From: Haloplanus aerogenes
GTDB lineage: Archaea; Halobacteriota; Halobacteria; Halobacteriales; Haloferacaceae
DNA length: 64,000 bases
Direction: 5' to 3'
NCBI RefSeq assembly: GCF_003856835.1
Contig: NZ_CP034145.1
Coordinates: 3,286,001 to 3,350,000, forward strand
The notes beneath the pieces are model-generated. The model was not told the DNA's origin, ran no database searches, and saw only the letters and a list, made by a program, of their open reading frames with translations. The position numbers were made by a program, and so were the translations under genes. Below, one piece after another: positions 1 through 64,000 of the stretch (position 1 is the first letter of the stretch; each line of letters opens with the position of its first letter).

Positions 1-610
1 ACGCGACGCCGCGAACCAGCGCCGATGCCGCCCGGTCGGGGAGGTGCGAACAGTCGAGGACGGTCGCCGGTTCCGAGAGCAACGCTGCGGCGTCGAGGCC
101 GTCGGGGTCGAAGACGCCCCACGACGCCGCGAGGCGGAGATGGTTGCGGGCCGCGCGGCGGACGCTGTCGTCGACGCGAGCCTGCTCGATCCGGGCCGCC
201 ACCGCGTCGAGGGTCGCCGTCTCCGCCTCCCGAGCCGCCTCCCAGAGGACGGCACCGGCCGGATCGGTCGTCGAGAGATCGAAGAGCGCGGGCCACGTCG
301 ACGGCGGCACGGCCGACGGCGACACCGTCGGCGCCTCGACGACACGCGCCGGGATCGAGCCGTCGGCGAGGCCGCCGAACTCACCCATCGGGTCGACGAC
401 GACGGGCGCGACGCCCGACGCCCGCGCCGCCCCCTCGGCGAGGACGCCGAGCGTGTGGGACTTGCCGTAGCCGCGCTTGCCGACGACGAGTGCCGCGTGC
501 GGCCGGTCCAGATCCAGCCCGACCGCCGCCCCCTCGCTCCCGTCGGCAGCGCGATAAGTGCCGAGGCGGGCGACCGGTCCGTCCGGGTCCGTGCGTCCGA
601 GGACGTTCAT
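1..610 (-). CDS. HerA/DUF87-like P-loop ATPase (C-terminal part cut by window edge)
   Basis: The reading frame starts with ATG at 610 and runs leftward out of the window, so only about 203 N-terminal residues are visible. Residues 1-35 form a small beta-rich leader ending in LDLDRPHAALVVGKRGYGKS, which contains the Walker A motif GKRGYGKS. It is followed by a segment with VVVDPMGEFGG, typical of HerA/DUF87-type ATPases that clamp or translocate DNA. The middle is acidic and alanine-rich as in other haloarchaeal proteins. Walker B and arginine-finger motifs lie outside the window, so the exact family (HerA helicase or a stand-alone DUF87 ATPase) stays open. The neighbour at 687 is divergent. 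Confidence 0.75.
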   Translation of the reverse strand, partial: MNVLGRTDPDGPVARLGTYRAADGSEGAAVGLDLDRPHAALVVGKRGYGKSHTLGVLAEGAARASGVAPVVVDPMGEFGGLADGSIPARVVEAPTVSPSAVPPSTWPALFDLSTTDPAGAVLWEAAREAETATLDAVAARIEQARVDDSVRRAARNHLRLAASWGVFDPDGLDAAALLSEPATVLDCSHLPDRAASALVRGVA

Positions 611-686
611 GGGACGGCGTGGCCGCGGCTTCGGGGATAAATCCCGGGGCGGAGGTTCAAGTACGGGAACGGGAGCACACCGGCCC

Positions 687-1136
687 ATGTTCGACGCGTT
701 CCGAGACGACCGCCGCGCCATCGAAGGACTGCCGATCAGACTGGTCATCGCTCTCGTCATCGGCGTCGCCAGTCTGAGCGTGATGATGAACATGCTGACC
801 GGCATTCAGGGACTCTCGACGACGGAACTCGACGTGCGGCCCGAACCGGAAGTGATCGGTCCCGGCAGCGGATCGATCGAACTGACTGTCGTCGGTGCCG
901 ACGGCTCGGCCGTCGCGGACGCGACGGTGCTCGTCAAGGCGGGAAGCGCCGACCTCGGCAGTGTCGAGACGGCGACGACCGGCGAAGACGGCACGGCTCG
1001 CGTCTCCGTAACGCCGACGCTCCGGGCGAATCAGGACGAGGGAACGCTGGTGATCGAGGTGAAACCGCCGGCCGGAAGTGGGTACGTCGACCGACGCGGA
1101 AATACGAAGGTGCTGGTGGTCAGGGGGGAGGAGTGA
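687..1136 (+). CDS. Membrane-anchored protein with an Ig-like/carboxypeptidase-regulatory-like domain
   Basis: A 149-residue protein. I chose the ATG at 687 because the frame upstream is arginine-rich non-coding sequence and because the protein then opens with the conserved-looking RRAIEGLPIRLVIALVIGVA. Residues 14-38 form one transmembrane segment. The remainder is a beta-rich extracellular domain with alternating GSIELTV, DATVLVKAG and GTARVSVTP strands, like the carboxypeptidase-regulatory or Ig-like folds used in haloarchaeal surface proteins. The N-terminal charged stretch followed by a hydrophobic helix also resembles pilin-like proteins, but I see no clear prepilin peptidase site. Function unknown; it may sit at the cell surface. 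It converges closely on the methyltransferase gene ending at 1138. Confidence 0.7.
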   Translation: MFDAFRDDRRAIEGLPIRLVIALVIGVASLSVMMNMLTGIQGLSTTELDVRPEPEVIGPGSGSIELTVVGADGSAVADATVLVKAGSADLGSVETATTGEDGTARVSVTPTLRANQDEGTLVIEVKPPAGSGYVDRRGNTKVLVVRGEE

Positions 1137-1137
1137 C

Positions 1138-1911
1138 CTATCGTCGGTGGTGACCGCGCCCGCCGTCGAGGCGGTCCTCCCAGTCGATCCAGTTCTGCTC
1201 CCACCCGGTCGGCGCGAAGTAGCCCTGTTCGGCGAACTCGCGGTCCTCGCGTTCGGTGCGGTTGCGGGTGACGCCGCCGGCCTCCTCGCCGGCGACGAGG
1301 AGGGGTGCGAGCGTCGTCGAGCCGAACTCCTCGACGACCGCGTACCCCTCCGGAGAGTCGTCGGCTTCGACCGCCACGAGCGTCTGGTCGGGCGTCCCCA
1401 TCGGCATCACGAGGCGGCCGTCGGGGGCGAGCTGGTCGAGCAGCGCGCGCGGCGGGCGCACCGCCGCCGCCTCGACGAGGATGCGGTCGAAGGGGGCGTA
1501 CTCCGGTAGCCCGTTCGCGCCGTCGCGACGGTCGACGAGGACGCCCTCGTAGCCCGCCTGTCGGAGATTCCGACGCGCGTCGAGGACGAGCCGGCGGGCG
1601 ATGTCGACCGCGTGGACGCGCCGCTCGCCGACGAGTTCGGCGAGGAGCGCGGCCGTGTAGCCGACTCCGACGCCGACGACGAGTACGTCGTCCTCGTCGC
1701 CGGTGTCGAGGGCTTCGAGCAGGCGCGCGACGGTTCGAGGGGCGAGAACGTCCGTGCCGGCGTGGTCGCCAGCACGGTTGTCGTAGGGGCGGTCCTCGAC
1801 GAAGACGTGCCGGGGGACCGTCCGCATCGCCACCCCGAGCGACTCGTCGAGACCGTCGAGGGCGTGGTCGAGGCCGTCGACCATGTCCTCGCGCAACACC
1901 GCAGGGTCCAT
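1138..1911 (-). CDS. Divergent protein-L-isoaspartate O-methyltransferase-like protein
   Basis: A 257-residue Rossmann-fold methyltransferase, the last gene of a leftward three-gene set (zinc-finger protein, pcm, this gene). It aligns along its length with the adjacent Pcm: AMRTVPRHVFV near residue 28, a SAM motif I equivalent VLVVGVGVGYTAALLAE near 76-92, and a PFDRILVEAAA post-motif near 140. The signature segment that is GQTISAPHMV in the neighbour reads GTDVLAPRTV here, so the substrate-contacting Ser is lost. The C-terminal 50 residues (rich in Arg, Glu, Trp) extend beyond the usual domain. It may have a substrate other than isoaspartate. The GC-rich shadow frames on the other strand are not genes. 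Confidence 0.85.
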   Translation of the reverse strand: MDPAVLREDMVDGLDHALDGLDESLGVAMRTVPRHVFVEDRPYDNRAGDHAGTDVLAPRTVARLLEALDTGDEDDVLVVGVGVGYTAALLAELVGERRVHAVDIARRLVLDARRNLRQAGYEGVLVDRRDGANGLPEYAPFDRILVEAAAVRPPRALLDQLAPDGRLVMPMGTPDQTLVAVEADDSPEGYAVVEEFGSTTLAPLLVAGEEAGGVTRNRTEREDREFAEQGYFAPTGWEQNWIDWEDRLDGGRGHHRR

Positions 1912-1958
1912 ATCTGGATCTTGGCGCCAGCGCTTATCAAGGGTGCGCTTGCGCTGGC

Positions 1959-2594
1959 TTACCCCGACGACTCCCGCATCGGCACGAACCGAACGGCACC
2001 GTGGGTCTCCCGGTCGACGCGGCCGTCGGCGCGCCGGGTCAGCCGGACGAGTCGCTGTCGGCCGCGGCCGACGGGGGCGACGATTCGACCCCCCGGCCGC
2101 ACCTGTTCGACGACGGCGTCGGGCACCGACTGGGGCGCGCAGGTGAGGTAGGCACCGTCGTACGGCGCGTGGGCGGGCCAGCCCGCGAACCCGTCACCGA
2201 CGCGCACGCGCACGTCGTAGCCGAGGCGGTCGAGTCGCTCGCTCGCCTGTCGGGCCAGGTCGGGTTCGACCTCGACGCTGTAGACGGTGCCCGAACCGAC
2301 GGCCTCGCTCGTCACGGCGGCGTGGTAGCCACAGCCGGTACCGATTTCGAGGATGCGGTCGCCCTCGTCGGGCGCGAGGAGATCGGTCATCGTCGCCACC
2401 ATGTGCGGCGCGCTGATTGTCTGTCCCTCGCCGATGGGGAGGGGTCGGTCGCGGTAGGCCGCCTCGCGGCGCTCGGCGGGGACGAACTCGTGGCGTGGAA
2501 CGGTACGCATCGCCCGTTCGGTAGCCGGACGCTCGACGTGCCCGCTCTCGATCAGGCGGTCGACGAGGTCGCGGCGCGCGCGAGCGAAGTCCAT
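1959..2594 (-). CDS. pcm: Protein-L-isoaspartate(D-aspartate) O-methyltransferase
   Basis: A 211-residue cytosolic repair enzyme that methylates isoaspartyl residues with S-adenosylmethionine so that damaged proteins can revert. The family features are in order: AMRTVPRHEFVP near residue 28, GEGQTISAPHMVA near 55-67 with the signature Ile-Ser-x-Pro region, SAM motif I ILEIGTGCGYHAAV near 81, and a C-terminal GGRIVAPVG strand near 177. Length is normal for the family. The start lies one base beyond the stop of the zinc-finger gene at 2596, so the two are probably co-transcribed and translationally coupled. A second, divergent copy follows 47 bases downstream. Confidence 0.95.
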   Translation of the reverse strand: MDFARARRDLVDRLIESGHVERPATERAMRTVPRHEFVPAERREAAYRDRPLPIGEGQTISAPHMVATMTDLLAPDEGDRILEIGTGCGYHAAVTSEAVGSGTVYSVEVEPDLARQASERLDRLGYDVRVRVGDGFAGWPAHAPYDGAYLTCAPQSVPDAVVEQVRPGGRIVAPVGRGRQRLVRLTRRADGRVDRETHGAVRFVPMRESSG

Positions 2595-2595
2595 A

Positions 2596-3258
2596 CTACC
2601 ACGCCGACCACGCGGTCGAGGTCACGTCGCGGCCGTACACCCGCTTGACGTCCTTGGCGAACACCACGTCGCCGTCGTGGTCGAGTTTCTCGAAGCGGTA
2701 CTCGGGGGCGTCGCCGCGAACCTGGATGCCGGTGATCTCGAACTCCTCGTCCGCGAACTCGGCCGTCTCGCCGACGGTGAACTCGTGATCGCCGGGTACC
2801 GACACGGAGACGCTCCGCGATTCGTCCCGTCGACCGTCGTTCGGGTGGATGGTCACGTTGACGCGGACGTTGTCCACGGCGCGGGTCCAGAGCGTCTCGA
2901 TGTCCTCGATGGTCGCTTCCTCGACGCGCTGATCGCCGTCGAGTTCGATGGCCGTGATCCGCACCTGCATGATCGCCTCGGGCGTGTCGACGACGAACTC
3001 TTCGCCGACCGCGACCGTCTCGGACGGCGGCGCGTCGACCGTCGTCGTCAGCGATTCGCCACCCTGCGAGACGACGACGTCGACGTCGGTCTCCTCGGGC
3101 GGGTCGTAGCGCTCCTTGTGGACGTGGCCACACTCCGTACAGCGGACGGTGACGTGGCCGCCGGGTTTCAGCACCTCGTGTACCGTCGTCGCGCTCGGGG
3201 CACAGGAGGGACAGGCGAGTGCGACGCGGTCGCCCGCGTCGGGTCCGGGATGAGTCAT
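2596..3258 (-). CDS. HVO_0476-family zinc-finger protein
   Basis: A 220-residue protein. Near the N-terminus CPSC (about residues 16-19) and CTEC followed by GHVHKERY (about 40-50) form a four-cysteine zinc knuckle. The rest is a beta-rich region with repeated strand patterns such as SLTTTVDAPPSETVAVGEEFVVD and SVSVSVPGDHEFTVGETAEF, suggesting two related beta domains, ending in YRFEKLDHDGDVVFAKDVKRVY. I recognise this as the haloarchaeal family named after HVO_0476; no reaction is known to me. It heads the leftward operon with pcm and the pcm paralogue, which hints at a shared role in protein quality control, but that is inference from position only. Confidence 0.85.
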   Translation of the reverse strand: MTHPGPDAGDRVALACPSCAPSATTVHEVLKPGGHVTVRCTECGHVHKERYDPPEETDVDVVVSQGGESLTTTVDAPPSETVAVGEEFVVDTPEAIMQVRITAIELDGDQRVEEATIEDIETLWTRAVDNVRVNVTIHPNDGRRDESRSVSVSVPGDHEFTVGETAEFADEEFEITGIQVRGDAPEYRFEKLDHDGDVVFAKDVKRVYGRDVTSTAWSAW

Positions 3259-3304
3259 GCGGGGTCGTAGCCGGTCAGGCGGTAAAAATCCGCCCTTCCG
3301 CGGA

Positions 3305-5455
3305 TTAGAAGACGAGGCGTTCGAGCAGTCGGCGGGCGAGCGAGGGACGACGCGCCACCGCCGGGTAGACGGTGACGGTCGTACAGCCTGGGCTTGGAAC
3401 GACCGGCCGCCTGTCGACGAGGGGGGCCCGGAGGCGATGGTCGTCGCCGGGGCGGACGAGTACGTCCGGCGTCGGCGGCCGGCCGCCGTCGGTGCGAACC
3501 GACGCGACGCGCGCGGGGACGGCGAGCATCGCGGACAGTTCGGCCCGGTAGTCGGCCGCCGCGTCGTCGGGTGACCGGAGCGAGAGGGTGCCGTCGTTCG
3601 CGGCCGCGATGGTCTCCGCGAGCGTCACCGCACGCGACGGGTACGGACGGCCGTCGCCGGCGAGGGCGACGGTCGTGGGGCGGTCGTAGCCGACGTTGTC
3701 GACGAGGAGTACGTCACACGGGGCGTGGCGAACCACCCAGTCGACCGGGTCACCGAGCAGTCGTGACCGGAGACGGAGCGGTTCGTGTTCGGCGACGATG
3801 GCGTCGACACCGCGGTCGGCGGCGACGTTGACGATAGCGTGTTTCGTGTCGTGACTGACGACTTCGTCCGCCTCGATGGGCACGTCGACGGCTGCCGCGA
3901 GCGTCGCCATCCGCGACTCGAAGGAGCGATCCGCCGCGGACTGGACGGTCGCCCGCTCGGTCAGTGGCGCCTGATCCGGAATCTCCTCGAATCGGGTGAC
4001 GATCACGCGGCCGTCGTCGGGACGGACGAGGTCGGCTGCCAAGGAGACGAGCGAGCGTTCGCGCTCGGGGCCGACGGCCTTCGTCAGCGCGACGAGGACC
4101 GCGTGCGTGTCGTCCGCCGCCGCCGACTCGACGTCCGTGAGTGCGTTCCGACCCACCTGTCGTCGAATGGCCTCCGTCGCGACGCCGCTCCGGCGCACCC
4201 GCGGCCGGACGTAGAGGAAGTACCAGACGACGCTCCCGGCGGTGATGGCGACGGCTCCGCCGAGGGCGACGGGACCCATCTGGAAGAGCAGGACGAGACC
4301 GGAGACGACACCGAACGCCTGCACCCACGGGTATAGCGGCGCCGTGAACGCGGGATCGTAGTCCGTGTCCCCCTGGCGGAAGGCGACGAGCGCGACGTTG
4401 ATCAGGACGAACACCATGATCTGGAAGGCGCTGGCCAGTTTCGCGATGTCGAGAATCGGAACGAACGCGATGAGCGCTAGCAACACGGCGCCGGTGAGCG
4501 TAATCGCGGTCGTGGGCGTCCCGAAGCGGTTACTGATGGCCGAGAGCGACGGCGGTACCAGCCGGTCCCGACTCATCGCGAAGGGGTAGCGCGACGAGGA
4601 GAGGATGCCCGCGTTGGCGGTCGAGACCAGCGCGAGAATGGCCGCGAGGATGACGACGATGACGCCGACGCGCCCGACCGTCGTCTCGGCAGCGACGGCG
4701 ACCGGCGTCAACGAGCCGGCGACGCTGCCCGGCTCGGTGATGCCGACGAGCACGGCGACGACGGCCACGTACAGGACGGTCGTGAACGCGAGCGACCCGA
4801 GGATGCCGAGCGGGATGTTCCGGCCCGGGTTCTCGATTTCCTCCGCGACGCTCGCCACCTTGGTGACGCCGGCGTAGGAGACGAACACCAGTCCCGTGGC
4901 GGCGAGGAGGCCGCCGATGCCCGCGTCGAAGAAGCCGGCGTAGTTGCCGGACTGGACCTGTGGCGCGCTCCCGGCGGCGAACCAGCCCAGCGCGAGCAGC
5001 ATGACGACGACGATAGCGAGTTGGAGTCGCCCCGTCTGTTTCGCGCCCACGAGGTTCACGAGGACGAGAACCGCCGCGAGCGTGAGCGCCACCGGCTTGA
5101 GCGGCAGGTCGAACAGCAAGAGCAGGTACGGGACACCCCCGACAAGAGCGAGTGCGCCTTTGAACGAGAGGGAGAACCACGTCCCGACGCCGGCGACGGT
5201 GCCGAGGAGCGGTCCCATGCCGCGCTCGATGTAGATGTAGGTGCCGCCGGCCTCGGGCATGGCGGTCGCCAGTTCGGATTTGGAGAGCGCGGCGGGAATC
5301 ACGAGCAGTCCGGCGACGAGATACGCGAGAACGACGGCAGGACCCGCGATTTCGAGAGCGAGCGCCGGCAGGATGAAGATGCCACTCCCGATCATGGCGC
5401 CGATACTGATAGCGAGGACGGAGGGCAGGCCGAGGTCGCGTTGCAGCTCCTTCAT
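3305..5455 (-). CDS. APC-family amino acid permease with C-terminal UspA-like domains
   Basis: A 716-residue inner-membrane transporter. Residues 1-430 hold about 12 hydrophobic segments and the APC signature near the N-terminus (LAISIGAMIGSGIFILPALA). Residues 445-590 form a cytosolic universal-stress-protein-like domain (HAVLVALT start, then VDAIVAEHEP and PCDVLLVDN). A more degenerate second copy follows to the end. Such APC-UspA fusions are common in haloarchaea; the Usp part probably senses nucleotide or stress state. The start overlaps the stop of the TrkA-N gene by four bases (ATGA), so both belong to one operon. The divergent Lrp-type regulator at 6103 suggests amino acids as substrate and ligand. 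The exact substrate cannot be read from the sequence. Confidence 0.9.
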   Translation of the reverse strand: MKELQRDLGLPSVLAISIGAMIGSGIFILPALALEIAGPAVVLAYLVAGLLVIPAALSKSELATAMPEAGGTYIYIERGMGPLLGTVAGVGTWFSLSFKGALALVGGVPYLLLLFDLPLKPVALTLAAVLVLVNLVGAKQTGRLQLAIVVVMLLALGWFAAGSAPQVQSGNYAGFFDAGIGGLLAATGLVFVSYAGVTKVASVAEEIENPGRNIPLGILGSLAFTTVLYVAVVAVLVGITEPGSVAGSLTPVAVAAETTVGRVGVIVVILAAILALVSTANAGILSSSRYPFAMSRDRLVPPSLSAISNRFGTPTTAITLTGAVLLALIAFVPILDIAKLASAFQIMVFVLINVALVAFRQGDTDYDPAFTAPLYPWVQAFGVVSGLVLLFQMGPVALGGAVAITAGSVVWYFLYVRPRVRRSGVATEAIRRQVGRNALTDVESAAADDTHAVLVALTKAVGPERERSLVSLAADLVRPDDGRVIVTRFEEIPDQAPLTERATVQSAADRSFESRMATLAAAVDVPIEADEVVSHDTKHAIVNVAADRGVDAIVAEHEPLRLRSRLLGDPVDWVVRHAPCDVLLVDNVGYDRPTTVALAGDGRPYPSRAVTLAETIAAANDGTLSLRSPDDAAADYRAELSAMLAVPARVASVRTDGGRPPTPDVLVRPGDDHRLRAPLVDRRPVVPSPGCTTVTVYPAVARRPSLARRLLERLVF

Positions 5456-5901
5456 GCGGGCTGTCGAAGCGTCTCCAGTTTGGCCACGACGGCGTCGGAC
5501 AGCACCGTCGTCACACAGATGGCCTCGTGACCGGCGTCGGCAACGACATCACACCGGTCGGGCGTCCGTACCAGGATCCGCACGTCGGTGACGCCGAAAC
5601 GGGTGCGGACGAGCTGGGCGACGAGCAGGCTCAACCCGTCCTGTGGCATCGCCACGACGACAGTCGCGGCGTCCGTGATGCCCGCCGCGTCGAGCGTCCG
5701 GTGGTCGGTTGGATCACCCCTGATCCCCGGCTCGTCGGCCGGATCGTGTGCCTCGTCGACGACGGTCACGGCGTGTCCCGCCGTCCGGAGGTGGCGGGCT
5801 ACCGAGGTGCCGACGTGCCCGCCGCCGAGGACGAAGTACTCGTGACCCGCCCCCGACGCCGTCGATTCCGCTCTCGTGGTCAGGATCGATTGCAGTCTCA
5901 T
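5452..5901 (-). CDS. TrkA-N (NAD-binding) domain protein
   Basis: A 149-residue single-domain Rossmann protein. FVLGGGHVGTSVARHLRTAG (about residues 23-42) is the glycine-rich dinucleotide-binding loop, followed by VTVVDEAHD where the acidic residue is expected to contact the ribose. This is the RCK-N fold that gates K+ channels and transporters by NAD(H). There is no TrkA-C domain and no membrane segment, so it probably acts as a separate regulatory subunit. It is the first gene of a leftward operon whose next gene, an APC permease, overlaps it by four bases; the permease is the obvious partner. A TATA-like taatttatg lies on the same strand near 5954-5964. Confidence 0.87.
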   Translation of the reverse strand: MRLQSILTTRAESTASGAGHEYFVLGGGHVGTSVARHLRTAGHAVTVVDEAHDPADEPGIRGDPTDHRTLDAAGITDAATVVVAMPQDGLSLLVAQLVRTRFGVTDVRILVRTPDRCDVVADAGHEAICVTTVLSDAVVAKLETLRQPA

Positions 5902-6102
5902 GGATCTATGTCAGCCGATGTTGTTCCTCGATCGCGTAGTAGGAGACAGAACAGCATAAATTAGCCGGTTAGATTCACAGATCGTCAAAATAATGCTGTT
6001 TTTAGAAACTATCCGTCTTCACATTGGCGCTTCGAGGGTCGGCAGGCTGGCGTGCGGCGACCCGGGACAGTCATAAGACGCCGAGCGACGAAGGTCGGGT
6101 CG
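5902..6102. promoter_or_regulatory. Divergent control region between permease operon and Lrp-type regulator
   Basis: This 200-base A+T-richer gap separates two divergent units. An inverted repeat aacagcat (5950-5957) / atgctgtt (5993-6000) brackets a TATA-like element reading left (near 5954-5964) and another reading right (aaaataat near 5987-5994). A further TATA-like tcataag at about 6071-6077 lies roughly 28 bases before the regulator's ATG and fits a leaderless transcript. The repeat could be the binding site of the adjacent regulator; that is inference. Confidence 0.55.
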
Positions 6103-6576
6103 ATGAAAGACGGCGAACTGGATTCGATCGATCGGTCGATCCTCTACTATCTCCAGCAAGACGCGCGACGGACGTCGTCCAGCGACATCGCGGAGAAACT
6201 CGACCTGTCGTCGAGCGCCGTCCGAACGCGAATCAACAAACTCGAAGAGAGTGGGATCATCCGGGGCTATCATATCGACATCGACTACGACCGGGCGGGC
6301 TACCCGCTGTACACCAAGATCATCTGCACGGCCCCGGTCCCGAAACGGGGGACGCTCGCGAACCGGGCGCGGGAGATACACGGCGTCACCGCGGTCCGCG
6401 AAATCATGACCGGCAAGCGGAACGTGTACGTGAACGCCATCGGGCAGACACACGACGACCTCAACCGGATCGCGAGCGAACTCGACGAACTCGGCCTCGA
6501 CATCGTCGACGAACAGATCATCCGGGACGAGTACGTCTGTCCGTACCACGGCTTCCTCGACGAGGACGACGAGTAG
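6103..6576 (+). CDS. Lrp/AsnC family transcriptional regulator
   Basis: A 157-residue protein. I prefer the ATG at 6103 (MKDGELDSIDRSIL) over an in-frame start 51 bases upstream, because LDSIDRSILYYLQQDARRTSSSDIA is the standard beginning of the Lrp winged helix and a TATA-like box lies about 28 bases before it. Residues 6-62 are the helix-turn-helix (SSDIAEKLDLSSSAVRTRINKL is the recognition part). Residues 70-145 are the RAM/AsnC ligand-binding domain (GVTAVREIMTGKRNVYVNAIG). It is divergent from the APC permease/TrkA-N operon and probably controls it in response to an amino acid. Specificity cannot be read from the sequence. Confidence 0.9.
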   Translation: MKDGELDSIDRSILYYLQQDARRTSSSDIAEKLDLSSSAVRTRINKLEESGIIRGYHIDIDYDRAGYPLYTKIICTAPVPKRGTLANRAREIHGVTAVREIMTGKRNVYVNAIGQTHDDLNRIASELDELGLDIVDEQIIRDEYVCPYHGFLDEDDE

Positions 6577-6625
6577 CCGTCCACCGGGCCCACCGTTTAT
6601 ACGCCACCCGCCCGTGTGTGAACGT

Positions 6626-7429
6626 GTGACAGCGGTAGAGCACGGGGGCGACCACGCCGAGGGCGAGCACACGAGCAGGTGGCCGCTCGTCACCGCCGTC
6701 GGCGCGGCGGCGCTGTACGTCGGCGCCGGACTCGCACTCGTCGGCCTCGATCTCGTCCCTGTCGTCCTCCCGGCGATCCTCGTCGCCGTCGGCGCGCTGG
6801 GATTCGTCGGCGGCCTCGCCGGGTGGATGGCCGAGGCGTTCCTCGCGGACTACTGGACCGAACGCGAGGGGCGGGAGGACATCTACACCGGCGGGATGGT
6901 GCTCTTTCTCGTCTCGGACGTGGCGACCTTCCTCGCCGGCTTCGTCTACTACGCCTTCATCCGCGTCGGGACGTGGCCACCGACCGACCTCCCGCCGCTC
7001 CTCGGCTCACTCGTCGTCGTCAACACCCTCATTCTGGTGGCGTCCAGCCTGACGCTCCACTACGGACACGGCGCGCTCGAAGACGGCAATCGGCGCGGCT
7101 TCCTCGCCGGCCTCGGCGTGACGACCCTGCTCGGCGTCGTCTTCCTCGGCGGGCAGGCGCTCGAATACTACGAGTTCGTCGTCCACGAGAACTTCACGCT
7201 GGCCGGCGGAGTGTTCGCCACCGCCTTCTACGGACTGACGGGACTCCACGGCCTCCACGTCACCCTCGGCGTCGTCCTCCTCGGGATCACCCTCGCTCGG
7301 GCGCTCCGCGGCCAGTACGGCCCTGACCGCGACACGTCGATCCGAACCGTCTCGCTGTACTGGCACTTCGTGGACGTGGTCTGGGTCCTCCTCGTCGTGG
7401 TGCTGTACGTCGGCGCAGTCGTCGGGTGA
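6626..7429 (+). CDS. coxC: Haem-copper oxidase subunit III
   Basis: About 267 residues from the GTG at 6626 (MTAVEHGGDHAEG); an in-frame GTG at 6614 would add four residues. The protein has seven hydrophobic segments. The subunit III region runs from GMVLFLVSDVATFLAGFVYYAF (about residue 88) through GQALEYYEF, GLTGLHGLHVTLGV and RTVSLYWHFVDVVWVLLVVVLY at the C-terminus, all typical of cytochrome oxidase subunit III in the membrane. Subunits I and II lie 0.5-3 kb downstream in the opposite and same orientation. Together they would build the proton-pumping terminal oxidase. Confidence 0.93.
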   Translation: MTAVEHGGDHAEGEHTSRWPLVTAVGAAALYVGAGLALVGLDLVPVVLPAILVAVGALGFVGGLAGWMAEAFLADYWTEREGREDIYTGGMVLFLVSDVATFLAGFVYYAFIRVGTWPPTDLPPLLGSLVVVNTLILVASSLTLHYGHGALEDGNRRGFLAGLGVTTLLGVVFLGGQALEYYEFVVHENFTLAGGVFATAFYGLTGLHGLHVTLGVVLLGITLARALRGQYGPDRDTSIRTVSLYWHFVDVVWVLLVVVLYVGAVVG

Positions 7430-7442
7430 CGGCCCCGACGAG

Positions 7443-7973
7443 TTACTCCAGCCCCGTTTCGAGCGCGACGAGTCGTCGGTAGGCCGGCGGCGTCAGGATG
7501 CCGACGATGCCGAGCGCGATGGCGAACACGCCGAGCGGGAACTGGAGCGGTGCGGCCTGGAAACAGGGGTTCTCCGCGACGACCGTCGCGTAGTAGTGTT
7601 CGCCCTCGTAGGTGACGAGCGTCCCGTCGCGGAACGTCTCGGCGTTCGGGAACGCCCCCTCGACGTGTGCCTCGCCGATCGGATCGTCGAGCGCCGCCTC
7701 GAACGCCGCCTGCTCGGCGGGCGCGAGCGCCGCGAAGTCGAGGCGGTCGACCGTCGGCGGCGGTGCGTCACCGAATCGACGGTCCGTCTCTTCGGGAGAT
7801 TCGACGGCGATGCTCGGCGCGCCACAGGGAGTGAGATCCTCCTGAATGAGGGCGTAGGCGCCGGGGACCGCCGCCGCGATGCCGACGGCGACGAGCAACA
7901 CGCCGACGAAGGGGACGCCGTAGGTGAACAGCGCCGACTCGGAGTCGGCCTCGTCGTCGGCCTCCGCAGCCAT
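7443..7973 (-). CDS. Two-helix membrane protein of the oxidase locus, unknown function
   Basis: A 176-residue protein with one hydrophobic segment near residues 16-40 (YGVPFVGVLLVAVGIAAAVPGAYALI) and a second near 143-162 (FPLGVFAIALGIVGILTPPA). The roughly 100-residue loop between them has two cysteines and ends with GEHYYATVVAENPCF; with two helices it would face outside. I do not recognise a named family with certainty. Its stop is 13 bases from the convergent subunit III gene. Its start shares a base with the stop of subunit I upstream, so the two are very likely co-translated. It may be an accessory or assembly subunit of the oxidase. Confidence 0.7.
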   Translation of the reverse strand: MAAEADDEADSESALFTYGVPFVGVLLVAVGIAAAVPGAYALIQEDLTPCGAPSIAVESPEETDRRFGDAPPPTVDRLDFAALAPAEQAAFEAALDDPIGEAHVEGAFPNAETFRDGTLVTYEGEHYYATVVAENPCFQAAPLQFPLGVFAIALGIVGILTPPAYRRLVALETGLE

Positions 7974-10249
7974 CAGCCACCACCCCGTCCCCGTTTCGCA
8001 CGCTGCCGACGGCGGAGATACTGGAACGTCACGCTCAGGCCGAGGCCGTAGGCCCAGTGCGCGACGACGACGAACCCGACGTAGCCGATCAGCGCCAGAC
8101 CGGCCTGCCCGGTGTAGAAGGCGACGACGAACCCGGTCGAGATGAGCGTGGCGAACACCAGCCCCGTCTCGAACAGCAGTCGACCGGGCAGGTACTCCTG
8201 AAAGGCGAGGAAGACGAGCGGCCAGGTGACCGTCCCGCCGATCAGGAACAAGAGCGTCCCGAGGAGCGGACTGGCCGGCAAGCCGACGAGTTCGGCGATT
8301 TCACCGAACGACGCCGGATCGAGGACGCCGATCAGGATGGCGGTGCCCAGCCCACCGCTCATCAGGACGGTGCCGACGAAGCCGCCGACGGCCGCCATCC
8401 ACGCGTTGCGCGAGACGGTCTGGGCGACGGTGCCGACGCCACCCAGCAGGCCGGAAGGTTCGCCCTCGGGGTCGTAGGCGGGCCGAACCGTCTCCGGTTC
8501 CGCGGGCGTCACGTCGTACTTCTCGACCATGCGGCCCTCGAACCACTGCCACTCGCGCGTGAACTGCCCGGTCGCCTTGAGATTCCACGGGTCCGTCGTC
8601 CGCACGGGGTCGCCCTGCCAGTACGACGCCACCATGTTGTAGAGCCACAGGAGCGCCGCCAGCCCGATGACGTAGGCGCCGACGGTCGCAATCTGGCTGG
8701 CGAACTGGTACTCCGGCGGGTAGACCGCCTGCCGGCGCGGCAGGCCGAGGCCACCGATGATCAGCAGCGTGGTGAACGTCACCGTCGAGCCGAAGATCAG
8801 GAGGACGGACTGGAACTGCGCCAACCGGCGGTCGTACCACCGCCCCGTCAGCAGGGGGTACCAGTAGTAGCTCGCGGCGATCATCATGAAGGGGATGATG
8901 CCGACGACGATGAGGTGGAAGTGGCCGACGACGTAGTAGGTACCGTGATAGAGGATATCGACGGGGATGACGGCCAGAAAGACGCCGGTCACGCCGCCGA
9001 CGATGAACGTCCCGATGCTCCCGGCCGCGAGGATCAGGGGGGCTGTCGTCCGAATGTCGCCGTCCCACATCGTCGTCAGCCAGTTGAACACCTTGATCGC
9101 GCTGGGAATGGCGATGACGATGGAGTTGGCCATGAAGGACGCCCGGATGCCGGGGTCTATCCCCGTCGTGAACATGTGGTGGGCCCAGACGGCGAAGGAG
9201 AGGATGCCGAGGCCGAGCGTCGAGTAGACGATGAACTTGTAGCCGAACAGCCGTCTGCCGACGAACTTCGGGAGGATCGTACTCAACAGTCCCGTCGCCG
9301 GGAGAAAGAGGATGTAGACTTCGGGGTGGCCCCAGAACCAGAACAGGTGTTGCCACAGGATCGGTCCCCCACCCTCGACGGCGAAGAACGTCGTCCCGAA
9401 GTTCCGGTCCAGCAGGAGCATCAGGATGGCGCTTCCGAGGAGGGGAAAGGCAAAGAGCACCAGCCCGCTGGTCACGAGCATGTTCCACGAGAAGATGTCG
9501 AGATTCGCCCACGTCACGTCCTCCGCCCGTTCGTAGACGATGGTGACGATGAAGTTGATCGCCCCGAGAGTCGTGGCGACGCCGGAGAGGTGGAGCCCGA
9601 TCAAGAGGAGGTCGATCTGTGGATTCACCGACTGGACGGATAGGGGCGCATAGAGCGTCCACCCGACGCTCACCTCGCGGAGCGTCAGGAAGAAGCGAAT
9701 CGTCTCCTGTGGAAACACGGGGCTGAGGAGTTGGCCGCCGACCTGGACGAACAGGCCGGCACGAGCGAGCAGGAGCGCCGGCGGTAGGAGCCAGAAGCCG
9801 AGGGCGTTCACCCGCGGGAACGCCATGTCGTCCGCGCCGAGGAGGAGCGGAAGGAAGTAGTTCCCGACGCCGTAGAAGACGGGCAGGACGAAGAAGATCA
9901 GCATCGTGATCCCGTGGGTGGTAAAGAGCGCGTTGTACGTCTCGGGCGACCAGATGTCGGTGGGGGGCGTCAGCAGTTCCGTCCGGAGCATCATCGCGTC
10001 GACGCCGCCCCACAGCCCCGCGACGGTGCCGAAGACGATGTAGAGGATGCCGACCTCCCGGTGGTCGGTCGTCGTCAGCCAGCGCGCGAGTTGTCGCCGG
10101 AGGTGGTCCAACTCGAACCGGAGGCGCTCGCGGGTCGGATAGCCGCCGTCGCTCTGGGGGCCGGCGGCGCGACGTAGCCGGACCCATAGCAGGAGACAGG
10201 AGACGGCGAGCAGGCCGAGCGCGCTTGCCTCGACCAGTGCCCGATTCAT
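7973..10249 (-). CDS. coxA: Haem-copper oxidase subunit I with C-terminal membrane extension
   Basis: About 758 residues from the ATG at 10249, chosen because MNRALVEASALGLLAVSCLLLWVRL starts with a membrane helix; an in-frame ATG at 10330 would add 27 residues. Catalytic features are complete. HPEVY near residue 308 carries the CuB His, the cross-linked Tyr and the D-channel Glu of A1-type oxidases. AHHMFTTG near 356 supplies two further CuB ligands, and HFHLI near 442 supplies the haem ligands. After about residue 580 an extra region adds four to five hydrophobic segments (from VGGFVGTVLMSGGLGTAIL), as in other haloarchaeal subunit I proteins. It reduces O2 to water at the membrane. Divergent from subunit II. 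Confidence 0.93.
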   Translation of the reverse strand: MNRALVEASALGLLAVSCLLLWVRLRRAAGPQSDGGYPTRERLRFELDHLRRQLARWLTTTDHREVGILYIVFGTVAGLWGGVDAMMLRTELLTPPTDIWSPETYNALFTTHGITMLIFFVLPVFYGVGNYFLPLLLGADDMAFPRVNALGFWLLPPALLLARAGLFVQVGGQLLSPVFPQETIRFFLTLREVSVGWTLYAPLSVQSVNPQIDLLLIGLHLSGVATTLGAINFIVTIVYERAEDVTWANLDIFSWNMLVTSGLVLFAFPLLGSAILMLLLDRNFGTTFFAVEGGGPILWQHLFWFWGHPEVYILFLPATGLLSTILPKFVGRRLFGYKFIVYSTLGLGILSFAVWAHHMFTTGIDPGIRASFMANSIVIAIPSAIKVFNWLTTMWDGDIRTTAPLILAAGSIGTFIVGGVTGVFLAVIPVDILYHGTYYVVGHFHLIVVGIIPFMMIAASYYWYPLLTGRWYDRRLAQFQSVLLIFGSTVTFTTLLIIGGLGLPRRQAVYPPEYQFASQIATVGAYVIGLAALLWLYNMVASYWQGDPVRTTDPWNLKATGQFTREWQWFEGRMVEKYDVTPAEPETVRPAYDPEGEPSGLLGGVGTVAQTVSRNAWMAAVGGFVGTVLMSGGLGTAILIGVLDPASFGEIAELVGLPASPLLGTLLFLIGGTVTWPLVFLAFQEYLPGRLLFETGLVFATLISTGFVVAFYTGQAGLALIGYVGFVVVAHWAYGLGLSVTFQYLRRRQRAKRGRGGG

Positions 10250-10410
10250 CCGCGAGATGCTGAGCGGGCCGCCGCGGTCGTGCCAGTCGGTACCAAGGCC
10301 ATCAGTAGCAACGGATAGTGCCAGCGACATAAATCCACACCACGAGAACAGTTCACACGCGGGGGTGCTCGTCACTGGCGACGAGCAGCGGGAGTGTGGG
10401 AGACCGTCAC

Positions 10411-10420
10411 AAGCTATATG
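10411..10420 (+). promoter_or_regulatory. TATA-like element for oxidase subunit II
   Basis: The sequence aagctatatg lies about 30 bases before the GTG at 10446, in the 196-base gap shared with the divergent subunit I gene. The spacing fits a leaderless haloarchaeal transcript and supports the GTG as the start of subunit II. Confidence 0.6.
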
Positions 10421-10445
10421 TCTCGTCCACCGTGATATCGCGCCT

Positions 10446-11159
10446 GTGAAACGCACGCGGTGGCTCGCCGGGGCCGGAGGGGTCGCACTCGCCGCGACAC
10501 TGCTCGCGACGCCAGCCGCCGCGCAGTCGGTCAACCGGGCAGCCATCGACGAGTTGAACACCCAACTACTGTACGTCGCGCTGCCGCTGGCGCTGTTCGT
10601 CGAGGTGACGCTCGTCTACGCCATCTACCGGTTCCGCGACAACGACGATCCGAGTCCGACCGTCGACGACCCCGCGCTGGAGATTACGTGGACCGCCGCG
10701 ACGGCCGTCATCCTCCTGTTCGTCGGCGTCTCGGCGTACGTCACGATGGCGAACCCCTATCTCACGCCGGCGGCGGCCGACGCGGAGGCGGCCGGGGACG
10801 CTATCGACGACATGGTGATCGAGGTGGACGCCTACCAGTGGGGCTGGGCGTTCCACTACCCCGAGTCGAACGTGACCACGGAGGACCGCCTGACCATCCC
10901 GGCCGACCGCGACGTACGACTCGTCCTCTCCTCGCGGGACGTGATCCACTCCATCTACGTCCCGGCGCTCGGGATCAAACAGGACATCATTCCCGGCTCC
11001 GAGACGGTTGCCCGGACGCGAGCGACCGAGACGGGCGAGTACCGACTCTACTGTGCCGAACTCTGTGGCGACGGCCACGCCCGGATGCACGGACAGGTCG
11101 CGGTGCTGAACGAGACGACGTACGAGGCGTGGGAGGAGGAGCAGTCCGCCGACGGATGA
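10446..11159 (+). CDS. coxB: Haem-copper oxidase subunit II (CuA)
   Basis: A 237-residue protein starting at GTG 10446 (MKRTRWLAGAGGVALA), supported by the TATA-like element about 30 bases upstream. Residues 1-28 look like a signal peptide ending in a run of Ala. Two membrane helices follow (about 39-57 and 80-100). The C-terminal cupredoxin domain carries the complete CuA site: His in DVIHS near 168, then Cys, Cys, His and Met in YCAELCGDGHARM (about 202, 206, 210, 213), with the bridging Glu in between. It accepts electrons from a periplasmic donor and passes them to subunit I. The subunit I gene is divergent, with a short shared promoter region. Confidence 0.95.
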   Translation: MKRTRWLAGAGGVALAATLLATPAAAQSVNRAAIDELNTQLLYVALPLALFVEVTLVYAIYRFRDNDDPSPTVDDPALEITWTAATAVILLFVGVSAYVTMANPYLTPAAADAEAAGDAIDDMVIEVDAYQWGWAFHYPESNVTTEDRLTIPADRDVRLVLSSRDVIHSIYVPALGIKQDIIPGSETVARTRATETGEYRLYCAELCGDGHARMHGQVAVLNETTYEAWEEEQSADG

Positions 11160-11221
11160 ACGGGAGAGGGGCTACGACCGTTCGACTTCCGGGAGGTCTA
11201 CGACCTCCCCACCTCGCGGTT

Positions 11222-12172
11222 TCACCGCTCGGTTTCCGGGAGACGTACCGTCTCCCCGTCCGCGTACACCGTCGGCTCCCGAATGATCCCGTCGAGGTGG
11301 AGGGGTGCTTCGGTGTCGCCGCCGATGCTCGCGTCGTCGCCGATGGCGACGTGGACCGTTCCGGCCGCCTTCTCGTCCAGCAACACGGAGCCGACCAGTT
11401 CCGTCACGCCGACGTTCGTCCCGATGCCGAGTTCCGCGAGGTTGGCGGCGGCGTCGCCCACCTCCTCTCGCCCGGCGTCGACCTGTTCGCGAACGGCGTC
11501 GTCGGAGATGTGGGTGACGTACCCGTCTTCCACCTCGAACCGGAGCGGGTCGTCGAGGAGGCCGTGGGGCATCATCGTCCCGTCGACGACGTACGTGCCG
11601 TTGGCCGTCTCGGGGCTGACGAACACCTCGCCGGCAGGGAGGTTGGAGAAGTCACCGGGGTCGTGGACCATCCCCGTGTCGGTCAGCCACTCGCGGTCGC
11701 CGGGTTCGACCGTGAGGTCGGTGCCCGAGGGCGTCGTCACGCGAATTTCGTCGGCGTCGTCGACCTGTGCGAGCACCTCGCGGCAGTGGCGAGCGATGGC
11801 CTCGTAGTCGGCGTCGAGGCCAGCGATCATCACGTCCTCGGTGATGCCGGGGAGGGTCGCGGCTCGGGCGCCGGCGTCGCACGCGCGCTTTCGGGCGCGC
11901 GTGTGGCTCAAACTCTTCGTCGTCGGCGCGAGCACTACGTCGGCGTCGGCCATCGCCGCCGCGACCGGTGCGGGGGGTTCGGTGCCGTGTTGCTCGCCGG
12001 GCGGGTAGCGCAGGAGGACGGCGTCGTCGGTCACCGAACTCGCCACGTCGTAGAGCGCCTCGCCGATGGGGAGGCGCTCGTCGTCGGTGACGACCACACA
12101 GGACTCGTCGGCGTCGAGCGCCATGCACTGATGGACCGCCGTCTCGGCGGCCTCGTGGAGTGCGTCGGACAT
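11222..12172 (-). CDS. M29-like (thermophilic-type) aminopeptidase
   Basis: A 316-residue cytosolic protein. The C-terminal half matches the M29 metallo-aminopeptidase pattern: ELGIGTNVGVTELVGSVLLD followed by AAGTVHVAIGDDASIGG (about residues 243-287), then PLHLDGII, where His and Asp ligands for the metal pair are expected. The N-terminal half resembles the family's Rossmann-like domain (VLAPTTKSLSHTRARKRA near 83-100). It is shorter than the usual 370-410 residues, so one outer segment is reduced, as in several haloarchaeal relatives. Function as an aminopeptidase is inferred by family. It converges on subunit II, about 60 bases away. Confidence 0.75.
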   Translation of the reverse strand: MSDALHEAAETAVHQCMALDADESCVVVTDDERLPIGEALYDVASSVTDDAVLLRYPPGEQHGTEPPAPVAAAMADADVVLAPTTKSLSHTRARKRACDAGARAATLPGITEDVMIAGLDADYEAIARHCREVLAQVDDADEIRVTTPSGTDLTVEPGDREWLTDTGMVHDPGDFSNLPAGEVFVSPETANGTYVVDGTMMPHGLLDDPLRFEVEDGYVTHISDDAVREQVDAGREEVGDAAANLAELGIGTNVGVTELVGSVLLDEKAAGTVHVAIGDDASIGGDTEAPLHLDGIIREPTVYADGETVRLPETER

Positions 12173-12217
12173 GGGTGAGTGGACGGCGCCGTCGGGGTTA
12201 GCCCTTACCCTTACCGT

Positions 12218-12787
12218 TCAGCCGAGGAAGTACCGCAGCCAGCGGTTGTTCTGCACGACGCTCGTCCCTTCGAGGTAGGCGTCGACGCCGAGGATGCGGC
12301 CGGCGCCGAACGCTCCCAGCCCGAACAGGAGGACCGCGTAGACGAGGTGGTCGTCGACGACCCAGCCGTGGGCGACGGGCAGACCGGCCAAGGGACCGCC
12401 AGTCAGCGACGCCAGCCAGTAAAACAGCATCATGATCGCGCCCCAGAACGCGCTCCAGCGGACGAACGCACCGACGATGAGCGCCAGTCCGGTCAAGGTC
12501 AGCCCCCACATGTTCAGCGCGTCGATGAGCGGGTTCCCGGCCATGCTCGACCAGAAGCCGATCAGCGGGTTCCCATCGGGGACGTTCATCAGGTAACCTG
12601 CCGCCGTCCAGTCGTTGTCGGGGTTGGCGTCGAGGTAGGTGAGGACTTTCGTGATCCCACCCTGGAACAGTGTCCAACCCATGACGAGCCGGAGGAGAAA
12701 CAGGGAGTACCCGACCCAGTGCTCCGAATACTCGAAGGTGACCGGCCGTCCGAGGATCTCGGTTTCGAGCGTGTCGCGTGTCGACAT
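12218..12787 (-). CDS. DoxX family membrane protein
   Basis: A 189-residue protein from ATG 12787 (MSTRDTLETEILGRPVTFEYSE). A TATA-like gcttatgtg sits about 25 bases upstream on the minus strand. Four hydrophobic segments follow (LFLLRLVMGWTLFQGGITK near 30-48, LTLTGLALIVGAFVRWSAFW, AIMMLFYWLASLTGG, DDHLVYAVLLFGLGAFGAG). The spacing and the LRLVMGWTLFQGGITKV motif fit DoxX/DoxD proteins, which in some archaea serve as small subunits of thiosulfate:quinone oxidoreductase. No DoxA or sulfur gene is adjacent, so a general membrane or redox role is as far as I can go. Divergent from the GAPDH gene. Confidence 0.82.
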   Translation of the reverse strand: MSTRDTLETEILGRPVTFEYSEHWVGYSLFLLRLVMGWTLFQGGITKVLTYLDANPDNDWTAAGYLMNVPDGNPLIGFWSSMAGNPLIDALNMWGLTLTGLALIVGAFVRWSAFWGAIMMLFYWLASLTGGPLAGLPVAHGWVVDDHLVYAVLLFGLGAFGAGRILGVDAYLEGTSVVQNNRWLRYFLG

Positions 12788-12934
12788 GAGAGGACCATTC
12801 ACTTGATCGACACATAAGCAAGTAGCCTTTTTGCATAGATCGAGAGTCAGCGGACGGCGGGCCTGCGGCGCCGACGCGGGGGTCGAGCGGCGTGGCTCGA
12901 AACGATTATGCCCGTCGCTACGCGACTGCGCGAT

Positions 12935-13954
12935 ATGATTCAGGTCGGCGTCAACGGCTACGGAACCATCGGCAAACGCGTCGCGGACGCAGTCGCGGCA
13001 CAACCGGACATGGAACTCGTCGGCGTCGCCAAGACGCGTCCGAACTTCGAGGCGGAGACGGCCGTGCGCAAGGCCTACCCGCTCTACGCCGCCGTTCCGG
13101 AACGCGTCGACCGCTTCGCCGAGGAGGGACTGGAACTCGCGGGCGAGGTGGACGAACTCGTGGCCGCGGCGGACGTGATCGTCGACTGCACCCCCTCGGG
13201 CATCGGCGCCGAGAACGCCTCGCTGTACGAGGACCACGACACCCCCACCATCTTCCAGGGCGGCGAAGACGCCGACGTGGCCGAGGTGAGCTTCAACGCC
13301 CGCGCCAACTACGCCGACGCGGTCGGGGCCGACTCCGCGCGCGTCGTCTCCTGTAACACCACCGGCCTCTCTCGCATCCTCGCCCCACTGGAGGAAGAGT
13401 GGGGCGTCGAGAAGGCGCGCGTCACGCTGGTGCGCCGCGGCGGCGACCCCGGCCAGACCGACCGTGGCCCCATCGACGACATCCTCCCCGACCCCGTCAC
13501 CATCCCCTCGCATCACGGTCCCGACGTGAACACCATCTTCCCCGACCTCGACATCGACACGCTGGGGATGAAGGTGCCGGCGACGCTGATGCACACCCAT
13601 AGCGTCAACGTCACGCTCGAATCCGAGGCGGACGCCGAGGACGTCCTCGACCGCTTCGCCGACGAGACCCGCCTGTTCCTGATCCCGCCCGGCGCCGACA
13701 TCGACGGCTCGGGCAAACTCAAGGAGTTCGCCCACGACACCGGCCGACCGCGAGGCGACCTCTGGGAGAACTGCATCTGGGCCGAGTCGGTCACGGTCGA
13801 GGGCCGCGATCTCTATCTGTTCCAGGCGATCCACCAGGAGAGCGACGTGGTGCCCGAGAACGTGGACGCGATCCGCGCCCTCAGCGGTGACGCCGACGCC
13901 GCCGAGAGCCGGCGGACGACCGAAGACGCGATGGGCGTCGGTATCGACTACTGA
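12935..13954 (+). CDS. gap: Type II glyceraldehyde-3-phosphate dehydrogenase
   Basis: A 339-residue cytosolic enzyme converting glyceraldehyde 3-phosphate and 1,3-bisphosphoglycerate with NAD(P). I chose ATG 12935 ([20 protein letters not shown]), which gives the Rossmann start at once, rather than 12908; a TATA-like gattatg (12904-12910) lies about 27 bases before it. The catalytic Cys is in [11 protein letters not shown] (about residue 140), the archaeal type II motif, and [10 protein letters not shown] lies near 223. Length is typical. In haloarchaea this type is usually associated with gluconeogenesis. pgk lies about 0.6 kb downstream, convergent. Confidence 0.95.
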
Positions 13955-14133
13955 GGTCGTACTCGGTGGGGAATCGGAACGGCACGGCGGTACCGACCGA
14001 ACTCCATCGACCGTTCGAAACGCGACGAGCGACGCGTATCGAATGGAGCGGACGCGGCTGGTGCGAGGCTGTCATTATCAGCGAATGGAACGGAGTGAGA
14101 ATCTTTAACATGGTTAAGACGAAGCGCCAGAGT

Positions 14134-14346
14134 ATGACCGAGACCACGATCGACACGGTGCGGACGCTGCTGGAAAGCTCCGTAGCTGAAACCGACGATC
14201 CGGAAGTTCATTTCAAACTCCGGACGGCGCTTCAACTTCTCGCCGTCATCGATAGACAACAGGAGGTGGCGAGTGAAGCGTTAGAGAACGCCGAAATCGA
14301 GGCTAAAACCCGCGAAAATCTCCGCGAACTGGGATACCTGAACTAA
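14134..14346 (+). CDS. Small conserved-looking helical protein, unknown function
   Basis: A 70-residue protein from ATG 14134 (MTETTIDTVRTLLESSVAET). A TATA-like tctttaac near 14102-14109 is about 28 bases upstream, which favours this start over the ATG at 14110. The product is almost entirely helical and acidic, without cysteines or membrane segments: EVHFKLRTALQLLAVIDRQQEVASEAL reads as an amphipathic helix, and the C-terminus has RENLRELGYLN. I do not recognise a family. It stands alone between the GAPDH gene and the MITE-like element. Codon use looks like the neighbours, so I take it as a real gene. Confidence 0.65.
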   Translation: MTETTIDTVRTLLESSVAETDDPEVHFKLRTALQLLAVIDRQQEVASEALENAEIEAKTRENLRELGYLN

Positions 14347-14420
14347 TCACGTCCCGCGTCCAGCGAACGGTTCGACTCACAGTGAGTGTCGTAGCCAACC
14401 GGAGGTCGAGCGATCCTCGG

Positions 14421-14506
14421 CTATAGTAGCCTTTGTAAGTCATCGCACACCTGATCGCACGCAGTCTGGCGATCAGGTGTGCAAACAGTTCCAAACGCTA
14501 CTATAG
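14421..14506. repeat. 86-bp MITE-like imperfect palindrome
   Basis: The outer arms are ctatagtagc (14421-14430) and gctactatag (14497-14506), exact inverses. Inside them a perfect 14-base inverted pair, gcacacctgatcgc (14445-14458) and gcgatcaggtgtgc (14469-14482), flanks a 10-base loop. The segments between are partly complementary too. Because ctatag is itself palindromic, it could also be read as a short direct target duplication. The structure is what a miniature inverted-repeat element would look like. It could also act as a bidirectional terminator between the convergent genes on both sides. No transposase is present. Confidence 0.65.
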
Positions 14507-14561
14507 ATACAGGAGCAGGAGTCTCACGGAGCGACCCTGCGAACGCCGACGATACCCGCTA

Positions 14562-15770
14562 TCAGCAGTCGTCCTGCGCCATCACTTCGACCGCGGGCAA
14601 GGACTGCCCGGTGAGCGCGCGAACGTAGGCGCCGCCGGCGATGGAGACGTGCGAGAAGTACTCCTCGTCGAGTCCGTAGAGTTCGATGGCACGGGAGGTG
14701 TCGCCGCCGCCGATGACCGAAAAGCAGTCCGTGGTGGCGATGGCCTCGAGGAGGCCCACGGTGCCGTCGGCGAAGCGTTCGTCCTCGAAGACGCCGAGAG
14801 CGCCCTTGACGAACACCGCCGCCGACTCCTCGATCACGTCCGCGTAGCGCTCGACCGTCTGCGATCCCACGTCGAGGAGCGGCTGGGTCTTCTCCACGCC
14901 CTCGACGGGAATTTCGGCGCGTTCGCCGTCGTCGGTTTCGTACGCCAGATCGACGGGAAGGAGGATACGGTTGCCACGCTCCGCGAGGAGGTCGCGGATG
15001 CGCGCCTCGTTGTTCTCCCACTGGTGGTCGTACAGTTCCCCGTCGCCCACGTCGTAGCCCACGTCGTAGCCGGCGGCGCGGAGGAAGAGTTCGCCGACGA
15101 TCCCGCCGAGGAGGTAGTGGTCGATTTCGTCGTCGAGCGCGCTCATCACGTCGATCACGTCGGTCGCTTTCGCGCCGCCGAGCACCATCGTCACCGGGCC
15201 GTCGAACTCCCGGTTGGCGATGCTGGTGTTGGCCTCGTACTCCGCCTGCATGACGCGCCCGGCGTACGAGGGAAGGACGAGCGGGAAGCCCACGAGCGAG
15301 GCGTGGGACCGGTGGGCCGCCGAGTACGCGTCGTCGACGTAGCAGTCGAACTCGGGGGCGAGCGTCCGGACGAACTCGCTGTCGGCGTGTTCCTCCGGGG
15401 GTTTCTCCGGCAGTTCGTCGTCGCACATCCGGACGTTCTCGAGCAAGAGTACCTCGCCGGCGTCGAGCGAGCGGATGGCGTCGATAGCCGCCTCGCCGCA
15501 GATGTCGTCGACGAACGCGACCGGCGTCTCGACGTACTCCGCGAGGAGGTCCGCGTGCTGGTCGAGTGAGACGAAGGAGTCCCGTCCCGGCCGACCCTGG
15601 TGAGCCATCACGACGACACGGTGTCCGGCCTCGACGAGTTCCCGGACGGTCCGGGCGTGGCGCGCGAACCGCCGGTTGTCCTTGACGATGCCGTCCTCGA
15701 CCGGCGAGTTGAGATCGAGTCGGACGAGGACGCGTTTCCCGGACCCGATATCGTCGAGCGTCTTGAACAT
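14562..15770 (-). CDS. pgk: Phosphoglycerate kinase
   Basis: A 402-residue cytosolic enzyme catalysing 1,3-bisphosphoglycerate + ADP to 3-phosphoglycerate + ATP and the reverse. The N-domain has VLVRLDLNSPVEDG (about residues 14-27), VMAHQGRPG and the LLENVRMCDDE block. The hinge and nucleotide domain have MVLGGAKATDVIDV (about 195-208), the ADP-site segment AAVFVKGALGVFEDERFADG (about 312) and the C-terminal CFSVIGGGDTSRAIELYG. Length is normal. The nearby type II GAPDH supplies the neighbouring step. The gene is convergent with the small protein at 14134, with the palindrome between them. Confidence 0.96.
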   Translation of the reverse strand: MFKTLDDIGSGKRVLVRLDLNSPVEDGIVKDNRRFARHARTVRELVEAGHRVVVMAHQGRPGRDSFVSLDQHADLLAEYVETPVAFVDDICGEAAIDAIRSLDAGEVLLLENVRMCDDELPEKPPEEHADSEFVRTLAPEFDCYVDDAYSAAHRSHASLVGFPLVLPSYAGRVMQAEYEANTSIANREFDGPVTMVLGGAKATDVIDVMSALDDEIDHYLLGGIVGELFLRAAGYDVGYDVGDGELYDHQWENNEARIRDLLAERGNRILLPVDLAYETDDGERAEIPVEGVEKTQPLLDVGSQTVERYADVIEESAAVFVKGALGVFEDERFADGTVGLLEAIATTDCFSVIGGGDTSRAIELYGLDEEYFSHVSIAGGAYVRALTGQSLPAVEVMAQDDC

Positions 15771-15940
15771 GTGCCTCGACTCACCGATGGATGGTCGAGT
15801 ATTTCAAACGGGCGATTCCGCCCGAACGATTGTGTCATAGAGTGTCGTGAGTCGCCGCCGCGAGCGGCTATCACGATTGCCCCCTGTCACTCGCTACCGG
15901 GGACAGAAAGCTTTTGAGCGGGAGTAGCCTACGATGGTTC

Positions 15941-16318
15941 ATGAGAGGCGACGACCGTGACGACCCGTTCGGCGACATTTTCGACGAGATCGAACGGATG
16001 ATGAACGAGATGACCGGTGCCGGTACCGTCGGCGACGGCTCTGGTTTCACCTCCGAGACCCACGTGGACATCTACGAGGAAGACGATCAGGTGCGACTCG
16101 TCGCCGACCTCCCGGGCGTCGAGAAAGACGCCATCGAACTGAAGTGTGACGGGAAGACCCTCACCATCAGCGCCGCCTCCCCGCACCGCGAGTACGACGA
16201 ACGCATCCGCCTGCCCGCCCGCGTCGACGAACACTCCGCCTCGGCCAGTTTCAACAACGGCGTCCTCGAAGTCACCGTCGACAAGGTCGGCGACTCCGCC
16301 GCCATCGACGTCGAGTAG
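15941..16318 (+). CDS. Hsp20/alpha-crystallin small heat-shock protein
   Basis: A 125-residue chaperone from ATG 15941 (MRGDDRDDPFGDIFDEIERM). A TATA-like gcttttgag near 15910-15918 precedes it by about 25 bases. The alpha-crystallin domain covers residues 36-125: HVDIYEEDDQVRLVADLPGVEKDAIEL, then GKTLTISA and the hallmark C-terminal ASASFNNGVLEVTVDK (the A-x-x-x-n-G-V-L strand). It prevents aggregation of unfolding proteins in the cytosol. There is no C-terminal I-x-I tail, so its oligomers may be less regular. The convergent ATP-grasp gene ends 5 bases away. Confidence 0.92.
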   Translation: MRGDDRDDPFGDIFDEIERMMNEMTGAGTVGDGSGFTSETHVDIYEEDDQVRLVADLPGVEKDAIELKCDGKTLTISAASPHREYDERIRLPARVDEHSASASFNNGVLEVTVDKVGDSAAIDVE

Positions 16319-16323
16319 CGGCC

Positions 16324-17187
16324 CTATTCTCTCGCCGTCCGTCGAATCAATCCCGCCAGCCGGTCGTAGAAGTCGTCGACGTATTTCGTGGCCGAATCGA
16401 CCGTCGGCCGCGCGTTCGTCTCCGCCACGACGACCCGGTCGTCCGTGACGAGGAGGTCGACGCCGAGGTAGTCGATGTCGAGAGCGTCGGCCGTCCGCTC
16501 CGCGAGCCGCCGATACTCGTCGGGCAGGTCGACGCCCACCGCCTCCGCGCCGCGGTGGACGTTGTGCTTCCAGCGGCCATCCTCGCGGTCCGCGTCGGAC
16601 AGGCGGCGCTCGACCGCGCCCGCGTACGCCCCGTCGACGACCATCACCCGGTAGTCGCGAGCGTCGGGCAGGTACTCCTGCAGGAGGAAGGTCTTGTCTC
16701 CCGTCGCGCGGTAGTCGTGGACCAGATCGAGGTAGTCGACGATCCCGAGCAGAGAGTCGAGGTCCGTCGCCTTCGCCACGCCGGTCCCGCGGGTCGTCGA
16801 GTTGGGCTTGACGACGACCGGCCAGTCGAACCCTTCCATCGCGGCGACGAGATCGGCCTCGTCGACGGGCGTGGCCACCATCGTCGTCTTCGGCACCGGC
16901 AGGTCGGCGGCGCCGAGCGTCGTGAGGACGCCACCCTTGTTCCGGGAGGAGAGGATCGCCTCGCGGCCGTTCACCCACGAGAGGTTGTGGAGCGCGGCGA
17001 GCGCGTCGCCGGACTGGGTTCGGGAGGGGTAGACGAAGCCGACATCGAACGTCTCGGCGGGCGGGGCGTCGAGCCGAATCGTCCGTCCCTCTGCGGGGAG
17101 GTGAGCGACTTCGATGTCGCGGGCGGCGAGCGGATCGCGCAGGCGGTCGAACGTCTCGGCCCGGGAGGTCACCGCGAGACGGAGCAT
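16324..17187 (-). CDS. RimK-type ATP-grasp ligase
   Basis: A 287-residue ATP-grasp protein. PVVVKPNSTTRGTGVAKATD (about residues 123-142) is the ATP-binding lysine loop. KTFLLQEYLP gives the hinge, RDYRVMVVDGAYAGAVERR the central sheet, and DYLGVDLLVTDD... VVAETNARPTVDSATKYV the metal-binding Asp/Glu/Asn near the C-terminus. The N-terminal 110 residues form the pre-ATP-grasp Rossmann-like domain. It should form an amide or peptide bond between a carboxylate and an amine, but the substrate is unknown; RimK relatives act on glutamate tails, lysine-carrier proteins or cofactors. It stands between Hsp20 and L10e, without a co-transcribed partner. Confidence 0.85.
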   Translation of the reverse strand: MLRLAVTSRAETFDRLRDPLAARDIEVAHLPAEGRTIRLDAPPAETFDVGFVYPSRTQSGDALAALHNLSWVNGREAILSSRNKGGVLTTLGAADLPVPKTTMVATPVDEADLVAAMEGFDWPVVVKPNSTTRGTGVAKATDLDSLLGIVDYLDLVHDYRATGDKTFLLQEYLPDARDYRVMVVDGAYAGAVERRLSDADREDGRWKHNVHRGAEAVGVDLPDEYRRLAERTADALDIDYLGVDLLVTDDRVVVAETNARPTVDSATKYVDDFYDRLAGLIRRTARE

Positions 17188-17241
17188 ACGCTCGCTGGGG
17201 AAGGAGAACGGAAAAGTTCGCGGGTCACGTCGGCTAGCCGA

Positions 17242-17772
17242 TCAGGCGACGAGCAGTTCTTCGCCCTTCTCGACGACGATGCGACACGGCGGCGAAATCT
17301 TGTTGTACGAACGCCGGAAGGCGTCCTTGACCGTGTCCGCGTCCTCCGGGTTGCAGTAGCAGGTGAAGACGGTCTCGTTCGCCTGGATGCGCGCGGCGGT
17401 GCCGACCGGCTTGCCGAACGCCTGCCGCATCCCGTCGGAGACACGGTCCGCACCCGCACCCGTCGCCTGCTTGTTCTCGCGGATGACGTGGTGGGGGAAC
17501 TTCCGGAGGACCATCTTGTAGTTCTCCTGGCCGACCAACTTCAGGAGGCGGCGGTTGGCGGAGAGCCGCGAAGCTTCGAGGGCGCCGTGACGAATCTGGC
17601 ACTCCTCCTCGACTTCGAGGCTGATGTGGACCGGGTAGTCCTCGGGACCGGTCTGGAGGTTACCCATGTTGTGCTGTGCGATCTTGGAGCCCGGGATGCC
17701 CGTGATGTACTCGCGTCGCGTGTACGAGGGCTTGCTGATCTCCCGGTACATCGAGGCGGGTTTGTCGGTCAT
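17242..17772 (-). CDS. rpl10e: 50S ribosomal protein L10e (L16 family)
   Basis: A 176-residue ribosomal protein. [28 protein letters not shown] is the archaeal L10e start. Further on come [28 protein letters not shown]-like sequence near 60-75, and [38 protein letters not shown] near 95-130, the loop that approaches the tRNA elbow site of the large subunit. It is less acidic than its neighbours, as expected for an rRNA-binding protein. A TATA-like gctttattc sits near 17803-17812 on the minus strand. It appears monocistronic; the gene before it in the same direction is the broken acetyltransferase. Confidence 0.95.
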
Positions 17773-17871
17773 GGTTACTTGTCAAAGTCGAAGCCGAGGC
17801 GGTGAATAAAGCCTTCGATGCCGCACGGCGGCCGTAGCGGCCGCCGAGACGGTCGATTGCGGCGTGGCCGG

Positions 17872-18307
17872 CTACAGCGACTTCCGCATACAGGTCGCCG
17901 TCGCCGGACAGAGATCCGCGAATTCGGTCGTCCCGCGGATGACTGCCGGAGCGGCCGTCCGATCGATCGGCTCGTAATTTCGCGCCGCGAAGAACGTCGA
18001 CACCGTCGTCGTGAGGAGGTAGAGCGTCTCGACGCCGTTCGCCCGGGCCTTCGACTCCAACGCCTCGCAGAGTCCGTTCCCGTACCCGTTCCCGCGTTTC
18101 GCGGCCTCGACGACGACCGACCGGAGGAGTCCGACGGTGCCGTAGCGTTCGAGGCCACCGACCCCGATCCGCTCGCCCTCGGCCGTCGCGTAGTGAAAAT
18201 CCGCCGGATGGGTTCGGACGTCTCGAACGGGGAGGCCGTTCCGTTCGAGGAGGCTCTCGACGTAGTCGAGCGCCGCCGTTCCGGGGGTGGAGCGTCACCG
18301 AGGGCAT
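17872..18307 (-). pseudogene. ArsN2-like GNAT acetyltransferase interrupted by a frameshift
   Basis: The main open frame (ending at 17872) reads GTAALDYVESLLERNGLPVRDV, then GVGGLERYGTVGLLRSVVVE, GNGYGNGLCEALESKARANGVETLYLLTTT, FFAARNYEPIDR and FADLCPATATCMRKSL. That is a complete GNAT fold of the ArsN2 type, including the acetyl-CoA loop. It has no start codon before an upstream stop. In the next frame ATG 18307 gives MPSVTLHP, the normal N-terminus. Deleting one C from the five-C run on the minus strand (five Gs at 18283-18287) joins them as MPSVTLHPGTAALDYVE. So one homopolymer base separates the gene from an intact form: either a true pseudogene or a sequencing error. No arsenic gene is adjacent. 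Confidence 0.82.
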
Positions 18308-18316
18308 CCGTCCCGA

Positions 18317-21010
18317 TCAGCCCGTACTCTTCATCCCCGCCGCGATGCCCTTGACCGTCAGCCGGAGGGTGCGCTCCTCGGAGGGCGTGCGGTCGTCGCG
18401 GGCCAGCAGGCGCGTTTGCAGGAAGTTCAGCGGGTCGACGTAGGGGTTGCGCCGGTCGAGACTCTCGCGGAGCCACGGTCGCCGAAGCGGGTCGTCGCGG
18501 CCCGTGATGTCGAGGACGAGTTCGACGGCGCGTTCGTGTTCCGAGCGGATGCGCGGGAAGAAGCGTTCGCGCAACTCCGCGGGCGCGAGGTTCGCGTACT
18601 CCTCGGCAATCTCCATGTCCGTCTTCGCCATCGCCTGCGCGGCGTTGTCGAGGGTCGTCCGGAAGAACGGCCAGCGCTCGTACATCTTCCGGAGCGTCTC
18701 CATCGACCCGCCGTCGTCGAGATAGGCGTCGATACCCGTCGCCAGCCCGTACCACCCGGGGAGGATACACCGCGACTGCGTCCACGAGAACACCCACGGG
18801 ATCGCCCGGAGGTCCTCGACGGTGCGCTCGCCCGACCGGGAAGCGGGACGCGACCCGAGGTTGAGATCCTCGATGACCGTGATTGGCGTCGCCGTCTCGA
18901 AGTAGGGGATGAAGCCGTCCGTCTCCAGCAGGTCGGTGTACGCCGTCCGCGCCGCGGGCGCCATCGTCTCCATCGCGTCGGTCCACGCGTCCGGCGTCTC
19001 CTTGATCGGCCCCTCCATCGACTGCTCTCTGGCGCGCATCTGTGCGTCCAGCATGCGTTCGAGGTTGCGCTCGGCGATCCGGGGGTTGCCGTACTTCTCG
19101 GCGATGGCCTCGCCCTGTTCGGTGAACTTGATCTCGCCGGTCACCGTCTCGATGGGCAGAGCAAGCATGGCCTCGTGCATCGGGCCGCCGCCGCGGGAGA
19201 TAGAGCCGCCGCGGCCGTGGAACAGGCGCATCTGCACGCCGAACTCGTCGGTGATGTCCGCGAGGCGACGCTGGTTCCGGTAGAGGTCCCAGTTGGCCGC
19301 GAGGAAGCCGTTCTCCTTGTTCGAGTCGGAGTAGCCCAGCATGATCTCCTGCGTGTCTCCCCGGCAGGAGAGCGCGGCCGCGTACGCCTCGTTCTCGAAC
19401 AGCGTTCCCATGATGCGCCGGGCGCCGTCGAGGGCGCTCTCCGTCTCCAGTAGCGGCACCACGTCGAGGCCGCTGTACTCGGGGAGGGAGACGACGCCCG
19501 CCTGATCGGCCAGAAACAGGACTTCGAGGACGTGGCTCGGCTCCTCGGTCATGCTGATGCAGTAGGTGTCGATGGCGTCGGCGCCGTACTCGCGCTGCCA
19601 GCGTTGGAGGGCGTCGAAGCGCTTGCAGACACGCTGGGTGGTGTCGCTCACGTCACCGGGGTTCGAGAGGTCGACCACGTCGGCGTCCTGCAGGATCGCC
19701 TCGGTCAACACGTCGATCCGACCCTCCTCGTCGAGGTCGCGGTACTCGACGCCCTGCCTCTCCAGCAACTCGCCGACCGTCTCGGTGTGGTTCTTCTGGT
19801 GGTCGCGCAGGTCGAGACTGGCGAGCGCGAAGCCGAAGGTGTCGACCTTCCGAATCAGCGGTTCGACGTAGGCGTCCGCGATGGACTCGGCGTCGTTGAG
19901 CCGCAGGCTCTCGTCGATGGCTTCGAGGTCGTCGACGAGTTCCTCCGGCTCCCGATAGCCGCCGGGGCGCACGTCGTCGACGCGTTCGAGGCGTTCGCGC
20001 ATCAGCTTCAGTTTCTGCCGGTAGAACTCGTGGGGGTAGCGTGCCTCGGCCTCGCTCGCCACCTCCGGGAAGCGCTCGCGGTCCGCGAGCAGCGACGCCT
20101 CGAACCGGTCGCCGGGCGTGATCCACGCCGCGTCCTGACTCAGGATGCCCGAGAGCCGCTTCAGTTCGTCGCGGTACTTCGAGAGGACGACCGACCGCTG
20201 GCGCTCCAGCGTCTCGCTCGTCACGTCGACGGTCACTGCGGGGTTGCCGTCGCGGTCGCTCCCCGCCCACGACCGGAACTCGAAGAGTTTGGGCACGTCC
20301 ACCTCGGGGTACGACTCGGCGAGCGTCCCCTCCAGATCCGCGTACACGTCACCCACCACGTCGAACAGCGTGTTTTCGAGATACCACTGCACGTTCCGCG
20401 CCTCGTCTTCGGGTTCGGGCGCCCGGTCACGCACCTGTGGCGTCTGCCACAGGCTCGTCACCTCCGCTTCGAGGTGGTTCCACGATTTCCGGCGGTCGGC
20501 GTCGGTCAGCCGCCGCTCGTCGAGCGTCTCCAAAATCTGGGTGATCGTCCGGAGTTTCGCCTTGATCGTCTTGCGGTGGGCCTCCGTCGGGTGCGCGGTG
20601 AACGTCGGCTGGATGAGCACGTCGTCGAGGACCTGCTGGACCGTCTCGGCGTCGGCGTCGCGCTCAATCAGCGAGGCGATCGTCTCGGTCTGGCTGTCCT
20701 CGATCCGCCCCTCCTGCTCGTCGCGGCGGATGGCGCGGACCCGTTCGCGCTCCTCCGCGAGGTTGATGAGTTCGAAGTAGGCGGTGAACGCGCGGGCGGC
20801 GGCTCCCTCCAGATCGGAGTCGAGCGAGCCCAGTGCCGTCCGCAAGGGTTCACGCGATGGGAGCGTGCCGTCGCGGTAGTCGATCGCCGCCGTACGGAGA
20901 TCCTCGACGGCCTCGAACGCCGCCGTCGAGGACTGTACCTCCAGTACGTCGCCGAGGAGCGCCCCGAGTTCGCGGACGTCCTGTCGGACCGTTCGGTGGT
21001 GAAGATCCAT
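18317..21010 (-). CDS. ppc: Phosphoenolpyruvate carboxylase
   Basis: An 897-residue cytosolic enzyme that adds bicarbonate to PEP to give oxaloacetate, feeding the citric acid cycle. It is the full-length bacterial-type form, not the short archaeal type. Signatures are present: the catalytic His block FTAHPTEAHRKTIKAKL near residue 138, RSWAGSDRDGNPAVT near 250, MLGYSDSNKENGFLAANW near 560, FHGRGGSISRGGGPMHEAML near 597 with the mobile-loop arginines, and QTRLLA near the C-terminus before a short basic tail. The start at 21010 gives MDLHHRTVRQDVRELGALLG, the usual opening. The gene begins about 100 bases from the nucS stop and ends 9 bases before the broken acetyltransferase. Confidence 0.96.
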   Translation of the reverse strand: MDLHHRTVRQDVRELGALLGDVLEVQSSTAAFEAVEDLRTAAIDYRDGTLPSREPLRTALGSLDSDLEGAAARAFTAYFELINLAEERERVRAIRRDEQEGRIEDSQTETIASLIERDADAETVQQVLDDVLIQPTFTAHPTEAHRKTIKAKLRTITQILETLDERRLTDADRRKSWNHLEAEVTSLWQTPQVRDRAPEPEDEARNVQWYLENTLFDVVGDVYADLEGTLAESYPEVDVPKLFEFRSWAGSDRDGNPAVTVDVTSETLERQRSVVLSKYRDELKRLSGILSQDAAWITPGDRFEASLLADRERFPEVASEAEARYPHEFYRQKLKLMRERLERVDDVRPGGYREPEELVDDLEAIDESLRLNDAESIADAYVEPLIRKVDTFGFALASLDLRDHQKNHTETVGELLERQGVEYRDLDEEGRIDVLTEAILQDADVVDLSNPGDVSDTTQRVCKRFDALQRWQREYGADAIDTYCISMTEEPSHVLEVLFLADQAGVVSLPEYSGLDVVPLLETESALDGARRIMGTLFENEAYAAALSCRGDTQEIMLGYSDSNKENGFLAANWDLYRNQRRLADITDEFGVQMRLFHGRGGSISRGGGPMHEAMLALPIETVTGEIKFTEQGEAIAEKYGNPRIAERNLERMLDAQMRAREQSMEGPIKETPDAWTDAMETMAPAARTAYTDLLETDGFIPYFETATPITVIEDLNLGSRPASRSGERTVEDLRAIPWVFSWTQSRCILPGWYGLATGIDAYLDDGGSMETLRKMYERWPFFRTTLDNAAQAMAKTDMEIAEEYANLAPAELRERFFPRIRSEHERAVELVLDITGRDDPLRRPWLRESLDRRNPYVDPLNFLQTRLLARDDRTPSEERTLRLTVKGIAAGMKSTG

Positions 21011-21106
21011 TGCTCGTGGGTTCCGGGAGCAATCACATTAAACGCCGGGATGACGCAGGATTGGCGCCGAGACGGCCGTTTCGCGGTTCGTCGAGATGGC
21101 CGACCG

Positions 21107-21850
21107 TCACGCGTCGTCTTCGGGCGGCCGACCGGTCGCCGGATCGAGCGCGGCGAACTCCAGTCCCTCCTGCTCCAGAAGCGCCGCCGCCCGGTCGGTG
21201 ACCGAGGGAGCGACGAGCACGCCCCGAATCTCTACCCCGTCACCGAGTTCGCGGCCGAGCGCGTCGACGTAGCGGCGGAGCTGGCCGACGGCGTCCGGAC
21301 CCACGCGCCGGCGCTTCAACTCGACGACGACCGGCCGACCCTGCGCGTCCTCCCCGAACACGTCCATCGGTCCCGCCTCGGTCTCGCGTTCGGTCGCGTG
21401 CGGTTCGAAGCCGGGGGCGATCCGCTCCGGGTGGTCGAGGACGTGTTCTTTCAGGTCGGCCTCGCTCCCCTGCAGGTCGAGGTCGTCGGGATCGGTCACG
21501 TCGTAGGCGGCGAGATGGTGGACGCGGTCGAAGCGCACGTCGAGGAGTTCCTCCGGCGACCGGCGGACGCTCCGCACCCGAAGCCGCCCGTCACGGACGC
21601 TGGCGAAGTGGTCACAGCCCGGCGGCTGCCAGTTGACCGGCGTGCGGCCCTCGTCGGTGTGGACGAGCGCCGAGCCGTCGGGTTTGAGGAGGAGGAGGCG
21701 GTCGCCGGGACCGAGACTGCTCGACGCGCGGCCGTCGTACTCGACGGTACAGCGGCCGAAGACGGTGATGAGGTCACCTCGCTGGAAAGCGTCTTCGAGG
21801 TGGGTCAGCGCGTCCCGGTGGGCCGGGCGGTGGAGCGTCGTGACCGGCAT
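21107..21850 (-). CDS. nucS: Mismatch-specific endonuclease NucS/EndoMS
   Basis: A 247-residue nuclease from ATG 21850 (MPVTTLHRPAHRDALTHLED). Residues 1-120 are the DNA-binding beta-barrel with GDLITVFGRCTVEYDGRASS and NWQPPGCDHFASVRDG. Residues 130-247 are the RecB-like nuclease domain: SEADLKEHVLDHPERIAPGF, then GPMDVFGEDAQGRPVVVELKRRR with the catalytic Asp and Glu-x-Lys, and LRRYVDAL. NucS cuts both strands at mismatches and can replace MutSL-type repair. Here MutS and MutL are also encoded, 13-17 kb away. The gene is divergent from the DICT protein. Confidence 0.93.
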   Translation of the reverse strand: MPVTTLHRPAHRDALTHLEDAFQRGDLITVFGRCTVEYDGRASSSLGPGDRLLLLKPDGSALVHTDEGRTPVNWQPPGCDHFASVRDGRLRVRSVRRSPEELLDVRFDRVHHLAAYDVTDPDDLDLQGSEADLKEHVLDHPERIAPGFEPHATERETEAGPMDVFGEDAQGRPVVVELKRRRVGPDAVGQLRRYVDALGRELGDGVEIRGVLVAPSVTDRAAALLEQEGLEFAALDPATGRPPEDDA

Positions 21851-21953
21851 CGATCCGTCGACCGTAGGCCGGGGGCGTACAAAAGGAACGCGTCGCGATT
21901 CGTGGGTCAGCGGCATAAAAGCACAAATAGCGCCCGCCCGTGTATTCGTCCGA

Positions 21954-22706
21954 ATGGGGCTGTTCGAACTCATCGCCACGGTCGACGCCGAGGAGAAGAC
22001 GCTGACGGTGTTCAACCCCGAAGCAGGCGTGGCGACGGCACTCCGCGAACATTTCGCCGACCGCAACCTCGCCATCGAGGAAGCGACGAGCGACGCTGGG
22101 CCCCGTAACTACGCCGTGTTGAGCCGCGACGACCAGTTTCTCGCTGCCCTCGACGTGAGCGATGTCCTCGGCGACCGGAAGGGCGTCGCCCCCGGCTTCA
22201 CCCGCGAGACGTACGAGGTGGTGCTGGACGAACTCGACGAGACGATGTTCACCTCCTACGACACCGAGCGGATGATCGCGGCCTCGAAGGAGATCGAGGA
22301 CCGCGCCTGGCGCGGCGCGTCGGGGGAACTCCACGCCGGCTTCCAGACCTGTAGCCGGTTCGCGTCGCAGGCCGACGTGTACGACCACATCGCGCGCCGC
22401 GGGAGCCTCGACGTCCACGTCTACGCCCACCCGGAGGGGAGCGGCGACTTCGAGTCGCCGGCCGGGCCGACGCTCCACCTGTCGACCGCGACCGAGATCC
22501 ACGACACGTGGTTCGTCGCGTACGACGGCGGGGGCGTGGAGGCCGCGAAATGTGCGCTACTGGCGGAGGAGCGGATGCCGGGGTCGTTCTACGGCTTCTG
22601 GACCTACGATCCCGAGACCGTCGACGAGCTCGTCGACCACCTCCGAACCACGTACGCGATCCCCGAAGCCGACGGACGGGCAGCCGACCGCGGTCCGGAC
22701 GACTAG
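21954..22706 (+). CDS. DICT sensory-domain protein
   Basis: A 250-residue protein from ATG 21954 (MGLFELIATVDAEEKTLTVFNPE); the upstream part of the open frame is antisense to nucS. Residues 90-235 match the DICT domain: FTSYDTERMIAASKEIEDRAWR, ELHAGFQTCSRFASQADVY, VHVYAHPEG, then DTWFVAYDGGG... KCALLAEER and FYGFWTYDPETVDELVDHLR. DICT domains occur in diguanylate cyclases and two-component proteins as ligand or light sensors. Here there is no kinase or output domain, so a partner must pass on the signal. It overlaps the convergent MFS gene by four bases. TATA-like cataaaag lies near 21914-21921. Confidence 0.82.
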   Translation: MGLFELIATVDAEEKTLTVFNPEAGVATALREHFADRNLAIEEATSDAGPRNYAVLSRDDQFLAALDVSDVLGDRKGVAPGFTRETYEVVLDELDETMFTSYDTERMIAASKEIEDRAWRGASGELHAGFQTCSRFASQADVYDHIARRGSLDVHVYAHPEGSGDFESPAGPTLHLSTATEIHDTWFVAYDGGGVEAAKCALLAEERMPGSFYGFWTYDPETVDELVDHLRTTYAIPEADGRAADRGPDD

Positions 22707-23899
22707 GGCCGGGCTTCGATGGCGACGACGACGGCCGCGACGAGGAGCGCCGCGGCGAGCGCCCCGAAGGCGGTGGTGTAGTCGGTGCGTTCGGCCACGA
22801 ACCCGATGAAGGAGGGGCCGAGCGCGCCGAACCCGATGTACGTAGTGCGCGCGAGGCCGAGATCGGCGCCCATGCTCGCGGTGGGGAACACGTCCATCAG
22901 GTACGACTGCATCACCGGCGGGAAGGCCATGAGGCCGGTGGCGAAGACGACGGTGGCGACGCCGACGGCGAGTGGCGTCTCGGCGGCGAGGAGGCCGACG
23001 AGGGCGACGGCACCGAGCGCGAGCGTCCCGGCGGCGACGGGCGCCCGCCGCACCCGGTCCGCGAGGCGGCCGGCGGTCGGCTTCACCAGCGCGCCGACGA
23101 CGAAGAGGCCGGCGAAGCCCGCACTGGCGAATTCGGGTGAGAACCCCTTGTCGAGTTGGAGCAGGGTGGGCAGGAAGCCGGCCGTCCCCTGCCACGCGAA
23201 CGCGAAGAGACAGTACGCGAAGAGGAGCCGTCGGGTGCGGGCGGTGGCGAACAGGCGGCCGACGGTCGCGCGCACGTCGAGGTCGACGGCTGCGACGTGG
23301 TACGACTCGCGGCTCGTCGCGTGGAGGACGACGGCGACGAGGACGAGGACGGCGACGACAGGCAGGAACGCGGCCCGCCACGTCGCGACGGCGAGGGCGG
23401 CGACTGCGAGACCCGCGGCGACGCCGCCGCCGAGGTCACCCGAGGCGGTGTGTAATCCGAACGCGCCCCCGCGTTTCGCCTCGAAGTGATCCGAGATGAG
23501 TGCGCGAGCGGCGGTCGGGTAGAGGCCGGCGCCGACGCCGACGACGGCCGCCCCGAGCAGGAAGAGCGGGTAGGAGACGGCGACGGCGAGGACGGCGAAT
23601 CCCGCGGCGGCGATCGTCAGCCCCGCCACCAGTAGCGTCTTGCGCGTGAGGCGGTCCGAGAGACGGCCGCTCGGGAACTGACCGAGCGCGTACAGCCCCC
23701 ACAGCACGGAGAGGGCGATCCCGGCGCGGAAGGGCGTGATGGCGAGGTCGTCGATGAGCGACGGGAGGAGCGGCGAGAGGACGAGCCGTCCGCCCTGGAT
23801 GGTGAGCCAGCCGAGCGAGACCAGCAGGAGGAGTCGGCCGCCGTAGCCGCCGAGGAGGCGCTCCTCCGATGTCGCGGTCGCTCCGACGTGGTCGGTCAT
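22703..23899 (-). CDS. MFS transporter
   Basis: A 398-residue membrane protein with about 12 hydrophobic segments in two halves. The loop between helices 2 and 3 reads GQFPSGRLSDRLTRKTLLVAG (about residues 72-92), the MFS signature G-x-x-x-D-R-x-x-R-K. The second half has the matching KPTAGRLADRVRRAPVAAG. The closest general pattern is a drug/metabolite exporter or an anion symporter; substrate residues are not diagnostic. It is divergent from the FAD/Fe-S dehydrogenase gene at 24014 (115-base gap), which could point to a shared substrate such as an organic acid, but this is only positional. Confidence 0.88.
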   Translation of the reverse strand: MTDHVGATATSEERLLGGYGGRLLLLVSLGWLTIQGGRLVLSPLLPSLIDDLAITPFRAGIALSVLWGLYALGQFPSGRLSDRLTRKTLLVAGLTIAAAGFAVLAVAVSYPLFLLGAAVVGVGAGLYPTAARALISDHFEAKRGGAFGLHTASGDLGGGVAAGLAVAALAVATWRAAFLPVVAVLVLVAVVLHATSRESYHVAAVDLDVRATVGRLFATARTRRLLFAYCLFAFAWQGTAGFLPTLLQLDKGFSPEFASAGFAGLFVVGALVKPTAGRLADRVRRAPVAAGTLALGAVALVGLLAAETPLAVGVATVVFATGLMAFPPVMQSYLMDVFPTASMGADLGLARTTYIGFGALGPSFIGFVAERTDYTTAFGALAAALLVAAVVVAIEARP

Positions 23900-24013
23900 A
23901 GCCCCCCAAACGACGCCACCCTACTTCAACCGTCGAGTCCCGGAAAGGTAGGTCGACGCGAGCGGCACTACCTTTACCACCGTCGACCCCGACCTACGCG
24001 TCGGACCAACACG

Positions 24014-26977
24014 ATGGCCGAGCGCGATAGCTCCGCCGACGGCCCGGCGGCCGATCCACGAGCCAACTACCGCCACGGGAGCGAGTCGGTTCGCCGTCCC
24101 GGGCTGGCGGCCGACCTCGACGGACTGATCGCGGGCGAGGTGCGGTTCGACGACTACTCCCGCCAGTTGTACGCCACCGACGCGAGCATCTACGAGGTGA
24201 CGCCCGTCGGCGTCGTCTTCCCCACGTCCACGGCGGACGTGGCCGCCGTGGTCGAGTACTGCGCCGACCGGGAGATTCCCGTCCTCCCGCGGGGTGGCGG
24301 CACCAGCCTCGCGGGGCAGGCCGTCAACGAGGCGGTCGTCCTCGATTTCACCCGCCACATGGACGCGGTGCTGTCGGTCGATCCGGACAGCCGGACGGCA
24401 CGCACCCAGGCCGGTGCTGTCCTCGCGGAACTCAACCGAGCGCTCGACCCCCACGACCTGAAGTTCGCGCCCGATCCCTCGACGGCGAACCGGAGCGCCA
24501 TGGGCGGGGCCGTCGGCAACAACACGACCGGCGCTCACTCGCTCCTGTACGGCAAGACCGACGCCTACGTGGAGGAACTCGAAGTCGTCCTCGCGGACGG
24601 CACGGTGACGACACTCGGCGAAGTGAGCCTCGACGAACTTCGGGCGGGCGCCGACCCCGACGGAACGCTCGAAGAGCGTCTCTACGCCGAAGCGTGGCGC
24701 ATCGTCGACGAGGAGCGCGAGGCCGTCAACGAGCGCTTCCCCGACATCAAGCGGAACGTCTCGGGCTACAATCTGGATACGCTCGTCGCGGAGGCCGAAA
24801 CGGGGTCGGTCAACCTCGCCCGCCTGATCGTCGGGAGCGAGGGCACCCTCGCCGTCGTGACCGAGGTGACGGTGTCGCTCGAACCCGTCCCCGAGACGAC
24901 GGCGCTCGGCCTCCTGACCTACGACGGCCTGCTCGACGCGATGGCGGACGTGGACGACATTCTCGATCACGACCCGGCGGCACTCGAAGTGCTCGACGGC
25001 GTCCTCGTCGACCTGGCGCGCGACCTGGAGGAGTTCGCGGACGTGATCGACCTGCTCCCGGATCGGACGGATACGTTCCTGCTCGTGGAGTTCTACGCCG
25101 ACAGCGACGCGGAGCGCCGCGAGAAAGTCGGTCGATTGCTCGACGACCGAGTGGGGGACCGCGCGTTCGACGGTCTCGAAGCCTACGATGAAGCCGATCA
25201 GCAGGACTTCTGGAAGATGCGCAAGGCGTCGACGCCGATCTTGCTCTCCCGAACCACCGACGCCAAACACATCGCGTTCGTCGAGGACGTGGCGGTGCCG
25301 CCGGCCCACCTGCCCGAGTTCATCGCCGACTTCCAGCGAGTGTTCGAGGACCACGACACCATCGGCAGTTTCTACGCGCACGCCGGCCCCGGGTGCATCC
25401 ACGTCCGCCCGCTGGTCGACACGAAGACCGAGGAAGGGGTCGAGCGCCTCGAATCCATCGCGGACGCCGCGACCGACCTCGCGGTGCAGTACGACGGCGC
25501 CGTCTCGGGCGAACACGGCGACGGCCGGGCGCGCACGCAGTGGAACCGGAAACTGTACGGCGACCACCTCGTGAACGTGTTCCGCGACCTGAAGACGGCG
25601 GTCGACCCGGACTGGCTTCTCAACCCCGGCACCGTCTGTGGCGACGTGGATATGACCGAGAACCTGCGGTTCGACCCCGACTACGCGTTCGACGCTGGCT
25701 TCGATCCCGCCCTGAACTGGGACATCGACAACGGCTTTCAGGGGATGGCCGAACTCTGTCACGGCTGTGGCGACTGTCGTGGAACGCAGGAGACGACCGG
25801 CGGCGTCATGTGCCCCACCTACCGCGCCAGTCAGGAGGAGATCACCAGCACCCGCGGCCGGGCGAACCTGCTCCGGCAGGCGATGAGCGGCGATCTGGAC
25901 GACGACGCCGCCGACGTGGAGTTCATGCACGAGGTGCTCGACCTCTGTATCGGCTGCAAGGGCTGTTCGAAGGACTGTCCGAGCGAGGTGGACCTCGCCA
26001 AGCTGAAAGTCGAAGTCGCCCACGAACACCACCAGCGCCACGGGTCGTCGCTTCGCGACAAACTGTTCGCGAACGTCGACGCACTGAACGCGCTGGGATC
26101 GGCGCTCGCGCCCGTCTCGAACTGGGCGGCGAAGGTTCCCGGCGCCCGCACGGTCGTGGAGAAGACCGTCGGTATCGCGAAAGAGCGCTCGCTTCCCACC
26201 TTCCACCGGGAGTCGTTAGTCGAGTGGTTCGACGCACGGGGAGGGGCGCAGGTGAGCGAGAGCGAGGCCGACCGCCGCGTCCTCCTCTTTCCCGACTCCT
26301 ACACCACCTACAACGCGCCCGAGGCGGGGAAGGCCGCGGTGCGGGTGCTGGAGGCCGCAAACGTTCACGTCGCGATTCCCGACGACGTGACCGGAAGCGG
26401 TCGTCCGCCATTCTCGAAGGGCTTTCTCGACCGGGCCCGCGAACAGGCGCGAACGAACGTCGACGCCCTCGCGCCCCGCATCAGGGACGGCTGGGACGTG
26501 GTCGTCGTCGAACCCTCCGACGCGGTCATGTTCCAGTCCGACTACCACGACCTGCTGACCGGCGAGGATGTGGACACCGTGGCCGCCAACACGTACGGAA
26601 TCATGGAGTATCTCGACGTCTTCCGGCTGGACGAGTCGCTCGCCCTCGATGCACCCGCCGAATCGCTGACCTACCACGGCCACTGCCACCAGAAGGCGAC
26701 CCAGAAAGACCACCACGCCGTCGGCGTCCTCCGTCGGGCGGGCTACGTGGTCGACCCCCTCGATTCGGGCTGTTGCGGCATGGCTGGCTCCTTCGGCTAC
26801 GAAGCCGAACACTTCTCGATGAGCAAAGCCATCGGCCACATTCTGTTCGAGCAAGTGGACGAGAGTCCGGGCGACCGGGTCGTCGCCCCCGGCGCCTCCT
26901 GTCGCACCCAACTCGAAGACCACTACGACGACGAACCCCCCACCCCCATCGAACTGCTCGCACAGGCGCTTCGATAG
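24014..26977 (+). CDS. Large FAD-binding and Fe-S oxidoreductase (GlcD/GlcF-like, D-lactate dehydrogenase type)
   Basis: A 987-residue fusion from ATG 24014 (MAERDSSADG). Residues 40-260 are an FAD-binding PCMH domain (IPVLPRGGGTSLAGQAV, then FAPDPSTANRSAMGGAVGNNTTGAHS). Residues 280-540 are the FAD oxidase C-terminal domain with GSEGTLAVVTEV and VSGEHGDGRARTQW. Residues 575-680 hold two [4Fe-4S] motifs (CHGCGDC... C and CIGCKGCSKDC). The rest carries two CCG domains ending with HGHCHQKA and DSGCCGMAGSFGYE. Such one-chain enzymes oxidise D-lactate or glycolate and pass electrons to the quinone pool. The substrate is not fixed by the sequence. The MFS gene is divergent; the CoA-transferase follows after 49 bases. 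Confidence 0.9.
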   Translation: MAERDSSADGPAADPRANYRHGSESVRRPGLAADLDGLIAGEVRFDDYSRQLYATDASIYEVTPVGVVFPTSTADVAAVVEYCADREIPVLPRGGGTSLAGQAVNEAVVLDFTRHMDAVLSVDPDSRTARTQAGAVLAELNRALDPHDLKFAPDPSTANRSAMGGAVGNNTTGAHSLLYGKTDAYVEELEVVLADGTVTTLGEVSLDELRAGADPDGTLEERLYAEAWRIVDEEREAVNERFPDIKRNVSGYNLDTLVAEAETGSVNLARLIVGSEGTLAVVTEVTVSLEPVPETTALGLLTYDGLLDAMADVDDILDHDPAALEVLDGVLVDLARDLEEFADVIDLLPDRTDTFLLVEFYADSDAERREKVGRLLDDRVGDRAFDGLEAYDEADQQDFWKMRKASTPILLSRTTDAKHIAFVEDVAVPPAHLPEFIADFQRVFEDHDTIGSFYAHAGPGCIHVRPLVDTKTEEGVERLESIADAATDLAVQYDGAVSGEHGDGRARTQWNRKLYGDHLVNVFRDLKTAVDPDWLLNPGTVCGDVDMTENLRFDPDYAFDAGFDPALNWDIDNGFQGMAELCHGCGDCRGTQETTGGVMCPTYRASQEEITSTRGRANLLRQAMSGDLDDDAADVEFMHEVLDLCIGCKGCSKDCPSEVDLAKLKVEVAHEHHQRHGSSLRDKLFANVDALNALGSALAPVSNWAAKVPGARTVVEKTVGIAKERSLPTFHRESLVEWFDARGGAQVSESEADRRVLLFPDSYTTYNAPEAGKAAVRVLEAANVHVAIPDDVTGSGRPPFSKGFLDRAREQARTNVDALAPRIRDGWDVVVVEPSDAVMFQSDYHDLLTGEDVDTVAANTYGIMEYLDVFRLDESLALDAPAESLTYHGHCHQKATQKDHHAVGVLRRAGYVVDPLDSGCCGMAGSFGYEAEHFSMSKAIGHILFEQVDESPGDRVVAPGASCRTQLEDHYDDEPPTPIELLAQALR

Positions 26978-27026
26978 CTCCCGGGGACGCAGAAGGATTT
27001 TACTTGGGTCGGACGAGGGGTGGAGT

Positions 27027-28292
27027 ATGAACGTGATCGACGGCGACGCCGCGGGTGGCATCCTCGACGACATCACGGTCGTGGACCTGACGACGTTCGT
27101 CACGGGCGGGTTCGCGACGCTGATGCTCGCCAATCAGGGTGCCGAAGTCATCAAGGTGGAACGACCCGGCGCGGGCGACGACAACCGACACTCCGGGCCG
27201 CCCTTTGTCGAGCCCGATCCGGACTACGACGGGCCGGGGCGCACCGCCGACGAGAACGGCGAGTCGCCCTACTTCTGGACGATCAACTACGACAAGCTAA
27301 GTGTCGAGTTCAACCTCAAAACGGAGTCGGGGCTGGAGGCGCTCTACGACCTCGTCGCCGAGGCCGACGTGGTGGTCGAGAACTTCCGCCCGGGGACGGC
27401 GGAGCGCCTCGGTATCGGCTACGACGACCTGCAGGAGGTGAACGACGACCTCGTCTACTGTTCCATCTCCGCGTTCGGGGAGACGGGACCGTGGAGCAGT
27501 CGCCCCGGCTACGACCTCCTCGTGCAGGGCACGAGCGGCATCATGTCGGTCACGGGGCCGGAGGACGGCGACCCGGTGAAGGTGGGCCTCCCCCAGACCG
27601 ACCTCATCACAGCCATGTGGGCGGCGTTCGGCATCGTCGGTGCGCTCTTCCGGCGCGAGCGGACAGGCGAGGGCGACCGTCTCGAACTCGGGATGCACGA
27701 CGCCGCGCTCCCGTGGCTGACGAAACAGGCCGGCAAGGCGTTCGTCGGGGAGGAACCGACGCGCATGGGCACCAAGGACCCCGTCCTCGCGCCGTATCAG
27801 ACCTACCCCACCGCCGACGGCTACCTCAACGTCGGCTGCGCGAACCAGAAACTCTGGGGCGAACTCTGCGAAGCCATCGACCGCCCGGAACTCGCCGAGG
27901 ACGACCGCTTCGCCACCAACCCCGACCGGGTCGAACACATGGACGAACTCGAAGCCGAACTCTCGGCCGTGTTCCGCGAGCGACCGACCGACGAGTGGGT
28001 CGACCTGCTGGCCGAGGACCACGGCCTCCCGGTCGCACCCGTCTACGACGTGCCGACCGCCCTCGACAACGAACAGACGGAGGCTCGGGGCACCATCCGC
28101 GAAATCGAGCATCCGGCGCTCGGGACGGTGCCGGTGATCGAACACCCGATCAACTACGAGAACGCGACGGCCGGGTTCGACGGGGCACCGCCACTGTTGG
28201 GCGAGGACACCGAAGCGATTCTGGGGGAACTCGGGTACGACGAGGAGGATATCGACCGTCTCCGCGACGACGGGGCGATTCCGGACGCCTAG
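27027..28292 (+). CDS. CaiB/BaiF (class III) CoA-transferase
   Basis: A 421-residue enzyme that moves CoA between carboxylic acids. A TATA-like gattttact (about 26994-27002) lies about 27 bases before the ATG. The N-terminal core has LDDITVVDLTTFVTGGFATLMLANQGAEVIKVERPG. VVVENFRPGTAERLGIGYDDL lies near 113, and RPGYDLLVQGTSGIMSVTG near 158 holds the catalytic Asp of the PGYD motif. The C-terminus has GLPVAPVYDVPTAL, also family-typical. Haloarchaeal members include mesaconyl-CoA transferases; whether this is one cannot be judged. It ends four bases inside the convergent dehydrogenase gene. Confidence 0.9.
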   Translation: MNVIDGDAAGGILDDITVVDLTTFVTGGFATLMLANQGAEVIKVERPGAGDDNRHSGPPFVEPDPDYDGPGRTADENGESPYFWTINYDKLSVEFNLKTESGLEALYDLVAEADVVVENFRPGTAERLGIGYDDLQEVNDDLVYCSISAFGETGPWSSRPGYDLLVQGTSGIMSVTGPEDGDPVKVGLPQTDLITAMWAAFGIVGALFRRERTGEGDRLELGMHDAALPWLTKQAGKAFVGEEPTRMGTKDPVLAPYQTYPTADGYLNVGCANQKLWGELCEAIDRPELAEDDRFATNPDRVEHMDELEAELSAVFRERPTDEWVDLLAEDHGLPVAPVYDVPTALDNEQTEARGTIREIEHPALGTVPVIEHPINYENATAGFDGAPPLLGEDTEAILGELGYDEEDIDRLRDDGAIPDA

Positions 28293-29344
28293 AGCCGTTC
28301 TTCGAGATCCGCCGCCACGGCGTCCGTCGTCGAGTCGCCGCCCAGATCCGGCGTGCGCGGCGCGTCGGAATCGGCCAACTGTTCGGAGACCGCATCCCAC
28401 AGCGCCGTCGCGGCCGTCTCCTCCCCGAGGTTGTCGAGGAGCATCGATCCCGAGAGCACCGTCGCGAGCGGGTTGGCGACGCCCTCCCCGGTGATGTCGA
28501 ACGCGCTCCCGTGGACGGGTTCGAACATCGAGGGGTGATCGTTGCCGGGGTCGATGTTCGCCGAGGGTGCCAGTCCCATGCTCCCGGTGACGATGGCGCC
28601 GATGTCGGTGAGAATGTCGCCGAAGAGGTTCGAACAGACGACCACGTCGAACTCGTGGGGGCGGCGGATGAAGTCCATGCTCGCGGCGTCGACGAGGAGG
28701 CGTTCGACCTCCACGTCCGGGTACTCCTCGCTCACCTCGTCGACGATGTCGTCCCAGAAGACCATCCCGTGCGCCTGTGCGTTCGACTTCGTGACGTTCG
28801 TCAGGTGGCCGGAGCGCTCGGTGGCGGCGTCGAAGGCGGCGCGGACGATGCGTTCGGTGCCGCGGCGGGTGTAGACGGCGCTCTGGACGGCCACCTCGTT
28901 GGCGAAGCCCCGGTGTTCGCGCCCGCCCACGTCGGCGTACTCGCCCTCCGTGTTCTCGCGGAAGACCAGAATGTCGATATCGCCGCCTTCGTATCCTTTC
29001 AGCGGGCTGTCGACGCCGTCGAAGAGGATCGCCGGGCGCTTGCAGATCGACTGGTCGAAACCTTTGCGGATGGGGAGGAGGAGGCCGTTGAGCGTGATGT
29101 GGTCGGGGACGTCGGGGTGGCCGACCGCACCCAGCAGGATGGCGTCGTGGCTCGCGAGTGTGTCGAGGCCGTCGTCGGGCATCATCGCGCCCTCGTTCAG
29201 GTAGCGTTCGGTCCCCCAGTCGTAGCGCGTGGTCTCGATGTCGAACCCGTGTGCGGCGGCGGCGGCGTGGAGGAGCGGCATGGCTGCGTCCACGACCGTC
29301 GGTCCGATCCCGTCGCCGGGAATGAGCGCGATGTCGTACGACAT
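28289..29344 (-). CDS. Tartrate/isopropylmalate-type beta-decarboxylating dehydrogenase
   Basis: A 351-residue NAD(P)-dependent hydroxyacid dehydrogenase from ATG 29344 (MSYDIALIPGDGIGPTVVDA). A TATA-like cttttgtgtg lies about 27 bases upstream on the minus strand. Typical blocks: DAILLGAVGHPDVPDH, LLLPIRKGFDQSICKRPA, VFRENTEGEYADVGGREHRGFANEV with the substrate-loop Arg and Glu, DIVDEVSEEYPDVEVERLLVDAASMDFIRRP with a catalytic Asp, and the family signature FDVVVCSNLFGDILTDIGA. The dimer arm and MFEPVHGSAFDI complete the fold. The RENTEGEY and R-x-H spacing suit TtuC-like tartrate or malate dehydrogenases better than LeuB. No leu genes are nearby. Confidence 0.88.
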   Translation of the reverse strand: MSYDIALIPGDGIGPTVVDAAMPLLHAAAAAHGFDIETTRYDWGTERYLNEGAMMPDDGLDTLASHDAILLGAVGHPDVPDHITLNGLLLPIRKGFDQSICKRPAILFDGVDSPLKGYEGGDIDILVFRENTEGEYADVGGREHRGFANEVAVQSAVYTRRGTERIVRAAFDAATERSGHLTNVTKSNAQAHGMVFWDDIVDEVSEEYPDVEVERLLVDAASMDFIRRPHEFDVVVCSNLFGDILTDIGAIVTGSMGLAPSANIDPGNDHPSMFEPVHGSAFDITGEGVANPLATVLSGSMLLDNLGEETAATALWDAVSEQLADSDAPRTPDLGGDSTTDAVAADLEERL

Positions 29345-29417
29345 GGCCAAGGACTCGGGGGTCGCACACAAAAAGATACAATAATCGGTCCGATGGGGCG
29401 ACGCCGGTTCGGGCCGT

Positions 29418-30011
29418 CTACGCCGTCGGATCGAGCGCTATCGACGCGTCCGGCCGCCCGCTGTCAGCGAAGACCCGCCGGAGGAACGGGTCGTCGAGGT
29501 GGTAGCCGTCGATGCGCTCGGCCAGTCGCGCGAGTTCCTCCTCGAAGGCGACGTACGCCGGGTCGGTGCGAAGGACGGACGGAGACTCCGACTCCAGCAG
29601 CGCCGCACGCTTCGAGAGGCTCGACAAGTACTGTTCGATCGCCTCACAGACGGTCTCTCGACGAAGGAGCGAGTCGACGAGGTCGACGTACTCCTCGCGC
29701 GTGACCGGCTTGGTGAGGTAGGCGTCGATGTCGAGGTCGATAATCTCCACGTCGGGGGTCGCCGCCGACACGAACGCGACGCGGAACTCGTGGGCACCAG
29801 CCCGGAGTTCTTCGAGCACCTCGTCACCCGACACACGGGGCATATGCCGGTCGAGGAGCACCACGTCGATGTCGGCGTCACAGCGGGCCAGCGCCTCGGC
29901 CCCGCAACTCGCCCGGACGACCTCGGCGTCGAGGTCGTCGAGCCACGTCTCGTAGAGATCGAGCAACGCCGATTCGTCGTCGACGATCAGCACGCGAGGC
30001 GTGTCGGACAT
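29418..30011 (-). CDS. HalX-domain response regulator
   Basis: A 197-residue cytosolic signalling protein. Residues 5-115 form a CheY-like receiver with the acidic pocket DDE near 11-13, the phospho-acceptor Asp54 in VVLLDRHMP, a Ser/Ala in the VSAATP position and the conserved Lys in YLTKPVT near 103. Residues 120-190 are the HalX domain, a helical haloarchaeal output domain of unknown mechanism. There is no DNA-binding domain. The ATG shares its A with the TGA stop of the secreted repeat protein upstream (TGATG), a translational-coupling arrangement. Thus the regulator and the secreted protein are made together. No histidine kinase lies in the window. Confidence 0.92.
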   Translation of the reverse strand: MSDTPRVLIVDDESALLDLYETWLDDLDAEVVRASCGAEALARCDADIDVVLLDRHMPRVSGDEVLEELRAGAHEFRVAFVSAATPDVEIIDLDIDAYLTKPVTREEYVDLVDSLLRRETVCEAIEQYLSSLSKRAALLESESPSVLRTDPAYVAFEEELARLAERIDGYHLDDPFLRRVFADSGRPDASIALDPTA

Positions 30012-31456
30012 CAGCGCCCCCCTCCCCGGTTGCCGGAGTTGCCGGACGAGCCGTCGGAGCCGCCGTCACTGCCCGAATTACCGCCACCGGAATTACCGGA
30101 GTTGCCACCCGAATTGCTGCCACCCGAGTCGTCGCTGTCCGAACTTCCCGCGTCGTCCGAGCCACCGGCGTTATCCGAGTTTCCCGCGTCGTCCGAGCCA
30201 CCGGCGTTGTCGGAGTTCCCCGCATCACCACCGTTCGAACCACCGGCGTTATCCGAGTTTCCCGCGTCGTCCGAACCACCGGCGTTGTCGGAGTTCCCCG
30301 CATCACCACCGTTCGAACCACCGGCGTTATCCGAGTTTCCCGCGTCGTCCGAACCACCGGCGTTATCCGAGTTTCCCGCGTCGTCCGAACCACCGGCGTT
30401 GTCGGAGTTCCCCGCATCGCCGCCGTTCGAACCACCGGCGTTATCCGAGTTTCCCGCGTCGTTGCCGTCGGAATTGCCTGCGCTGGCATCGTCAGAGCGG
30501 CCGTCGTTTTCCGAGTTTCCGGCTTCGCCCGAGTTGCCCGGATCGTCCTTACCGTTGTCGTTACCGCTGCCCGGTTTCTCCGACGGACCGGCGGTAGTCG
30601 AGCGATTGCCGGCCGCATTGCCGTTACCGTTCCCGGCCTGCTCCGGTGGGCCGGTGTCCGCGGCGTTGTCGCGACCGTTTCCGGTCTGTTCCTCGTCTTC
30701 CTCGTCTTCCTCGTCCTCGTCGTCACCCTGTGCCGGCTCCGGCAGTTCGGCCGGACCGCGCTCGGGGTCGAGCTCACGGCTTCGGTCGTCGCCGGCGATC
30801 TGTCGTGCGATCTCCGCGACTTCCGGACCGCGGAGTTCGTCGGCGTCCTGCCGCAGTCGGTCGAGTTCCTCCCGGTTCACGCCACGGGATTCGAGCGCGG
30901 CGTCGGGGAGGTCACGGGTAACCCGCTCGCTCGATTCGAGCTGGGTCTGGACCGCCCCAATCTGGGCGGCCGTGACTGCCATCCGGGCCCGATACTCGCC
31001 GGGCGAAATCTCGCCCGACTGGCGGGCCTCGTGGAGTTCGGACTGTCGTTCGCGGAGGGTCTCGAGCCGCTCACGGACCGTGTTGAGTTCCGTCGCGACC
31101 ACACCCGCTTTCGACGCGTTCGACTCGGCCCGAGCGACCCGCGTCGCCAGCGTCCGTTCCTCGAGTTCGCCGTCGATTTCGGCGCCCTGCACGCCGACGA
31201 CGCCCGCGAGTTGTTGCCCCGGAGCGATCGAGGCGTTCTCGTCTCCCTCCGACCCGGAGGCGGTGGCTGTGGCGGTCGCGGTGCCGTTCGCCGTCGTCTG
31301 CTGTGCCACCCGATCCTGCGCCCCGTCGCCCACTTCCGCTGTCGCCGTCGCCGTCGTCGTCGGCTGCCCCAGAGCCGACACCGGGACTGCCACCACGCTA
31401 ACGGTGACAGCGACGACGAGCGCGAACACGACGACATCCGGAACGTCTCGGCTCAT
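30011..31456 (-). CDS. Secreted protein with coiled-coil core and Gly/Asn/Ser/Asp repeat tail
   Basis: A 481-residue protein from ATG 31456 (MSRDVPDVVVFALVVAVTV); a GTG directly before it could add one residue. A TATA-like gtttattgg precedes it by about 30 bases. Residues 1-30 are a signal peptide. A Thr/Ala-rich low-complexity stretch follows, then a helical coiled-coil-prone region at about 110-225 (ELNTVRERLETLRERQSELHEA... RLRQDADEL). Next is an acidic Asp/Glu run (about 245-258), and from about 260 to the end a Gly-Asn-Ser-Asp low-complexity tail. It is probably surface-exposed or cell-wall associated. I do not recognise a family. It is the first gene of a two-gene unit with the HalX regulator. 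Confidence 0.85.
   Translation of the reverse strand: MSRDVPDVVVFALVVAVTVSVVAVPVSALGQPTTTATATAEVGDGAQDRVAQQTTANGTATATATASGSEGDENASIAPGQQLAGVVGVQGAEIDGELEERTLATRVARAESNASKAGVVATELNTVRERLETLRERQSELHEARQSGEISPGEYRARMAVTAAQIGAVQTQLESSERVTRDLPDAALESRGVNREELDRLRQDADELRGPEVAEIARQIAGDDRSRELDPERGPAELPEPAQGDDEDEEDEEDEEQTGNGRDNAADTGPPEQAGNGNGNAAGNRSTTAGPSEKPGSGNDNGKDDPGNSGEAGNSENDGRSDDASAGNSDGNDAGNSDNAGGSNGGDAGNSDNAGGSDDAGNSDNAGGSDDAGNSDNAGGSNGGDAGNSDNAGGSDDAGNSDNAGGSNGGDAGNSDNAGGSDDAGNSDNAGGSDDAGSSDSDDSGGSNSGGNSGNSGGGNSGSDGGSDGSSGNSGNRGGGR
30142..30470 (-). repeat. In-frame tandem repeats coding GNSDNAGGSDDA and GNSDNAGGSNGGDA
   Basis: Read leftward, about eight repeats of 36 or 42 bases encode two forms of one peptide, GNSDNAGGSDDA (12 residues) and GNSDNAGGSNGGDA (14 residues). 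They occur in the order long, short, short, long, short, long, short, short. The copies are nearly identical in DNA, so they expanded recently or are kept uniform by recombination. All unit lengths are multiples of three, so changes in copy number keep the frame open. Confidence 0.9.
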
Positions 31457-31586
31457 CACGAATACTCGTACGAGGGAACACCCAATAAACTGGAACGAAC
31501 CTCAAAAACGCTTAACCCGGATTAAACAGAGCGTAGGATCGGCCTGAACCACCGCAGTCTGGCGATTTGGAGACGTGTTAGAGAGA

Positions 31587-32717
31587 CTATTGTTCGTCGT
31601 CCCCGTCGGGGAGCTTCAACACGTTCTCGCGGCCGAGGCGGAAGCCCTCGAGTTCACCCTCGTCGCGCAGGTCGCGGACGATCTGACTCGTACGGGCTTC
31701 GGTCCAGTCGAACGCCTCGACGATCTCCTGTTGTTTGACTCGGCCGCCGTGTTCGCGGACGAACTGGAGGACGCGCTCCTCGTTGCTCAGGAGGTCCTCA
31801 CGAGTCTCGGTGGTCGCGCCAGCATCGTCGGCACCGTCACCGTCCGCGTCCGCCGCTTGGCCGTCGGCCGCCGTCCCTGCGCCGCGGTCGCCGAAGCGGT
31901 CGCGATAGCGCCACGCGGCCGCGACGACGACGAAGAGGAAGCCGATACCGAGGAGCGGAAGCGTCGATCCGCCGCCGTCCGGCGTTGGCGAGACGGTCCC
32001 GTCACCGCCGCCGCCGCCCGCGGCCGACGTGGTGACCGTCGACGCGGGTCGGAGGACGACACTCGGTTCGCCGGATACGAAACTCGTCTCGGCACCGCGC
32101 CAGACGACTGCGTCCTCCCGTCGCTCGTCGGGGGCAGGCGTGACATCCGTCGTCGCGTACGTGGACGGCCACTCGACGACGAGACGGGTGCGGTCGTCGA
32201 GGAAGATACCCTCGATAGCGTCGCCGACCCGGATGGTGTCGCCGTCGACGGCGGCGAAGCCGTCCCAGTGGAAGGTGTAGATGACGACGCCGTACTCCGG
32301 CGGCGCGCGCGTCTCCGCCCGCACGTCGAAGTCGGAGGCGTTCATCTCCCGACCGGTCGCGTTCTCGGCCGTGCCGACCGTTGACTGCATCCGCGACGCG
32401 AAGCGGTCCGAGAAGCTCTCGGGGTTCGCCTCGATATCGCTCTGTAAGGATTCGAACGCGGCCGTCGTGTTCTCGTCGTCGAGACGCGTCCAGTACTGGA
32501 CGGTCCACGTCGCGGACCCATTCTCGTTGACCGAGACGATCAGGCGAACGGAGTCGGTGTCGACGCCCTGCTGATAGACTGGACCGCTGTCGAACTGGGG
32601 AGACTGTGTCGGGTCCGAGGTCGGTGCGACAGCACCGATCACTGGAGCGGCCGCCGCCGACAGGATCAGCGCCGCGACCACGACTGTGACGAGGCGACCG
32701 GACGAGCGCTCCGACAT
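31587..32717 (-). CDS. Membrane-anchored protein with extracellular domain and C-terminal winged helix
   Basis: A 376-residue protein from ATG 32717 (MSERSSGRLVTVVVAALILSA). A TATA-like ctatctac about 28 bases upstream supports this start; the longer open frame upstream only reads through short repeats. There is a signal or membrane segment at residues 9-30. An extracellular domain at 45-250 includes WTVQYWTRLDDENTTAAFESLQ and VVIYTFHWDGFAA. A glycine-rich linker follows, then one transmembrane helix near 268-288 (LLGIGFLFVVVAAAWRY). The cytosolic C-terminal part, 315-370, is a winged helix-turn-helix (LSNEERVLQFVREHGGRVKQQEIVEAFDWTEARTSQIVRDL). This is a one-component design: an outside sensor joined through the membrane to a DNA-binding domain. 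It follows the HalX/repeat-protein unit in the same direction. Confidence 0.85.
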   Translation of the reverse strand: MSERSSGRLVTVVVAALILSAAAAPVIGAVAPTSDPTQSPQFDSGPVYQQGVDTDSVRLIVSVNENGSATWTVQYWTRLDDENTTAAFESLQSDIEANPESFSDRFASRMQSTVGTAENATGREMNASDFDVRAETRAPPEYGVVIYTFHWDGFAAVDGDTIRVGDAIEGIFLDDRTRLVVEWPSTYATTDVTPAPDERREDAVVWRGAETSFVSGEPSVVLRPASTVTTSAAGGGGGDGTVSPTPDGGGSTLPLLGIGFLFVVVAAAWRYRDRFGDRGAGTAADGQAADADGDGADDAGATTETREDLLSNEERVLQFVREHGGRVKQQEIVEAFDWTEARTSQIVRDLRDEGELEGFRLGRENVLKLPDGDDEQ

Positions 32718-32750
32718 CTGGTGACCCAGACTTTCCCCCGGTCGTAGATA

Positions 32751-32795
32751 GGTCTTGCCGCTTGGACCGACGTGGCAGGTCTTGCCGCTTGGACC
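32751..32795. repeat. Two direct 18-base repeats, each with GGTC/GACC ends, upstream of the sensor-wHTH gene
   Basis: The sequence ggtcttgccgcttggacc occurs exactly at 32751-32768 and 32778-32795, with a period of 27 bases. Each copy ends in ggtc and gacc, inverse to each other. The left copy lies just upstream of the TATA-like element of the gene starting at 32717, where archaeal activators or repressors often bind. The other copy lies on the side of the divergent thiDN gene. Likely operator sites; the regulator is unknown. Confidence 0.6.
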
Positions 32796-32847
32796 CACGA
32801 GCAGACCGTCCATCACCGATAAATATCAGCTCGTAATACCCGTACGC

Positions 32848-32928
32848 ATGGCAACGCTCGATACGCAGTCGTCGCCGTGCCGCGAGAAACAGCGGCGCAG
32901 TCCGTCGATTCGTGGGAGGGAAGCGTGA
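32848..32928 (+). other. Short leader reading frame overlapping the thiDN start
   Basis: ATG 32848 opens a 26-residue frame ending with TGA at 32926-32928. That stop overlaps GTG 32925, the preferred start of thiDN, as GTGA. A strong TATA-like ataaatat (about 32820-32827) lies about 25 bases before this ATG, so the transcript should begin at or near it and be translated leaderlessly. The peptide ([20 protein letters not shown] start) has no recognised family and is basic, unlike most proteins here. Possible role: a leader peptide or coupling device for thiDN. The alternative is that it is untranslated and thiDN starts at GTG 32877. Confidence 0.45.
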
Positions 32929-34301
32929 CCCGCCGTCGCGCACCCGTCTCGCCGCCGGTCGCACTCACGATCGCCGGCAGCGACTCGGGCGGCGGTGCGG
33001 GCATCCAGGCTGACCTGAAGACCATGGAGGCCCACGGCGTCTTCGGCACGTCGGTCGTCACCGCCGTCACCGCACAGAACACGCTCGGCGTCGAGGGGTC
33101 GTACGCCCTGCCAATCGAGGAGATCGACGCGCAGTACAGCGCCGTGCAGACCGACTTCGACCTCGGCGCGGTGAAGACGGGGATGCTCGCAACCGCACCG
33201 GTGATCGATCTGGTCGCCGACCGCCTCACGGACGCCGGGGCGCCGGTCGTCGTCGACCCCGTGATGGTCGCGGCGAGCGGTGACCGTCTCCTCGATCCGG
33301 ACGCCGAGGCCGCGTACGAGGACCTGATCGCGGAAGCGACGCTCGTCACGCCGAACGTCGACGAGGCGACGGTGCTGACGGGTATCGAACCGACCGACCG
33401 CGACACCGCCCGCGAGGCCGGCGAGGCGCTGGTCGGGATGGGCGCCGACGCCGCTCTCGTCAAGGGCGGGCACGTGGGGCGAGACGGCAACACGGTGACC
33501 GATACGCTGGTCGTTGACGAGGAGGACGGCCTGGCGACCCGTACGTTCGAACACCCCCGGATCGACACGGACGCCACCCACGGCTCGGGGTGTACGCTGT
33601 CGAGCGCCATCGCCGCCCATCTCGCTCACGGAGAGACGCTCCCCTTCGCCGTCGAAGCCGGGACGGCGTTCATGGAGCGAGCGGTCCGCTACAGCCTCGA
33701 CGTGGGCAACGGACCGGGTGCGGTCCACCACCTCGCGGCGCTTCGCGAGGCCGCCGACCGCCACCGGACGATGACCGACGTGGCCGAGGTGGTCGAGGCG
33801 TTCGTCGACCGCGACGTGTCCCGCCTCGTCCCCGAGGTGGGGATGAACGTCGTCGGCGCGACGGCGTACGCGGAGCGGGTCGGGGAGACCGCCGCCGTCG
33901 AGGGGCGGATCACGCGCACGCTCTCGGGCGTCTCGCCCAACCGCGGGGTTCGACTCGGCGCCTCCTCGCACGTCGCGCGCTTCCTCCTCGCCGCCCGGGA
34001 GTTCGACCCCGACCTCCGCTTCGCCGTCAACTGCCGGTTCGACGACGAGACGGCGGCGGCGACGGCCGAACTCGACGGCCCCACTACGGAGTACGACCGC
34101 GACGCCGAACCCGACGACGCGAGCGGGACGATGGGCTGGGGCGCCCGGCAGGCGTTCGGCGCCGTCGACGCCGACGACCCGACGCCAGTCGCCGTCCTCG
34201 ACCGCGGCGCCGTGGGCAAGGAGGCGATCATCAAGGTGGTCGCCGAGACGCCAGAGGAGTTGGGCGAGCGGGTGTTCGCGCTGCTGGATGCGGTCGAGTA
34301 G
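32925..34301 (+). CDS. thiD: Bifunctional HMP/HMP-P kinase and thiamine-phosphate synthase ThiDN
   Basis: A 458-residue cytosolic enzyme if started at GTG 32925 ([24 protein letters not shown]); GTG 32877 is possible. Residues 12-265 are ThiD, which phosphorylates hydroxymethylpyrimidine: [21 protein letters not shown] for substrate binding, [13 protein letters not shown], and [20 protein letters not shown] with the catalytic Cys/anion hole. Residues 275-455 are ThiN, the archaeal thiamine-phosphate synthase: [45 protein letters not shown] and [12 protein letters not shown]. The fusion gives two consecutive steps of thiamine synthesis. I searched the upstream region for TPP-riboswitch features and saw none. 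mutS follows after 42 bases. Confidence 0.93.
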
Positions 34302-34343
34302 GAGACCCACAGCGTTTTACCCGCCCACGGCGGCAGAGTGGAT

Positions 34344-36998
34344 ATGACCGCCGACGGAATCGTGGGGGAGTTCCTCGCCCTGAAGTCGGAGACGGACGCC
34401 GACCTGCTGGCGATGCAGTGTGGCGACTTCTACGAGTTCTTCGCGGAGGACGCCGAGTTCGTGGGCGACGAACTCGACCTGAAGGTGTCGGAGAAATCCT
34501 CGCACGGGTCGACGTACCCGATGGCCGGGGTGCCGGTCGACGACCTGACTCCCTACCTGAAGGCGCTGGTCGAACGCGGCTACCGCGTCGCCGTCGCGGA
34601 CCAGTACGAGACCGAGGACGGCCACGCCCGCGAGATTACGCGCGTCGTCACGCCCGGCACCCTCCTCGAGACGACGGACCCGGCGGCGCAGTTCCTCGCG
34701 AGCATCGTCGTCGTCGACGGCCGCTACGGCCTCGCGCTCGCGGACGTGACGACCGGCGAGTTCCTCGTGACGACGACAGACGCGGCGGCGGACGTACTGG
34801 CCGAACTCCACCGCTTCGACCCCGTAGAGGTGTTGCCGGGGCCGACCGTCGACGCGACGGGTGATCTCTTGACCCGCGTCCGCGACCGAACCGACGCCTC
34901 GATAACGGACTACGACGAGGCGGCGTTCGCGCCCGGCCGAGCCGAACGCACTCTACGCGAACAGTTCGGCGATACGGCGCTAGAGAGCGTCGGCCTCGAC
35001 GACCGCGCCGGCGTCGCCGCCGCGGGCGCCGCCCTCGCGTACGTCAAGGAGACGGGCGTCGGCGTCCTCGACGCCATGACGCGCCTGCAGGCGTACGATC
35101 CGGGCGACCACCTCGACCTCGACGCCACGACCCAGCGCAACCTCGAACTCACCGAGACGATGCACGGTGACCGCGAGGGGTCGCTGCTCGGGACGGTCGA
35201 TCACACCGTCACGAGCGCCGGGCGCCGTCGCCTCCGGGAGTGGCTGACCCGCCCGCGACGTGACCGGACGGTCATCGACCGTCGCCTCGACAGCGTCGAC
35301 GCGCTGGCGTCGGCAGCGCTGGCCCGCGACCGGGTGCGCGAGGTACTGGACGACGCCTACGACCTCGAACGCCTCGCGGCGCGAGCGTCGAGCGGAAGCG
35401 CGGACGCGACCGATCTCCTCTCCGTCCGAGACACGCTCGCCGTCCTCCCGGCGCTCGCGGACGCGGTGGCGGATTCCCGGCTCGCGGACTCGCCGCTCTC
35501 AGACATCGTCGACCGACCAGACCGCGAGACGGCGGCGGCCCTGCTCGCCGAACTCGATTCGGCGCTATCCGAGGACCCGCCGAAGACGGTGACCGAGGGT
35601 GGCCTCTTCCGCCGCGGCTACGACGCCGACCTCGACGACCTGCTCGACCGGTACGAAGACGCCCGCGAGTGGCTCGACGGCCTCGCGGAACGCGAGAAGG
35701 CACGGACGGGCATCACCCACCTGCAGGTCGACCGCAACAAGACCGACGGCTACTACATTCAGGTGGGGAAGTCGGAAACCGACGACGTGCCCGAGGAGTA
35801 CCGCGAGATCAAGACGCTGAAGAACTCGCGGCGGTACACGACCGACGAACTGGAGGAGCGGGAGCGGGAGATTCTCCGGCTAGAGGAGGCCCGCGGCGAC
35901 CTGGAGTACGACCTCTTTCGCGACCTGCGCGACCGGGTGGCCGCCCACGCCGAGTGCCTGCAGGCGGTGGGACGGACGCTGGCGACGGTCGACGCCCTCG
36001 CCTCGCTGGCGACGCACGCGGCGAGTCACGACTGGTGTCGACCCGAAGTGGTCGACCCCGGACCGCTGGTCGTCGAGGCGGGTCGACACCCGGTCGTCGA
36101 GACGACGACGGACTTCGTGCCCAACGACGTGGACCTCCGCGACGACCGGGGCTTCCTGCTCGTCACCGGCCCCAACATGAGTGGGAAGTCGACGTACATG
36201 CGACAGGCGGCGCTGATCGTTCTGCTGGCGCAGGCGGGGAGTTTCGTCCCCGCGCGTGCCGCGACGGTGGGCGTCGTCGACGGCATCTACACGCGCGTGG
36301 GCGCCCTCGACGAACTCGCGGGCGGGCGGTCGACGTTCATGGTCGAGATGCAGGAGTTGAGCAACATCCTCCACTCGGCCACCGAGGAGTCGCTGGTCGT
36401 CTTGGACGAGGTGGGTCGCGGGACGGCGACGTACGACGGCATCTCCATCGCGTGGGCGACGACGGAGTACATCCACAACGAAATCGGCTGCAAGTGCCTC
36501 TTTGCCACTCACTACCACGAACTGACCGCGCTCGCGGACCACCTGCCGCGCGTGGCGAACGTCCACGTCGCTGTCGCGGGCGACGACGGGGGCGACGAGG
36601 ATATCACGTTCCTCCGCACCATCGAGGAGGGGCCGACCGATCGGAGTTACGGCGTCCACGTCGCGGATCTGGCGGGCGTCCCGAAACCCGTCGTCGACCG
36701 CTCGCGGGACGTACTCGACCGCCTGCGCGAGGAGCGGGCCATCGAGGCACGGGGAGCGGAGACGAGCGACGGGGGCGAGAACGGCACGACACAGGCCGTC
36801 TTCGACCTGAGTGCGGGCGGGTTCCGGGAGGAGGCGGACGAGGCGACCGCCGAATCCGACGGCGGCGGCCTCGATCCGGCGACCGAGGCGGTCCTTTCGG
36901 AACTGGAGGACACGTCGCTCGCGGAAACGTCGCCGGTCGATCTCATGGCGCGGGTTCGGGAGTGGCAGGAGCGCCTGCCCGAGAAAGGGGAAAAATAG
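34344..36998 (+). CDS. mutS: DNA mismatch repair protein MutS
   Basis: An 884-residue protein from ATG 34344; GTG 34338 would add two residues. Domain I holds the mismatch-reading motif GDFYEFF near residue 28. Connector, lever and clamp domains follow (RRLREWLTRPRRD near 293). The C-terminal ATPase has Walker A GPNMSGKSTYMRQAALIVLLAQ near 608, the STFMVEMQELSNILHSAT signature, Walker B LVVLDEVGRGTATYDG and the ATHYHELTALA His switch near 720. The C-terminal tail is acidic and includes a beta-clamp-like stretch TTQAVFDL. It belongs to the MutS1 type that starts mismatch repair with MutL, encoded 1.7 kb downstream on the same strand. Confidence 0.96.
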   Translation: MTADGIVGEFLALKSETDADLLAMQCGDFYEFFAEDAEFVGDELDLKVSEKSSHGSTYPMAGVPVDDLTPYLKALVERGYRVAVADQYETEDGHAREITRVVTPGTLLETTDPAAQFLASIVVVDGRYGLALADVTTGEFLVTTTDAAADVLAELHRFDPVEVLPGPTVDATGDLLTRVRDRTDASITDYDEAAFAPGRAERTLREQFGDTALESVGLDDRAGVAAAGAALAYVKETGVGVLDAMTRLQAYDPGDHLDLDATTQRNLELTETMHGDREGSLLGTVDHTVTSAGRRRLREWLTRPRRDRTVIDRRLDSVDALASAALARDRVREVLDDAYDLERLAARASSGSADATDLLSVRDTLAVLPALADAVADSRLADSPLSDIVDRPDRETAAALLAELDSALSEDPPKTVTEGGLFRRGYDADLDDLLDRYEDAREWLDGLAEREKARTGITHLQVDRNKTDGYYIQVGKSETDDVPEEYREIKTLKNSRRYTTDELEEREREILRLEEARGDLEYDLFRDLRDRVAAHAECLQAVGRTLATVDALASLATHAASHDWCRPEVVDPGPLVVEAGRHPVVETTTDFVPNDVDLRDDRGFLLVTGPNMSGKSTYMRQAALIVLLAQAGSFVPARAATVGVVDGIYTRVGALDELAGGRSTFMVEMQELSNILHSATEESLVVLDEVGRGTATYDGISIAWATTEYIHNEIGCKCLFATHYHELTALADHLPRVANVHVAVAGDDGGDEDITFLRTIEEGPTDRSYGVHVADLAGVPKPVVDRSRDVLDRLREERAIEARGAETSDGGENGTTQAVFDLSAGGFREEADEATAESDGGGLDPATEAVLSELEDTSLAETSPVDLMARVREWQERLPEKGEK

Positions 36999-37043
36999 TC
37001 GGGTGGGCAACAGGCATATTCCACGTCGTGTCGATGAGGAAAT

Positions 37044-37634
37044 ATGGCATCAGTAGCTGTAGTCGGCGGCGGTCCCGCCGGACTGAGCGCCGCGCTGTTC
37101 ACGGCCAAGAACGGTCTCGACACGACGGTGTTCGACACCGACGAGACGTGGATGCACAAGGCGCACTTGTTCAACTACCCCGGTATCGGCTCCATCGGCG
37201 GGAGCGAGTTCGTAGGCGTGGCCCGCCAGCAGGTCGACGACTTCGGCGTCGACCGGAAGCAGGGTGAGGAAGTGACGGGCGTCGCCAGCGACGGTGACGG
37301 CTTCACCATCACGACCGACGACCGCGAGTACGAGGCGGACTACGTGGTGCTCGCGACGGGTGCGGACCGGAGCCTCGCGACGGATCTCGGCTGTGCGACG
37401 GACGACGACGGCGTCGTCGAGGCGGGCGTCGAGATGGAGACGAGCGTCGACGACGCCTACGCCACGGGCGCGATGGTGCGCGCCGAAGAGTGGCAGGCCG
37501 TCATCTCGGCCGGCGACGGCGCCGCCGCCGCGCTCAACATCCTGAGCAAGGAGAAAGGCGAACATTACCACGACTTCGACGTGCCGGCGGACGCGGCCGA
37601 GACGTTCGGCGCGATGGCCGACGACGAGGCGTAG
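37044..37634 (+). CDS. Short FAD/NAD(P)-binding thioredoxin-reductase-like protein
   Basis: A 196-residue protein beginning MASVAVVGGGPAGLSAALFTAKNG, a G-x-G-x-x-G dinucleotide site at residues 7-13, then LDTTVFDTDETW with the acidic ribose-binding residue. Later YEADYVVLATGADRSLATDLG and DAYATGAMVRAEEWQAVISAGDGAAAALNIL match the second FAD-contact strands of thioredoxin-reductase-like enzymes. It is about 110 residues shorter than thioredoxin reductase: the NAD(P)H domain and the CxxC pair are missing. It therefore cannot act as a normal disulfide reductase and may be a flavin-binding helper. A 45-base piece of its 3' end, including the stop codon, is repeated 66 bases downstream. Confidence 0.85.
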   Translation: MASVAVVGGGPAGLSAALFTAKNGLDTTVFDTDETWMHKAHLFNYPGIGSIGGSEFVGVARQQVDDFGVDRKQGEEVTGVASDGDGFTITTDDREYEADYVVLATGADRSLATDLGCATDDDGVVEAGVEMETSVDDAYATGAMVRAEEWQAVISAGDGAAAALNILSKEKGEHYHDFDVPADAAETFGAMADDEA

Positions 37635-37716
37635 AACGCGGTCGCGAACGTCTCGGGCGCAGGTCCAGAGGTCGGCGCGATGGCCGACGACGAGGCGTAG
37701 AACGCGGTCGCGAACG
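37606..37716. repeat. 45-base direct repeat of the 3' end of the preceding gene
   Basis: The 45 bases at 37606-37650, which encode GAMADDEA, the stop codon and the next 16 bases, recur without change at 37672-37716. The offset is 66 bases (22 codons). The stretch between the two copies is unrelated to the gene's coding end. This looks like a local segmental duplication; the second copy lies outside any reading frame that I would call a gene. Confidence 0.85.
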
Positions 37717-37769
37717 GCGGAGCGCACCGCAGCCCAACGTACAAACCCGCCGCGACCCTATTCGTTCCC

Positions 37770-38126
37770 ATGTCTGCACTCGCCGACGAACCCTGCGAAG
37801 CCTGCACCAGCGACGACGACCCGCTCACAGCGGCGGAGTACGAACCGTATCTCGACGGCATCCGCGCGGACGTGTGGGAGGTCGTCGACGACCACCACCA
37901 CCTCGAAGGCCACTACGAGTTCGACGACTTCCGTGACGCGTTGGAGTTCACCTACGAAATCGGCGAACTCGCGGAGGAGGAGTGGCACCACCCCGACATC
38001 GCGCTCGCGTGGGGCGAAGTCGACGTGAAGATGTGGACCCACAAGATCGACGGCCTCCACAAGACGGACTTCGTGATGGCGGCGCGGATGGACCGCATCC
38101 ACGAAGATTACGCACCGGACGAGTAG
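37770..38126 (+). CDS. phhB: Pterin-4a-carbinolamine dehydratase (PCD/PhhB)
   Basis: A 118-residue cytosolic protein. [56 protein letters not shown] includes the PCD active site: the His-His-Pro motif, then Trp-Thr-His and the G-L-x-x-x-D end. The first 25 residues carry a CxxC-like Cys pair (PCEACTSDD) outside the usual fold. The enzyme dehydrates 4a-hydroxy-tetrahydropterin to recycle the cofactor of aromatic amino acid hydroxylases. No hydroxylase is nearby, so its pterin cofactor partner is unknown. It stands alone between the short FAD protein and the FKBP gene. Confidence 0.92.
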
Positions 38127-38168
38127 CCGTACCCCAGCCCTTATCCCTCCGACTGCCGTCTCCGAGGT

Positions 38169-38636
38169 ATGGCTATCACTGCTGGCGATACGGTCACCAT
38201 CGAGTACACCGGTCGTCTCGACGACGGCAGCGTCTTCGACACGACGAAAGAATCGGTCGCGGAGGAGGCGGGCCTCCTCGAAGAACAGCCCGACCGCGAG
38301 TTCGGTCCCCTCACCGTCGAGGTCGGTGCGGGCAACCTCATCGAGGGGATGGAGGACGGACTCCTTGGTCTCGAAGCGGGCGACACGGAGACGCTCACGA
38401 TCCCCCCGGAGGAGGCATACGGTGAGGCTGGGGACGGCCAGAGCCGGGAGTTCGACCGCGAGCAGTTCGAGGGCATGGTCGGGCAGGAGCCGGTCGAAGG
38501 GATGGAAGTGCGGACGCAGGGCGGCGCGTCGGGGTCCGTCGTCGACGCCGACGCGGACACCGTCACCGTCGACTTCACGCACCCACTGGCGGGCGAGACG
38601 CTGACGTTCGAGATCGAAGTGGTCGACGTCGAATAG
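38169..38636 (+). CDS. FKBP-type peptidyl-prolyl isomerase (SlyD-like)
   Basis: A 155-residue cytosolic chaperone. Residues 1-70 give the first half of the FKBP barrel (ITAGDTVTIEYTGRLDDGSVFDTT, then LTVEVGAGNLIEGMEDGLLGLEAGDTETLTIPPEEAYGE). Residues 78-125 form the inserted flap domain (FDREQFEGMVGQEPVEGMEV). The last strands (TVTVDFTHPLAGETLTFEIEVV) close the barrel, with the NHPLAGE-type motif as THPLAGE. It speeds proline isomerisation and helps folding. There is no metal-binding His/Cys tail as in bacterial SlyD. Length is the archaeal short type. Confidence 0.94.
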   Translation: MAITAGDTVTIEYTGRLDDGSVFDTTKESVAEEAGLLEEQPDREFGPLTVEVGAGNLIEGMEDGLLGLEAGDTETLTIPPEEAYGEAGDGQSREFDREQFEGMVGQEPVEGMEVRTQGGASGSVVDADADTVTVDFTHPLAGETLTFEIEVVDVE

Positions 38637-38670
38637 GGGACCGTGGCGTTGATGGTGTCTCCGGCCGTCG

Positions 38671-40863
38671 GTGGCTGTCGTGAGTGAGACGCCGACCATC
38701 CACGCGCTAGACGACGCGACGGTGCGCCGTATCGCCGCCGGCGAGGTGGTCGAGCGCCCCGCGAGCGTCGTGAAGGAACTGATCGAGAACAGCCTCGACG
38801 CCGACGCCTCGCGGGTGACCGTCGTCGTCGAGGGTGGCGGTACGGAAAGCGTGCGCGTCCGCGACGATGGCGTCGGCATGACCGCCGCCGACCTCGAACG
38901 CGCGGTAGAAGAGCACACGACGAGCAAGATCAGTTCGGGCGACGATCTCGAAGCCGTGGGCACCCTCGGCTTCCGGGGCGAGGCGCTCCACACCATCGGC
39001 GCGGTGTCGCGGCTGACGATCCGGTCGCGGCCCCGTTCGGGCGGTCGCGGCCACGAACTCGCCATCGAGGGCGGGGACGTGGGCGAGGTGCAACCCTCCG
39101 GCTGTCCGCCGGGCACCGTCGTCGAAGTCGAGGATCTGTTCTACAACACGCCGGCGCGGAAGAAGTTCCTCAAGACGGAGACGACGGAGTTCGACCACGT
39201 CAACCGCGTGGTGACGCAGTACGCCCTCGCCAACCCGGACGTGGCGACGACGCTGGAACACGACGGGCGCGAAGTCTTCTCGACGGAGGGGAACGGCGAC
39301 CTCGAATCGACGATTCTCGCCGTCTACGGCCGGGAGGTAGCGTCGTCGATGGTCGGCGTGGGGGAGGGATCGACGATCCCTCCGGAAGGCGGCGAAGCCG
39401 CCGGTGCCGATCCGGACGCCGCACCCGTCGCGTCGGTGTCGGGGCTGGTGAGCCACCCGGAGACGACGCGGGCGGGCCGGGAGTACCTCTCGACGTTCGT
39501 CAACGGGCGGTACGTGACGGCGAGCGTCCTCCGCGAGGCGGTCCTCGACGCCTACGGCGGCCAACTCGCGTCGGATCGGTACCCCTTCGCCGTCCTGTTC
39601 GTCGAGGTGCCGCCGGACGCGGTAGACGTGAACGTGCACCCCCGGAAGATGGAAGTCCGGTTCGACGAGGAGTCGGCAGTGGCCGACGCCGTGCGGACGG
39701 CGATCCGGGAGGCGTTGCTGGACGAGGGACTCGTTCGCTCGTCGGCCCCCCGGGGGCGATCCGCGCCCGCGGAGACGCAGATCACGCCCGAGTCGCCGGA
39801 GCGGGAGATTGCGGGTGGCGAGGCGGTCGACGTGGACGAAACGACGACGGCCACGCTCGACGAGTCACCGACGGTCGATACGGGGGCCGAAGTCGGGATG
39901 GACCGGGCAGACCGAGCGTCCGGGACGGAACGAGATGACGGGGCCGGGGAAGCGACGCGGACGACGACGCTCGACGAGGTGACGAGTGACTCGTCGGGAG
40001 CGGCGGACGCGCCGACGGAGTCGTCGACGGCGGACACGACCAGACCCGAGTCGTCGGGTGCGGCGAGTGACGCGTCGGACGCGGGCGAGCGGAATCGCCA
40101 GCGCGCACGCGACGACGAGACGGCCGACGCGGGCACGACGCCCGACACCGCGGCGACCGACGACACCGGGGACTGGCACCACGGCGGCGTCGTGGGGCCG
40201 ACGGACCAGCGAACGCTCGACGGCGAGACGGCGGCGCCGGACCGCGCGTTCGACCGCCTGCCTCCGCTGCACGTACTGGGCCAGTTCGACGACACGTACG
40301 TCGTCGCGGAGACGCCGGACGGCCTCGTCCTGATCGATCAGCACGCGGCGGACGAGCGGATCAACTACGAACGGTTGCGCGCGGAGATGAGCGGCGAGAC
40401 GCCGACGCAGGCGCTGGCGGAGCCGGTCGACCTCGAACTCACCGCGCGCGAGGCGGAACTGTTCGACACCTACCGTGACGCGCTGGCGGCACTGGGCTTT
40501 CACGCCGACCGGGTCGACGACCGGACGGTCGAGGTGCGGACGGTGCCGACCGTCTTCGATTCGGCGCTCGATCCGTCGCTCCTTCGCGACGCGCTGACGG
40601 GGTTCGCGGGCGGAACGGAGGGCGAGACGGTCGACGCGGTGGCCGACGCCCTGCTCGCGGATTTGGCGTGTTATCCCTCGATCACGGGCAACACGTCGCT
40701 GACGGAGGGGTCGGTGGTCGACTTGCTCGACGCGCTCGACGACTGTGAGAACCCCTTCGCCTGCCCGCACGGTCGGCCGGTCGTCGTCGCGTTCGACCGC
40801 GAGGAGATCGAGGATCGATTCGAGCGCGACTATCCGGGTCACGGCGGGCGGCGGGCGGAGTAA
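38671..40863 (+). CDS. mutL: DNA mismatch repair protein MutL with endonuclease motif
   Basis: A 730-residue protein from GTG 38671; GTG 38680 (MSETPTIHALDD) is equally possible. The N-terminal GHKL ATPase has RRIAAGEVVERPASVVKELIENSLDADA, RDDGVGM, TSKISSGDDLEAVGTLGFRGEAL and VEVEDLFYNTPARKKFL (about residues 12-175). A long, disordered, acidic Ser/Thr/Asp linker covers roughly 360-510. The C-terminal dimerisation/nuclease domain carries DQHAADERINYE near 556, matching the DQHA-x2-E-x4-E metal-binding motif, and CPHGRP near 695. So it is a latent strand-nicking MutL, consistent with no MutH in view. It works with MutS at 34344. Confidence 0.95.
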   Translation: MAVVSETPTIHALDDATVRRIAAGEVVERPASVVKELIENSLDADASRVTVVVEGGGTESVRVRDDGVGMTAADLERAVEEHTTSKISSGDDLEAVGTLGFRGEALHTIGAVSRLTIRSRPRSGGRGHELAIEGGDVGEVQPSGCPPGTVVEVEDLFYNTPARKKFLKTETTEFDHVNRVVTQYALANPDVATTLEHDGREVFSTEGNGDLESTILAVYGREVASSMVGVGEGSTIPPEGGEAAGADPDAAPVASVSGLVSHPETTRAGREYLSTFVNGRYVTASVLREAVLDAYGGQLASDRYPFAVLFVEVPPDAVDVNVHPRKMEVRFDEESAVADAVRTAIREALLDEGLVRSSAPRGRSAPAETQITPESPEREIAGGEAVDVDETTTATLDESPTVDTGAEVGMDRADRASGTERDDGAGEATRTTTLDEVTSDSSGAADAPTESSTADTTRPESSGAASDASDAGERNRQRARDDETADAGTTPDTAATDDTGDWHHGGVVGPTDQRTLDGETAAPDRAFDRLPPLHVLGQFDDTYVVAETPDGLVLIDQHAADERINYERLRAEMSGETPTQALAEPVDLELTAREAELFDTYRDALAALGFHADRVDDRTVEVRTVPTVFDSALDPSLLRDALTGFAGGTEGETVDAVADALLADLACYPSITGNTSLTEGSVVDLLDALDDCENPFACPHGRPVVVAFDREEIEDRFERDYPGHGGRRAE

Positions 40864-40933
40864 CGCGAATCTCACGGAGGGGGGGGGTACAGACGGCCGC
40901 ACACTTTTTGCGCCGGTCGGTCGAACGGAGGTC

Positions 40934-41875
40934 GTGACCGATCTGGTAACGGTCGGCGAAGCCACACTCCGGTTCTCGCCGCCACAGGGCGAACGCATCG
41001 CAACCGCCCGGGAGTTCGCGGCCCACGTGGGCGGGCCGGAGAGTAACGTCGCGGCCGCGGCGGCGACGCTGGATCTGGACGCCGTCTGGCTGTCGAAACT
41101 CCCCGATACGGCACTGGGGCGGCGGATCGTGGGCGACCTGCGGCGCTACGGCGTCCGCACCGGCGTCGTGTGGACCGACGACGGGCGCACGTCGACGGCG
41201 TTCGTCGAACGCGGCGAGACGGCCGGCGCGACGACGGTGCTGGACCGCGACGATGCCGCGATGGCGACGACGGCGCCCGAGGACGTGCCGATGGGCGTGG
41301 TCCGCGACGCCGAGACGCTCTTCGTCAGTGGCGCGACGCCCGCACACTCCGAAACGCTGCTGGAGACGACGGCGACGCTGCTGGAGGTGGCTGGCGAGGC
41401 GGGGACGACACGCGCGTTCGACACGCGGTTCGAGAAGACGGGACTCGACGCCGGGAAGGCACTGGAAGTGTACGATCACCTCCTCGACGACGCCGACGTG
41501 TTGATCGTCGACGAGGCGGACGCGGAGGCGGTGTTCGGCCTCGACGGCGACGTGGTGCCCACGGGCCACAGCATCCGGACGCGCTACGACTGCGAGACGG
41601 TGGTCGTCACCCGCGAGAACCCGGATCACGCGGTCGTCGGGCTGGAGGGTGAATCCATCTACGAGGTGCCGCCGTTCGAGGTGGAGACGCGCGACCCTGC
41701 CGGTGCCCACGACGCGTTCGTCGGCGGCTTCCTGGCCGGGCGACACCGTGACGAGGACATGAAAGGGGCGTTGCTCGACGGCGCGGCGACGGAGGCGCTC
41801 AAACGGACGATTATCGGGGACGCCGTCACCGGCTCGCGGCAGGACATCGCGACCATTCGTGACCGTCGCGAGTGA
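40934..41875 (+). CDS. PfkB-family sugar kinase (2-keto-3-deoxygluconate kinase-like)
   Basis: A 313-residue kinase from GTG 40934 (MTDLVTVGEATLRFSPPQGE). A Shine-Dalgarno-like ggaggt ends 2 bases before it, unusual here and decisive for the start. The N-terminal sugar site is EFAAHVGGPESNVAAAAATLDLDA with LSKLPDTALGRRIVGDLRRYGV. FDTRFEKTGLD and ADVLIVDEADAEAVFGL lie mid-protein. The ATP/catalytic site is VETRDPAGAHDAFVGGFLAG near 250; in almost all relatives this reads GAGD, so the anion-hole Gly is replaced by His while the catalytic Asp remains. The N-terminus resembles haloarchaeal KDG kinases. Substrate is inferred; the altered motif may lower or change activity. Confidence 0.82.
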   Translation: MTDLVTVGEATLRFSPPQGERIATAREFAAHVGGPESNVAAAAATLDLDAVWLSKLPDTALGRRIVGDLRRYGVRTGVVWTDDGRTSTAFVERGETAGATTVLDRDDAAMATTAPEDVPMGVVRDAETLFVSGATPAHSETLLETTATLLEVAGEAGTTRAFDTRFEKTGLDAGKALEVYDHLLDDADVLIVDEADAEAVFGLDGDVVPTGHSIRTRYDCETVVVTRENPDHAVVGLEGESIYEVPPFEVETRDPAGAHDAFVGGFLAGRHRDEDMKGALLDGAATEALKRTIIGDAVTGSRQDIATIRDRRE

Positions 41876-42105
41876 GGGAAGGGGAAAAGTGGCAGCAGCC
41901 GACCCGGGCCCGGTCGGGGAGCCGGGCCGGAGTCGGTTGGAACGCCGGTAGGGTCGGGAAGACGTCGCGGGGACCGACGCCACCGGCACGCGGGGAATCG
42001 TCCGGAGGGCGTCGGCAATCCACACTACACCGGGTAGGCGAATAAATCCATCAGTGACTCAGACACGAATTTTAGCTACGGCGACACACCTTTGATTCCG
42101 GAGCG

Positions 42106-42273
42106 ATGAGCGCGGATATGTCCGATCACGACGTGAGCGTCGAGATAGAGGTCGACGTGGAAGTCGACAGCAACGAACTCGAATTCGACGCCGACGACAA
42201 ACGCGACGTGGAGGCCGAACTGGAGGCCGAAGGGCTCACCATCGAGGTCGAAGCCGAGATCGAACGACACTGA
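42106..42273 (+). CDS. Very acidic 55-residue protein, unknown function
   Basis: ATG 42106 (MSADMSDHDVSVEIEVDVEVD) to TGA 42273; an internal ATG at 42118 is possible. The product alternates acidic and hydrophobic residues in its first half (VSVEIEVDVEVDSNELEFDADD), as in an edge strand, and then forms a helix-like VEAELEAEGLTIEVEAEIERH. It has no Cys and no membrane segment. The A+T-rich sequence before it (aattttagc near 42069) could serve as a promoter. It lies 50 bases before the Rieske gene on the same strand. I do not recognise a family; coding character and position make it likely real. Confidence 0.6.
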   Translation: MSADMSDHDVSVEIEVDVEVDSNELEFDADDKRDVEAELEAEGLTIEVEAEIERH

Positions 42274-42323
42274 TCGGCCCCGAAACCGACAGCTTATTTT
42301 TAGGCCAGCCTAATTCGTTGGGT

Positions 42324-42905
42324 ATGGACGAGTCGGTGCGGGTAACACTCGAGGATGGGGACGAGAGTGACGTGGTCCGCATCCGGGGGACTGCGGACGA
42401 AGTGACGGTCGGTGACGCCACGTTTCGGTTCGATATCGGCGGCCCGGACGCCGAACAGGGTGAACCCGACGGCGGGATAGTCGTCGACGGAGCGGCAGAC
42501 GCGGATGCGGAGGTGGAGCCGGAGCCGAAGGCGGACGAGAACGACAGACGCTACGTCGCGCCCGCCGACGCCGTCCCGGACCGTGGCACGCTTCGCTTCG
42601 AGGCGACCGCCGGCCGCCGCCGAGTCGACGGGATCCTCCAGCGACTGGACGACGAGGGCATCGTTGCGTGGGAGAACTCCTGCCCGCACAAGCCCGAGGT
42701 CCAGCTCGACCGGGGACTGGGCGCGCTGATCGACGGCGACCAACTCGTCTGTCACGAGCACGGCGCGCGCTTCAACTGCGACGACGGCTACTGCACGCGC
42801 GGCCCCTGTCGCGGCCGTTCGCTCTCACCGATCGACGTGACCGTCCGCGACGGCGACGTGTTCCTGACGGACGACCGGTTCGAGGCGGGACAGCGGCTGG
42901 ACTAA
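42324..42905 (+). CDS. Rieske [2Fe-2S] domain protein
   Basis: A 193-residue soluble protein from ATG 42324 (MDESVRVTLEDGDESD). A TATA-like ttatttttagg lies near 42294-42304, about 25 bases upstream. Residues 1-70 are an acidic N-terminal extension. The Rieske domain occupies about 75-193: NSCPHKPEVQLDRG gives Cys-x-His and QLVCHEHGARFNCDDGYCTRGPCRGRSL gives Cys-x2-His, the four ligands of the cluster. Three further cysteines lie just after the cluster. There is no membrane helix, so it is not the bc1-type subunit; more likely it is a ferredoxin-like electron carrier or a regulatory protein. The convergent SDR gene ends one base after it. Confidence 0.9.
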   Translation: MDESVRVTLEDGDESDVVRIRGTADEVTVGDATFRFDIGGPDAEQGEPDGGIVVDGAADADAEVEPEPKADENDRRYVAPADAVPDRGTLRFEATAGRRRVDGILQRLDDEGIVAWENSCPHKPEVQLDRGLGALIDGDQLVCHEHGARFNCDDGYCTRGPCRGRSLSPIDVTVRDGDVFLTDDRFEAGQRLD

Positions 42906-43676
42906 TTACGCCCGCGGCACCAGCGTCGGCGTCGGATACGTCCCACCGTTGACGTGGAGGACCTGTCCGGTGACGAACGACGCGCGGTCGGACGCGAGGT
43001 AACAGCAGGCGTCGGCCACCTCGTCGACCCGGCCGAGGCGGCCGAGCGGCGTCGATTCGACCACCTCGCGCTCGATCCGTTCCCACTCGTCGGTCGCCTC
43101 GCGTCCCACGTCGATGAGCCCCGGCGAGAGGCCGTTCACCCGCACCCCATCCGGGCCGAACTCCGTGGCGAGTTGGCGAGTCATCCCCTCGATACCGAGT
43201 TTCGAGCCGTAGGAGTGGACGTGCCCAAAGTTGCCGAGATACACCATCGCCCCGATCAGGTTGACGACGGCGCCGCCGCCCGCGTTCAGCATGTCCGGGA
43301 GGACGTGCTGGGTCGTGAGGAAGAGGCCCCGGAAGTTAACGTCGAGGACGCGGTCGAGTTCGGCCTGACTCACGTCGAGGAAGGGCGTACTCGGCCGGTA
43401 GGTGGCGTTGTTCACCAGTACGTCTATCGGGCCGAGTTCCGACCGCACCGTCTCGACCATCGCCTCGACGTCGTCCGGATCGGCTAGGTCTCCGAGAGCG
43501 ACGGCGGCCGTTCCGCCGGCGGCCTCGACACGGGCGGCCGTCTCCGCACACCCCTCGCGGTCGGTGTGGGCACAGACACCCACGTCCGCTCCTCGTTCAG
43601 CCAGTTCCGTCGCGATGGCCCGCCCGATGTTTCGACTCGATCCCGTCACCAGCGCCGTCCGGTCGGAGAACTCCAT
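42906..43676 (-). CDS. Short-chain dehydrogenase/reductase (FabG-like)
   Basis: A 256-residue cytosolic NAD(P)-dependent oxidoreductase. ALVTGSSRNIGRAIATELAERGADVGVC (about residues 8-35) is the cofactor loop, ALGDLADPDDVEAM follows, and IDVLVNNATYRPSTPFLD is the NNAG-like strand (here NNAT). The catalytic set has Ser in VVNLIGAMVYLGNFGHVHSYGSKLG with Tyr-x3-Lys as YGSK. The C-terminal DEVADACCYLASDRASFVTGQVLHVNGGTYP is the usual classical SDR end. Substrate is unknown; FabG-like 3-ketoacyl or sugar/alcohol reduction is possible. It is convergent with the Rieske protein; the ATP-grasp gene is divergent. Confidence 0.9.
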   Translation of the reverse strand: MEFSDRTALVTGSSRNIGRAIATELAERGADVGVCAHTDREGCAETAARVEAAGGTAAVALGDLADPDDVEAMVETVRSELGPIDVLVNNATYRPSTPFLDVSQAELDRVLDVNFRGLFLTTQHVLPDMLNAGGGAVVNLIGAMVYLGNFGHVHSYGSKLGIEGMTRQLATEFGPDGVRVNGLSPGLIDVGREATDEWERIEREVVESTPLGRLGRVDEVADACCYLASDRASFVTGQVLHVNGGTYPTPTLVPRA

Positions 43677-43791
43677 GCAGAGGGCACGCCCAACGGTACC
43701 AAATAACGAACGGACGCGCAGACTGTCGGCTCGACGACGGCCCGGCGGCGGGATCGCCCCGATTTAAGCCGTCCCGCCCCGCGCCGACGGT

Positions 43792-45027
43792 ATGGCCGCT
43801 TTCGTGAGCCACGACGACCTGCTCGATCAGTTGGCGGGGGCGACGTTCGACCGCCCGCCAGCGCTCGTCGCCAACGCCCATATCACGGGACTGGGTGTCG
43901 CCCGCGCCCTCGCCGACCACGGCGTCCCCGTCGTCGCCGTCGACCGAACCGGCGAGGGTGTGGCTCCACCGTCCGATGCAGTCGACTTCGCGGGGGCGGT
44001 CACCTACCCGCTCGACGACCCCGACGGCTTCCGGGCGGACGTCGAAGCCGTCGTGGAGGCTGCGGGCACCGACCTCGTCGCCTTCGGCTGTATGGACGAG
44101 TGGGTGCACGCGTTCGTCGACACCGAACCCGACGGTGTCCGCCTCCCGTTCGCCGGACGGGACGTGATCGACGCCGTCCTCGACAAATCGTCGCTGTACC
44201 GGGTCGCCGAGGACCTGGGCGTCCCCTATCCGGAGACGCGGTGGCTCGACGAGACGAGCGTCGAAGCCGCAATCGAGGCGCTGGGGCTCCCGCTGATCGT
44301 GAAGCCCGCACGCAAACGCGAGTTCGAGGAGGCCGTCGGGACGAACGTCGTCCGAGTCGAGACGGAAGCCGACTTCCGGGACATCGTCGCGACGGCTGCC
44401 GAGGCGGGAATCGAGGTGCTCGCCCAGGAGGAGGTGCCGGTCGCCCGCGGCGCGGACGCATCGCTCGCGTCGTACGTGCCGCCGAGTGGCGTCGCGGACA
44501 CGCTCGGTGTCGTCGGGACGGCACGGATGCGCAACCCGCGTGGGTTCGGGACGGCCTGCGTGGTCGAGCGCAGCCACGAGCCAGCCATCGAGGAACGCGC
44601 CCGGGCGGTGCTGGCGGCGACCGACTACCACGGCCTCAGCGAAGCCGAGTTCGTCTACGACCGGGACCGGGAGACGTACGTCCTTCTGGACGTGAACACT
44701 CGCCCCTGGAAGTGGATAGACCTCCCCGTCACCGCCGGGGCGAATCTTCCGATGGCAGCCTACGCCGCGGTGACGGACGCGAGCTACGAGTCGAGCGGCG
44801 TCCACGACGCCACCTGGGTCTCCCTCGCGGACTATCTCGAACTGCTCGCCACGGACGACGGCCCGGCCGACGTTCTCGCGCCAGGCGACTGGCGGTCGTT
44901 TCTCGCGAGGGACTTCGAGACGCGTCCCGACCTGACAGCCGCCGTCTACCGACCGAGCGACCCGGGACCGGCCGAGCGGCTCCTCCGAACCGCGTTCGGC
45001 AGGCGCGAGTACTACTGTTCCTGCTGA
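43792..45027 (+). CDS. ATP-grasp carboxylate-amine ligase family protein
   Basis: A 411-residue protein. The N-terminal Rossmann-like domain reads PPALVANAHITGLGVARALADHGVPVVAVDRTGEG (about residues 22-56), as in ligases of the PurD/carbamoyl-phosphate group. The ATP-grasp core follows with KSSLYRVAEDLGVPYPETRW, LPLIVKPARKREFEEAVG near 165, the hinge VLAQEEVPVARGADASL, GLSEAEFVYDRDRETYVLLDVNTRPWKWIDLP near 283-314 with the metal-binding Glu/Asn-like residues, and a helical C-terminal part with a Cys-rich end (REYYCSC). It should activate a carboxylate with ATP; the substrate is unknown. No operon partner. Confidence 0.82.
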   Translation: MAAFVSHDDLLDQLAGATFDRPPALVANAHITGLGVARALADHGVPVVAVDRTGEGVAPPSDAVDFAGAVTYPLDDPDGFRADVEAVVEAAGTDLVAFGCMDEWVHAFVDTEPDGVRLPFAGRDVIDAVLDKSSLYRVAEDLGVPYPETRWLDETSVEAAIEALGLPLIVKPARKREFEEAVGTNVVRVETEADFRDIVATAAEAGIEVLAQEEVPVARGADASLASYVPPSGVADTLGVVGTARMRNPRGFGTACVVERSHEPAIEERARAVLAATDYHGLSEAEFVYDRDRETYVLLDVNTRPWKWIDLPVTAGANLPMAAYAAVTDASYESSGVHDATWVSLADYLELLATDDGPADVLAPGDWRSFLARDFETRPDLTAAVYRPSDPGPAERLLRTAFGRREYYCSC

Positions 45028-45104
45028 CGCCGTGAGGCGGTCGTCGCAATCGACCGGGGGCCGGCTGCGTGCTACTTTATGCTGTCAGCGGACGTACTAC
45101 TATC

Positions 45105-45911
45105 ATGCAGTCGAGTCGTGCAATTACACTGTTACTGGTCGTGGTGATGCTGACAGCCGGCTGTCTCGGTGGCGGCGGTGGCGCAGTCAGTGACGCGATG
45201 GCCGACGCCGAGGCGGGTGCCGCGGGCGGTGACGGGGCCGGACCCGGCGCCGACGGTCCCGACCTGACCAACCCCGAAACCGTCCTGCGGGACGCCGGGA
45301 GCTTCACCGTCTCGTGGCGGTACACCGGCGTCGACGAGAGCGGCGTCCGGACTGAGGTGCATCACGACTACTACGCCGACCTAGACGCGGAGCGCTCGCT
45401 GAGCGTCACGTCGTCGAGTCGCGACGGCCAGTCCGACGGCGGGTCGAGCGAGCAGTTCGTCGCCGACGGCACTACCTACATCCGAACCGGATCGGCGGAC
45501 GCGGCGACGTACGGCTCGTACCCCGGCACGGCCGACGTGGTCGGCACCGCCATCGGCCTGTCGCAAGCCCGCGCCTACGGCACCAACGACGACATGGCCA
45601 ACCGCGGCACCGAGACGTTCGACGGCGTGACCGTCACGCGCTACGAACTCACCGAGGCGAGTTCGCAGTTGATTCAGGCCGGTTCCGCGGCGACGAGCGG
45701 CTCCGCCGGCGTCGCGGAGATCACCGACTTCCACTACGTCGTCCTCGTCGACGAGAACGGCGTCTCCCGATACGAGTCGTGGTCGTTCACCGGGCGAACG
45801 CAGGAGGGCCAACAGGTGAGCGGCGAGTGGGAGTACGCGCTCACGGGCGTCGGTTCGACGACGGTCGACGATCCCGAGTGGCTGGCCGCAGCGCGCGCCG
45901 CGACGGCCTGA
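45105..45911 (+). CDS. Secreted lipoprotein, unknown function
   Basis: A 268-residue protein from ATG 45105 (MQSSRAITLLLVVVMLTAGCLGGGGG). A TATA-like ctactttatg lies about 27 bases upstream. The signal sequence ends in TAGC, a lipobox, so the mature protein starts at Cys20 and is lipid-anchored outside the membrane. A Gly/Ala/Asp linker follows. From about residue 65 the body is beta-rich with periodic strands (SFTVSWRYTGVDESGVRTEVHHDYYAD, SSEQFVADGTTYIRTG, FDGVTVTRYELTEASSQLI). This shape occurs in a family of haloarchaeal lipoproteins of unknown role. It is followed by a convergent small membrane protein. Confidence 0.85.
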   Translation: MQSSRAITLLLVVVMLTAGCLGGGGGAVSDAMADAEAGAAGGDGAGPGADGPDLTNPETVLRDAGSFTVSWRYTGVDESGVRTEVHHDYYADLDAERSLSVTSSSRDGQSDGGSSEQFVADGTTYIRTGSADAATYGSYPGTADVVGTAIGLSQARAYGTNDDMANRGTETFDGVTVTRYELTEASSQLIQAGSAATSGSAGVAEITDFHYVVLVDENGVSRYESWSFTGRTQEGQQVSGEWEYALTGVGSTTVDDPEWLAAARAATA

Positions 45912-46037
45912 TTACGAGCCGACGAATCTGGCGGTGAGGCCGGCGAGAATGACGAGGGCGCCGAGGATGAAGGTCCCCGGAATTGGAAGCAGGAACAGCA
46001 AGCCGCCAGCGGCGGTGACGAGTGTGGAGGTTCTCAT
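45912..46037 (-). CDS. 41-residue single-helix membrane protein
   Basis: ATG 46037 starts MRTSTLVTAAGGLLFLLPIP, followed by GTFILGALVILAGLTARFVGS and the stop at 45912. Nearly the whole protein is one hydrophobic helix pair with a Pro-Gly break. Small proteins of this pattern occur widely in haloarchaea. Its stop abuts the convergent lipoprotein stop exactly (45911/45912). Function unknown; codon and hydrophobicity pattern support a true gene. Confidence 0.7.
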   Translation of the reverse strand: MRTSTLVTAAGGLLFLLPIPGTFILGALVILAGLTARFVGS

Positions 46038-46134
46038 ATCGACCTGTCGGGGCCCGAGACGGGAAGATCTGATGGCCCTCGGCGTGCCGCCGAACGGGTG
46101 GCGACACACCGGCAGACAGTCACAGCAACTCCCG

Positions 46135-46524
46135 TCACCGGGACTCGACGAACTCGAACGGGATGCCGACGTGCCCTGCGGGCGCGACGAACGCCCGGCG
46201 GTACGGCCCTAACCCCTCCTCCGGCGGTTCACCGAGAAACGTGAGTCCTCGCCGCTCGGCGTCGACCATCGTTGCCGCGAGGTCGTCGACTTCGAAGGCG
46301 ACGTGAGCGGCGGCGTAGCGACCGACCGTATCGAGCAACGCGTCGGCGGACGACCCGCGCTCCTCGCGGACGATCAGGTGGAACTCGGCCGAGTCGGTCT
46401 CGAAGAAGGCGACCCTGACGGGACCGTCGGTCATCTCGCGGAGATCGAGACCCAACTCGCGGTAGAAGGCGACAGCGTCCTCGAAGTCAGCGTCGACGAG
46501 TTGGCCGACGTGGTGGATGTCCAT
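46135..46524 (-). CDS. VOC-superfamily (glyoxalase-like) protein
   Basis: A 129-residue protein from ATG 46524 (MDIHHVGQLVDADFEDAVAF); the open frame upstream passes into the tRNA repeat region and is not coding. Two beta-alpha-beta-beta-beta modules are visible: HHVGQLVDADFEDAVAFYRELGLDLRE... EFHLIVRE (residues 4-62) and YAAAHVAFEVDDLAATMVDAERRGLTFLGEPP... HVGIPFEFVES (about 79-129). The metal-site residues of glyoxalase I-type enzymes (His5, Glu/His near 55-57, His82, Glu near 126) are in place. It is probably a metal-dependent lyase, isomerase or dioxygenase, possibly lactoylglutathione-lyase-like or methylmalonyl-CoA epimerase-like. Confidence 0.87.
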   Translation of the reverse strand: MDIHHVGQLVDADFEDAVAFYRELGLDLREMTDGPVRVAFFETDSAEFHLIVREERGSSADALLDTVGRYAAAHVAFEVDDLAATMVDAERRGLTFLGEPPEEGLGPYRRAFVAPAGHVGIPFEFVESR

Positions 46525-46587
46525 GGCGGAGTGTGACGAGCGAGAGTGATAGGTGGTAGGGACGGATCGAACACGGCGCGCCGAGTG

Positions 46588-47435
46588 GTGACTGACTGGC
46601 TCGAATCGGTAAAGCTGTACCGAGCGAGGCGCGGTTTCACCGGACGCGACCGCAGGGAGCGTCCGGGTGTTTTTCCCCAAGTTTTTGCAAGGAGCGGTTC
46701 CCGCAGCGAGCGAAGCGAGCGAGGAAACCCGACGCAGCAAAAAGTGGGAGTATGCCGCCTCCCCGATTTGAACCGCGTCAGACGGTCCGGGGTGCTCGCT
46801 TCGCTGCGCTCCCGGGCTGCGACTGACTGGCTCAAATCGAGTCGGGAGCAGTTTCACTGCTCACGAACTCGGTCGCTTCGCTCCCTCGTCGATTCGCAGG
46901 AAAATGCCGCCTCCCCGATTTGAACTTCCGAAAGACTCGCTAGCGCTCGTCTTTCGACTTCCCGCTCACTACGTTCACGGGAAGGGGGACAGCTCGATCT
47001 TCAGTCGAGATGTGTCGAACCCGTGTACCGCGCCGAGCGAAGCGAGGCGCGGTTTCACTGCTGGCGAACGCAGTGAGTCAGCAGGGGTTTTTCCCCAAGT
47101 TTTTGCAAGGAGTGGTTCCCGCAGCGAACGGAGTGAGCGAGGAAACCCGACGCAGCAAAAAGTGGGAGTATGCCGCCTCCCCGATTTGAACTTCCGAAAG
47201 ACTCGCTAGCGCTCGTCTTTCGACTTCCCGCTCACTACGTTCACGGGAAGGGGGACAGCTCGATCTTCAGTCGAGATGTGTCGAACCCGTGTACCGCGCC
47301 GAGCGAAGCGAGGCGCGGTTTCACTGCTGGCGAACGCAGTGAGTCAGCAGGGGTTTTTCCCCAAGTTTTTGCAAGGAGTGGTTCCCGCAGCGAACGGAGT
47401 GAGCGAGGAAACCCGACGCAGCAAAAAGTGGGAGT
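46588..47435. repeat. tRNA-Phe-associated repeat array (two identical 266-bp units plus a diverged third)
   Basis: Units 46904-47169 and 47170-47435 read the same base for base and are followed directly by the tRNA-Phe gene. Each begins with the 22-base atgccgcctccccgatttgaac, identical to the tRNA 3' end on this strand. Then come a 58-base insert (46926-46983; 47192-47249), the tRNA variable and anticodon arm (46984-47009; 47250-47275), and a run of hairpin-rich sequence ending gcaaaaagtgggagt. The diverged third part carries the same 22-base core at 46752-46773 and the same flank before it (about 46615-46751). It also has a second repeated piece, gactgactggctc, near 46588 and 46822. No protein gene is credible in this 0.9-kb gap. 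Confidence 0.9.
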
Positions 47436-47436
47436 A

Positions 47437-47510
47437 TGCCGCCTCCCCGATTTGAACGGGGGACAGCTCGATCTTCAGTCGAGTGCTCTCCCAGTCTGAG
47501 CTAAGGCGGC
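47437..47510 (-). tRNA. tRNA-Phe (GAA)
   Basis: Read leftward the 74 bases fold into a full cloverleaf: acceptor GCCGCCU/AGGCGGC, D-arm GCUC/GAGC, anticodon arm CUCGA-CUGAAGA-UCGAG with anticodon GAA (47474-47476), variable CUGUC, T-arm CCCCG-UUCAAAU-CGGGG, discriminator A. CCA is not encoded. No intron. A TATA-like ccttttggc about 30 bases before the 5' end (near 47535-47543) fits a promoter. The 3' end forms the core of the repeat array to its left. Confidence 0.96.
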
Positions 47511-47565
47511 GCAGTTCCGACGAGGTGGATCGGAGCCAAAAGGATTTCGAAACGCGGCAGGGCGG

Positions 47566-48150
47566 TCAGGCCACGGTGCGTCGCTCGGTGAACGTCTGCG
47601 TCCCGCCGGCGGTCCGAACCGTCGTCTCGATCCGGATGACGCCGTCGTTGGCCTTGATGCGCGCGGCATCGACGTAGCCCACCTCGATGGTGCGCGTCCG
47701 CGTGACCGTCTCGCCGGCAGGGAGACGCCCCACGTCGGAGCGCCCCTCCCAGACGAGGCTGCCGTCGGTGGTCACCTCGGTGGCGACGCGCACGTCGCGC
47801 GCGGCCGCTTCGCCTTCGTTCGACAGCGCGACCGTGACCTCGCGACAGCGACTGCCACAGGAGTCGATGGATCGAACCTGCATCGTGATCTCGGGGGTGC
47901 TGTCGGCCGTCGCGTTCGCTTCGGCCGACGCCGCCGTCGAGGCAGGGGCCGGCGTCGCCGTTGGCGTTCCCTCGGCGCCGGCTTCGGCCGGACCACCCGA
48001 CGGCCCCATTCCGAGGGCGACGGCCGCGAGGAGCATCACGACGACGCCACCGAACAGTGCGATCTCCCGACGGCCGACCGACGAGAACCGGCCGTCCCCG
48101 TCGTCCGCAGGGTCGGCCCCCGACGGCCCCGATTCGTCATCCCCCGACAT
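47566..48150 (-). CDS. Membrane-anchored protein with CARDB-like beta domain
   Basis: A 194-residue protein from ATG 48150 (MSGDDESGPSGADPADDGDG). A disordered acidic start is followed by one membrane helix near 29-48 (REIALFGGVVVMLLAAVALGMG), a Thr/Ala/Pro linker, and from about 90 a beta-sandwich: EITMQVRSIDSCGSRCREVTVALSNEGEAAARDVRVATEVTTDGSLVWEGRSDVGRLPAGETVTRTRTIEVG. This has the strand rhythm of CARDB/NPCBM-like adhesion domains, with a possible disulfide (CGSRC). It faces outside the cell. No functional family is evident. It is divergent from the zinc-finger gene at 48233. Confidence 0.78.
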   Translation of the reverse strand: MSGDDESGPSGADPADDGDGRFSSVGRREIALFGGVVVMLLAAVALGMGPSGGPAEAGAEGTPTATPAPASTAASAEANATADSTPEITMQVRSIDSCGSRCREVTVALSNEGEAAARDVRVATEVTTDGSLVWEGRSDVGRLPAGETVTRTRTIEVGYVDAARIKANDGVIRIETTVRTAGGTQTFTERRTVA

Positions 48151-48232
48151 ACGCCAGCGTTGGCCGTCAGCGCGCATAGCTCTGATGGCCACCGAACGAG
48201 AGGCTTTTGCCCATTCCACGACAACACACCGC

Positions 48233-48379
48233 ATGACCGAGGCGTTCGTCTGTCCGATCTGCGAGCACGCGTGCAAAACGCGAAACCACCTGCGCGAACA
48301 CCTCCACGACCGACACCACAAGAGCGACATCATCGACCGGTATCTGGCGGAGTTGGAGGGTCAGGCCGGGAGTCCGTAG
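48233..48379 (+). CDS. 48-residue C2H2 zinc-finger protein
   Basis: ATG 48233 opens MTEAFVCPICEHACKTRNHLREHLHDRHHKSD and ends at TAG 48379. CPIC followed by HLREHLHDRHH gives a classical Cys2-His2 finger with an N-terminal strand and a helix. A TATA-like ggcttttgcc near 48201-48210 is about 28 bases upstream, fitting a leaderless transcript and this start rather than the ATG at 48185. It may bind DNA, RNA or protein; haloarchaea have many such small zinc proteins. Its 3' end overlaps the convergent proteasome-like gene by 19 bases. Confidence 0.75.
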   Translation: MTEAFVCPICEHACKTRNHLREHLHDRHHKSDIIDRYLAELEGQAGSP

Positions 48380-48885
48380 CTGTCGATGTCGTCGCCGGTA
48401 CCGGCGTCACGTTCGGCGGCCGCGTGGAGGGCGCCGCGGGCGAGGGTCTCGGCGTCGTCGAGCGTCGCGTCGGGGTCGTGGCTCGCTTCGAGCGCCCCCA
48501 GCGCGACCGGGGCACCGCTCCCGAACGCCGCCAGATCGTCGTCGGTACTGCTGCCGTCGGCCGTGATAGACCGTAGCTGTGGGGTCCCGCCGTCGTCGTA
48601 ACCGGCGACGAGGACGGACACGTCGAACTCGGTGGCGAGGTCGCTCGCCATCCGAGTCAGCGGGTCGACGTGAACCTCGCCCCGTTCCGTTCGATACGTG
48701 CGAAGGTCGCTCTCTAGGCGGTCGGCGAAGCCGTCCACGTCGCTCCCGACGACGGCCGCGCCGACGCCCTCGAAGTCGAATACGTGCTGGCGCGAGCGAC
48801 TGCGGACGTGCCCCTGACTCACGGCCACGCGGTCACCCGCGAGGACGACACCACCCGCACACGTCACGCCGAGGACGGTGCTCAT
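48361..48885 (-). CDS. Proteasome beta-subunit-like Ntn-hydrolase fold protein, probably altered active site
   Basis: A 174-residue protein. After Met-Ser the sequence TVLGVTCAGGVVLAGDRVAV follows the start of mature 20S beta subunits (T-T-V-G-I... G-V-V-L-A-x-D-R). It continues RQHVFDFEGVGAAVVGSDVDGFADRLESDLRTY and PLTRMASDLATEFDVSVLVAGYDDGGTPQLRSI in family order. In my by-eye alignment the Asp17 equivalent is kept, but the Lys33 position is His or Val (RSRSRQHVF). There is also no propeptide. It is therefore likely non-proteolytic or differently processed, not the core PsmB. It follows ftsY in the same direction, 45 bases on. Confidence 0.75.
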   Translation of the reverse strand: MSTVLGVTCAGGVVLAGDRVAVSQGHVRSRSRQHVFDFEGVGAAVVGSDVDGFADRLESDLRTYRTERGEVHVDPLTRMASDLATEFDVSVLVAGYDDGGTPQLRSITADGSSTDDDLAAFGSGAPVALGALEASHDPDATLDDAETLARGALHAAAERDAGTGDDIDSYGLPA

Positions 48886-48930
48886 GGGTGTACGTTGGGC
48901 GGGACGCGGGGTAGGCGTGTCGACCGCAGC

Positions 48931-50019
48931 CTACCCGACGAGGTCGTCGACCAGTTCCTCGGGATCGAACCGGTCGAGGTCGTCGTAGCCCTGTCCGGTG
49001 CCGAGAAAGAGGACGGGCTTGCCGGTCACGTAGGCGACGGAGATTGCGGCGCCGCCCTGTGAATCGGCGTCGGCCTTGGTCAACACCGCGCCGTCGATTT
49101 CGGCGGCGTCGTTGAACTGTTTGGCGCGCTCGACGGCGTCCTGCCCCGCCACCGCCTCGTCGACGAAGAGGGTGAGGTCGGGGGCGACCACGCGGTCGAT
49201 CTTCTCCAACTGGGCCATCAGGTCGCTGGAGGTGTGCAGGCGGCCGGCGGTGTCGCCGAGGACGACGTCGACGTCGTTGGCCTCGGCGTACTCGACGCCG
49301 TCGTAGATGACGGCCGCGGGATCGCCGCCCTGCTCGTGGGCGATCAGGCGCTTGCCGAGCGCGTCGGCGTGTTCGCGAATCTGCTCGTTCGCGCCGGCGC
49401 GGTAGGTGTCGCCGTTGGCGAGGACGGACGAGTACCCCCGCTCCTCCAGATACTTCGCCATCTTCGCGATGGTCGTCGTCTTGCCGACGCCGTTGACGCC
49501 GGTGAAGACGATGGTCACGGGCTTGTCCGCCTCGGCGATGCGCTCCTCGAAGTCGAACTGGCCGACGCTGATCACGTCGAGGAGCGCGTCGCGGAGGGCA
49601 TCCTCCACGAGGTCGCCGGTGCTCGCCATCTGGGATTTGGTCTCGCCGATCAGATTGGAGCGAATCTGATCGAGGATGGCTTCGGCGACACCCATCTCCA
49701 CGTCGCTCTCGAGAAGCGCCATCTCGAGGTTCCAGAGCGGATCCTCCAGATCCTCCTCTTCGAGGACGACCTTGCCGGTGGCGAAGGCCTTGGCTCGCTG
49801 GAGGCGGCCGGGGCCGTCCGACTCGTCGTCGCTCTCGTCGGCCGTCTCGTCGGCGGCTGCTGCCGCCGGTTCGACGGTATCAGTGTCGGCCTCGGCGTCG
49901 GCCTCGGATTCGGCGTCGACTTCGGCCTCCGCCTCAGAGTCTGCCTCCGTGTCGGCGTCGGCACTCTCCTCGACGTCGCTCCGGAAGCGATCCAGCTTCT
50001 CTTTCAGTCCGTCGAACAT
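48931..50019 (-). CDS. ftsY: Signal recognition particle receptor FtsY
   Basis: A 362-residue GTPase that docks SRP-ribosome complexes at the membrane. Residues 1-75 are an acidic A-domain (long Asp/Glu/Ala run). The N-domain follows with LEEEDLEDPLWNLEMALLESDVEM. The G-domain has G1 VFTGVNGVGKTTTIAKMA near 172, DTYRAGANEQ, the DTAGR motif (GDTAGRLHTSSDL near 257), TKADADSQGGAAISVAYVTGKPVLFLGTGQ with the G4 motif and closing loops. It lies in the classic archaeal cluster with prefoldin alpha and LX, six bases after pfdA. Confidence 0.96.
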   Translation of the reverse strand: MFDGLKEKLDRFRSDVEESADADTEADSEAEAEVDAESEADAEADTDTVEPAAAAADETADESDDESDGPGRLQRAKAFATGKVVLEEEDLEDPLWNLEMALLESDVEMGVAEAILDQIRSNLIGETKSQMASTGDLVEDALRDALLDVISVGQFDFEERIAEADKPVTIVFTGVNGVGKTTTIAKMAKYLEERGYSSVLANGDTYRAGANEQIREHADALGKRLIAHEQGGDPAAVIYDGVEYAEANDVDVVLGDTAGRLHTSSDLMAQLEKIDRVVAPDLTLFVDEAVAGQDAVERAKQFNDAAEIDGAVLTKADADSQGGAAISVAYVTGKPVLFLGTGQGYDDLDRFDPEELVDDLVG

Positions 50020-50025
50020 CGCCCG

Positions 50026-50493
50026 CTACTCGTCGTCGTTCTGCTGCTGTTGCTGCTGCATCTGCTGCATCTGCTGTTGCTGCATCTGCTGTTGCATCTG
50101 CTGGGCCTGCTGTTCGATCTCCTCGCTCTCGGCTTCGAGTTCGGAGATTTCGTCCTCCACGTCGCCGATCCGGTCGTCGAGCACACCCTTCTTGCGTTCG
50201 AGGGCGTCGACGGCGTCACCCTGTTCCTGCTCGGCCGCGTAACCGCCGCCGAGGTCGACGATCACTTCGTCGATGTCCTGCACTTCGGCGCGGATGTACG
50301 CGCCGCCGCCGAGGGGAACCTGCACGGTGGAGCCAGTTTCGAGCGTCTCGACGGCCTCGATGGCGTCGTCGATTTCGGACTGCCGGTCGCGGAGGTCCTG
50401 AACCTCGGCCTCGAGTTCTTCGATTTCCTCGTCGATAGCCTGCAGTTCCTGGGAGAGCTGCTGGAGTTGCTGCTGACCGCCACCGCCCATCAT
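50026..50493 (-). CDS. pfdA: Prefoldin subunit alpha
   Basis: A 155-residue coiled-coil co-chaperone of the jellyfish-shaped prefoldin hexamer. Residues 8-50 and 95-135 form the two long coiled-coil helices (QQQLQQLSQELQAIDEEIEELEAE and DALERKKGVLDDRIGDVEDEISELEAE). The beta linker between them reads TVQVPLGGGAYIRAEVQDIDEVIVDLGGGY, as in alpha subunits. The C-terminus is a Gln/Met run of about 25 residues (MQQQMQQQQMQQMQQ), unusually long and low-complexity. The start ATG overlaps the LX stop by four bases (ATGA), so the two are coupled. It delivers unfolded proteins to the thermosome. Confidence 0.95.
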   Translation of the reverse strand: MMGGGGQQQLQQLSQELQAIDEEIEELEAEVQDLRDRQSEIDDAIEAVETLETGSTVQVPLGGGAYIRAEVQDIDEVIVDLGGGYAAEQEQGDAVDALERKKGVLDDRIGDVEDEISELEAESEEIEQQAQQMQQQMQQQQMQQMQQQQQQNDDE

Positions 50494-50666
50494 GCTGCGC
50501 TCACCCCGCTGATCTCTACCTGCATGCGTTTGAGACCGTGTTCGCTCCCGAGCTGCGAGAGCGTGTGCTCGCGCGCGACATTCTCGTTGGGAGCCTCGAC
50601 AGTCTTCTCGAACTCGCGGTGTCCGGTTCTATCCTGAAAGCGCCCGCTGACGACGAACTCACTCAT
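50490..50666 (-). CDS. rplX: 50S ribosomal protein L18Ae/LX
   Basis: A 58-residue ribosomal protein from ATG 50666 (MSEFVVSGRFQDRTGHREFE) to the TGA at 50490-50492. KTVEAPNENVAREHTLSQLGSEHGLKRMQVEISGVSAA continues the LX family pattern. It lies between aIF6 and prefoldin alpha, the order found in many archaea, and overlaps the prefoldin start by four bases. Confidence 0.93.
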   Translation of the reverse strand: MSEFVVSGRFQDRTGHREFEKTVEAPNENVAREHTLSQLGSEHGLKRMQVEISGVSAA

Positions 50667-50702
50667 GTACCGAAGGGTCGTGAGGAAGCGGGAAGTATCT
50701 TC

Positions 50703-51368
50703 CTACTCGATGTAACCGAGCGTCTCCTCGATGCGGCCCAGTTCCGGCCCGGTGGTGTCGGTGCCGACGACGTAGCCCGAATCGTTGGCGACGAGACCGG
50801 AGCCGACCAGCGGCGCGCCGTAGTTGACGGTGCCGATGTCGGCGCGTACGTCGAGGACCTCTTCGATCGCCTCCAGTTCCGGCTCGCGGGATTTGGGGTG
50901 ACAGAGGACGCCCTCGTTGGTCGCGACGGCGGCGGTGCCGACGGTCCGCACGTCGGCGAGGTCGCCCCGTTCGACGGGTACGTCGAGCGCCGACTTCACC
51001 GTCTGGACCGCCTCGCGGCTGAGGTCCGGGTGAACGTACGCGCCGTAGTCGTTCGCGAGGACGACGTTGCCGGCGGCGTTGATGCGGCCGGGGAGTTCCG
51101 TCACGGGGAGCCCCGTCGCCTCCTCGAGAGCGTCGATCTCACGGTTGGTCGCCCGACCCGAGACGAGCAGGCCGCTCTCGTTCCCGACGGCGAGGGCACC
51201 GACGGTGCCGGAGCCGCCGACCATCGTCGTCACTGGCTCGACGTCGAGTTCCGCCGCCATGTCGGCGACGGTGTCTTCGTCGGCGTCGGACCGCACGAGC
51301 AGACAGTCGTTGGTCGCTCGGGCGAACACCCCGACGTAGGACGATCCAGCGAAGGAGGCGCGTAACAC
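50703..51368 (-). CDS. eif6: Translation initiation factor aIF6
   Basis: A 221-residue factor that binds the large ribosomal subunit and blocks its premature joining. It starts with GTG 51368 ([20 protein letters not shown]), one base after the L31e stop, so it is coupled to it. The pentein-fold repeats are visible: [98 protein letters not shown] and [28 protein letters not shown]. That is five copies of the N-x-x-G-x-L pattern. Length is standard. Confidence 0.96.
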
Positions 51369-51369
51369 G

Positions 51370-51648
51370 TTAGTCGGCGGTCTCGGCTTCGACGGTCGGT
51401 TCTCCGTCCTCGACGAAGCGGGCCGCGCGAACTCGGAGTTTGCTCGGCGGGTTGTTCCGCCCCTGTTCCCACACCGCCTCGTTGACGCTGGGGTCCAGGC
51501 GAACCTCGCTCTCCTCGACTTTGAAATGCTTCGCGAGGTGCTCGCGGACGAGCGACATCGCCTTGTCGGCGCGCTCGTTCGACGGTGCCGCCCGTGCGTC
51601 GCGGAGCGGGACGGTGACGACGCGCTCCTCGAAGTCGTTCGCGCTCAT
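51370..51648 (-). CDS. rpl31e: 50S ribosomal protein L31e
   Basis: A 92-residue ribosomal protein. [78 protein letters not shown] matches the L31e fold from end to end, with the conserved [10 protein letters not shown] start and NEAVWEQGR near 56. The start follows the L39e stop directly. A short acidic tail ends the protein. Confidence 0.96.
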
Positions 51649-51801
51649 TTATTCGTCCGTGTCGTTCCGACGCCAGTTGCGCCGCTTGGGGTTACGCGTT
51701 ACCTGTCGGTCCGTCTTGAGCATGACCCACGCGGGAACGCGGCTGTTCTGTCGCTCCAGCTTCGCGAGGCGCTTCTTCTTCGCCTTCGATTTCTTGCCCA
51801 T
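51649..51801 (-). CDS. rpl39e: 50S ribosomal protein L39e
   Basis: A 50-residue, strongly basic ribosomal protein ([20 protein letters not shown]... [30 protein letters not shown]). It lines the peptide exit tunnel of archaeal and eukaryotic ribosomes. It is the first gene of the leftward cluster L39e-L31e-aIF6-LX-pfdA-ftsY; its stop (51649-51651) abuts the L31e start at 51648. The basic character contrasts with all neighbours, as expected for an rRNA-buried protein. Confidence 0.96.
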
Positions 51802-51879
51802 AGTGGGCACCACTACCCAGCGGCCGCATAAAATCTTGTTCTTTCGAGCGCCACCGCGAGAGCGACGCGCGAGTGCCCG

Positions 51880-52365
51880 TCAGGCGCCGCCGAACGGGTC
51901 CGCGAAGTCGTTGCGGATGTAGTACCGGACGTAGTTGCCGTAGGTACGGTCGCCGGGGTGGTCGGCCACCTGTTCGTAGCGGACGGTCCCGTCGGTGTCG
52001 ACGACGTACGTCGCGGCGATACCCGTGAGGCCGTGACTCGTCTCCTCGGTGCCGCTGTACTGCTCGGCCACCTCGCCGGTGGGATCGGCGAGCAACTGCA
52101 CGTCGAGGTCGTAGCGATCACGCATCTCCGTCACCGCCCCCAGCGGGTCGGTGACGACCGGCAGGATATCCACGTCGTCGTGGAACCACAGATCGTACGA
52201 GACTTCGCTGAACGTCTGGAGCTGTTCGGCACAGAAACTGCACCAGTGACCGCGGTTGATCAGCACCACCGTCGGCCCGTCAGCCAGCGTCTCGGAGAGC
52301 GTCACTGGTTCGCCGGCGGTGCTGTCGAGCGTGAAATCGGGTGCATCGTCGTGTTCGAGGGTCAC
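51880..52365 (-). CDS. Peroxiredoxin/redoxin-domain protein
   Basis: A 161-residue thioredoxin-fold protein from GTG 52365 (MTLEHDDAPDFTLDSTAGEPVTLSETLADG). An ATG-led extension upstream in frame would add residues without family character. GPTVVLINRGHWCSFCAEQLQTFSEV (about residues 32-57) has a W-C-x-x-C centre, as in AhpC/TSA-like proteins of the Bcp/AlkD type rather than true 2-Cys AhpC. LLADPTGEVAEQYSG and IAATYVVDTDGTVRYEQVAD fill the later strands. It probably reduces peroxides or disulfides. An operator-like motif lies 68-95 bases upstream (52433-52460), also found before the CocE gene. Confidence 0.84.
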   Translation of the reverse strand: MTLEHDDAPDFTLDSTAGEPVTLSETLADGPTVVLINRGHWCSFCAEQLQTFSEVSYDLWFHDDVDILPVVTDPLGAVTEMRDRYDLDVQLLADPTGEVAEQYSGTEETSHGLTGIAATYVVDTDGTVRYEQVADHPGDRTYGNYVRYYIRNDFADPFGGA

Positions 52366-52432
52366 GTCAGCCGTTGGATGGGCTCCCTCTTGACCTCCCG
52401 GCGGCTGGACCCGGCGAGAACACAATCGAGAG

Positions 52433-52460
52433 GCGTTCGCTATCGCGACATACGGTTTAT
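52433..52460 (-). promoter_or_regulatory. Operator-like motif, copy 1
   Basis: Read leftward from 52460 this 28-base site shares 22 positions with copy 4 (55197-55224), including ataaa, cgtat and the palindromic tcgcgata core. It points toward the peroxiredoxin gene starting at 52365. The ataaa part may double as a TATA-like element. Confidence 0.55.
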
Positions 52461-52949
52461 CGATCGTGCACGGGCCAATCGCCGTCTCCATGGCGAGACA
52501 GTACCACAACGCCGAAATCGCGTGGCGTGAGGCCGAGTCCGCGCAGATTCGCTCCCGATACGCGGCGAGACGGCTGTCGACACCGCGAGACAGGCACCGA
52601 CGGCGACTCGGTCCGTCTCGACCGACGCCGAATCGGGTCGCCGACAGCCGGTCGCAGTCGGGCGCGGCCGGCGTACGCGTGTAGTTCAGAGAAGCCAACA
52701 CCGGAGCACCTCGAGAGCCCCGGTCCCCAGACTCTCCGGGTGCTGGTTGGCTCACGAAAGCGAAGCCCTCCGAAAGCGAGCGCGCGCAGAGGCACGTGCG
52801 CGTGTCCGCGGTGACGCCGTCGCTGCTACCTCCAGCGAAAGCTTTCGAGAGTCACAACCCCCCTGATCTGAACACTCCCCCGCGTGTCGCCCTACCGTTG
52901 ATTAGCCGCCGCTTCCACATCCGACCGTCGCGGGATGCGATCACCCACT

Positions 52950-52977
52950 ATAAATCGCATATCGCTATACAAAACGA
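52950..52977 (+). promoter_or_regulatory. Operator-like motif, copy 2
   Basis: This site matches copy 4 at 24 of 28 positions (ataaatcg, atatcgc, atac, aaacg shared). It ends 12 bases before the ATG of the CocE-type hydrolase. It overlaps ctataaat, which could be the TATA element, so a bound protein would probably block or position transcription. Confidence 0.6.
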
Positions 52978-52989
52978 GGATCACTACAG

Positions 52990-54762
52990 ATGTCACCGGA
53001 CGAACCGACGGCCGCGTATCGGACCGACGACTACACCCACGAAGCGCCCGACGGCACCGACCTCGCGGTTCGGATCTTCCGGCCAGCCGAGGCAGACGCA
53101 CCATTCCCGACCCTGCTCCAGCGGACCCCGTACGGTCATCCGGCGACGCCCGACGGCCACGGAGTAGCCGTCCGCGCCCTCGACGCCGGCTACGCCGTCG
53201 CGTACGAGGACACGCGCGGGCGCGGTGACAGCGAGGGCGCGTTCGAGCCGTGGATGCACGAGGCGGCGGACGGGGCCGCGACCGTCGAGTGGCTAGCCGA
53301 CCAGCCGTGGTCGACAGGGCAGGTCGGCATGTACGGCGGGTCGTCTCCGGGGCAGGTCCAGGTGCTCGCTGCCTGCGAACGCCCCGACGGACTGGCGGCC
53401 ATCGCCCCGATGTTCGCCCCGAGTGACCTCCACCGTGCCGATTTCTTCCAGGACGGCGCGATGAATGCGCAGGCGACGCTCACGTGGTCGTTCGACGCCA
53501 TCGCGGCGGACACGGTCGACCGCCTGCATGCGTCGGGGCGGCTCGACGACGCGACGGCCGACGCGGCCCGGGAGGCCATCGATGAGGCGACAGCTGACCT
53601 GCTGGAGACGGCCACGACGCGACCGCTGATCGATCTCCCGGCTCGCGTCTTCACCGACGTGTCCCTTCCGCCGGACGTGGCACCCACGGACCTCGTCCCC
53701 CACTGGGAGTCGTGGCTCTCGCACCCGACCTACGACGATTTCTGGCGATCGTTCGATCCCGAACCCGACTACGACCGGATCGACGTACCCGGCCTCCACG
53801 TCACTGGCTGGTACGAACTCTGCCAGCAGGGGACGCTCACCAACTACCGCGGCCTGCGTGACCGGTCGTCGGCACCCCAGCACCTGATCGTCGGCCCGTG
53901 GACCCACGGGAACACGTCGAGCGAGGTGGGCGAACTGGCCTTCGGTAGCGAGGCGAGCGCCGACGCGTACGGGCTCTGGGAGACGCATCTGGCCTTCTTC
54001 GACACCTACGTCCGCGACCGGCCGCGGCCGCCGTTCGACGAGGGGCGCCTCGTCGAGACGTTCCGAACCGAACGCAACGGGGGCGCGTGGGAACGCCACA
54101 CCGACTGGCCACCGGTCGACGCCGAGCGCGAGCGGTGGTTTCTGCGGAGTTCGGGCACAGCGGCGACCGAGGGCGGCCGACTCGCCCGCGAGCGCCCGAC
54201 GAAGTTCGAACCGGCGGATCGGTGGACGCACGACCCGACCGATCCCGTCCCGACCCGTGGCGGCCCGCTCTGCTGTGGCGACGTGGACGCTGGCCCGTAC
54301 GACCGGCGAGCGGTCGACCGCCGCGACGACGTGTGTACATACACGACGTCGCCGCTCGCGGAGAGGGTGACGCTCGCGGGGCCGGTGCGCACGGACCTCG
54401 TCCTCGCTACCGACGCCCCGGACACCGACGTGGTGGCGACGCTCGGCCACGTGAGCAGCGAGGGCGTCTACCCGCTGGCGAGCGGGATTCGACGAGCGCG
54501 CTACCGCCGCGGACGGGACCGAGAGATGCCGTCGACGGACGGCCCGATGCGCCTCGCGGTGAATATGTGGGACACGCATTATCGCGTGCCCGCAGGTGAT
54601 CGCCTCCGACTATCGGTGGCGAGCAGCGATGCCCCACGATTCGACCCACATCCCGGGACGGCACGGCCGTGGGAAGCGGCCGCAGACGAGGTGCGCACGG
54701 CCGAACAGGCGCTCCACCACGCGTTCGACCGCGAGAGTACGCTGATCGTGACGCGTCGGTAG
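52990..54762 (+). CDS. CocE/NonD-family (X-Pro dipeptidyl-peptidase S15-like) hydrolase
   Basis: A 590-residue alpha/beta-hydrolase. The start region has HEAPDGTDLAVRIFRPAEADAPFPTLLQRTPYG. The first catalytic part, AYEDTRGRGDSEGAFEPW (about residues 75-92), is family-typical. The nucleophile lies in VGMYGGSSPGQVQVLAA near 117, where the usual G-x-S-Y-x-G appears as GGSSPG. Catalytic Asp and His are expected around residues 255 and 305 (IVGPWTHGN). The C-terminal jelly-roll domain (about 400-590) includes AGPVRTDLVLATDAPDTDVVATL and is standard for cocaine-esterase/acyl-transfer hydrolases. It cleaves esters or amides; the substrate is unknown. There is no signal peptide, so it is cytosolic. 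Confidence 0.9.
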   Translation: MSPDEPTAAYRTDDYTHEAPDGTDLAVRIFRPAEADAPFPTLLQRTPYGHPATPDGHGVAVRALDAGYAVAYEDTRGRGDSEGAFEPWMHEAADGAATVEWLADQPWSTGQVGMYGGSSPGQVQVLAACERPDGLAAIAPMFAPSDLHRADFFQDGAMNAQATLTWSFDAIAADTVDRLHASGRLDDATADAAREAIDEATADLLETATTRPLIDLPARVFTDVSLPPDVAPTDLVPHWESWLSHPTYDDFWRSFDPEPDYDRIDVPGLHVTGWYELCQQGTLTNYRGLRDRSSAPQHLIVGPWTHGNTSSEVGELAFGSEASADAYGLWETHLAFFDTYVRDRPRPPFDEGRLVETFRTERNGGAWERHTDWPPVDAERERWFLRSSGTAATEGGRLARERPTKFEPADRWTHDPTDPVPTRGGPLCCGDVDAGPYDRRAVDRRDDVCTYTTSPLAERVTLAGPVRTDLVLATDAPDTDVVATLGHVSSEGVYPLASGIRRARYRRGRDREMPSTDGPMRLAVNMWDTHYRVPAGDRLRLSVASSDAPRFDPHPGTARPWEAAADEVRTAEQALHHAFDRESTLIVTRR

Positions 54763-54797
54763 GACGACGGCCGTGTCGGCTGTCACCGGATCGGTGG

Positions 54798-54823
54798 AAG
54801 TTCTATATCGCGAAATAGTGTTT
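54798..54823 (-). promoter_or_regulatory. Operator-like motif, copy 3 (weak)
   Basis: Read leftward the 26 bases share 18 positions with copy 4, including aaa, tat and tcgcgata. It lies just after the CocE stop and points back toward it. It is the weakest of the four. Confidence 0.4.
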
Positions 54824-55196
54824 ACGGCGTCGCGCGTGTCCGCTGAAAGATCGCAGGACGAAGCGCGCACGGACTGTCGAGCCCGAGAAATCGCGGGGTA
54901 GCTCCGCGTCTCCAAGCGGTCAGCGGGTGAAACGCTCGTGACCACGGAAACCGCTATGTCATTCGCACGCTACGGATCGCGGCGACGCAGACGACGAGCG
55001 CAGCGGGCCCCGGTGGGAGAGCTCCGAAGTACCCCTGCCGACCCGTCCGTGGGAAGCGCCGAACGGGACTGACGAGCGCGGTGGCTGGCCACTCGTCGAA
55101 TGGGTCGCCCGTGTGGTAGCTATCGAACGCGCAGAAACCGTCACGCTCCGTCGATACGGCGCCCTGGGCCCCAGCGAGCGCGTCACCCGACGGAAG

Positions 55197-55224
55197 ATAA
55201 ATCGTATATCGCGATACGAAACGT
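55197..55224 (+). promoter_or_regulatory. Operator-like motif, copy 4
   Basis: This site (ataaatcgtatatcgcgata, then cgaaacgt) is the best-formed copy, with tatcgcgata as a perfect palindrome. It lies beside the 3' end of the leftward thpR gene. No rightward gene starts near it, so its target is unclear. Confidence 0.5.
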
Positions 55225-55238
55225 CCGTGGCAGACACG

Positions 55239-55796
55239 TCACGCCGATAGCGGGAACCGCGCGACTGTCTCGTACTCCGGCCCGTCGTCGGTGAGCGTAC
55301 TCTTCGTGAGGCGAACCTCGGTCACGTCCATCCGGCCGACGGTCGGATCGGCCTCGCGGACGACCCGCTGGACGGCCTCCTTGCCGCGGGCGTCGTCCAT
55401 CCGGGCGAGCGTGACGTGCGGGGTGAACTCGTGGTCCTCGGGATCGAACCCCAGCGCCGTCGTCTCGCGTTCGACCGCCTCGTGGAGACGAGTGAGCGCC
55501 GAACCACCCTCCCGGACGCCCGCCCAGACGACGCTGATGTAGTCGAGCGAGGGGAAGACGCCGAAGTCGCCGACGACCATCTCGAAGGGGGACACGTCGG
55601 CGTCGGTAATGGCGGTGGTCAACGCGCCCTGAATCGTGTCGACACGATCGGGATCGACCTCGCCCAGAAATTTGAGCGTGACGTGGGCGCCCTCGGGGTC
55701 GACGGGGCGGAGGCTCCCGGTGTCGGGGAGTCGGGCCTGGGCGTCCGCGACCCCCTCCGCCAGCCCGTCGAGGTCGACGCTGACGAACAGTCGCAT
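55239..55796 (-). CDS. thpR: RNA 2',3'-cyclic phosphodiesterase (2'-5' RNA ligase family)
   Basis: A 185-residue protein from ATG 55796 (MRLFVSVDLDGLAEGVADAQ). The two H-x-T-x motifs of the 2H phosphoesterase fold are present: HVTLKFLGEVD near residue 38 and HVTLARMDDARGK near 127, with strands between (FEMVVGDFGVFPSLDYISVVWAGV). The enzyme opens 2',3'-cyclic phosphates, or makes 2',5' links in the reverse direction, and is often linked to tRNA processing. It is cytosolic. The gene is divergent from the TPR protein, sharing a 93-base upstream region. Confidence 0.94.
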   Translation of the reverse strand: MRLFVSVDLDGLAEGVADAQARLPDTGSLRPVDPEGAHVTLKFLGEVDPDRVDTIQGALTTAITDADVSPFEMVVGDFGVFPSLDYISVVWAGVREGGSALTRLHEAVERETTALGFDPEDHEFTPHVTLARMDDARGKEAVQRVVREADPTVGRMDVTEVRLTKSTLTDDGPEYETVARFPLSA

Positions 55797-55889
55797 AGAT
55801 CGTCGTGGGCGGTGAGCAGCCGTAAGCCCTGCGCCGGGAGGTCGACCCGCTGACGCAGGCCTTAACCGATCCGGTGCCGAAACGACGGT

Positions 55890-56621
55890 ATGGAAGACGA
55901 TCGCCCCCACCGATTCTCCGAAGGGCAGGGGTTCGACGAGGACTACGAGGAGTTCTCACTCGACCCGCCCGAACTCTCGGTCGACCCGTCGCAGGTCGAC
56001 CCCGTCGACTCGCGGGTGTTGACCGACATGCTCGACGAACGCAACGTCGCCAGCGACCAGGTCGACGCCGAACGTCTCATCGACGTCGGCCTCTCCTACA
56101 TGGGTATCAACCGTTTCGAGGAGGCGACGGGGACGTTCGAGCGCGCGGCGCAGTTCGCCGAGGACGATCTGGTCGCGCAGGAAGCGTGGGTGAACAAGGG
56201 TGCCGCCCACGCGCAACTGGAGGAGTACGACGAAGCGGTCGGCGCCTACGAGGAGGCGCTCGCCATCGACGAGTCGTCCGAACACGCCGCCGAGGCACAC
56301 ACGAACCTCGCGTACGCGCTCTGGGAGTGGGGCCGCACGGAGCAGGCACTCGAACACGCCGAGCGGGCGGTCGAGGTCGACCCCCGGTTCGCGCAGGCGT
56401 GGTACAACCGCGGGTTCTTCCTCTCGGAGCGTGGCCTCCACGAGAACGCCATCGACTGCTTCGACAACGCCATCCGACTGGGGATGCGCACCGCCGGCGT
56501 GTTGGAGGAGAAGGCCATCGCGCTAGAGGAGGCGGGCCAGACCGAGGAGGCCGAGCGCGTCCAAGAACAGGCCGAAGAGCTTCGTGAGGAGGCCGAGCGC
56601 GAACTGATCGAGGATCAGTAG
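55890..56621 (+). CDS. Tetratricopeptide-repeat protein
   Basis: A 243-residue protein. An acidic, disordered N-terminus (residues 1-55) is followed by four to five TPR units: LIDVGLSYMGINRFEEATGTFERAAQF, AWVNKGAAHAQLEEYDEAVGAYEEALAID, AHTNLAYALWEWGRTEQALEHAERAVEVDP, AWYNRGFFLSERGLHENAIDCFDNAIRLG and a last VLEEKAIALEEAGQTEEAERVQEQAE. These give a helical protein-binding scaffold. The C-terminus is a charged helix. Its stop is followed directly by the DUF424 start, so both are likely one transcript. The partner is unknown. Confidence 0.92.
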   Translation: MEDDRPHRFSEGQGFDEDYEEFSLDPPELSVDPSQVDPVDSRVLTDMLDERNVASDQVDAERLIDVGLSYMGINRFEEATGTFERAAQFAEDDLVAQEAWVNKGAAHAQLEEYDEAVGAYEEALAIDESSEHAAEAHTNLAYALWEWGRTEQALEHAERAVEVDPRFAQAWYNRGFFLSERGLHENAIDCFDNAIRLGMRTAGVLEEKAIALEEAGQTEEAERVQEQAEELREEAERELIEDQ

Positions 56622-56912
56622 ATGCTCGTCCGCGAACGTGACACACCCGAGGGACTGCTGGTCGCCGTCTGCGACGAGGAGTGTCTCGGCGAAACCTACG
56701 GCGACGGCGACGTGTCGCTGACGGTGACCGAGGAGTTCTACGGCGGCGAGGAGTGTGACCGCGACGAGGTGGTCGACTCGCTGACGCGGGCGTCGGTCGC
56801 CAACCTCGTCGGCGAGGAGTGTGTGACCGTCGCTATCGAGGCGGGACTGGTCGACGAGGAGCGCGTTCTCGATCTCGGTGGGGCGCTCCACGCCCAGTTG
56901 CTCTGGCTTTAG
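56622..56912 (+). CDS. DUF424 family protein
   Basis: A 96-residue archaeal protein whose start directly follows the TPR stop. MLVRERDTPEGLLVAVCDEECLGETYGDGDVSLTVTEEFYGGEECDRDEVVDSL fits the DUF424 pattern (L-V-A-V-C-D-x-x-L-L-G, E-F-Y-G-G), continued by ASVANLVGEECVTVAIEAGLVDEERVL. The C-E-x-C-like cysteines in the middle might bind a metal or iron-sulfur. DUF424 proteins are conserved in archaea without a known reaction; some sit near tRNA or translation genes. It overlaps the convergent lipoprotein gene by four bases. Confidence 0.88.
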   Translation: MLVRERDTPEGLLVAVCDEECLGETYGDGDVSLTVTEEFYGGEECDRDEVVDSLTRASVANLVGEECVTVAIEAGLVDEERVLDLGGALHAQLLWL

Positions 56913-57607
56913 GTGAACGAACCCTGGAGTCGCTGGATCTCGGACATCGAGCCGACGCGGACGTAGTGGGTCTCGCCCGAGTCACCGGTGGGGTTGATGC
57001 GGAGCCAGTAGGTCTGGTCGGTATCGAGGTCGAACACCACGGCACCCGTCTTCGAACGGCCGGCGAGGACCGTCGTGGTGCCGATTGGCTCGACGTCGAT
57101 CCGGTCGTCGTCACCGATTTTCGGCGTCGCGTCGTCGTCGATGTAACGGATCTGTTCCTCGTTCCAGGCGAGGAAGTTGTTGTTCGGGAACGAGACGGCG
57201 TTGTCCCGCGGATTCGAGAGTTCGAGGACGACGATCAGGAACGTGCCGTCGGCGGCGTCGTTGTTCGCCGAACTCCCGATTTCGTCGGCTGCGTAGAAAT
57301 CGATGATCCGGTAGCCGATGGCCTCGTTACCCGACCCGATCGTGAACGACTCGTCGAGGTCGTGGGTCGGCCCGTCCGGTCCCGGCGTGGGCGTCGCGGT
57401 GGCCGTCTCGGTGGCCGTCGGCTCCGCCGTCTCCGTTTCGGTGGCCGTCGGCTCCGCGGTGGCCGTCGCGGTCGCCGTCGCGGTTTCGGTGGCCGTCGGC
57501 GCCGCCGTCCCCGTCGGCGTCGCCTCCTCGCCCCCACCGCCGCTACAACCGGCGATCATCCCCGCGAGAACTGTTCCACACGCTGTTAAAACCCGTCGAC
57601 GTTCCAT
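56909..57607 (-). CDS. Secreted lipoprotein with DUF4352-like domain
   Basis: A 232-residue protein. MERRRVLTACGTVLAGMIAGCSGGGGEE is a twin-Arg-containing signal with lipobox AGC, so it is probably Tat-exported and lipid-anchored at Cys21, typical for haloarchaea. Residues 30-75 are a Thr/Ala/Glu repeat linker (TATATATATAEPTATE-like). From 80 to the end a beta-sandwich follows with SFTIGSGNEAIGYRIIDFYAADEIGSSANND... FLIVVLELSNPRDNAVSF and TKTGAVVFDLDTD-like closing strands, matching DUF4352-type domains (telokin-like). It might bind ligands or sense stress outside the cell. No sure function. Confidence 0.85.
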   Translation of the reverse strand: MERRRVLTACGTVLAGMIAGCSGGGGEEATPTGTAAPTATETATATATATAEPTATETETAEPTATETATATPTPGPDGPTHDLDESFTIGSGNEAIGYRIIDFYAADEIGSSANNDAADGTFLIVVLELSNPRDNAVSFPNNNFLAWNEEQIRYIDDDATPKIGDDDRIDVEPIGTTTVLAGRSKTGAVVFDLDTDQTYWLRINPTGDSGETHYVRVGSMSEIQRLQGSFT

Positions 57608-57742
57608 AGCCCTGTTACGGGTGAGTAAAGATAAAGAAGTTGTCGTCTGATGGGTGTCCGGTGCCGAGAGGTAACCGGTTCCGGTTCAACCCGAGACGAG
57701 ACACCGAAGGGGTGTTATCCCTTCGGGCCATATCCGGTCCCA

Positions 57743-59020
57743 ATGGGAGTCCAGGAATCGTATCCAATCGACGTGGAGGCCATCCGGGCCGATTTCCCGA
57801 TCCTCGACCGGAAGGTCGGGGGTGACGTGGAGAGGCCCGGAGAGGGCCCCGGCGACGACACGCCGCTGTACTATCTGGACAACGCCGCGACGAGTCACAC
57901 GCCGGACCAGGTGGTCGACACGATCAGCGAGTACTACCGCGGATACAACGCCAACGTCCACCGTGGCATCCACCAGTTGAGTCAGGAAGCGTCGGTCGCG
58001 TACGAGAACGCCCACGACACGGTCGCCGACTTCATCGGTGCCAGCGGTCGCGAGGAAGTGGTGTTCACCAAGAACACGACCGAGAGCGAGAACCTCGTCG
58101 CCTACGCGTGGGGGCTGAACGAACTCGGCCCCGGCGACAACGTGGTCATGACCGAGATGGAACACCACGCGTCGCTGGTGACGTGGCAACAGATCGCGAA
58201 AAAGACCGGCGCCGAGGTGCGCTACATTCGCGTGGACGACGACGGGTATCTGGACAGGGACCACGCCGCCGATCTGATCGACGACTCGACGCAGATGGTG
58301 TCGGTGGTCCACGTCTCCAACACGCTGGGGACCGTGAATCCGGTGGCCGACCTCGCGGATCTGGCTCACGATCACGGCGCCTACATCTTCGTCGACGGCG
58401 CGCAGTCGGCGCCCACCCAACCCGTCGACGTGACGGCCATCGACGCCGACTTCTTCGCGTTCTCGGGGCACAAGATGTGCGGCCCGACCGGTATCGGCGC
58501 GCTCTACGGCAAGGAACACGTACTGGAAGAGATGGAGCCGTACCTCTACGGCGGCGACATGATCCGCCGGGTCACCTACGAGGACTCGACGTGGGAGGAC
58601 CTCCCCTGGAAGTTCGAGGCGGGCACCCCCTCCATCGCACAGGGCATCGCCTTCGCCGCCGCCGTCGACTATCTGGAGGACATCGGCATGGCAAACGTCC
58701 AGGCGCACGAGGAACTGCTCGCGGAGTACGCCTACGACCAGTTGTCGGCGTTCGACGACGTGACCATCTACGGGCCGCCGGGCGACGACCGGGGCGGCCT
58801 CGTCGCGTTCAACGTAGAGGGCGTCCACGCCCACGACCTCTCCAGTATCGTCAACGATCACGGCGTGGCCATCCGCGCCGGCGACCACTGCACGCAGCCG
58901 CTCCACGACAAACTTGGCGTCGCCGCCTCCGCGCGCGCCTCCTTCTACATCTACAACACCCGCGACGAGATCGACGCGCTGATCGAGGCCGTCGACGACG
59001 CTCGCGAGTTGTTCGCGTAG
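57743..59020 (+). CDS. sufS: Cysteine desulfurase SufS
   Basis: A 425-residue PLP enzyme that takes sulfur from cysteine for Fe-S cluster assembly. I start at ATG 57743 (MGVQESYPIDVEAIRADFPILDRKVG); upstream in frame the sequence loses coding character. YYLDNAATSHTPDQVVDTISEYYRGYNANVHRGIHQLSQEAS is the class V aminotransferase beginning. EHHASLVTW, VDGAQSAPTQPVDV and FFAFSGHKMCGPTGIGALYG give the PLP lysine near 244. The catalytic persulfide Cys lies in RAGDHCTQPLHDKLG near 383. The length is slightly above usual, with an inserted acidic loop near 30-45. No other suf gene is adjacent here. Confidence 0.95.
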   Translation: MGVQESYPIDVEAIRADFPILDRKVGGDVERPGEGPGDDTPLYYLDNAATSHTPDQVVDTISEYYRGYNANVHRGIHQLSQEASVAYENAHDTVADFIGASGREEVVFTKNTTESENLVAYAWGLNELGPGDNVVMTEMEHHASLVTWQQIAKKTGAEVRYIRVDDDGYLDRDHAADLIDDSTQMVSVVHVSNTLGTVNPVADLADLAHDHGAYIFVDGAQSAPTQPVDVTAIDADFFAFSGHKMCGPTGIGALYGKEHVLEEMEPYLYGGDMIRRVTYEDSTWEDLPWKFEAGTPSIAQGIAFAAAVDYLEDIGMANVQAHEELLAEYAYDQLSAFDDVTIYGPPGDDRGGLVAFNVEGVHAHDLSSIVNDHGVAIRAGDHCTQPLHDKLGVAASARASFYIYNTRDEIDALIEAVDDARELFA

Positions 59021-59152
59021 ACACACGCAGTACAGCGTTTTTCGCCGCTCGCACGCCGACAGCAGCGGCTCACGGATCGGACCGAAGAAATACGGGATCG
59101 TTCGAACGCCGAGTCGACTCGCAGGCGTGGGGTGAGCAGGCGCGCGCCGATC

Positions 59153-60838
59153 TTACATCGCGCCGCCCATGCCACCCATGCCGCCCATGCCACCCATGCC
59201 GCCGCCCATGCCGCCGGCACCGGGGCCGCCCTCGTCGCCGCCGTCGTCGCTGCCGCCGCCCTTGAGGTCGCCGGCAGCGATGACGTCGTCGATGCGGAGG
59301 ATCATGACGGCCGCCTCGGTGGCGCTCTCGATGGCCTGCGTCTTCACGCGGAGGGGCTCGACGACGCCTTCCTCCTGCATGTCGACCACGTCGCCCGTGT
59401 AGGCGTCGAGGCCGTCGGAGAGGTTGCCTTCACTGTGGCTGGCACGGAGTTCGACCAGCGAGTCGATGGGGTCGAGACCGGCGTTCTCGGCGAGGGTGCG
59501 CGGGATGACGTCCACGGCCTCGGCGAACGCCTCGACGGCGAGGGCCTCGCGGCCGTCCACGTCGTCGGCGTAGTCGCGCAGGCCGAGGGCGAGTTCCGTC
59601 TCGGGGGCACCGCCGCCGGGCAGGACCTTGCCGTCCTCCAGCGTGGTGCGAACGACGCCGAGCGAGTCGTCGACCGCGCGCTCGACCTCGTCGACGACGT
59701 GTTCGGTGCCGCCGCGGAGGACGAGCGTCACGGACTTGGCCTCGGCCACGTCCTCGACGAAGATGCGCTCGTCGCCGCCGATGTCCTTCTGGGCGACGGA
59801 GCCGGCGAAGCCGAGGTCGTCCTCGGTCAGGTCGTCGACGGAGCCGACGACCGTGCCGCCGGTCGAGCGGGCGAGTCGCGAGAGGTCGCTGTCCTTCACG
59901 CGTCGGACGGCGAGGATGCCCTCCTGCGCGAGGTAGTGCTGGGCCATGTCGTCGATGCCGCTACCCACGAAGACGGCGTCGGCGCCGACTTCCTTCAGGT
60001 GGTCGACCATCTCGCGCAGCTGTTTCTCCTCCTGATCGAGGAACTGCTGGAGCTGGTCGGGGTCGGTGACGTTGACCTCGGCGTCGATCTCGGTCTCCTT
60101 GATTTCGAGGGAGCCGTCGATCAGCGCGATGTTCGCGTCCTCGACCGCGTAGGGCATGCTGTCGCTGACGCGTTCCTTGTCGACGATGACGCCCTCGATG
60201 AGTTCGGAGTTGTCGATGGCGCCGCCGACGACCTTCTCGATGGAGACGTTGTCGGTGTCGACACCGTCGTCGTCGCGCACGGCGAGCACGGCGTCGACGA
60301 GCAGGTCCGCGAGCTGATCTTTGGCGCTCTCGGCACCCTTACCCGTCATCGCCGTCGCGGCGATTTTGACGAGCGTCTCGCGGTCGTCCGCCGAGACGTC
60401 GATGGCGTTCTCTTCGAGGATCTCCTTGGCCTTCTCCGCGGCCCGGCGGTACCCCTGGGCCAGCGTCGTCGGGTGGATGTCCTGGTCGATGAGGTCCTCG
60501 GCCTCGTCGAGGAGTTCACCCGCGATGACGACCGCCGTCGTGGTGCCGTCGCCGACCTCGTCCTCCTGGGTCTCGGACACCTCGACGATCATGTTGGCCG
60601 CCGGGTGGTCGATGTCCATCTCCTTCAGGATCGTGACGCCGTCGTTCGTGACGACGACGCTCCCGCCGGAGTCGACCAGCATCTTGTCCATGCCCTTCGG
60701 ACCGAGTGTGGTCCGTACGGCCTCAGCCACGGCCTTGCCGGCCGTGATGTTCATCGTCTGGGCGTCCTTGCCCTGGGTTCGCTGGGAATCCTCGCCGAGA
60801 ATGATCATCGGCTGTCCCTGCTGCATTCGCTGAGACAT
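59153..60838 (-). CDS. ths: Thermosome (group II chaperonin) subunit
   Basis: A 561-residue chaperonin subunit. The equatorial domain has [41 protein letters not shown] (about residues 44-84) and [17 protein letters not shown] near 95 with the ATPase Asp. The apical domain runs to about 370. The returning equatorial part has [20 protein letters not shown] near 410 and [18 protein letters not shown]. The C-terminus is a Gly-Gly-Met repeat that faces the folding chamber. A strong TATA-like box (60861-60873) lies directly before it. Prefoldin alpha, its feeder, is encoded 9 kb away. Confidence 0.96.
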
Positions 60839-60860
60839 AATCGGTCGTTGATTGATTGTG

Positions 60861-60873
60861 ATTCTATAAAAAA
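60861..60873 (-). promoter_or_regulatory. TATA element of the thermosome gene
   Basis: Read leftward the sequence is ttttttatagaat, about 23-30 bases before the ATG at 60838. It is one of the strongest A+T blocks in the window and fits a leaderless transcript. The bases before it (cgaaacacaact) could serve as the TFB recognition element. Confidence 0.65.
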
Positions 60874-60987
60874 GTTGTGTTTCGGTGTGTGCGACACCCT
60901 GACGCGGTACCGGGATTAGGGCAATCGACGGCGGGCGTGCTGGTAGGGGGATATCGTTCGTGACTCGGTAGCACGGGGCGGAGAGAA

Positions 60988-61542
60988 TCAGTTACCGCGG
61001 GAGTTCGACGGCTGGAGGTCCGCGCCGCGCGTGAGTTCGTTGTGCTTGCGTTCGAGGAAGCCGTACACCGCGCCGTGGGGGGCGCCGTCGAGCAACATCT
61101 CGGCGGCCCGGCGGACGGCCTGTACCTCCTCCGGCTGGCCGATGATGCCCAGCGTGGTGCCGTAGATGACCACCTCGGCGCCCGTGAGTTCTTCCATCAG
61201 CTCTCGGGTCCGGCCGTCCTCGCCGATGAGGCGGCCCTTCTGCCGCTGGAGGTCGTTTTTGTTCCTCGTGGCGTCGTCGATATCGATCAGATCGAACATC
61301 CGCATGTCGTCGTCGAGCAGGGAGAGCGCCGCGTCGGGGCGGAAGCCGCGGCCGATGGCACGGACGATGTCCGGCGCCACCATCCCGGTGACGGGGTCAC
61401 CGACGGAGTCGATGGCGACGCTGCCGCTCTCGGAGTCGATGTCGAGGCGGACCTCGGCACGTCGCTCGATCTCCCGCATGGTCTCGCCACCTTCGCCGAT
61501 GAGGACGCCGAGACGGTCCTGCGGAACCTTCACGTGCTGCAT
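60988..61542 (-). CDS. Two-KH-domain protein (Pno1/Dim2-like ribosome assembly factor)
   Basis: A 184-residue RNA-binding protein. The first KH module is [42 protein letters not shown] with the GEGG loop near 17. The second has [52 protein letters not shown] with GEDG near 105. The C-terminus is a short basic tail ([13 protein letters not shown]) typical for archaeal Pno1/Dim2, which binds the 3' end of 16S rRNA with RIO1. It follows rio1 by 46 bases in the same direction, the usual archaeal pairing. Confidence 0.92.
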
Positions 61543-61588
61543 ACCCGGCGATACCGGTCGGAGCGATTTAAGGGTTCGCGATGCGGGA

Positions 61589-62452
61589 TTACGGCTCCGC
61601 CTCGACTGCGGTCACGAACTCCCGCAGTTCGTCGGCGTCCACGTCGATTCCCTGTCGAGTGAAAAACGAAGCCACGTTCCGGCAGTCCCGCACCAGGAAA
61701 TCCTCGGCGTTCGGGTGGTGGACCGTCACCGCCTGCCCCAGATCGATCACCACCAGTTCGCCGTCGTGGATGATCAGGTTGTACTCCGAGAGGTCGCCGT
61801 GGACGAGGCCGGCACCGTAGAGGCGGCGCATGTACTCCCGCACCACCTCGAACGCCGTCTCGGGGTTCTCGACGTTCACCTCGGCCAGTCGTCGGGCGCG
61901 GTCCTCGACCAGCCCCACCAGTTCCATCACGAGGACGTTCCGCTCGACCGCGAGGGGTTCCGGCACCCGGACACCCGCCTTCTTCGCCCGGCGCAGATTG
62001 GCGAACTCCTTTTTCGTCCACGCGAGGACGACCTTCTTCTTGTCCGAGCCGATGCCCTCGAAGCGGGGGTCGCCTTCGAGATACTCCCGCATCTGCTGGA
62101 AGTTCGAGGCGTTGATGCGGTAGATCTTCACCGCCACGTCCCGATCCTCCGCGCCGAGCGCCTCGTAGACGTTCGCCTCCTTCCCCGTCGAGATGGGGCC
62201 GCCGAAGGCCTCGATGTACCCGTCCTGTACCAGTTTGTAGATGGCGGCGAAGGTGGCGTCGTCGAACACCGACTGCTCGACTTTGAACTGGTCGGCGTCT
62301 TTCAGGCGCTTGCGGAACTCGGTGAACTCGCGATCCCGCTTTCTGGCGATGCGGTCGGCCTCGGTGTCGGAGACGTCGATTTCCTCCCACTCGTCACCGA
62401 AGTCCTCGCCCTCACCTTCCTCGGGATCGAGCAGGCCGTACTCCTCTGTCAT
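61589..62452 (-). CDS. rio1: RIO1 serine protein kinase
   Basis: A 287-residue atypical kinase/ATPase that helps finish the small ribosomal subunit. Family parts: an acidic N-terminus (1-55), then GGPISTGKEANVYEALG near 84 (nucleotide loop), DVAVKIYRI with the ATP-binding Lys, ERNVLVMELVG as hinge, LVHGDLSEYNLII near 219 with the catalytic Asp, and VVIDLGQAVTVHHPNAEDFLVRDCRNVASFF with the metal-binding Asp. All key residues are present. In many archaea rio1 sits between aIF1A and the KH protein; here a HicBA pair lies between aIF1A and rio1. Confidence 0.95.
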   Translation of the reverse strand: MTEEYGLLDPEEGEGEDFGDEWEEIDVSDTEADRIARKRDREFTEFRKRLKDADQFKVEQSVFDDATFAAIYKLVQDGYIEAFGGPISTGKEANVYEALGAEDRDVAVKIYRINASNFQQMREYLEGDPRFEGIGSDKKKVVLAWTKKEFANLRRAKKAGVRVPEPLAVERNVLVMELVGLVEDRARRLAEVNVENPETAFEVVREYMRRLYGAGLVHGDLSEYNLIIHDGELVVIDLGQAVTVHHPNAEDFLVRDCRNVASFFTRQGIDVDADELREFVTAVEAEP

Positions 62453-62502
62453 CTACTCGCGTGTACGCGGGCGAGGGGGAAAAGGATGGGTATCGGTAGC
62501 TG

Positions 62503-62754
62503 TCACGCGTTCGCGTCGATCCAGTCACAGAACGCCTCGAAGTCCTGTGCGCCGGCGCTATCCGCGATATCCCGAAGCGTGCCCGTCCGGAGTTCGTCGT
62601 GGAGCGGGACCGTCACCCAGCGACGGTCGTTTTCGTTCGTCGGATGTTCGTAGTGCAGTTGGGCGTGGTCTCCGGCAGTTCGTCGCCACTCGAATCCACC
62701 GACGTTCACGAGCACTTTCACCACTTCCCGCCCAGAAAACGTTCGGCGCACCAT
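62503..62754 (-). CDS. hicA: HicA-family mRNA interferase toxin
   Basis: An 83-residue protein. MVRRTFSGREVVKVLVNVGGFEWRRTAGDHAQLHYEHP has the HicA core: the helix SGREVVKVLVNVGGF, then a beta strand and the catalytic His in AGDHAQLHY. VTVPLHDELRTGTLRDIADSAG completes the dsRBD-like fold. It should cut mRNA when free. The gene starts 9 bases after the antitoxin stop, in the order HicB then HicA, which is reversed relative to most bacterial hicAB operons but common in archaea. It ends 50 bases before rio1. Confidence 0.88.
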   Translation of the reverse strand: MVRRTFSGREVVKVLVNVGGFEWRRTAGDHAQLHYEHPTNENDRRWVTVPLHDELRTGTLRDIADSAGAQDFEAFCDWIDANA

Positions 62755-62763
62755 CCCGACGGG

Positions 62764-63027
62764 CTACTTCAGAACGTCCGGCGGTTCCTCGTCTCCCGTG
62801 GTGTTGTCGGCTGGGTCGATCCCTGCTTCACGGAGTTCCTCGTCCGTCGGCTCGCACCCGATTTCGCCCTCGTGGAGCGCGACTGCCTCGTCGAGATTCG
62901 ACAGGGCAGCCGCGCGGGACGACCCTTGACTGGTGACGCCGGTGGCCACGTCCTTGGCGATCCACCAGCCGTCCTCGCGCCAGAGACGGATTTCGTCGTC
63001 GCGGGCATCGGGCGTCGAACTCGCCAT
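62764..63027 (-). CDS. hicB: HicB-family antitoxin
   Basis: An 87-residue partner of HicA. EIRLWREDGWWIAKDVATGVTSQGSSRAAALSNLDEAVALHEGEIG (about residues 12-57) is the HicB partial RNase H-like fold. The acidic C-terminus (PTDEELREAGIDPADNTTGDEEP) replaces the DNA-binding RHH/HTH domain of bacterial HicB, so it may not repress its own promoter. A TATA-like cttatacgg lies near 63050-63058 on the minus strand, about 25-30 bases before ATG 63027, giving the pair its own promoter. Confidence 0.88.
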   Translation of the reverse strand: MASSTPDARDDEIRLWREDGWWIAKDVATGVTSQGSSRAAALSNLDEAVALHEGEIGCEPTDEELREAGIDPADNTTGDEEPPDVLK

Positions 63028-63116
63028 GCGTATCTGTTGTTTGATTTGCCGTATAAGCGTTCGGTCGGGGGGGGAGGAATCAACTCCGCCGCCACGCTAC
63101 GGCCGAAAACAAATCG

Positions 63117-63407
63117 CTACTCGATGTGGCCTTCGCGCCGCAACTGGTCCGCCTCCGACTTCTCGTAGCGCCACGAGATGTCGGCCTTCTCGTCCTGCCA
63201 GTCCCACGGTTCGACGAGCACCACGTCGTCCTCGCGAATCCAGATGCGTTTCTGCATCCGGCCGGGAATGCGGGCGGTGCGCTCCGTGCCGTCCGCACAG
63301 CGCACCTTCACCCGGTTCGCACCGAGCATGTCCGTTACGACGGCGAACACCTCGTCGTCGTCGGGCATTCGAAGGTCCTTGCGCCCGCCGTTCTCGTTCT
63401 CGCTCAT
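63117..63407 (-). CDS. eif1a: Translation initiation factor aIF1A
   Basis: A 96-residue OB-fold protein. [83 protein letters not shown] is the aIF1A signature over its whole length. It binds in the A-site of the small subunit to help start selection. A TATA-like cttttaaaac near 63429-63438 on the minus strand lies about 25 bases before the ATG at 63407. tyrS upstream ends 68 bases before. Confidence 0.96.
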
Positions 63408-63475
63408 GTGTGTAGATTCGGGGGCGCGAGTTTTAAAAGCGCCGACGTGGCCTCGACACCCCTGCTGCCGGCCGA

Positions 63476-64000
63476 TCAGGCGTCAGAACGAAGCTTCGCC
63501 CGTCCGGGCGCGATCAGGTCGTCGAGATACGTCGCCAGCGCGCTCTTCGCGTCCGCCGGATGCAACTCGCCCGACTCCAGGTCGGCGGCCAGCGACTCGT
63601 ACTCCGCGTACTCCAGATTGCCACCGTACTGGTCGGGGCGTTCGACGACGACCGTCTCGTACCGGGGGAAGACGTGGTACTCGAAAATCTGGAGGACCGG
63701 GTTCTCCCGCTCGTTCCCCGCGTCGTCCGGGTCGGGGTCGCGCGTCGGCGGACAGTACGCGGCGTTGACCTTCTCCTCGATGTCCGCGGCCGAGTCTTCC
63801 ATCGAGATGGAGATGCCTTCGCTGGTGGACATCTTGCCGACCCCCGTCTCGAGGTCGGCGATCAGCGGCGTGTGCAGACAGGTCGGCGCCTCCTCACCGA
63901 TCTTCGGCAAGGTGTCGCGGGCGAGCATATGGACCTTCCGCTGTTCCATACCGCCGACCGCGAGGTCGACGTCGAGGTAGACGATGTCGAGCGCCTGCAT
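63476..64000 (-). CDS. tyrS: Tyrosyl-tRNA synthetase (C-terminal part; start outside the window)
   Basis: About 174 C-terminal residues are visible; the gene continues past 64000. [25 protein letters not shown] is the tyrosine/class I core region with the GGMEQRKVH block. The KMSKS loop reads [13 protein letters not shown], the usual archaeal variant. The anticodon-binding part has [38 protein letters not shown] and ends in [16 protein letters not shown]. It charges tRNA-Tyr. Length of the visible part and the end agree with archaeal TyrRS; the HIGH motif lies outside. Confidence 0.95.

Follow-up and report, generated by a model that had tools for sequence, protein, structure and literature searches.

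Tail-bounded hairpin cassettes in tandem at the tRNA-Phe gene of Haloplanus aerogenes and behind tRNA genes throughout the haloarchaeal class

The window analysed here, a stretch of 64,000 nucleotides from the genome of Haloplanus aerogenes (NZ_CP034145.1, positions 3,286,001 to 3,350,000), contains a gene for tRNA-Phe(GAA) that is followed by an array of short units (Table 1). As the tRNA gene lies on the minus strand, the array is situated on its 3' side, and in the direction of the tRNA the order is tRNA-Phe, unit A1, unit A2, unit B and a flank designated F'. The sequence GTTCAAATCGGGGAGGCGGCA (nt 53-73 of the tRNA) occurs four times without any mismatch on the minus strand of the window (at 47437, 47171, 46905 and 46753; shuffles expect 0.00). 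Each of the three units ends in such an exact tail copy, and with the tail of the tRNA itself this makes four exact cores. An earlier note on this DNA had described two 266-bp units as apparently identical and had taken this to mean a very recent duplication, a conversion or an assembly effect. The identity is borne out by base identity between 46904-47169 (A2) and 47170-47435 (A1) and by a 266-bp period that is exact over 46904-47457; recent recombination is supported, although the number of units may be influenced by assembly. The same note took the array to be built from pieces of tRNA, and indeed exact 21-nt tails as well as exact 26-nt anticodon-arm copies are present in both A units. A third 22-base core (46752-46773) had been called diverged; its 21-nt tail part is exact, and it is the body of the unit that differs.

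Table 1. Features of the tRNA-Phe array (positions in the window)
Feature	Position	Strand	Details
tRNA-Phe(GAA), anchor gene	47437..47510	-	ARAGORN; Rfam RF00005, 61.3 bits
Tail/core, last 21 nt of tRNA-Phe	47437-47457	-	same gene call
Unit A1, 266 bp	47171..47436	-	body 47192-47436, exact tail copy 47171-47191
Unit A2, 266 bp, identical to A1	46905..47170	-	body 46926-47170, exact tail copy 46905-46925
Unit B, 152 bp	46753..46904	-	two hairpins (interior of hairpin 2 conserved) and an exact tail copy at 46753-46773; model R1 match 46759-46843, E 1.8e-12; RNA fold z -3.47
Inverted copy of the tRNA-Phe T-arm (CGATTTGAGC) in unit B	46830..46839	-	pairs with the unit-B tail copy
Exact 26-nt copy of tRNA-Phe, anticodon arm to T-stem	A1 47250..47275; A2 46984-47009	-	
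58-bp two-hairpin insert between T-stem and tail	A1 47192..47249; A2 46926-46983	-	at the nt 52/53 junction
Ancestral 3' flank F'	46623..46752	-	110/127 identical to the empty site of a congener

The body of unit B is unlike that of the A units and represents another cassette type, the one that is found throughout the class. The A units are atypical insofar as they carry the anticodon-arm copy and the 58-bp insert where other units have an inverted arm, and their first part consists of an F-like sequence that is 89% identical to F'. An F element (CCCACTTTTTGC ... GCAAAAACTTGGGGAAAAA) recurs behind tRNA-Phe, tRNA-Pro and tRNA-Met (window 46623-46752; L090; L124), and its hairpin arms vary between species. 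No further occurrence of the 266-bp unit was detected in the 3.5-Mb genome. Assignment to a known RNA family was rejected since a comparison of the array with 4227 Rfam families returned the tRNA itself plus one sub-threshold chance match only; for the arrays at tRNA-His, tRNA-Gln and tRNA-Gly, Rfam likewise recognized the tRNA only. The ten proteins tested around the array (40.7-50.5 kb) include neither a recombinase nor a cas gene product. Elsewhere in the window, at 30138-30462, a tandem repeat with periods of 36 bp and 78 bp is present.

The arrangement is not restricted to tRNA-Phe. In the same genome, 26 of 47 tRNA genes have a perfect repeat of their tail, 11 nt or longer, within 600 bp on the downstream side, while none of the 47 has one upstream. 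Unit B resembles sequences 3' of tRNA-Met, -Thr, -Ala, -Leu and -Tyr, and the usual layout opens with the tRNA and a T-rich start, continues with a variable hairpin 1, the local T-arm in inverted form and a conserved hairpin 2, and closes with a direct copy of the tail. The bodies of these cassettes measure about 75-245 bp and are devoid of genes. Tandem identical units are present at tRNA-His and tRNA-Leu(TAA) as well and, with other genomes included, at tRNAs for His, Leu, Lys and Gln. From 25 hairpins of the usual layout we built a covariance model, R1. It yielded 23 matches with E<1e-3 in the whole genome of H. aerogenes, each of which immediately follows a tRNA in the same orientation, a count that is not independent because R1 was trained largely on loci from this very genome; the matches at tRNA-Glu and tRNA-Cys lie outside the training set. 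Seven tyrosine recombinases are encoded in the genome.

The arms of the cassettes correspond to the tRNA behind which they reside. In a set of 97 tRNAs (47 from the own genome and 50 picked via model matches), 65 are followed by a copy of their own tail with at least 18 of 21 positions identical, the rate for tails of other tRNAs from the same genome being 0.46%. Among 72 tRNA-adjacent matches from an interior scan described below, the direct arm agrees with the local tail at 18.8 of 20 positions and with other tails at 13.3 of 20, and the local tail is strictly the best one in 65 cases. The inverted arm tracks unusual T-loops, e.g. those of tRNA-Gly(CCC), -His and -Lys, with a smaller overall edge (9.8 vs 8.7 of 12). 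Arm pairs covary, as is apparent from 100 double-change cells compared to a mean of 42 and a maximum of 56 in 500 shuffles. In all tRNA types the tail copy spans nt 52/53 to nt 73. For 99 copies, identity to the tRNA amounts to 0.91-0.99 from the discriminator to nt 53, to 0.80 at the next position and to about 0.3 beyond, whereby the inner values are inflated by the choice of good copies and the sharp edge is not. Interiors group both by tRNA and by genome, but both effects are weak and thus establish neither pure vertical descent nor pure spread within genomes. A polarity with the newest unit nearest to the tRNA was considered and rejected, as tail identity shows no steady fall with unit order.

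A gene for tRNA-Phe is found at the matching place in all 11 congeners searched. Three congeners (L040, L043 and L047) possess a single exact core and no cassette directly behind tRNA-Phe. In L042, a B-type cassette follows the tRNA and its distal core has lost bases, while most of the remaining congeners have at least one small unit, every one of which terminates in the exact core. Past the last core, the flanks of six relatives share 100-115 of 122-129 aligned positions with the empty site of L040, and the flank here shares 110 of 127; a cassette together with one tail is thus precisely gained or lost. Precise filled and precise empty sites are both present at tRNA-Phe in this genus.

Matches to R1 were obtained for 78 of 79 genomes from the haloarchaeal class, covering 42 of 42 genera with 1 to 36 copies per genome. 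In a phylum-wide sample, 25 of 26 haloarchaeal genomes gave matches and none of 122 relatives outside the class did. In the one haloarchaeon without R1 matches (G016, flanks with 47% GC), none of 30 tRNAs has a tail copy, and a relative from outside the class has one at 30 tRNAs. When the best 30 loci of the class are considered, 27 are located directly behind a tRNA. The remaining three are a unit far inside an array at tRNA-Asp, a second one that follows a tRNA which is either degraded or unrecognised, and locus L156 (G183), in which the cassette interior is opposite in orientation to tRNA-Glu and the distal tail copy is still perfect.

A second approach made no use of tRNA information. The interior motif CAGTCGCGCGCAGCG-N-GAGCACGTCTG was compared with 84,980 genomes and, among the matches listed, hit haloarchaea and one MAG labelled Bacteroidetes, which stems from a hypersaline set and is probably misbinned. 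We read 84 matches in 80 loci, 72 of which stand behind a same-strand tRNA and represent 23 isoacceptors; the other 12 either border a contig edge or have no intact tRNA next to them, and they carry tRNA-tail copies. The earlier note had named occurrence of the unit at many non-tRNA sites as the mark of an ordinary dispersed repeat. Instead, almost all copies are situated behind tRNAs, and this includes every significant match in the own genome.

Some loci feature related hairpins in other surroundings. In L375 (G104), a protein gene has a cassette-like hairpin (569-634) at its 3' end. The end of this gene, GTTCGATCCGGCGTA, looks like a T-loop; GTTCGATCCGGCGTA is repeated behind the hairpin and an inverted copy precedes it. 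Three further loci from G104 (L372, L376 and L377) contain a repeat that combines an AT-rich TATA-like stretch with a type II hairpin and lacks a tRNA tail; in L377, it is located about 245 nt behind the gene for RNase P RNA. On plasmid pPT70 of Paraburkholderia terrae (L581, 1501-1531), a non-coding stretch of 31 nt matches the type II hairpin interior with 97% identity about 1.1 kb from a site-specific integrase, and the match is also present in two further Paraburkholderia plasmids.

We propose, with roughly even confidence, that the array at tRNA-Phe consists of non-coding units, here termed tRNA-tail hairpin cassettes, which are stacked locally and for which the tail of the tRNA is the place of insertion or recombination. 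A cassette would be a short insertion unit with one or two strand-specific hairpins, bounded on either side by direct copies of nt 52/53-73, and the tRNA tail would act as the recombination site. Recombination between identical tails would then duplicate or delete whole units and may have given rise to the pair of identical 266-bp units. The inverted T-arm may have kept its ability to pair with the tail copy because the folded strand is recognised, and for the occupation of new sites the simplest reading would be insertion by an enzyme acting in trans. Mobility of the cassettes, participation of an enzyme and recognition of a folded strand are all inferred here; neither a mobilising enzyme nor a circular form or a fresh insertion was observed. 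Transfer of a cassette from one tRNA type to another is not possible by a simple integrase crossover, since this would damage the acceptor stem. Loss through recombination between tails, combined with gene conversion of interiors via the shared T-loop sequence, could account for the presence or absence of cassettes, for shared interiors and thus for much of the data without transposition. On a wider scale, it is conceivable, if doubtful, that a class-wide archaeal cassette system exists in which the inverted arm guides the unit to one particular tRNA tail and in which insertion and stacking proceed without cassette genes via a folded single strand. If this guide reading were true, one conserved hairpin would be aimed at many tRNA genes by change of the guide.

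The fold of the cassettes has also to be considered from the perspective of RNA. In 85% of 102 cassettes, the tRNA-sense strand is better folded than its complement (z -3.58 vs -2.36; mean difference in fold energy -6.1 kcal/mol), and in P1 66 G.U stand against 17 A.C. Together with the compensatory changes in the arms and the persistence of the cassettes throughout the class, this would agree with functional RNA, i.e. structured 3' extensions of tRNA transcripts that are under selection as RNA, with tail recombination altering copy number and gene conversion spreading the interiors. For unit B, the minimum free energy stands out more as RNA (z -3.47) than as DNA (z -1.94), without being decisive for either. 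However, a TATA-like motif is present in none of the 102 cassettes on either strand, so any cassette RNA, the small tRNA-like RNAs envisaged in the earlier note included, would come from read-through, and this would have to run through the T-rich stretch downstream of the tRNA. Furthermore, orthologous tRNA-Phe genes of congeners do without a cassette, just as the 30 tRNAs of the haloarchaeon with 47% GC do. We regard selection as RNA as a possible but rather unlikely origin of the pattern.

The earlier note had interpreted the cores as old att sites. This is correct insofar as the tRNA tail serves as an integration site: in the congener G011 (L049, 1154-9487), an integrated element of 8.2 kb resides at tRNA-Phe between two exact cores. 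It encodes an AAA-like ATPase (3662-4885) and a tyrosine integrase (8331-9443, minus strand), the gene for which overlaps attR with its 5' end, and thus integrative elements use the tRNA-Phe site too. Other elements are placed between tRNA and cassette. Three cassettes in G174 are parted from their tRNA and each starts with a tail fragment; upstream of one of them (L395), the DNA codes for the C-terminus of an integrase-like protein, as though the tRNA and its cassette had been pushed apart by an incoming element. It also fits this interpretation that the A unit contains a tRNA 3'-half resembling archaeal attP. As a whole answer, in which every unit would be left over from an integrated virus or plasmid that has lost its interior, the att-site reading is nevertheless unlikely. 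The cassette hairpin is absent from the attR ends of the integrase-bearing elements examined, among them that of the G011 element, where no unit-B hairpin is found, and tail identity at element ends extends over about 12-14 nt or the 3' half and not over 21-22 nt as in the cassettes. An intermediate in which element DNA separates hairpin 1 from hairpin 2 was not encountered, the hairpin is conserved class-wide with its fixed tail start at nt 52/53, and it was not detected in phage records or in the pattern scans of IMG/VR. In these scans, which led us to reject viral carriage, a type I pattern gave 12 matches and a looser type II pattern gave matches as well, none being confirmed by the model; the G011 integrase retrieved no viral contigs. 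Cassettes do occur on plasmids. The 987-kb plasmid of Natrinema thermotolerans (CP031304.1; L399, 1996-2081) carries the 3' half of tRNA-Glu with a cassette and without an intact tRNA, and a Natronorubrum plasmid carries tRNA-Val with a cassette.

As a host feature, the copies might serve as decoys or spare tails that offer integrases alternative targets or allow inserts to be deleted by tail recombination. Each copy spans what T-loop-type integrases need for rebuilding of the tRNA, elements do occur inside arrays, and for Haloquadratum deletions between 43-bp and 22-bp partial-tRNA repeats have been reported (PMC3119063). Such a function would leave the conserved hairpin interior and the inverted arm unexplained, and we consider it very unlikely. 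An assembly artefact or plain replication slippage confined to the tRNA-Phe locus, suggested by two identical units beyond the resolution of short reads, is scarcely credible given similar identical tandem units at several other tRNAs and in other genomes and single units with exact tails throughout the class.

Behind about half of the tRNA genes in H. aerogenes, and behind tRNAs in nearly all haloarchaea examined, there is an element family that is not in Rfam. If the array is indeed a stack of inserting or recombining cassettes, the tRNA 3' ends of a whole archaeal class would be subject to continual and precise recombination. The cassettes would provide a direct means of studying how one recombination site can be matched to many different tRNA genes, would bear on the question of why tRNA genes are integration hot spots and would explain many of the 'partial tRNA' repeats in haloarchaeal annotations.

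Integrative elements at the 3' ends of archaeal tRNA genes and their tyrosine integrases have been reviewed (PMC8371274). The cassettes share with them the direct duplication of the tRNA 3' end, which is present at both ends of the unit, the retention of an intact tRNA, the tandem occupation of one site and the existence of precise empty and filled sites in relatives. They differ from them by their small size (about 75-245 bp), by the lack of genes, of an integrase or of remains thereof in the bodies, with no recombinase among the ten neighbouring proteins tested, by a tail boundary fixed at nt 52/53 and by a conserved hairpin with an inverted T-arm that is matched to at least 23 isoacceptors. 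Integron arrays, which are also known from archaea (PMC9668308), resemble the arrangement described here in being anchored cassette arrays with strand asymmetry, and attC sites are imperfect hairpins with arms on either side of a recombination site. The cassette hairpin, the arms of which covary, may flank a recombination site in a similar manner. In contrast to integrons, there are no cassette genes, and the array is anchored at a tRNA gene to which the arms are matched; an integron array was rejected since the genome lacks an integron integrase (best TIGR02249 score 47.3 bits vs a cut-off of 265). The haloarchaeal PATEs, SMRs and MITEs are short, transposase-free, palindromic and polymorphic like the cassettes (PMC3119063). 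Unlike these elements, the cassettes are located almost wholly at tRNA 3' ends, their direct repeats are tRNA tails and their arms change with the target.

With CRISPR arrays, the units have in common a repeat-unit-repeat layout that extends from a fixed end, but the bodies form a conserved hairpin family rather than unique spacers, and no cas gene is present among the ten proteins tested at 40.7-50.5 kb. Elements of the IS200/IS605 type have subterminal hairpins at their ends, and a foot sequence pairs with the cleavage or target site, the known guides being about 4 nt long. This foot pairing is reminiscent of the pairing between the inverted arm of the cassettes and the tail; unlike the cassettes, IS200/IS605 elements are not known to leave a direct repeat of 21 nt. 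Rfam families, integrons, CRISPR arrays, dispersed MITE-like elements and gene-bearing integrative elements were compared with the cassettes, and for each of them one hallmark or more is missing, so that none of them fits. We found no earlier description of such cassettes in the open-licence literature and one may exist elsewhere; within that literature, an architecture in which a shared hairpin is combined with arms that follow the host tRNA appears to be undescribed.
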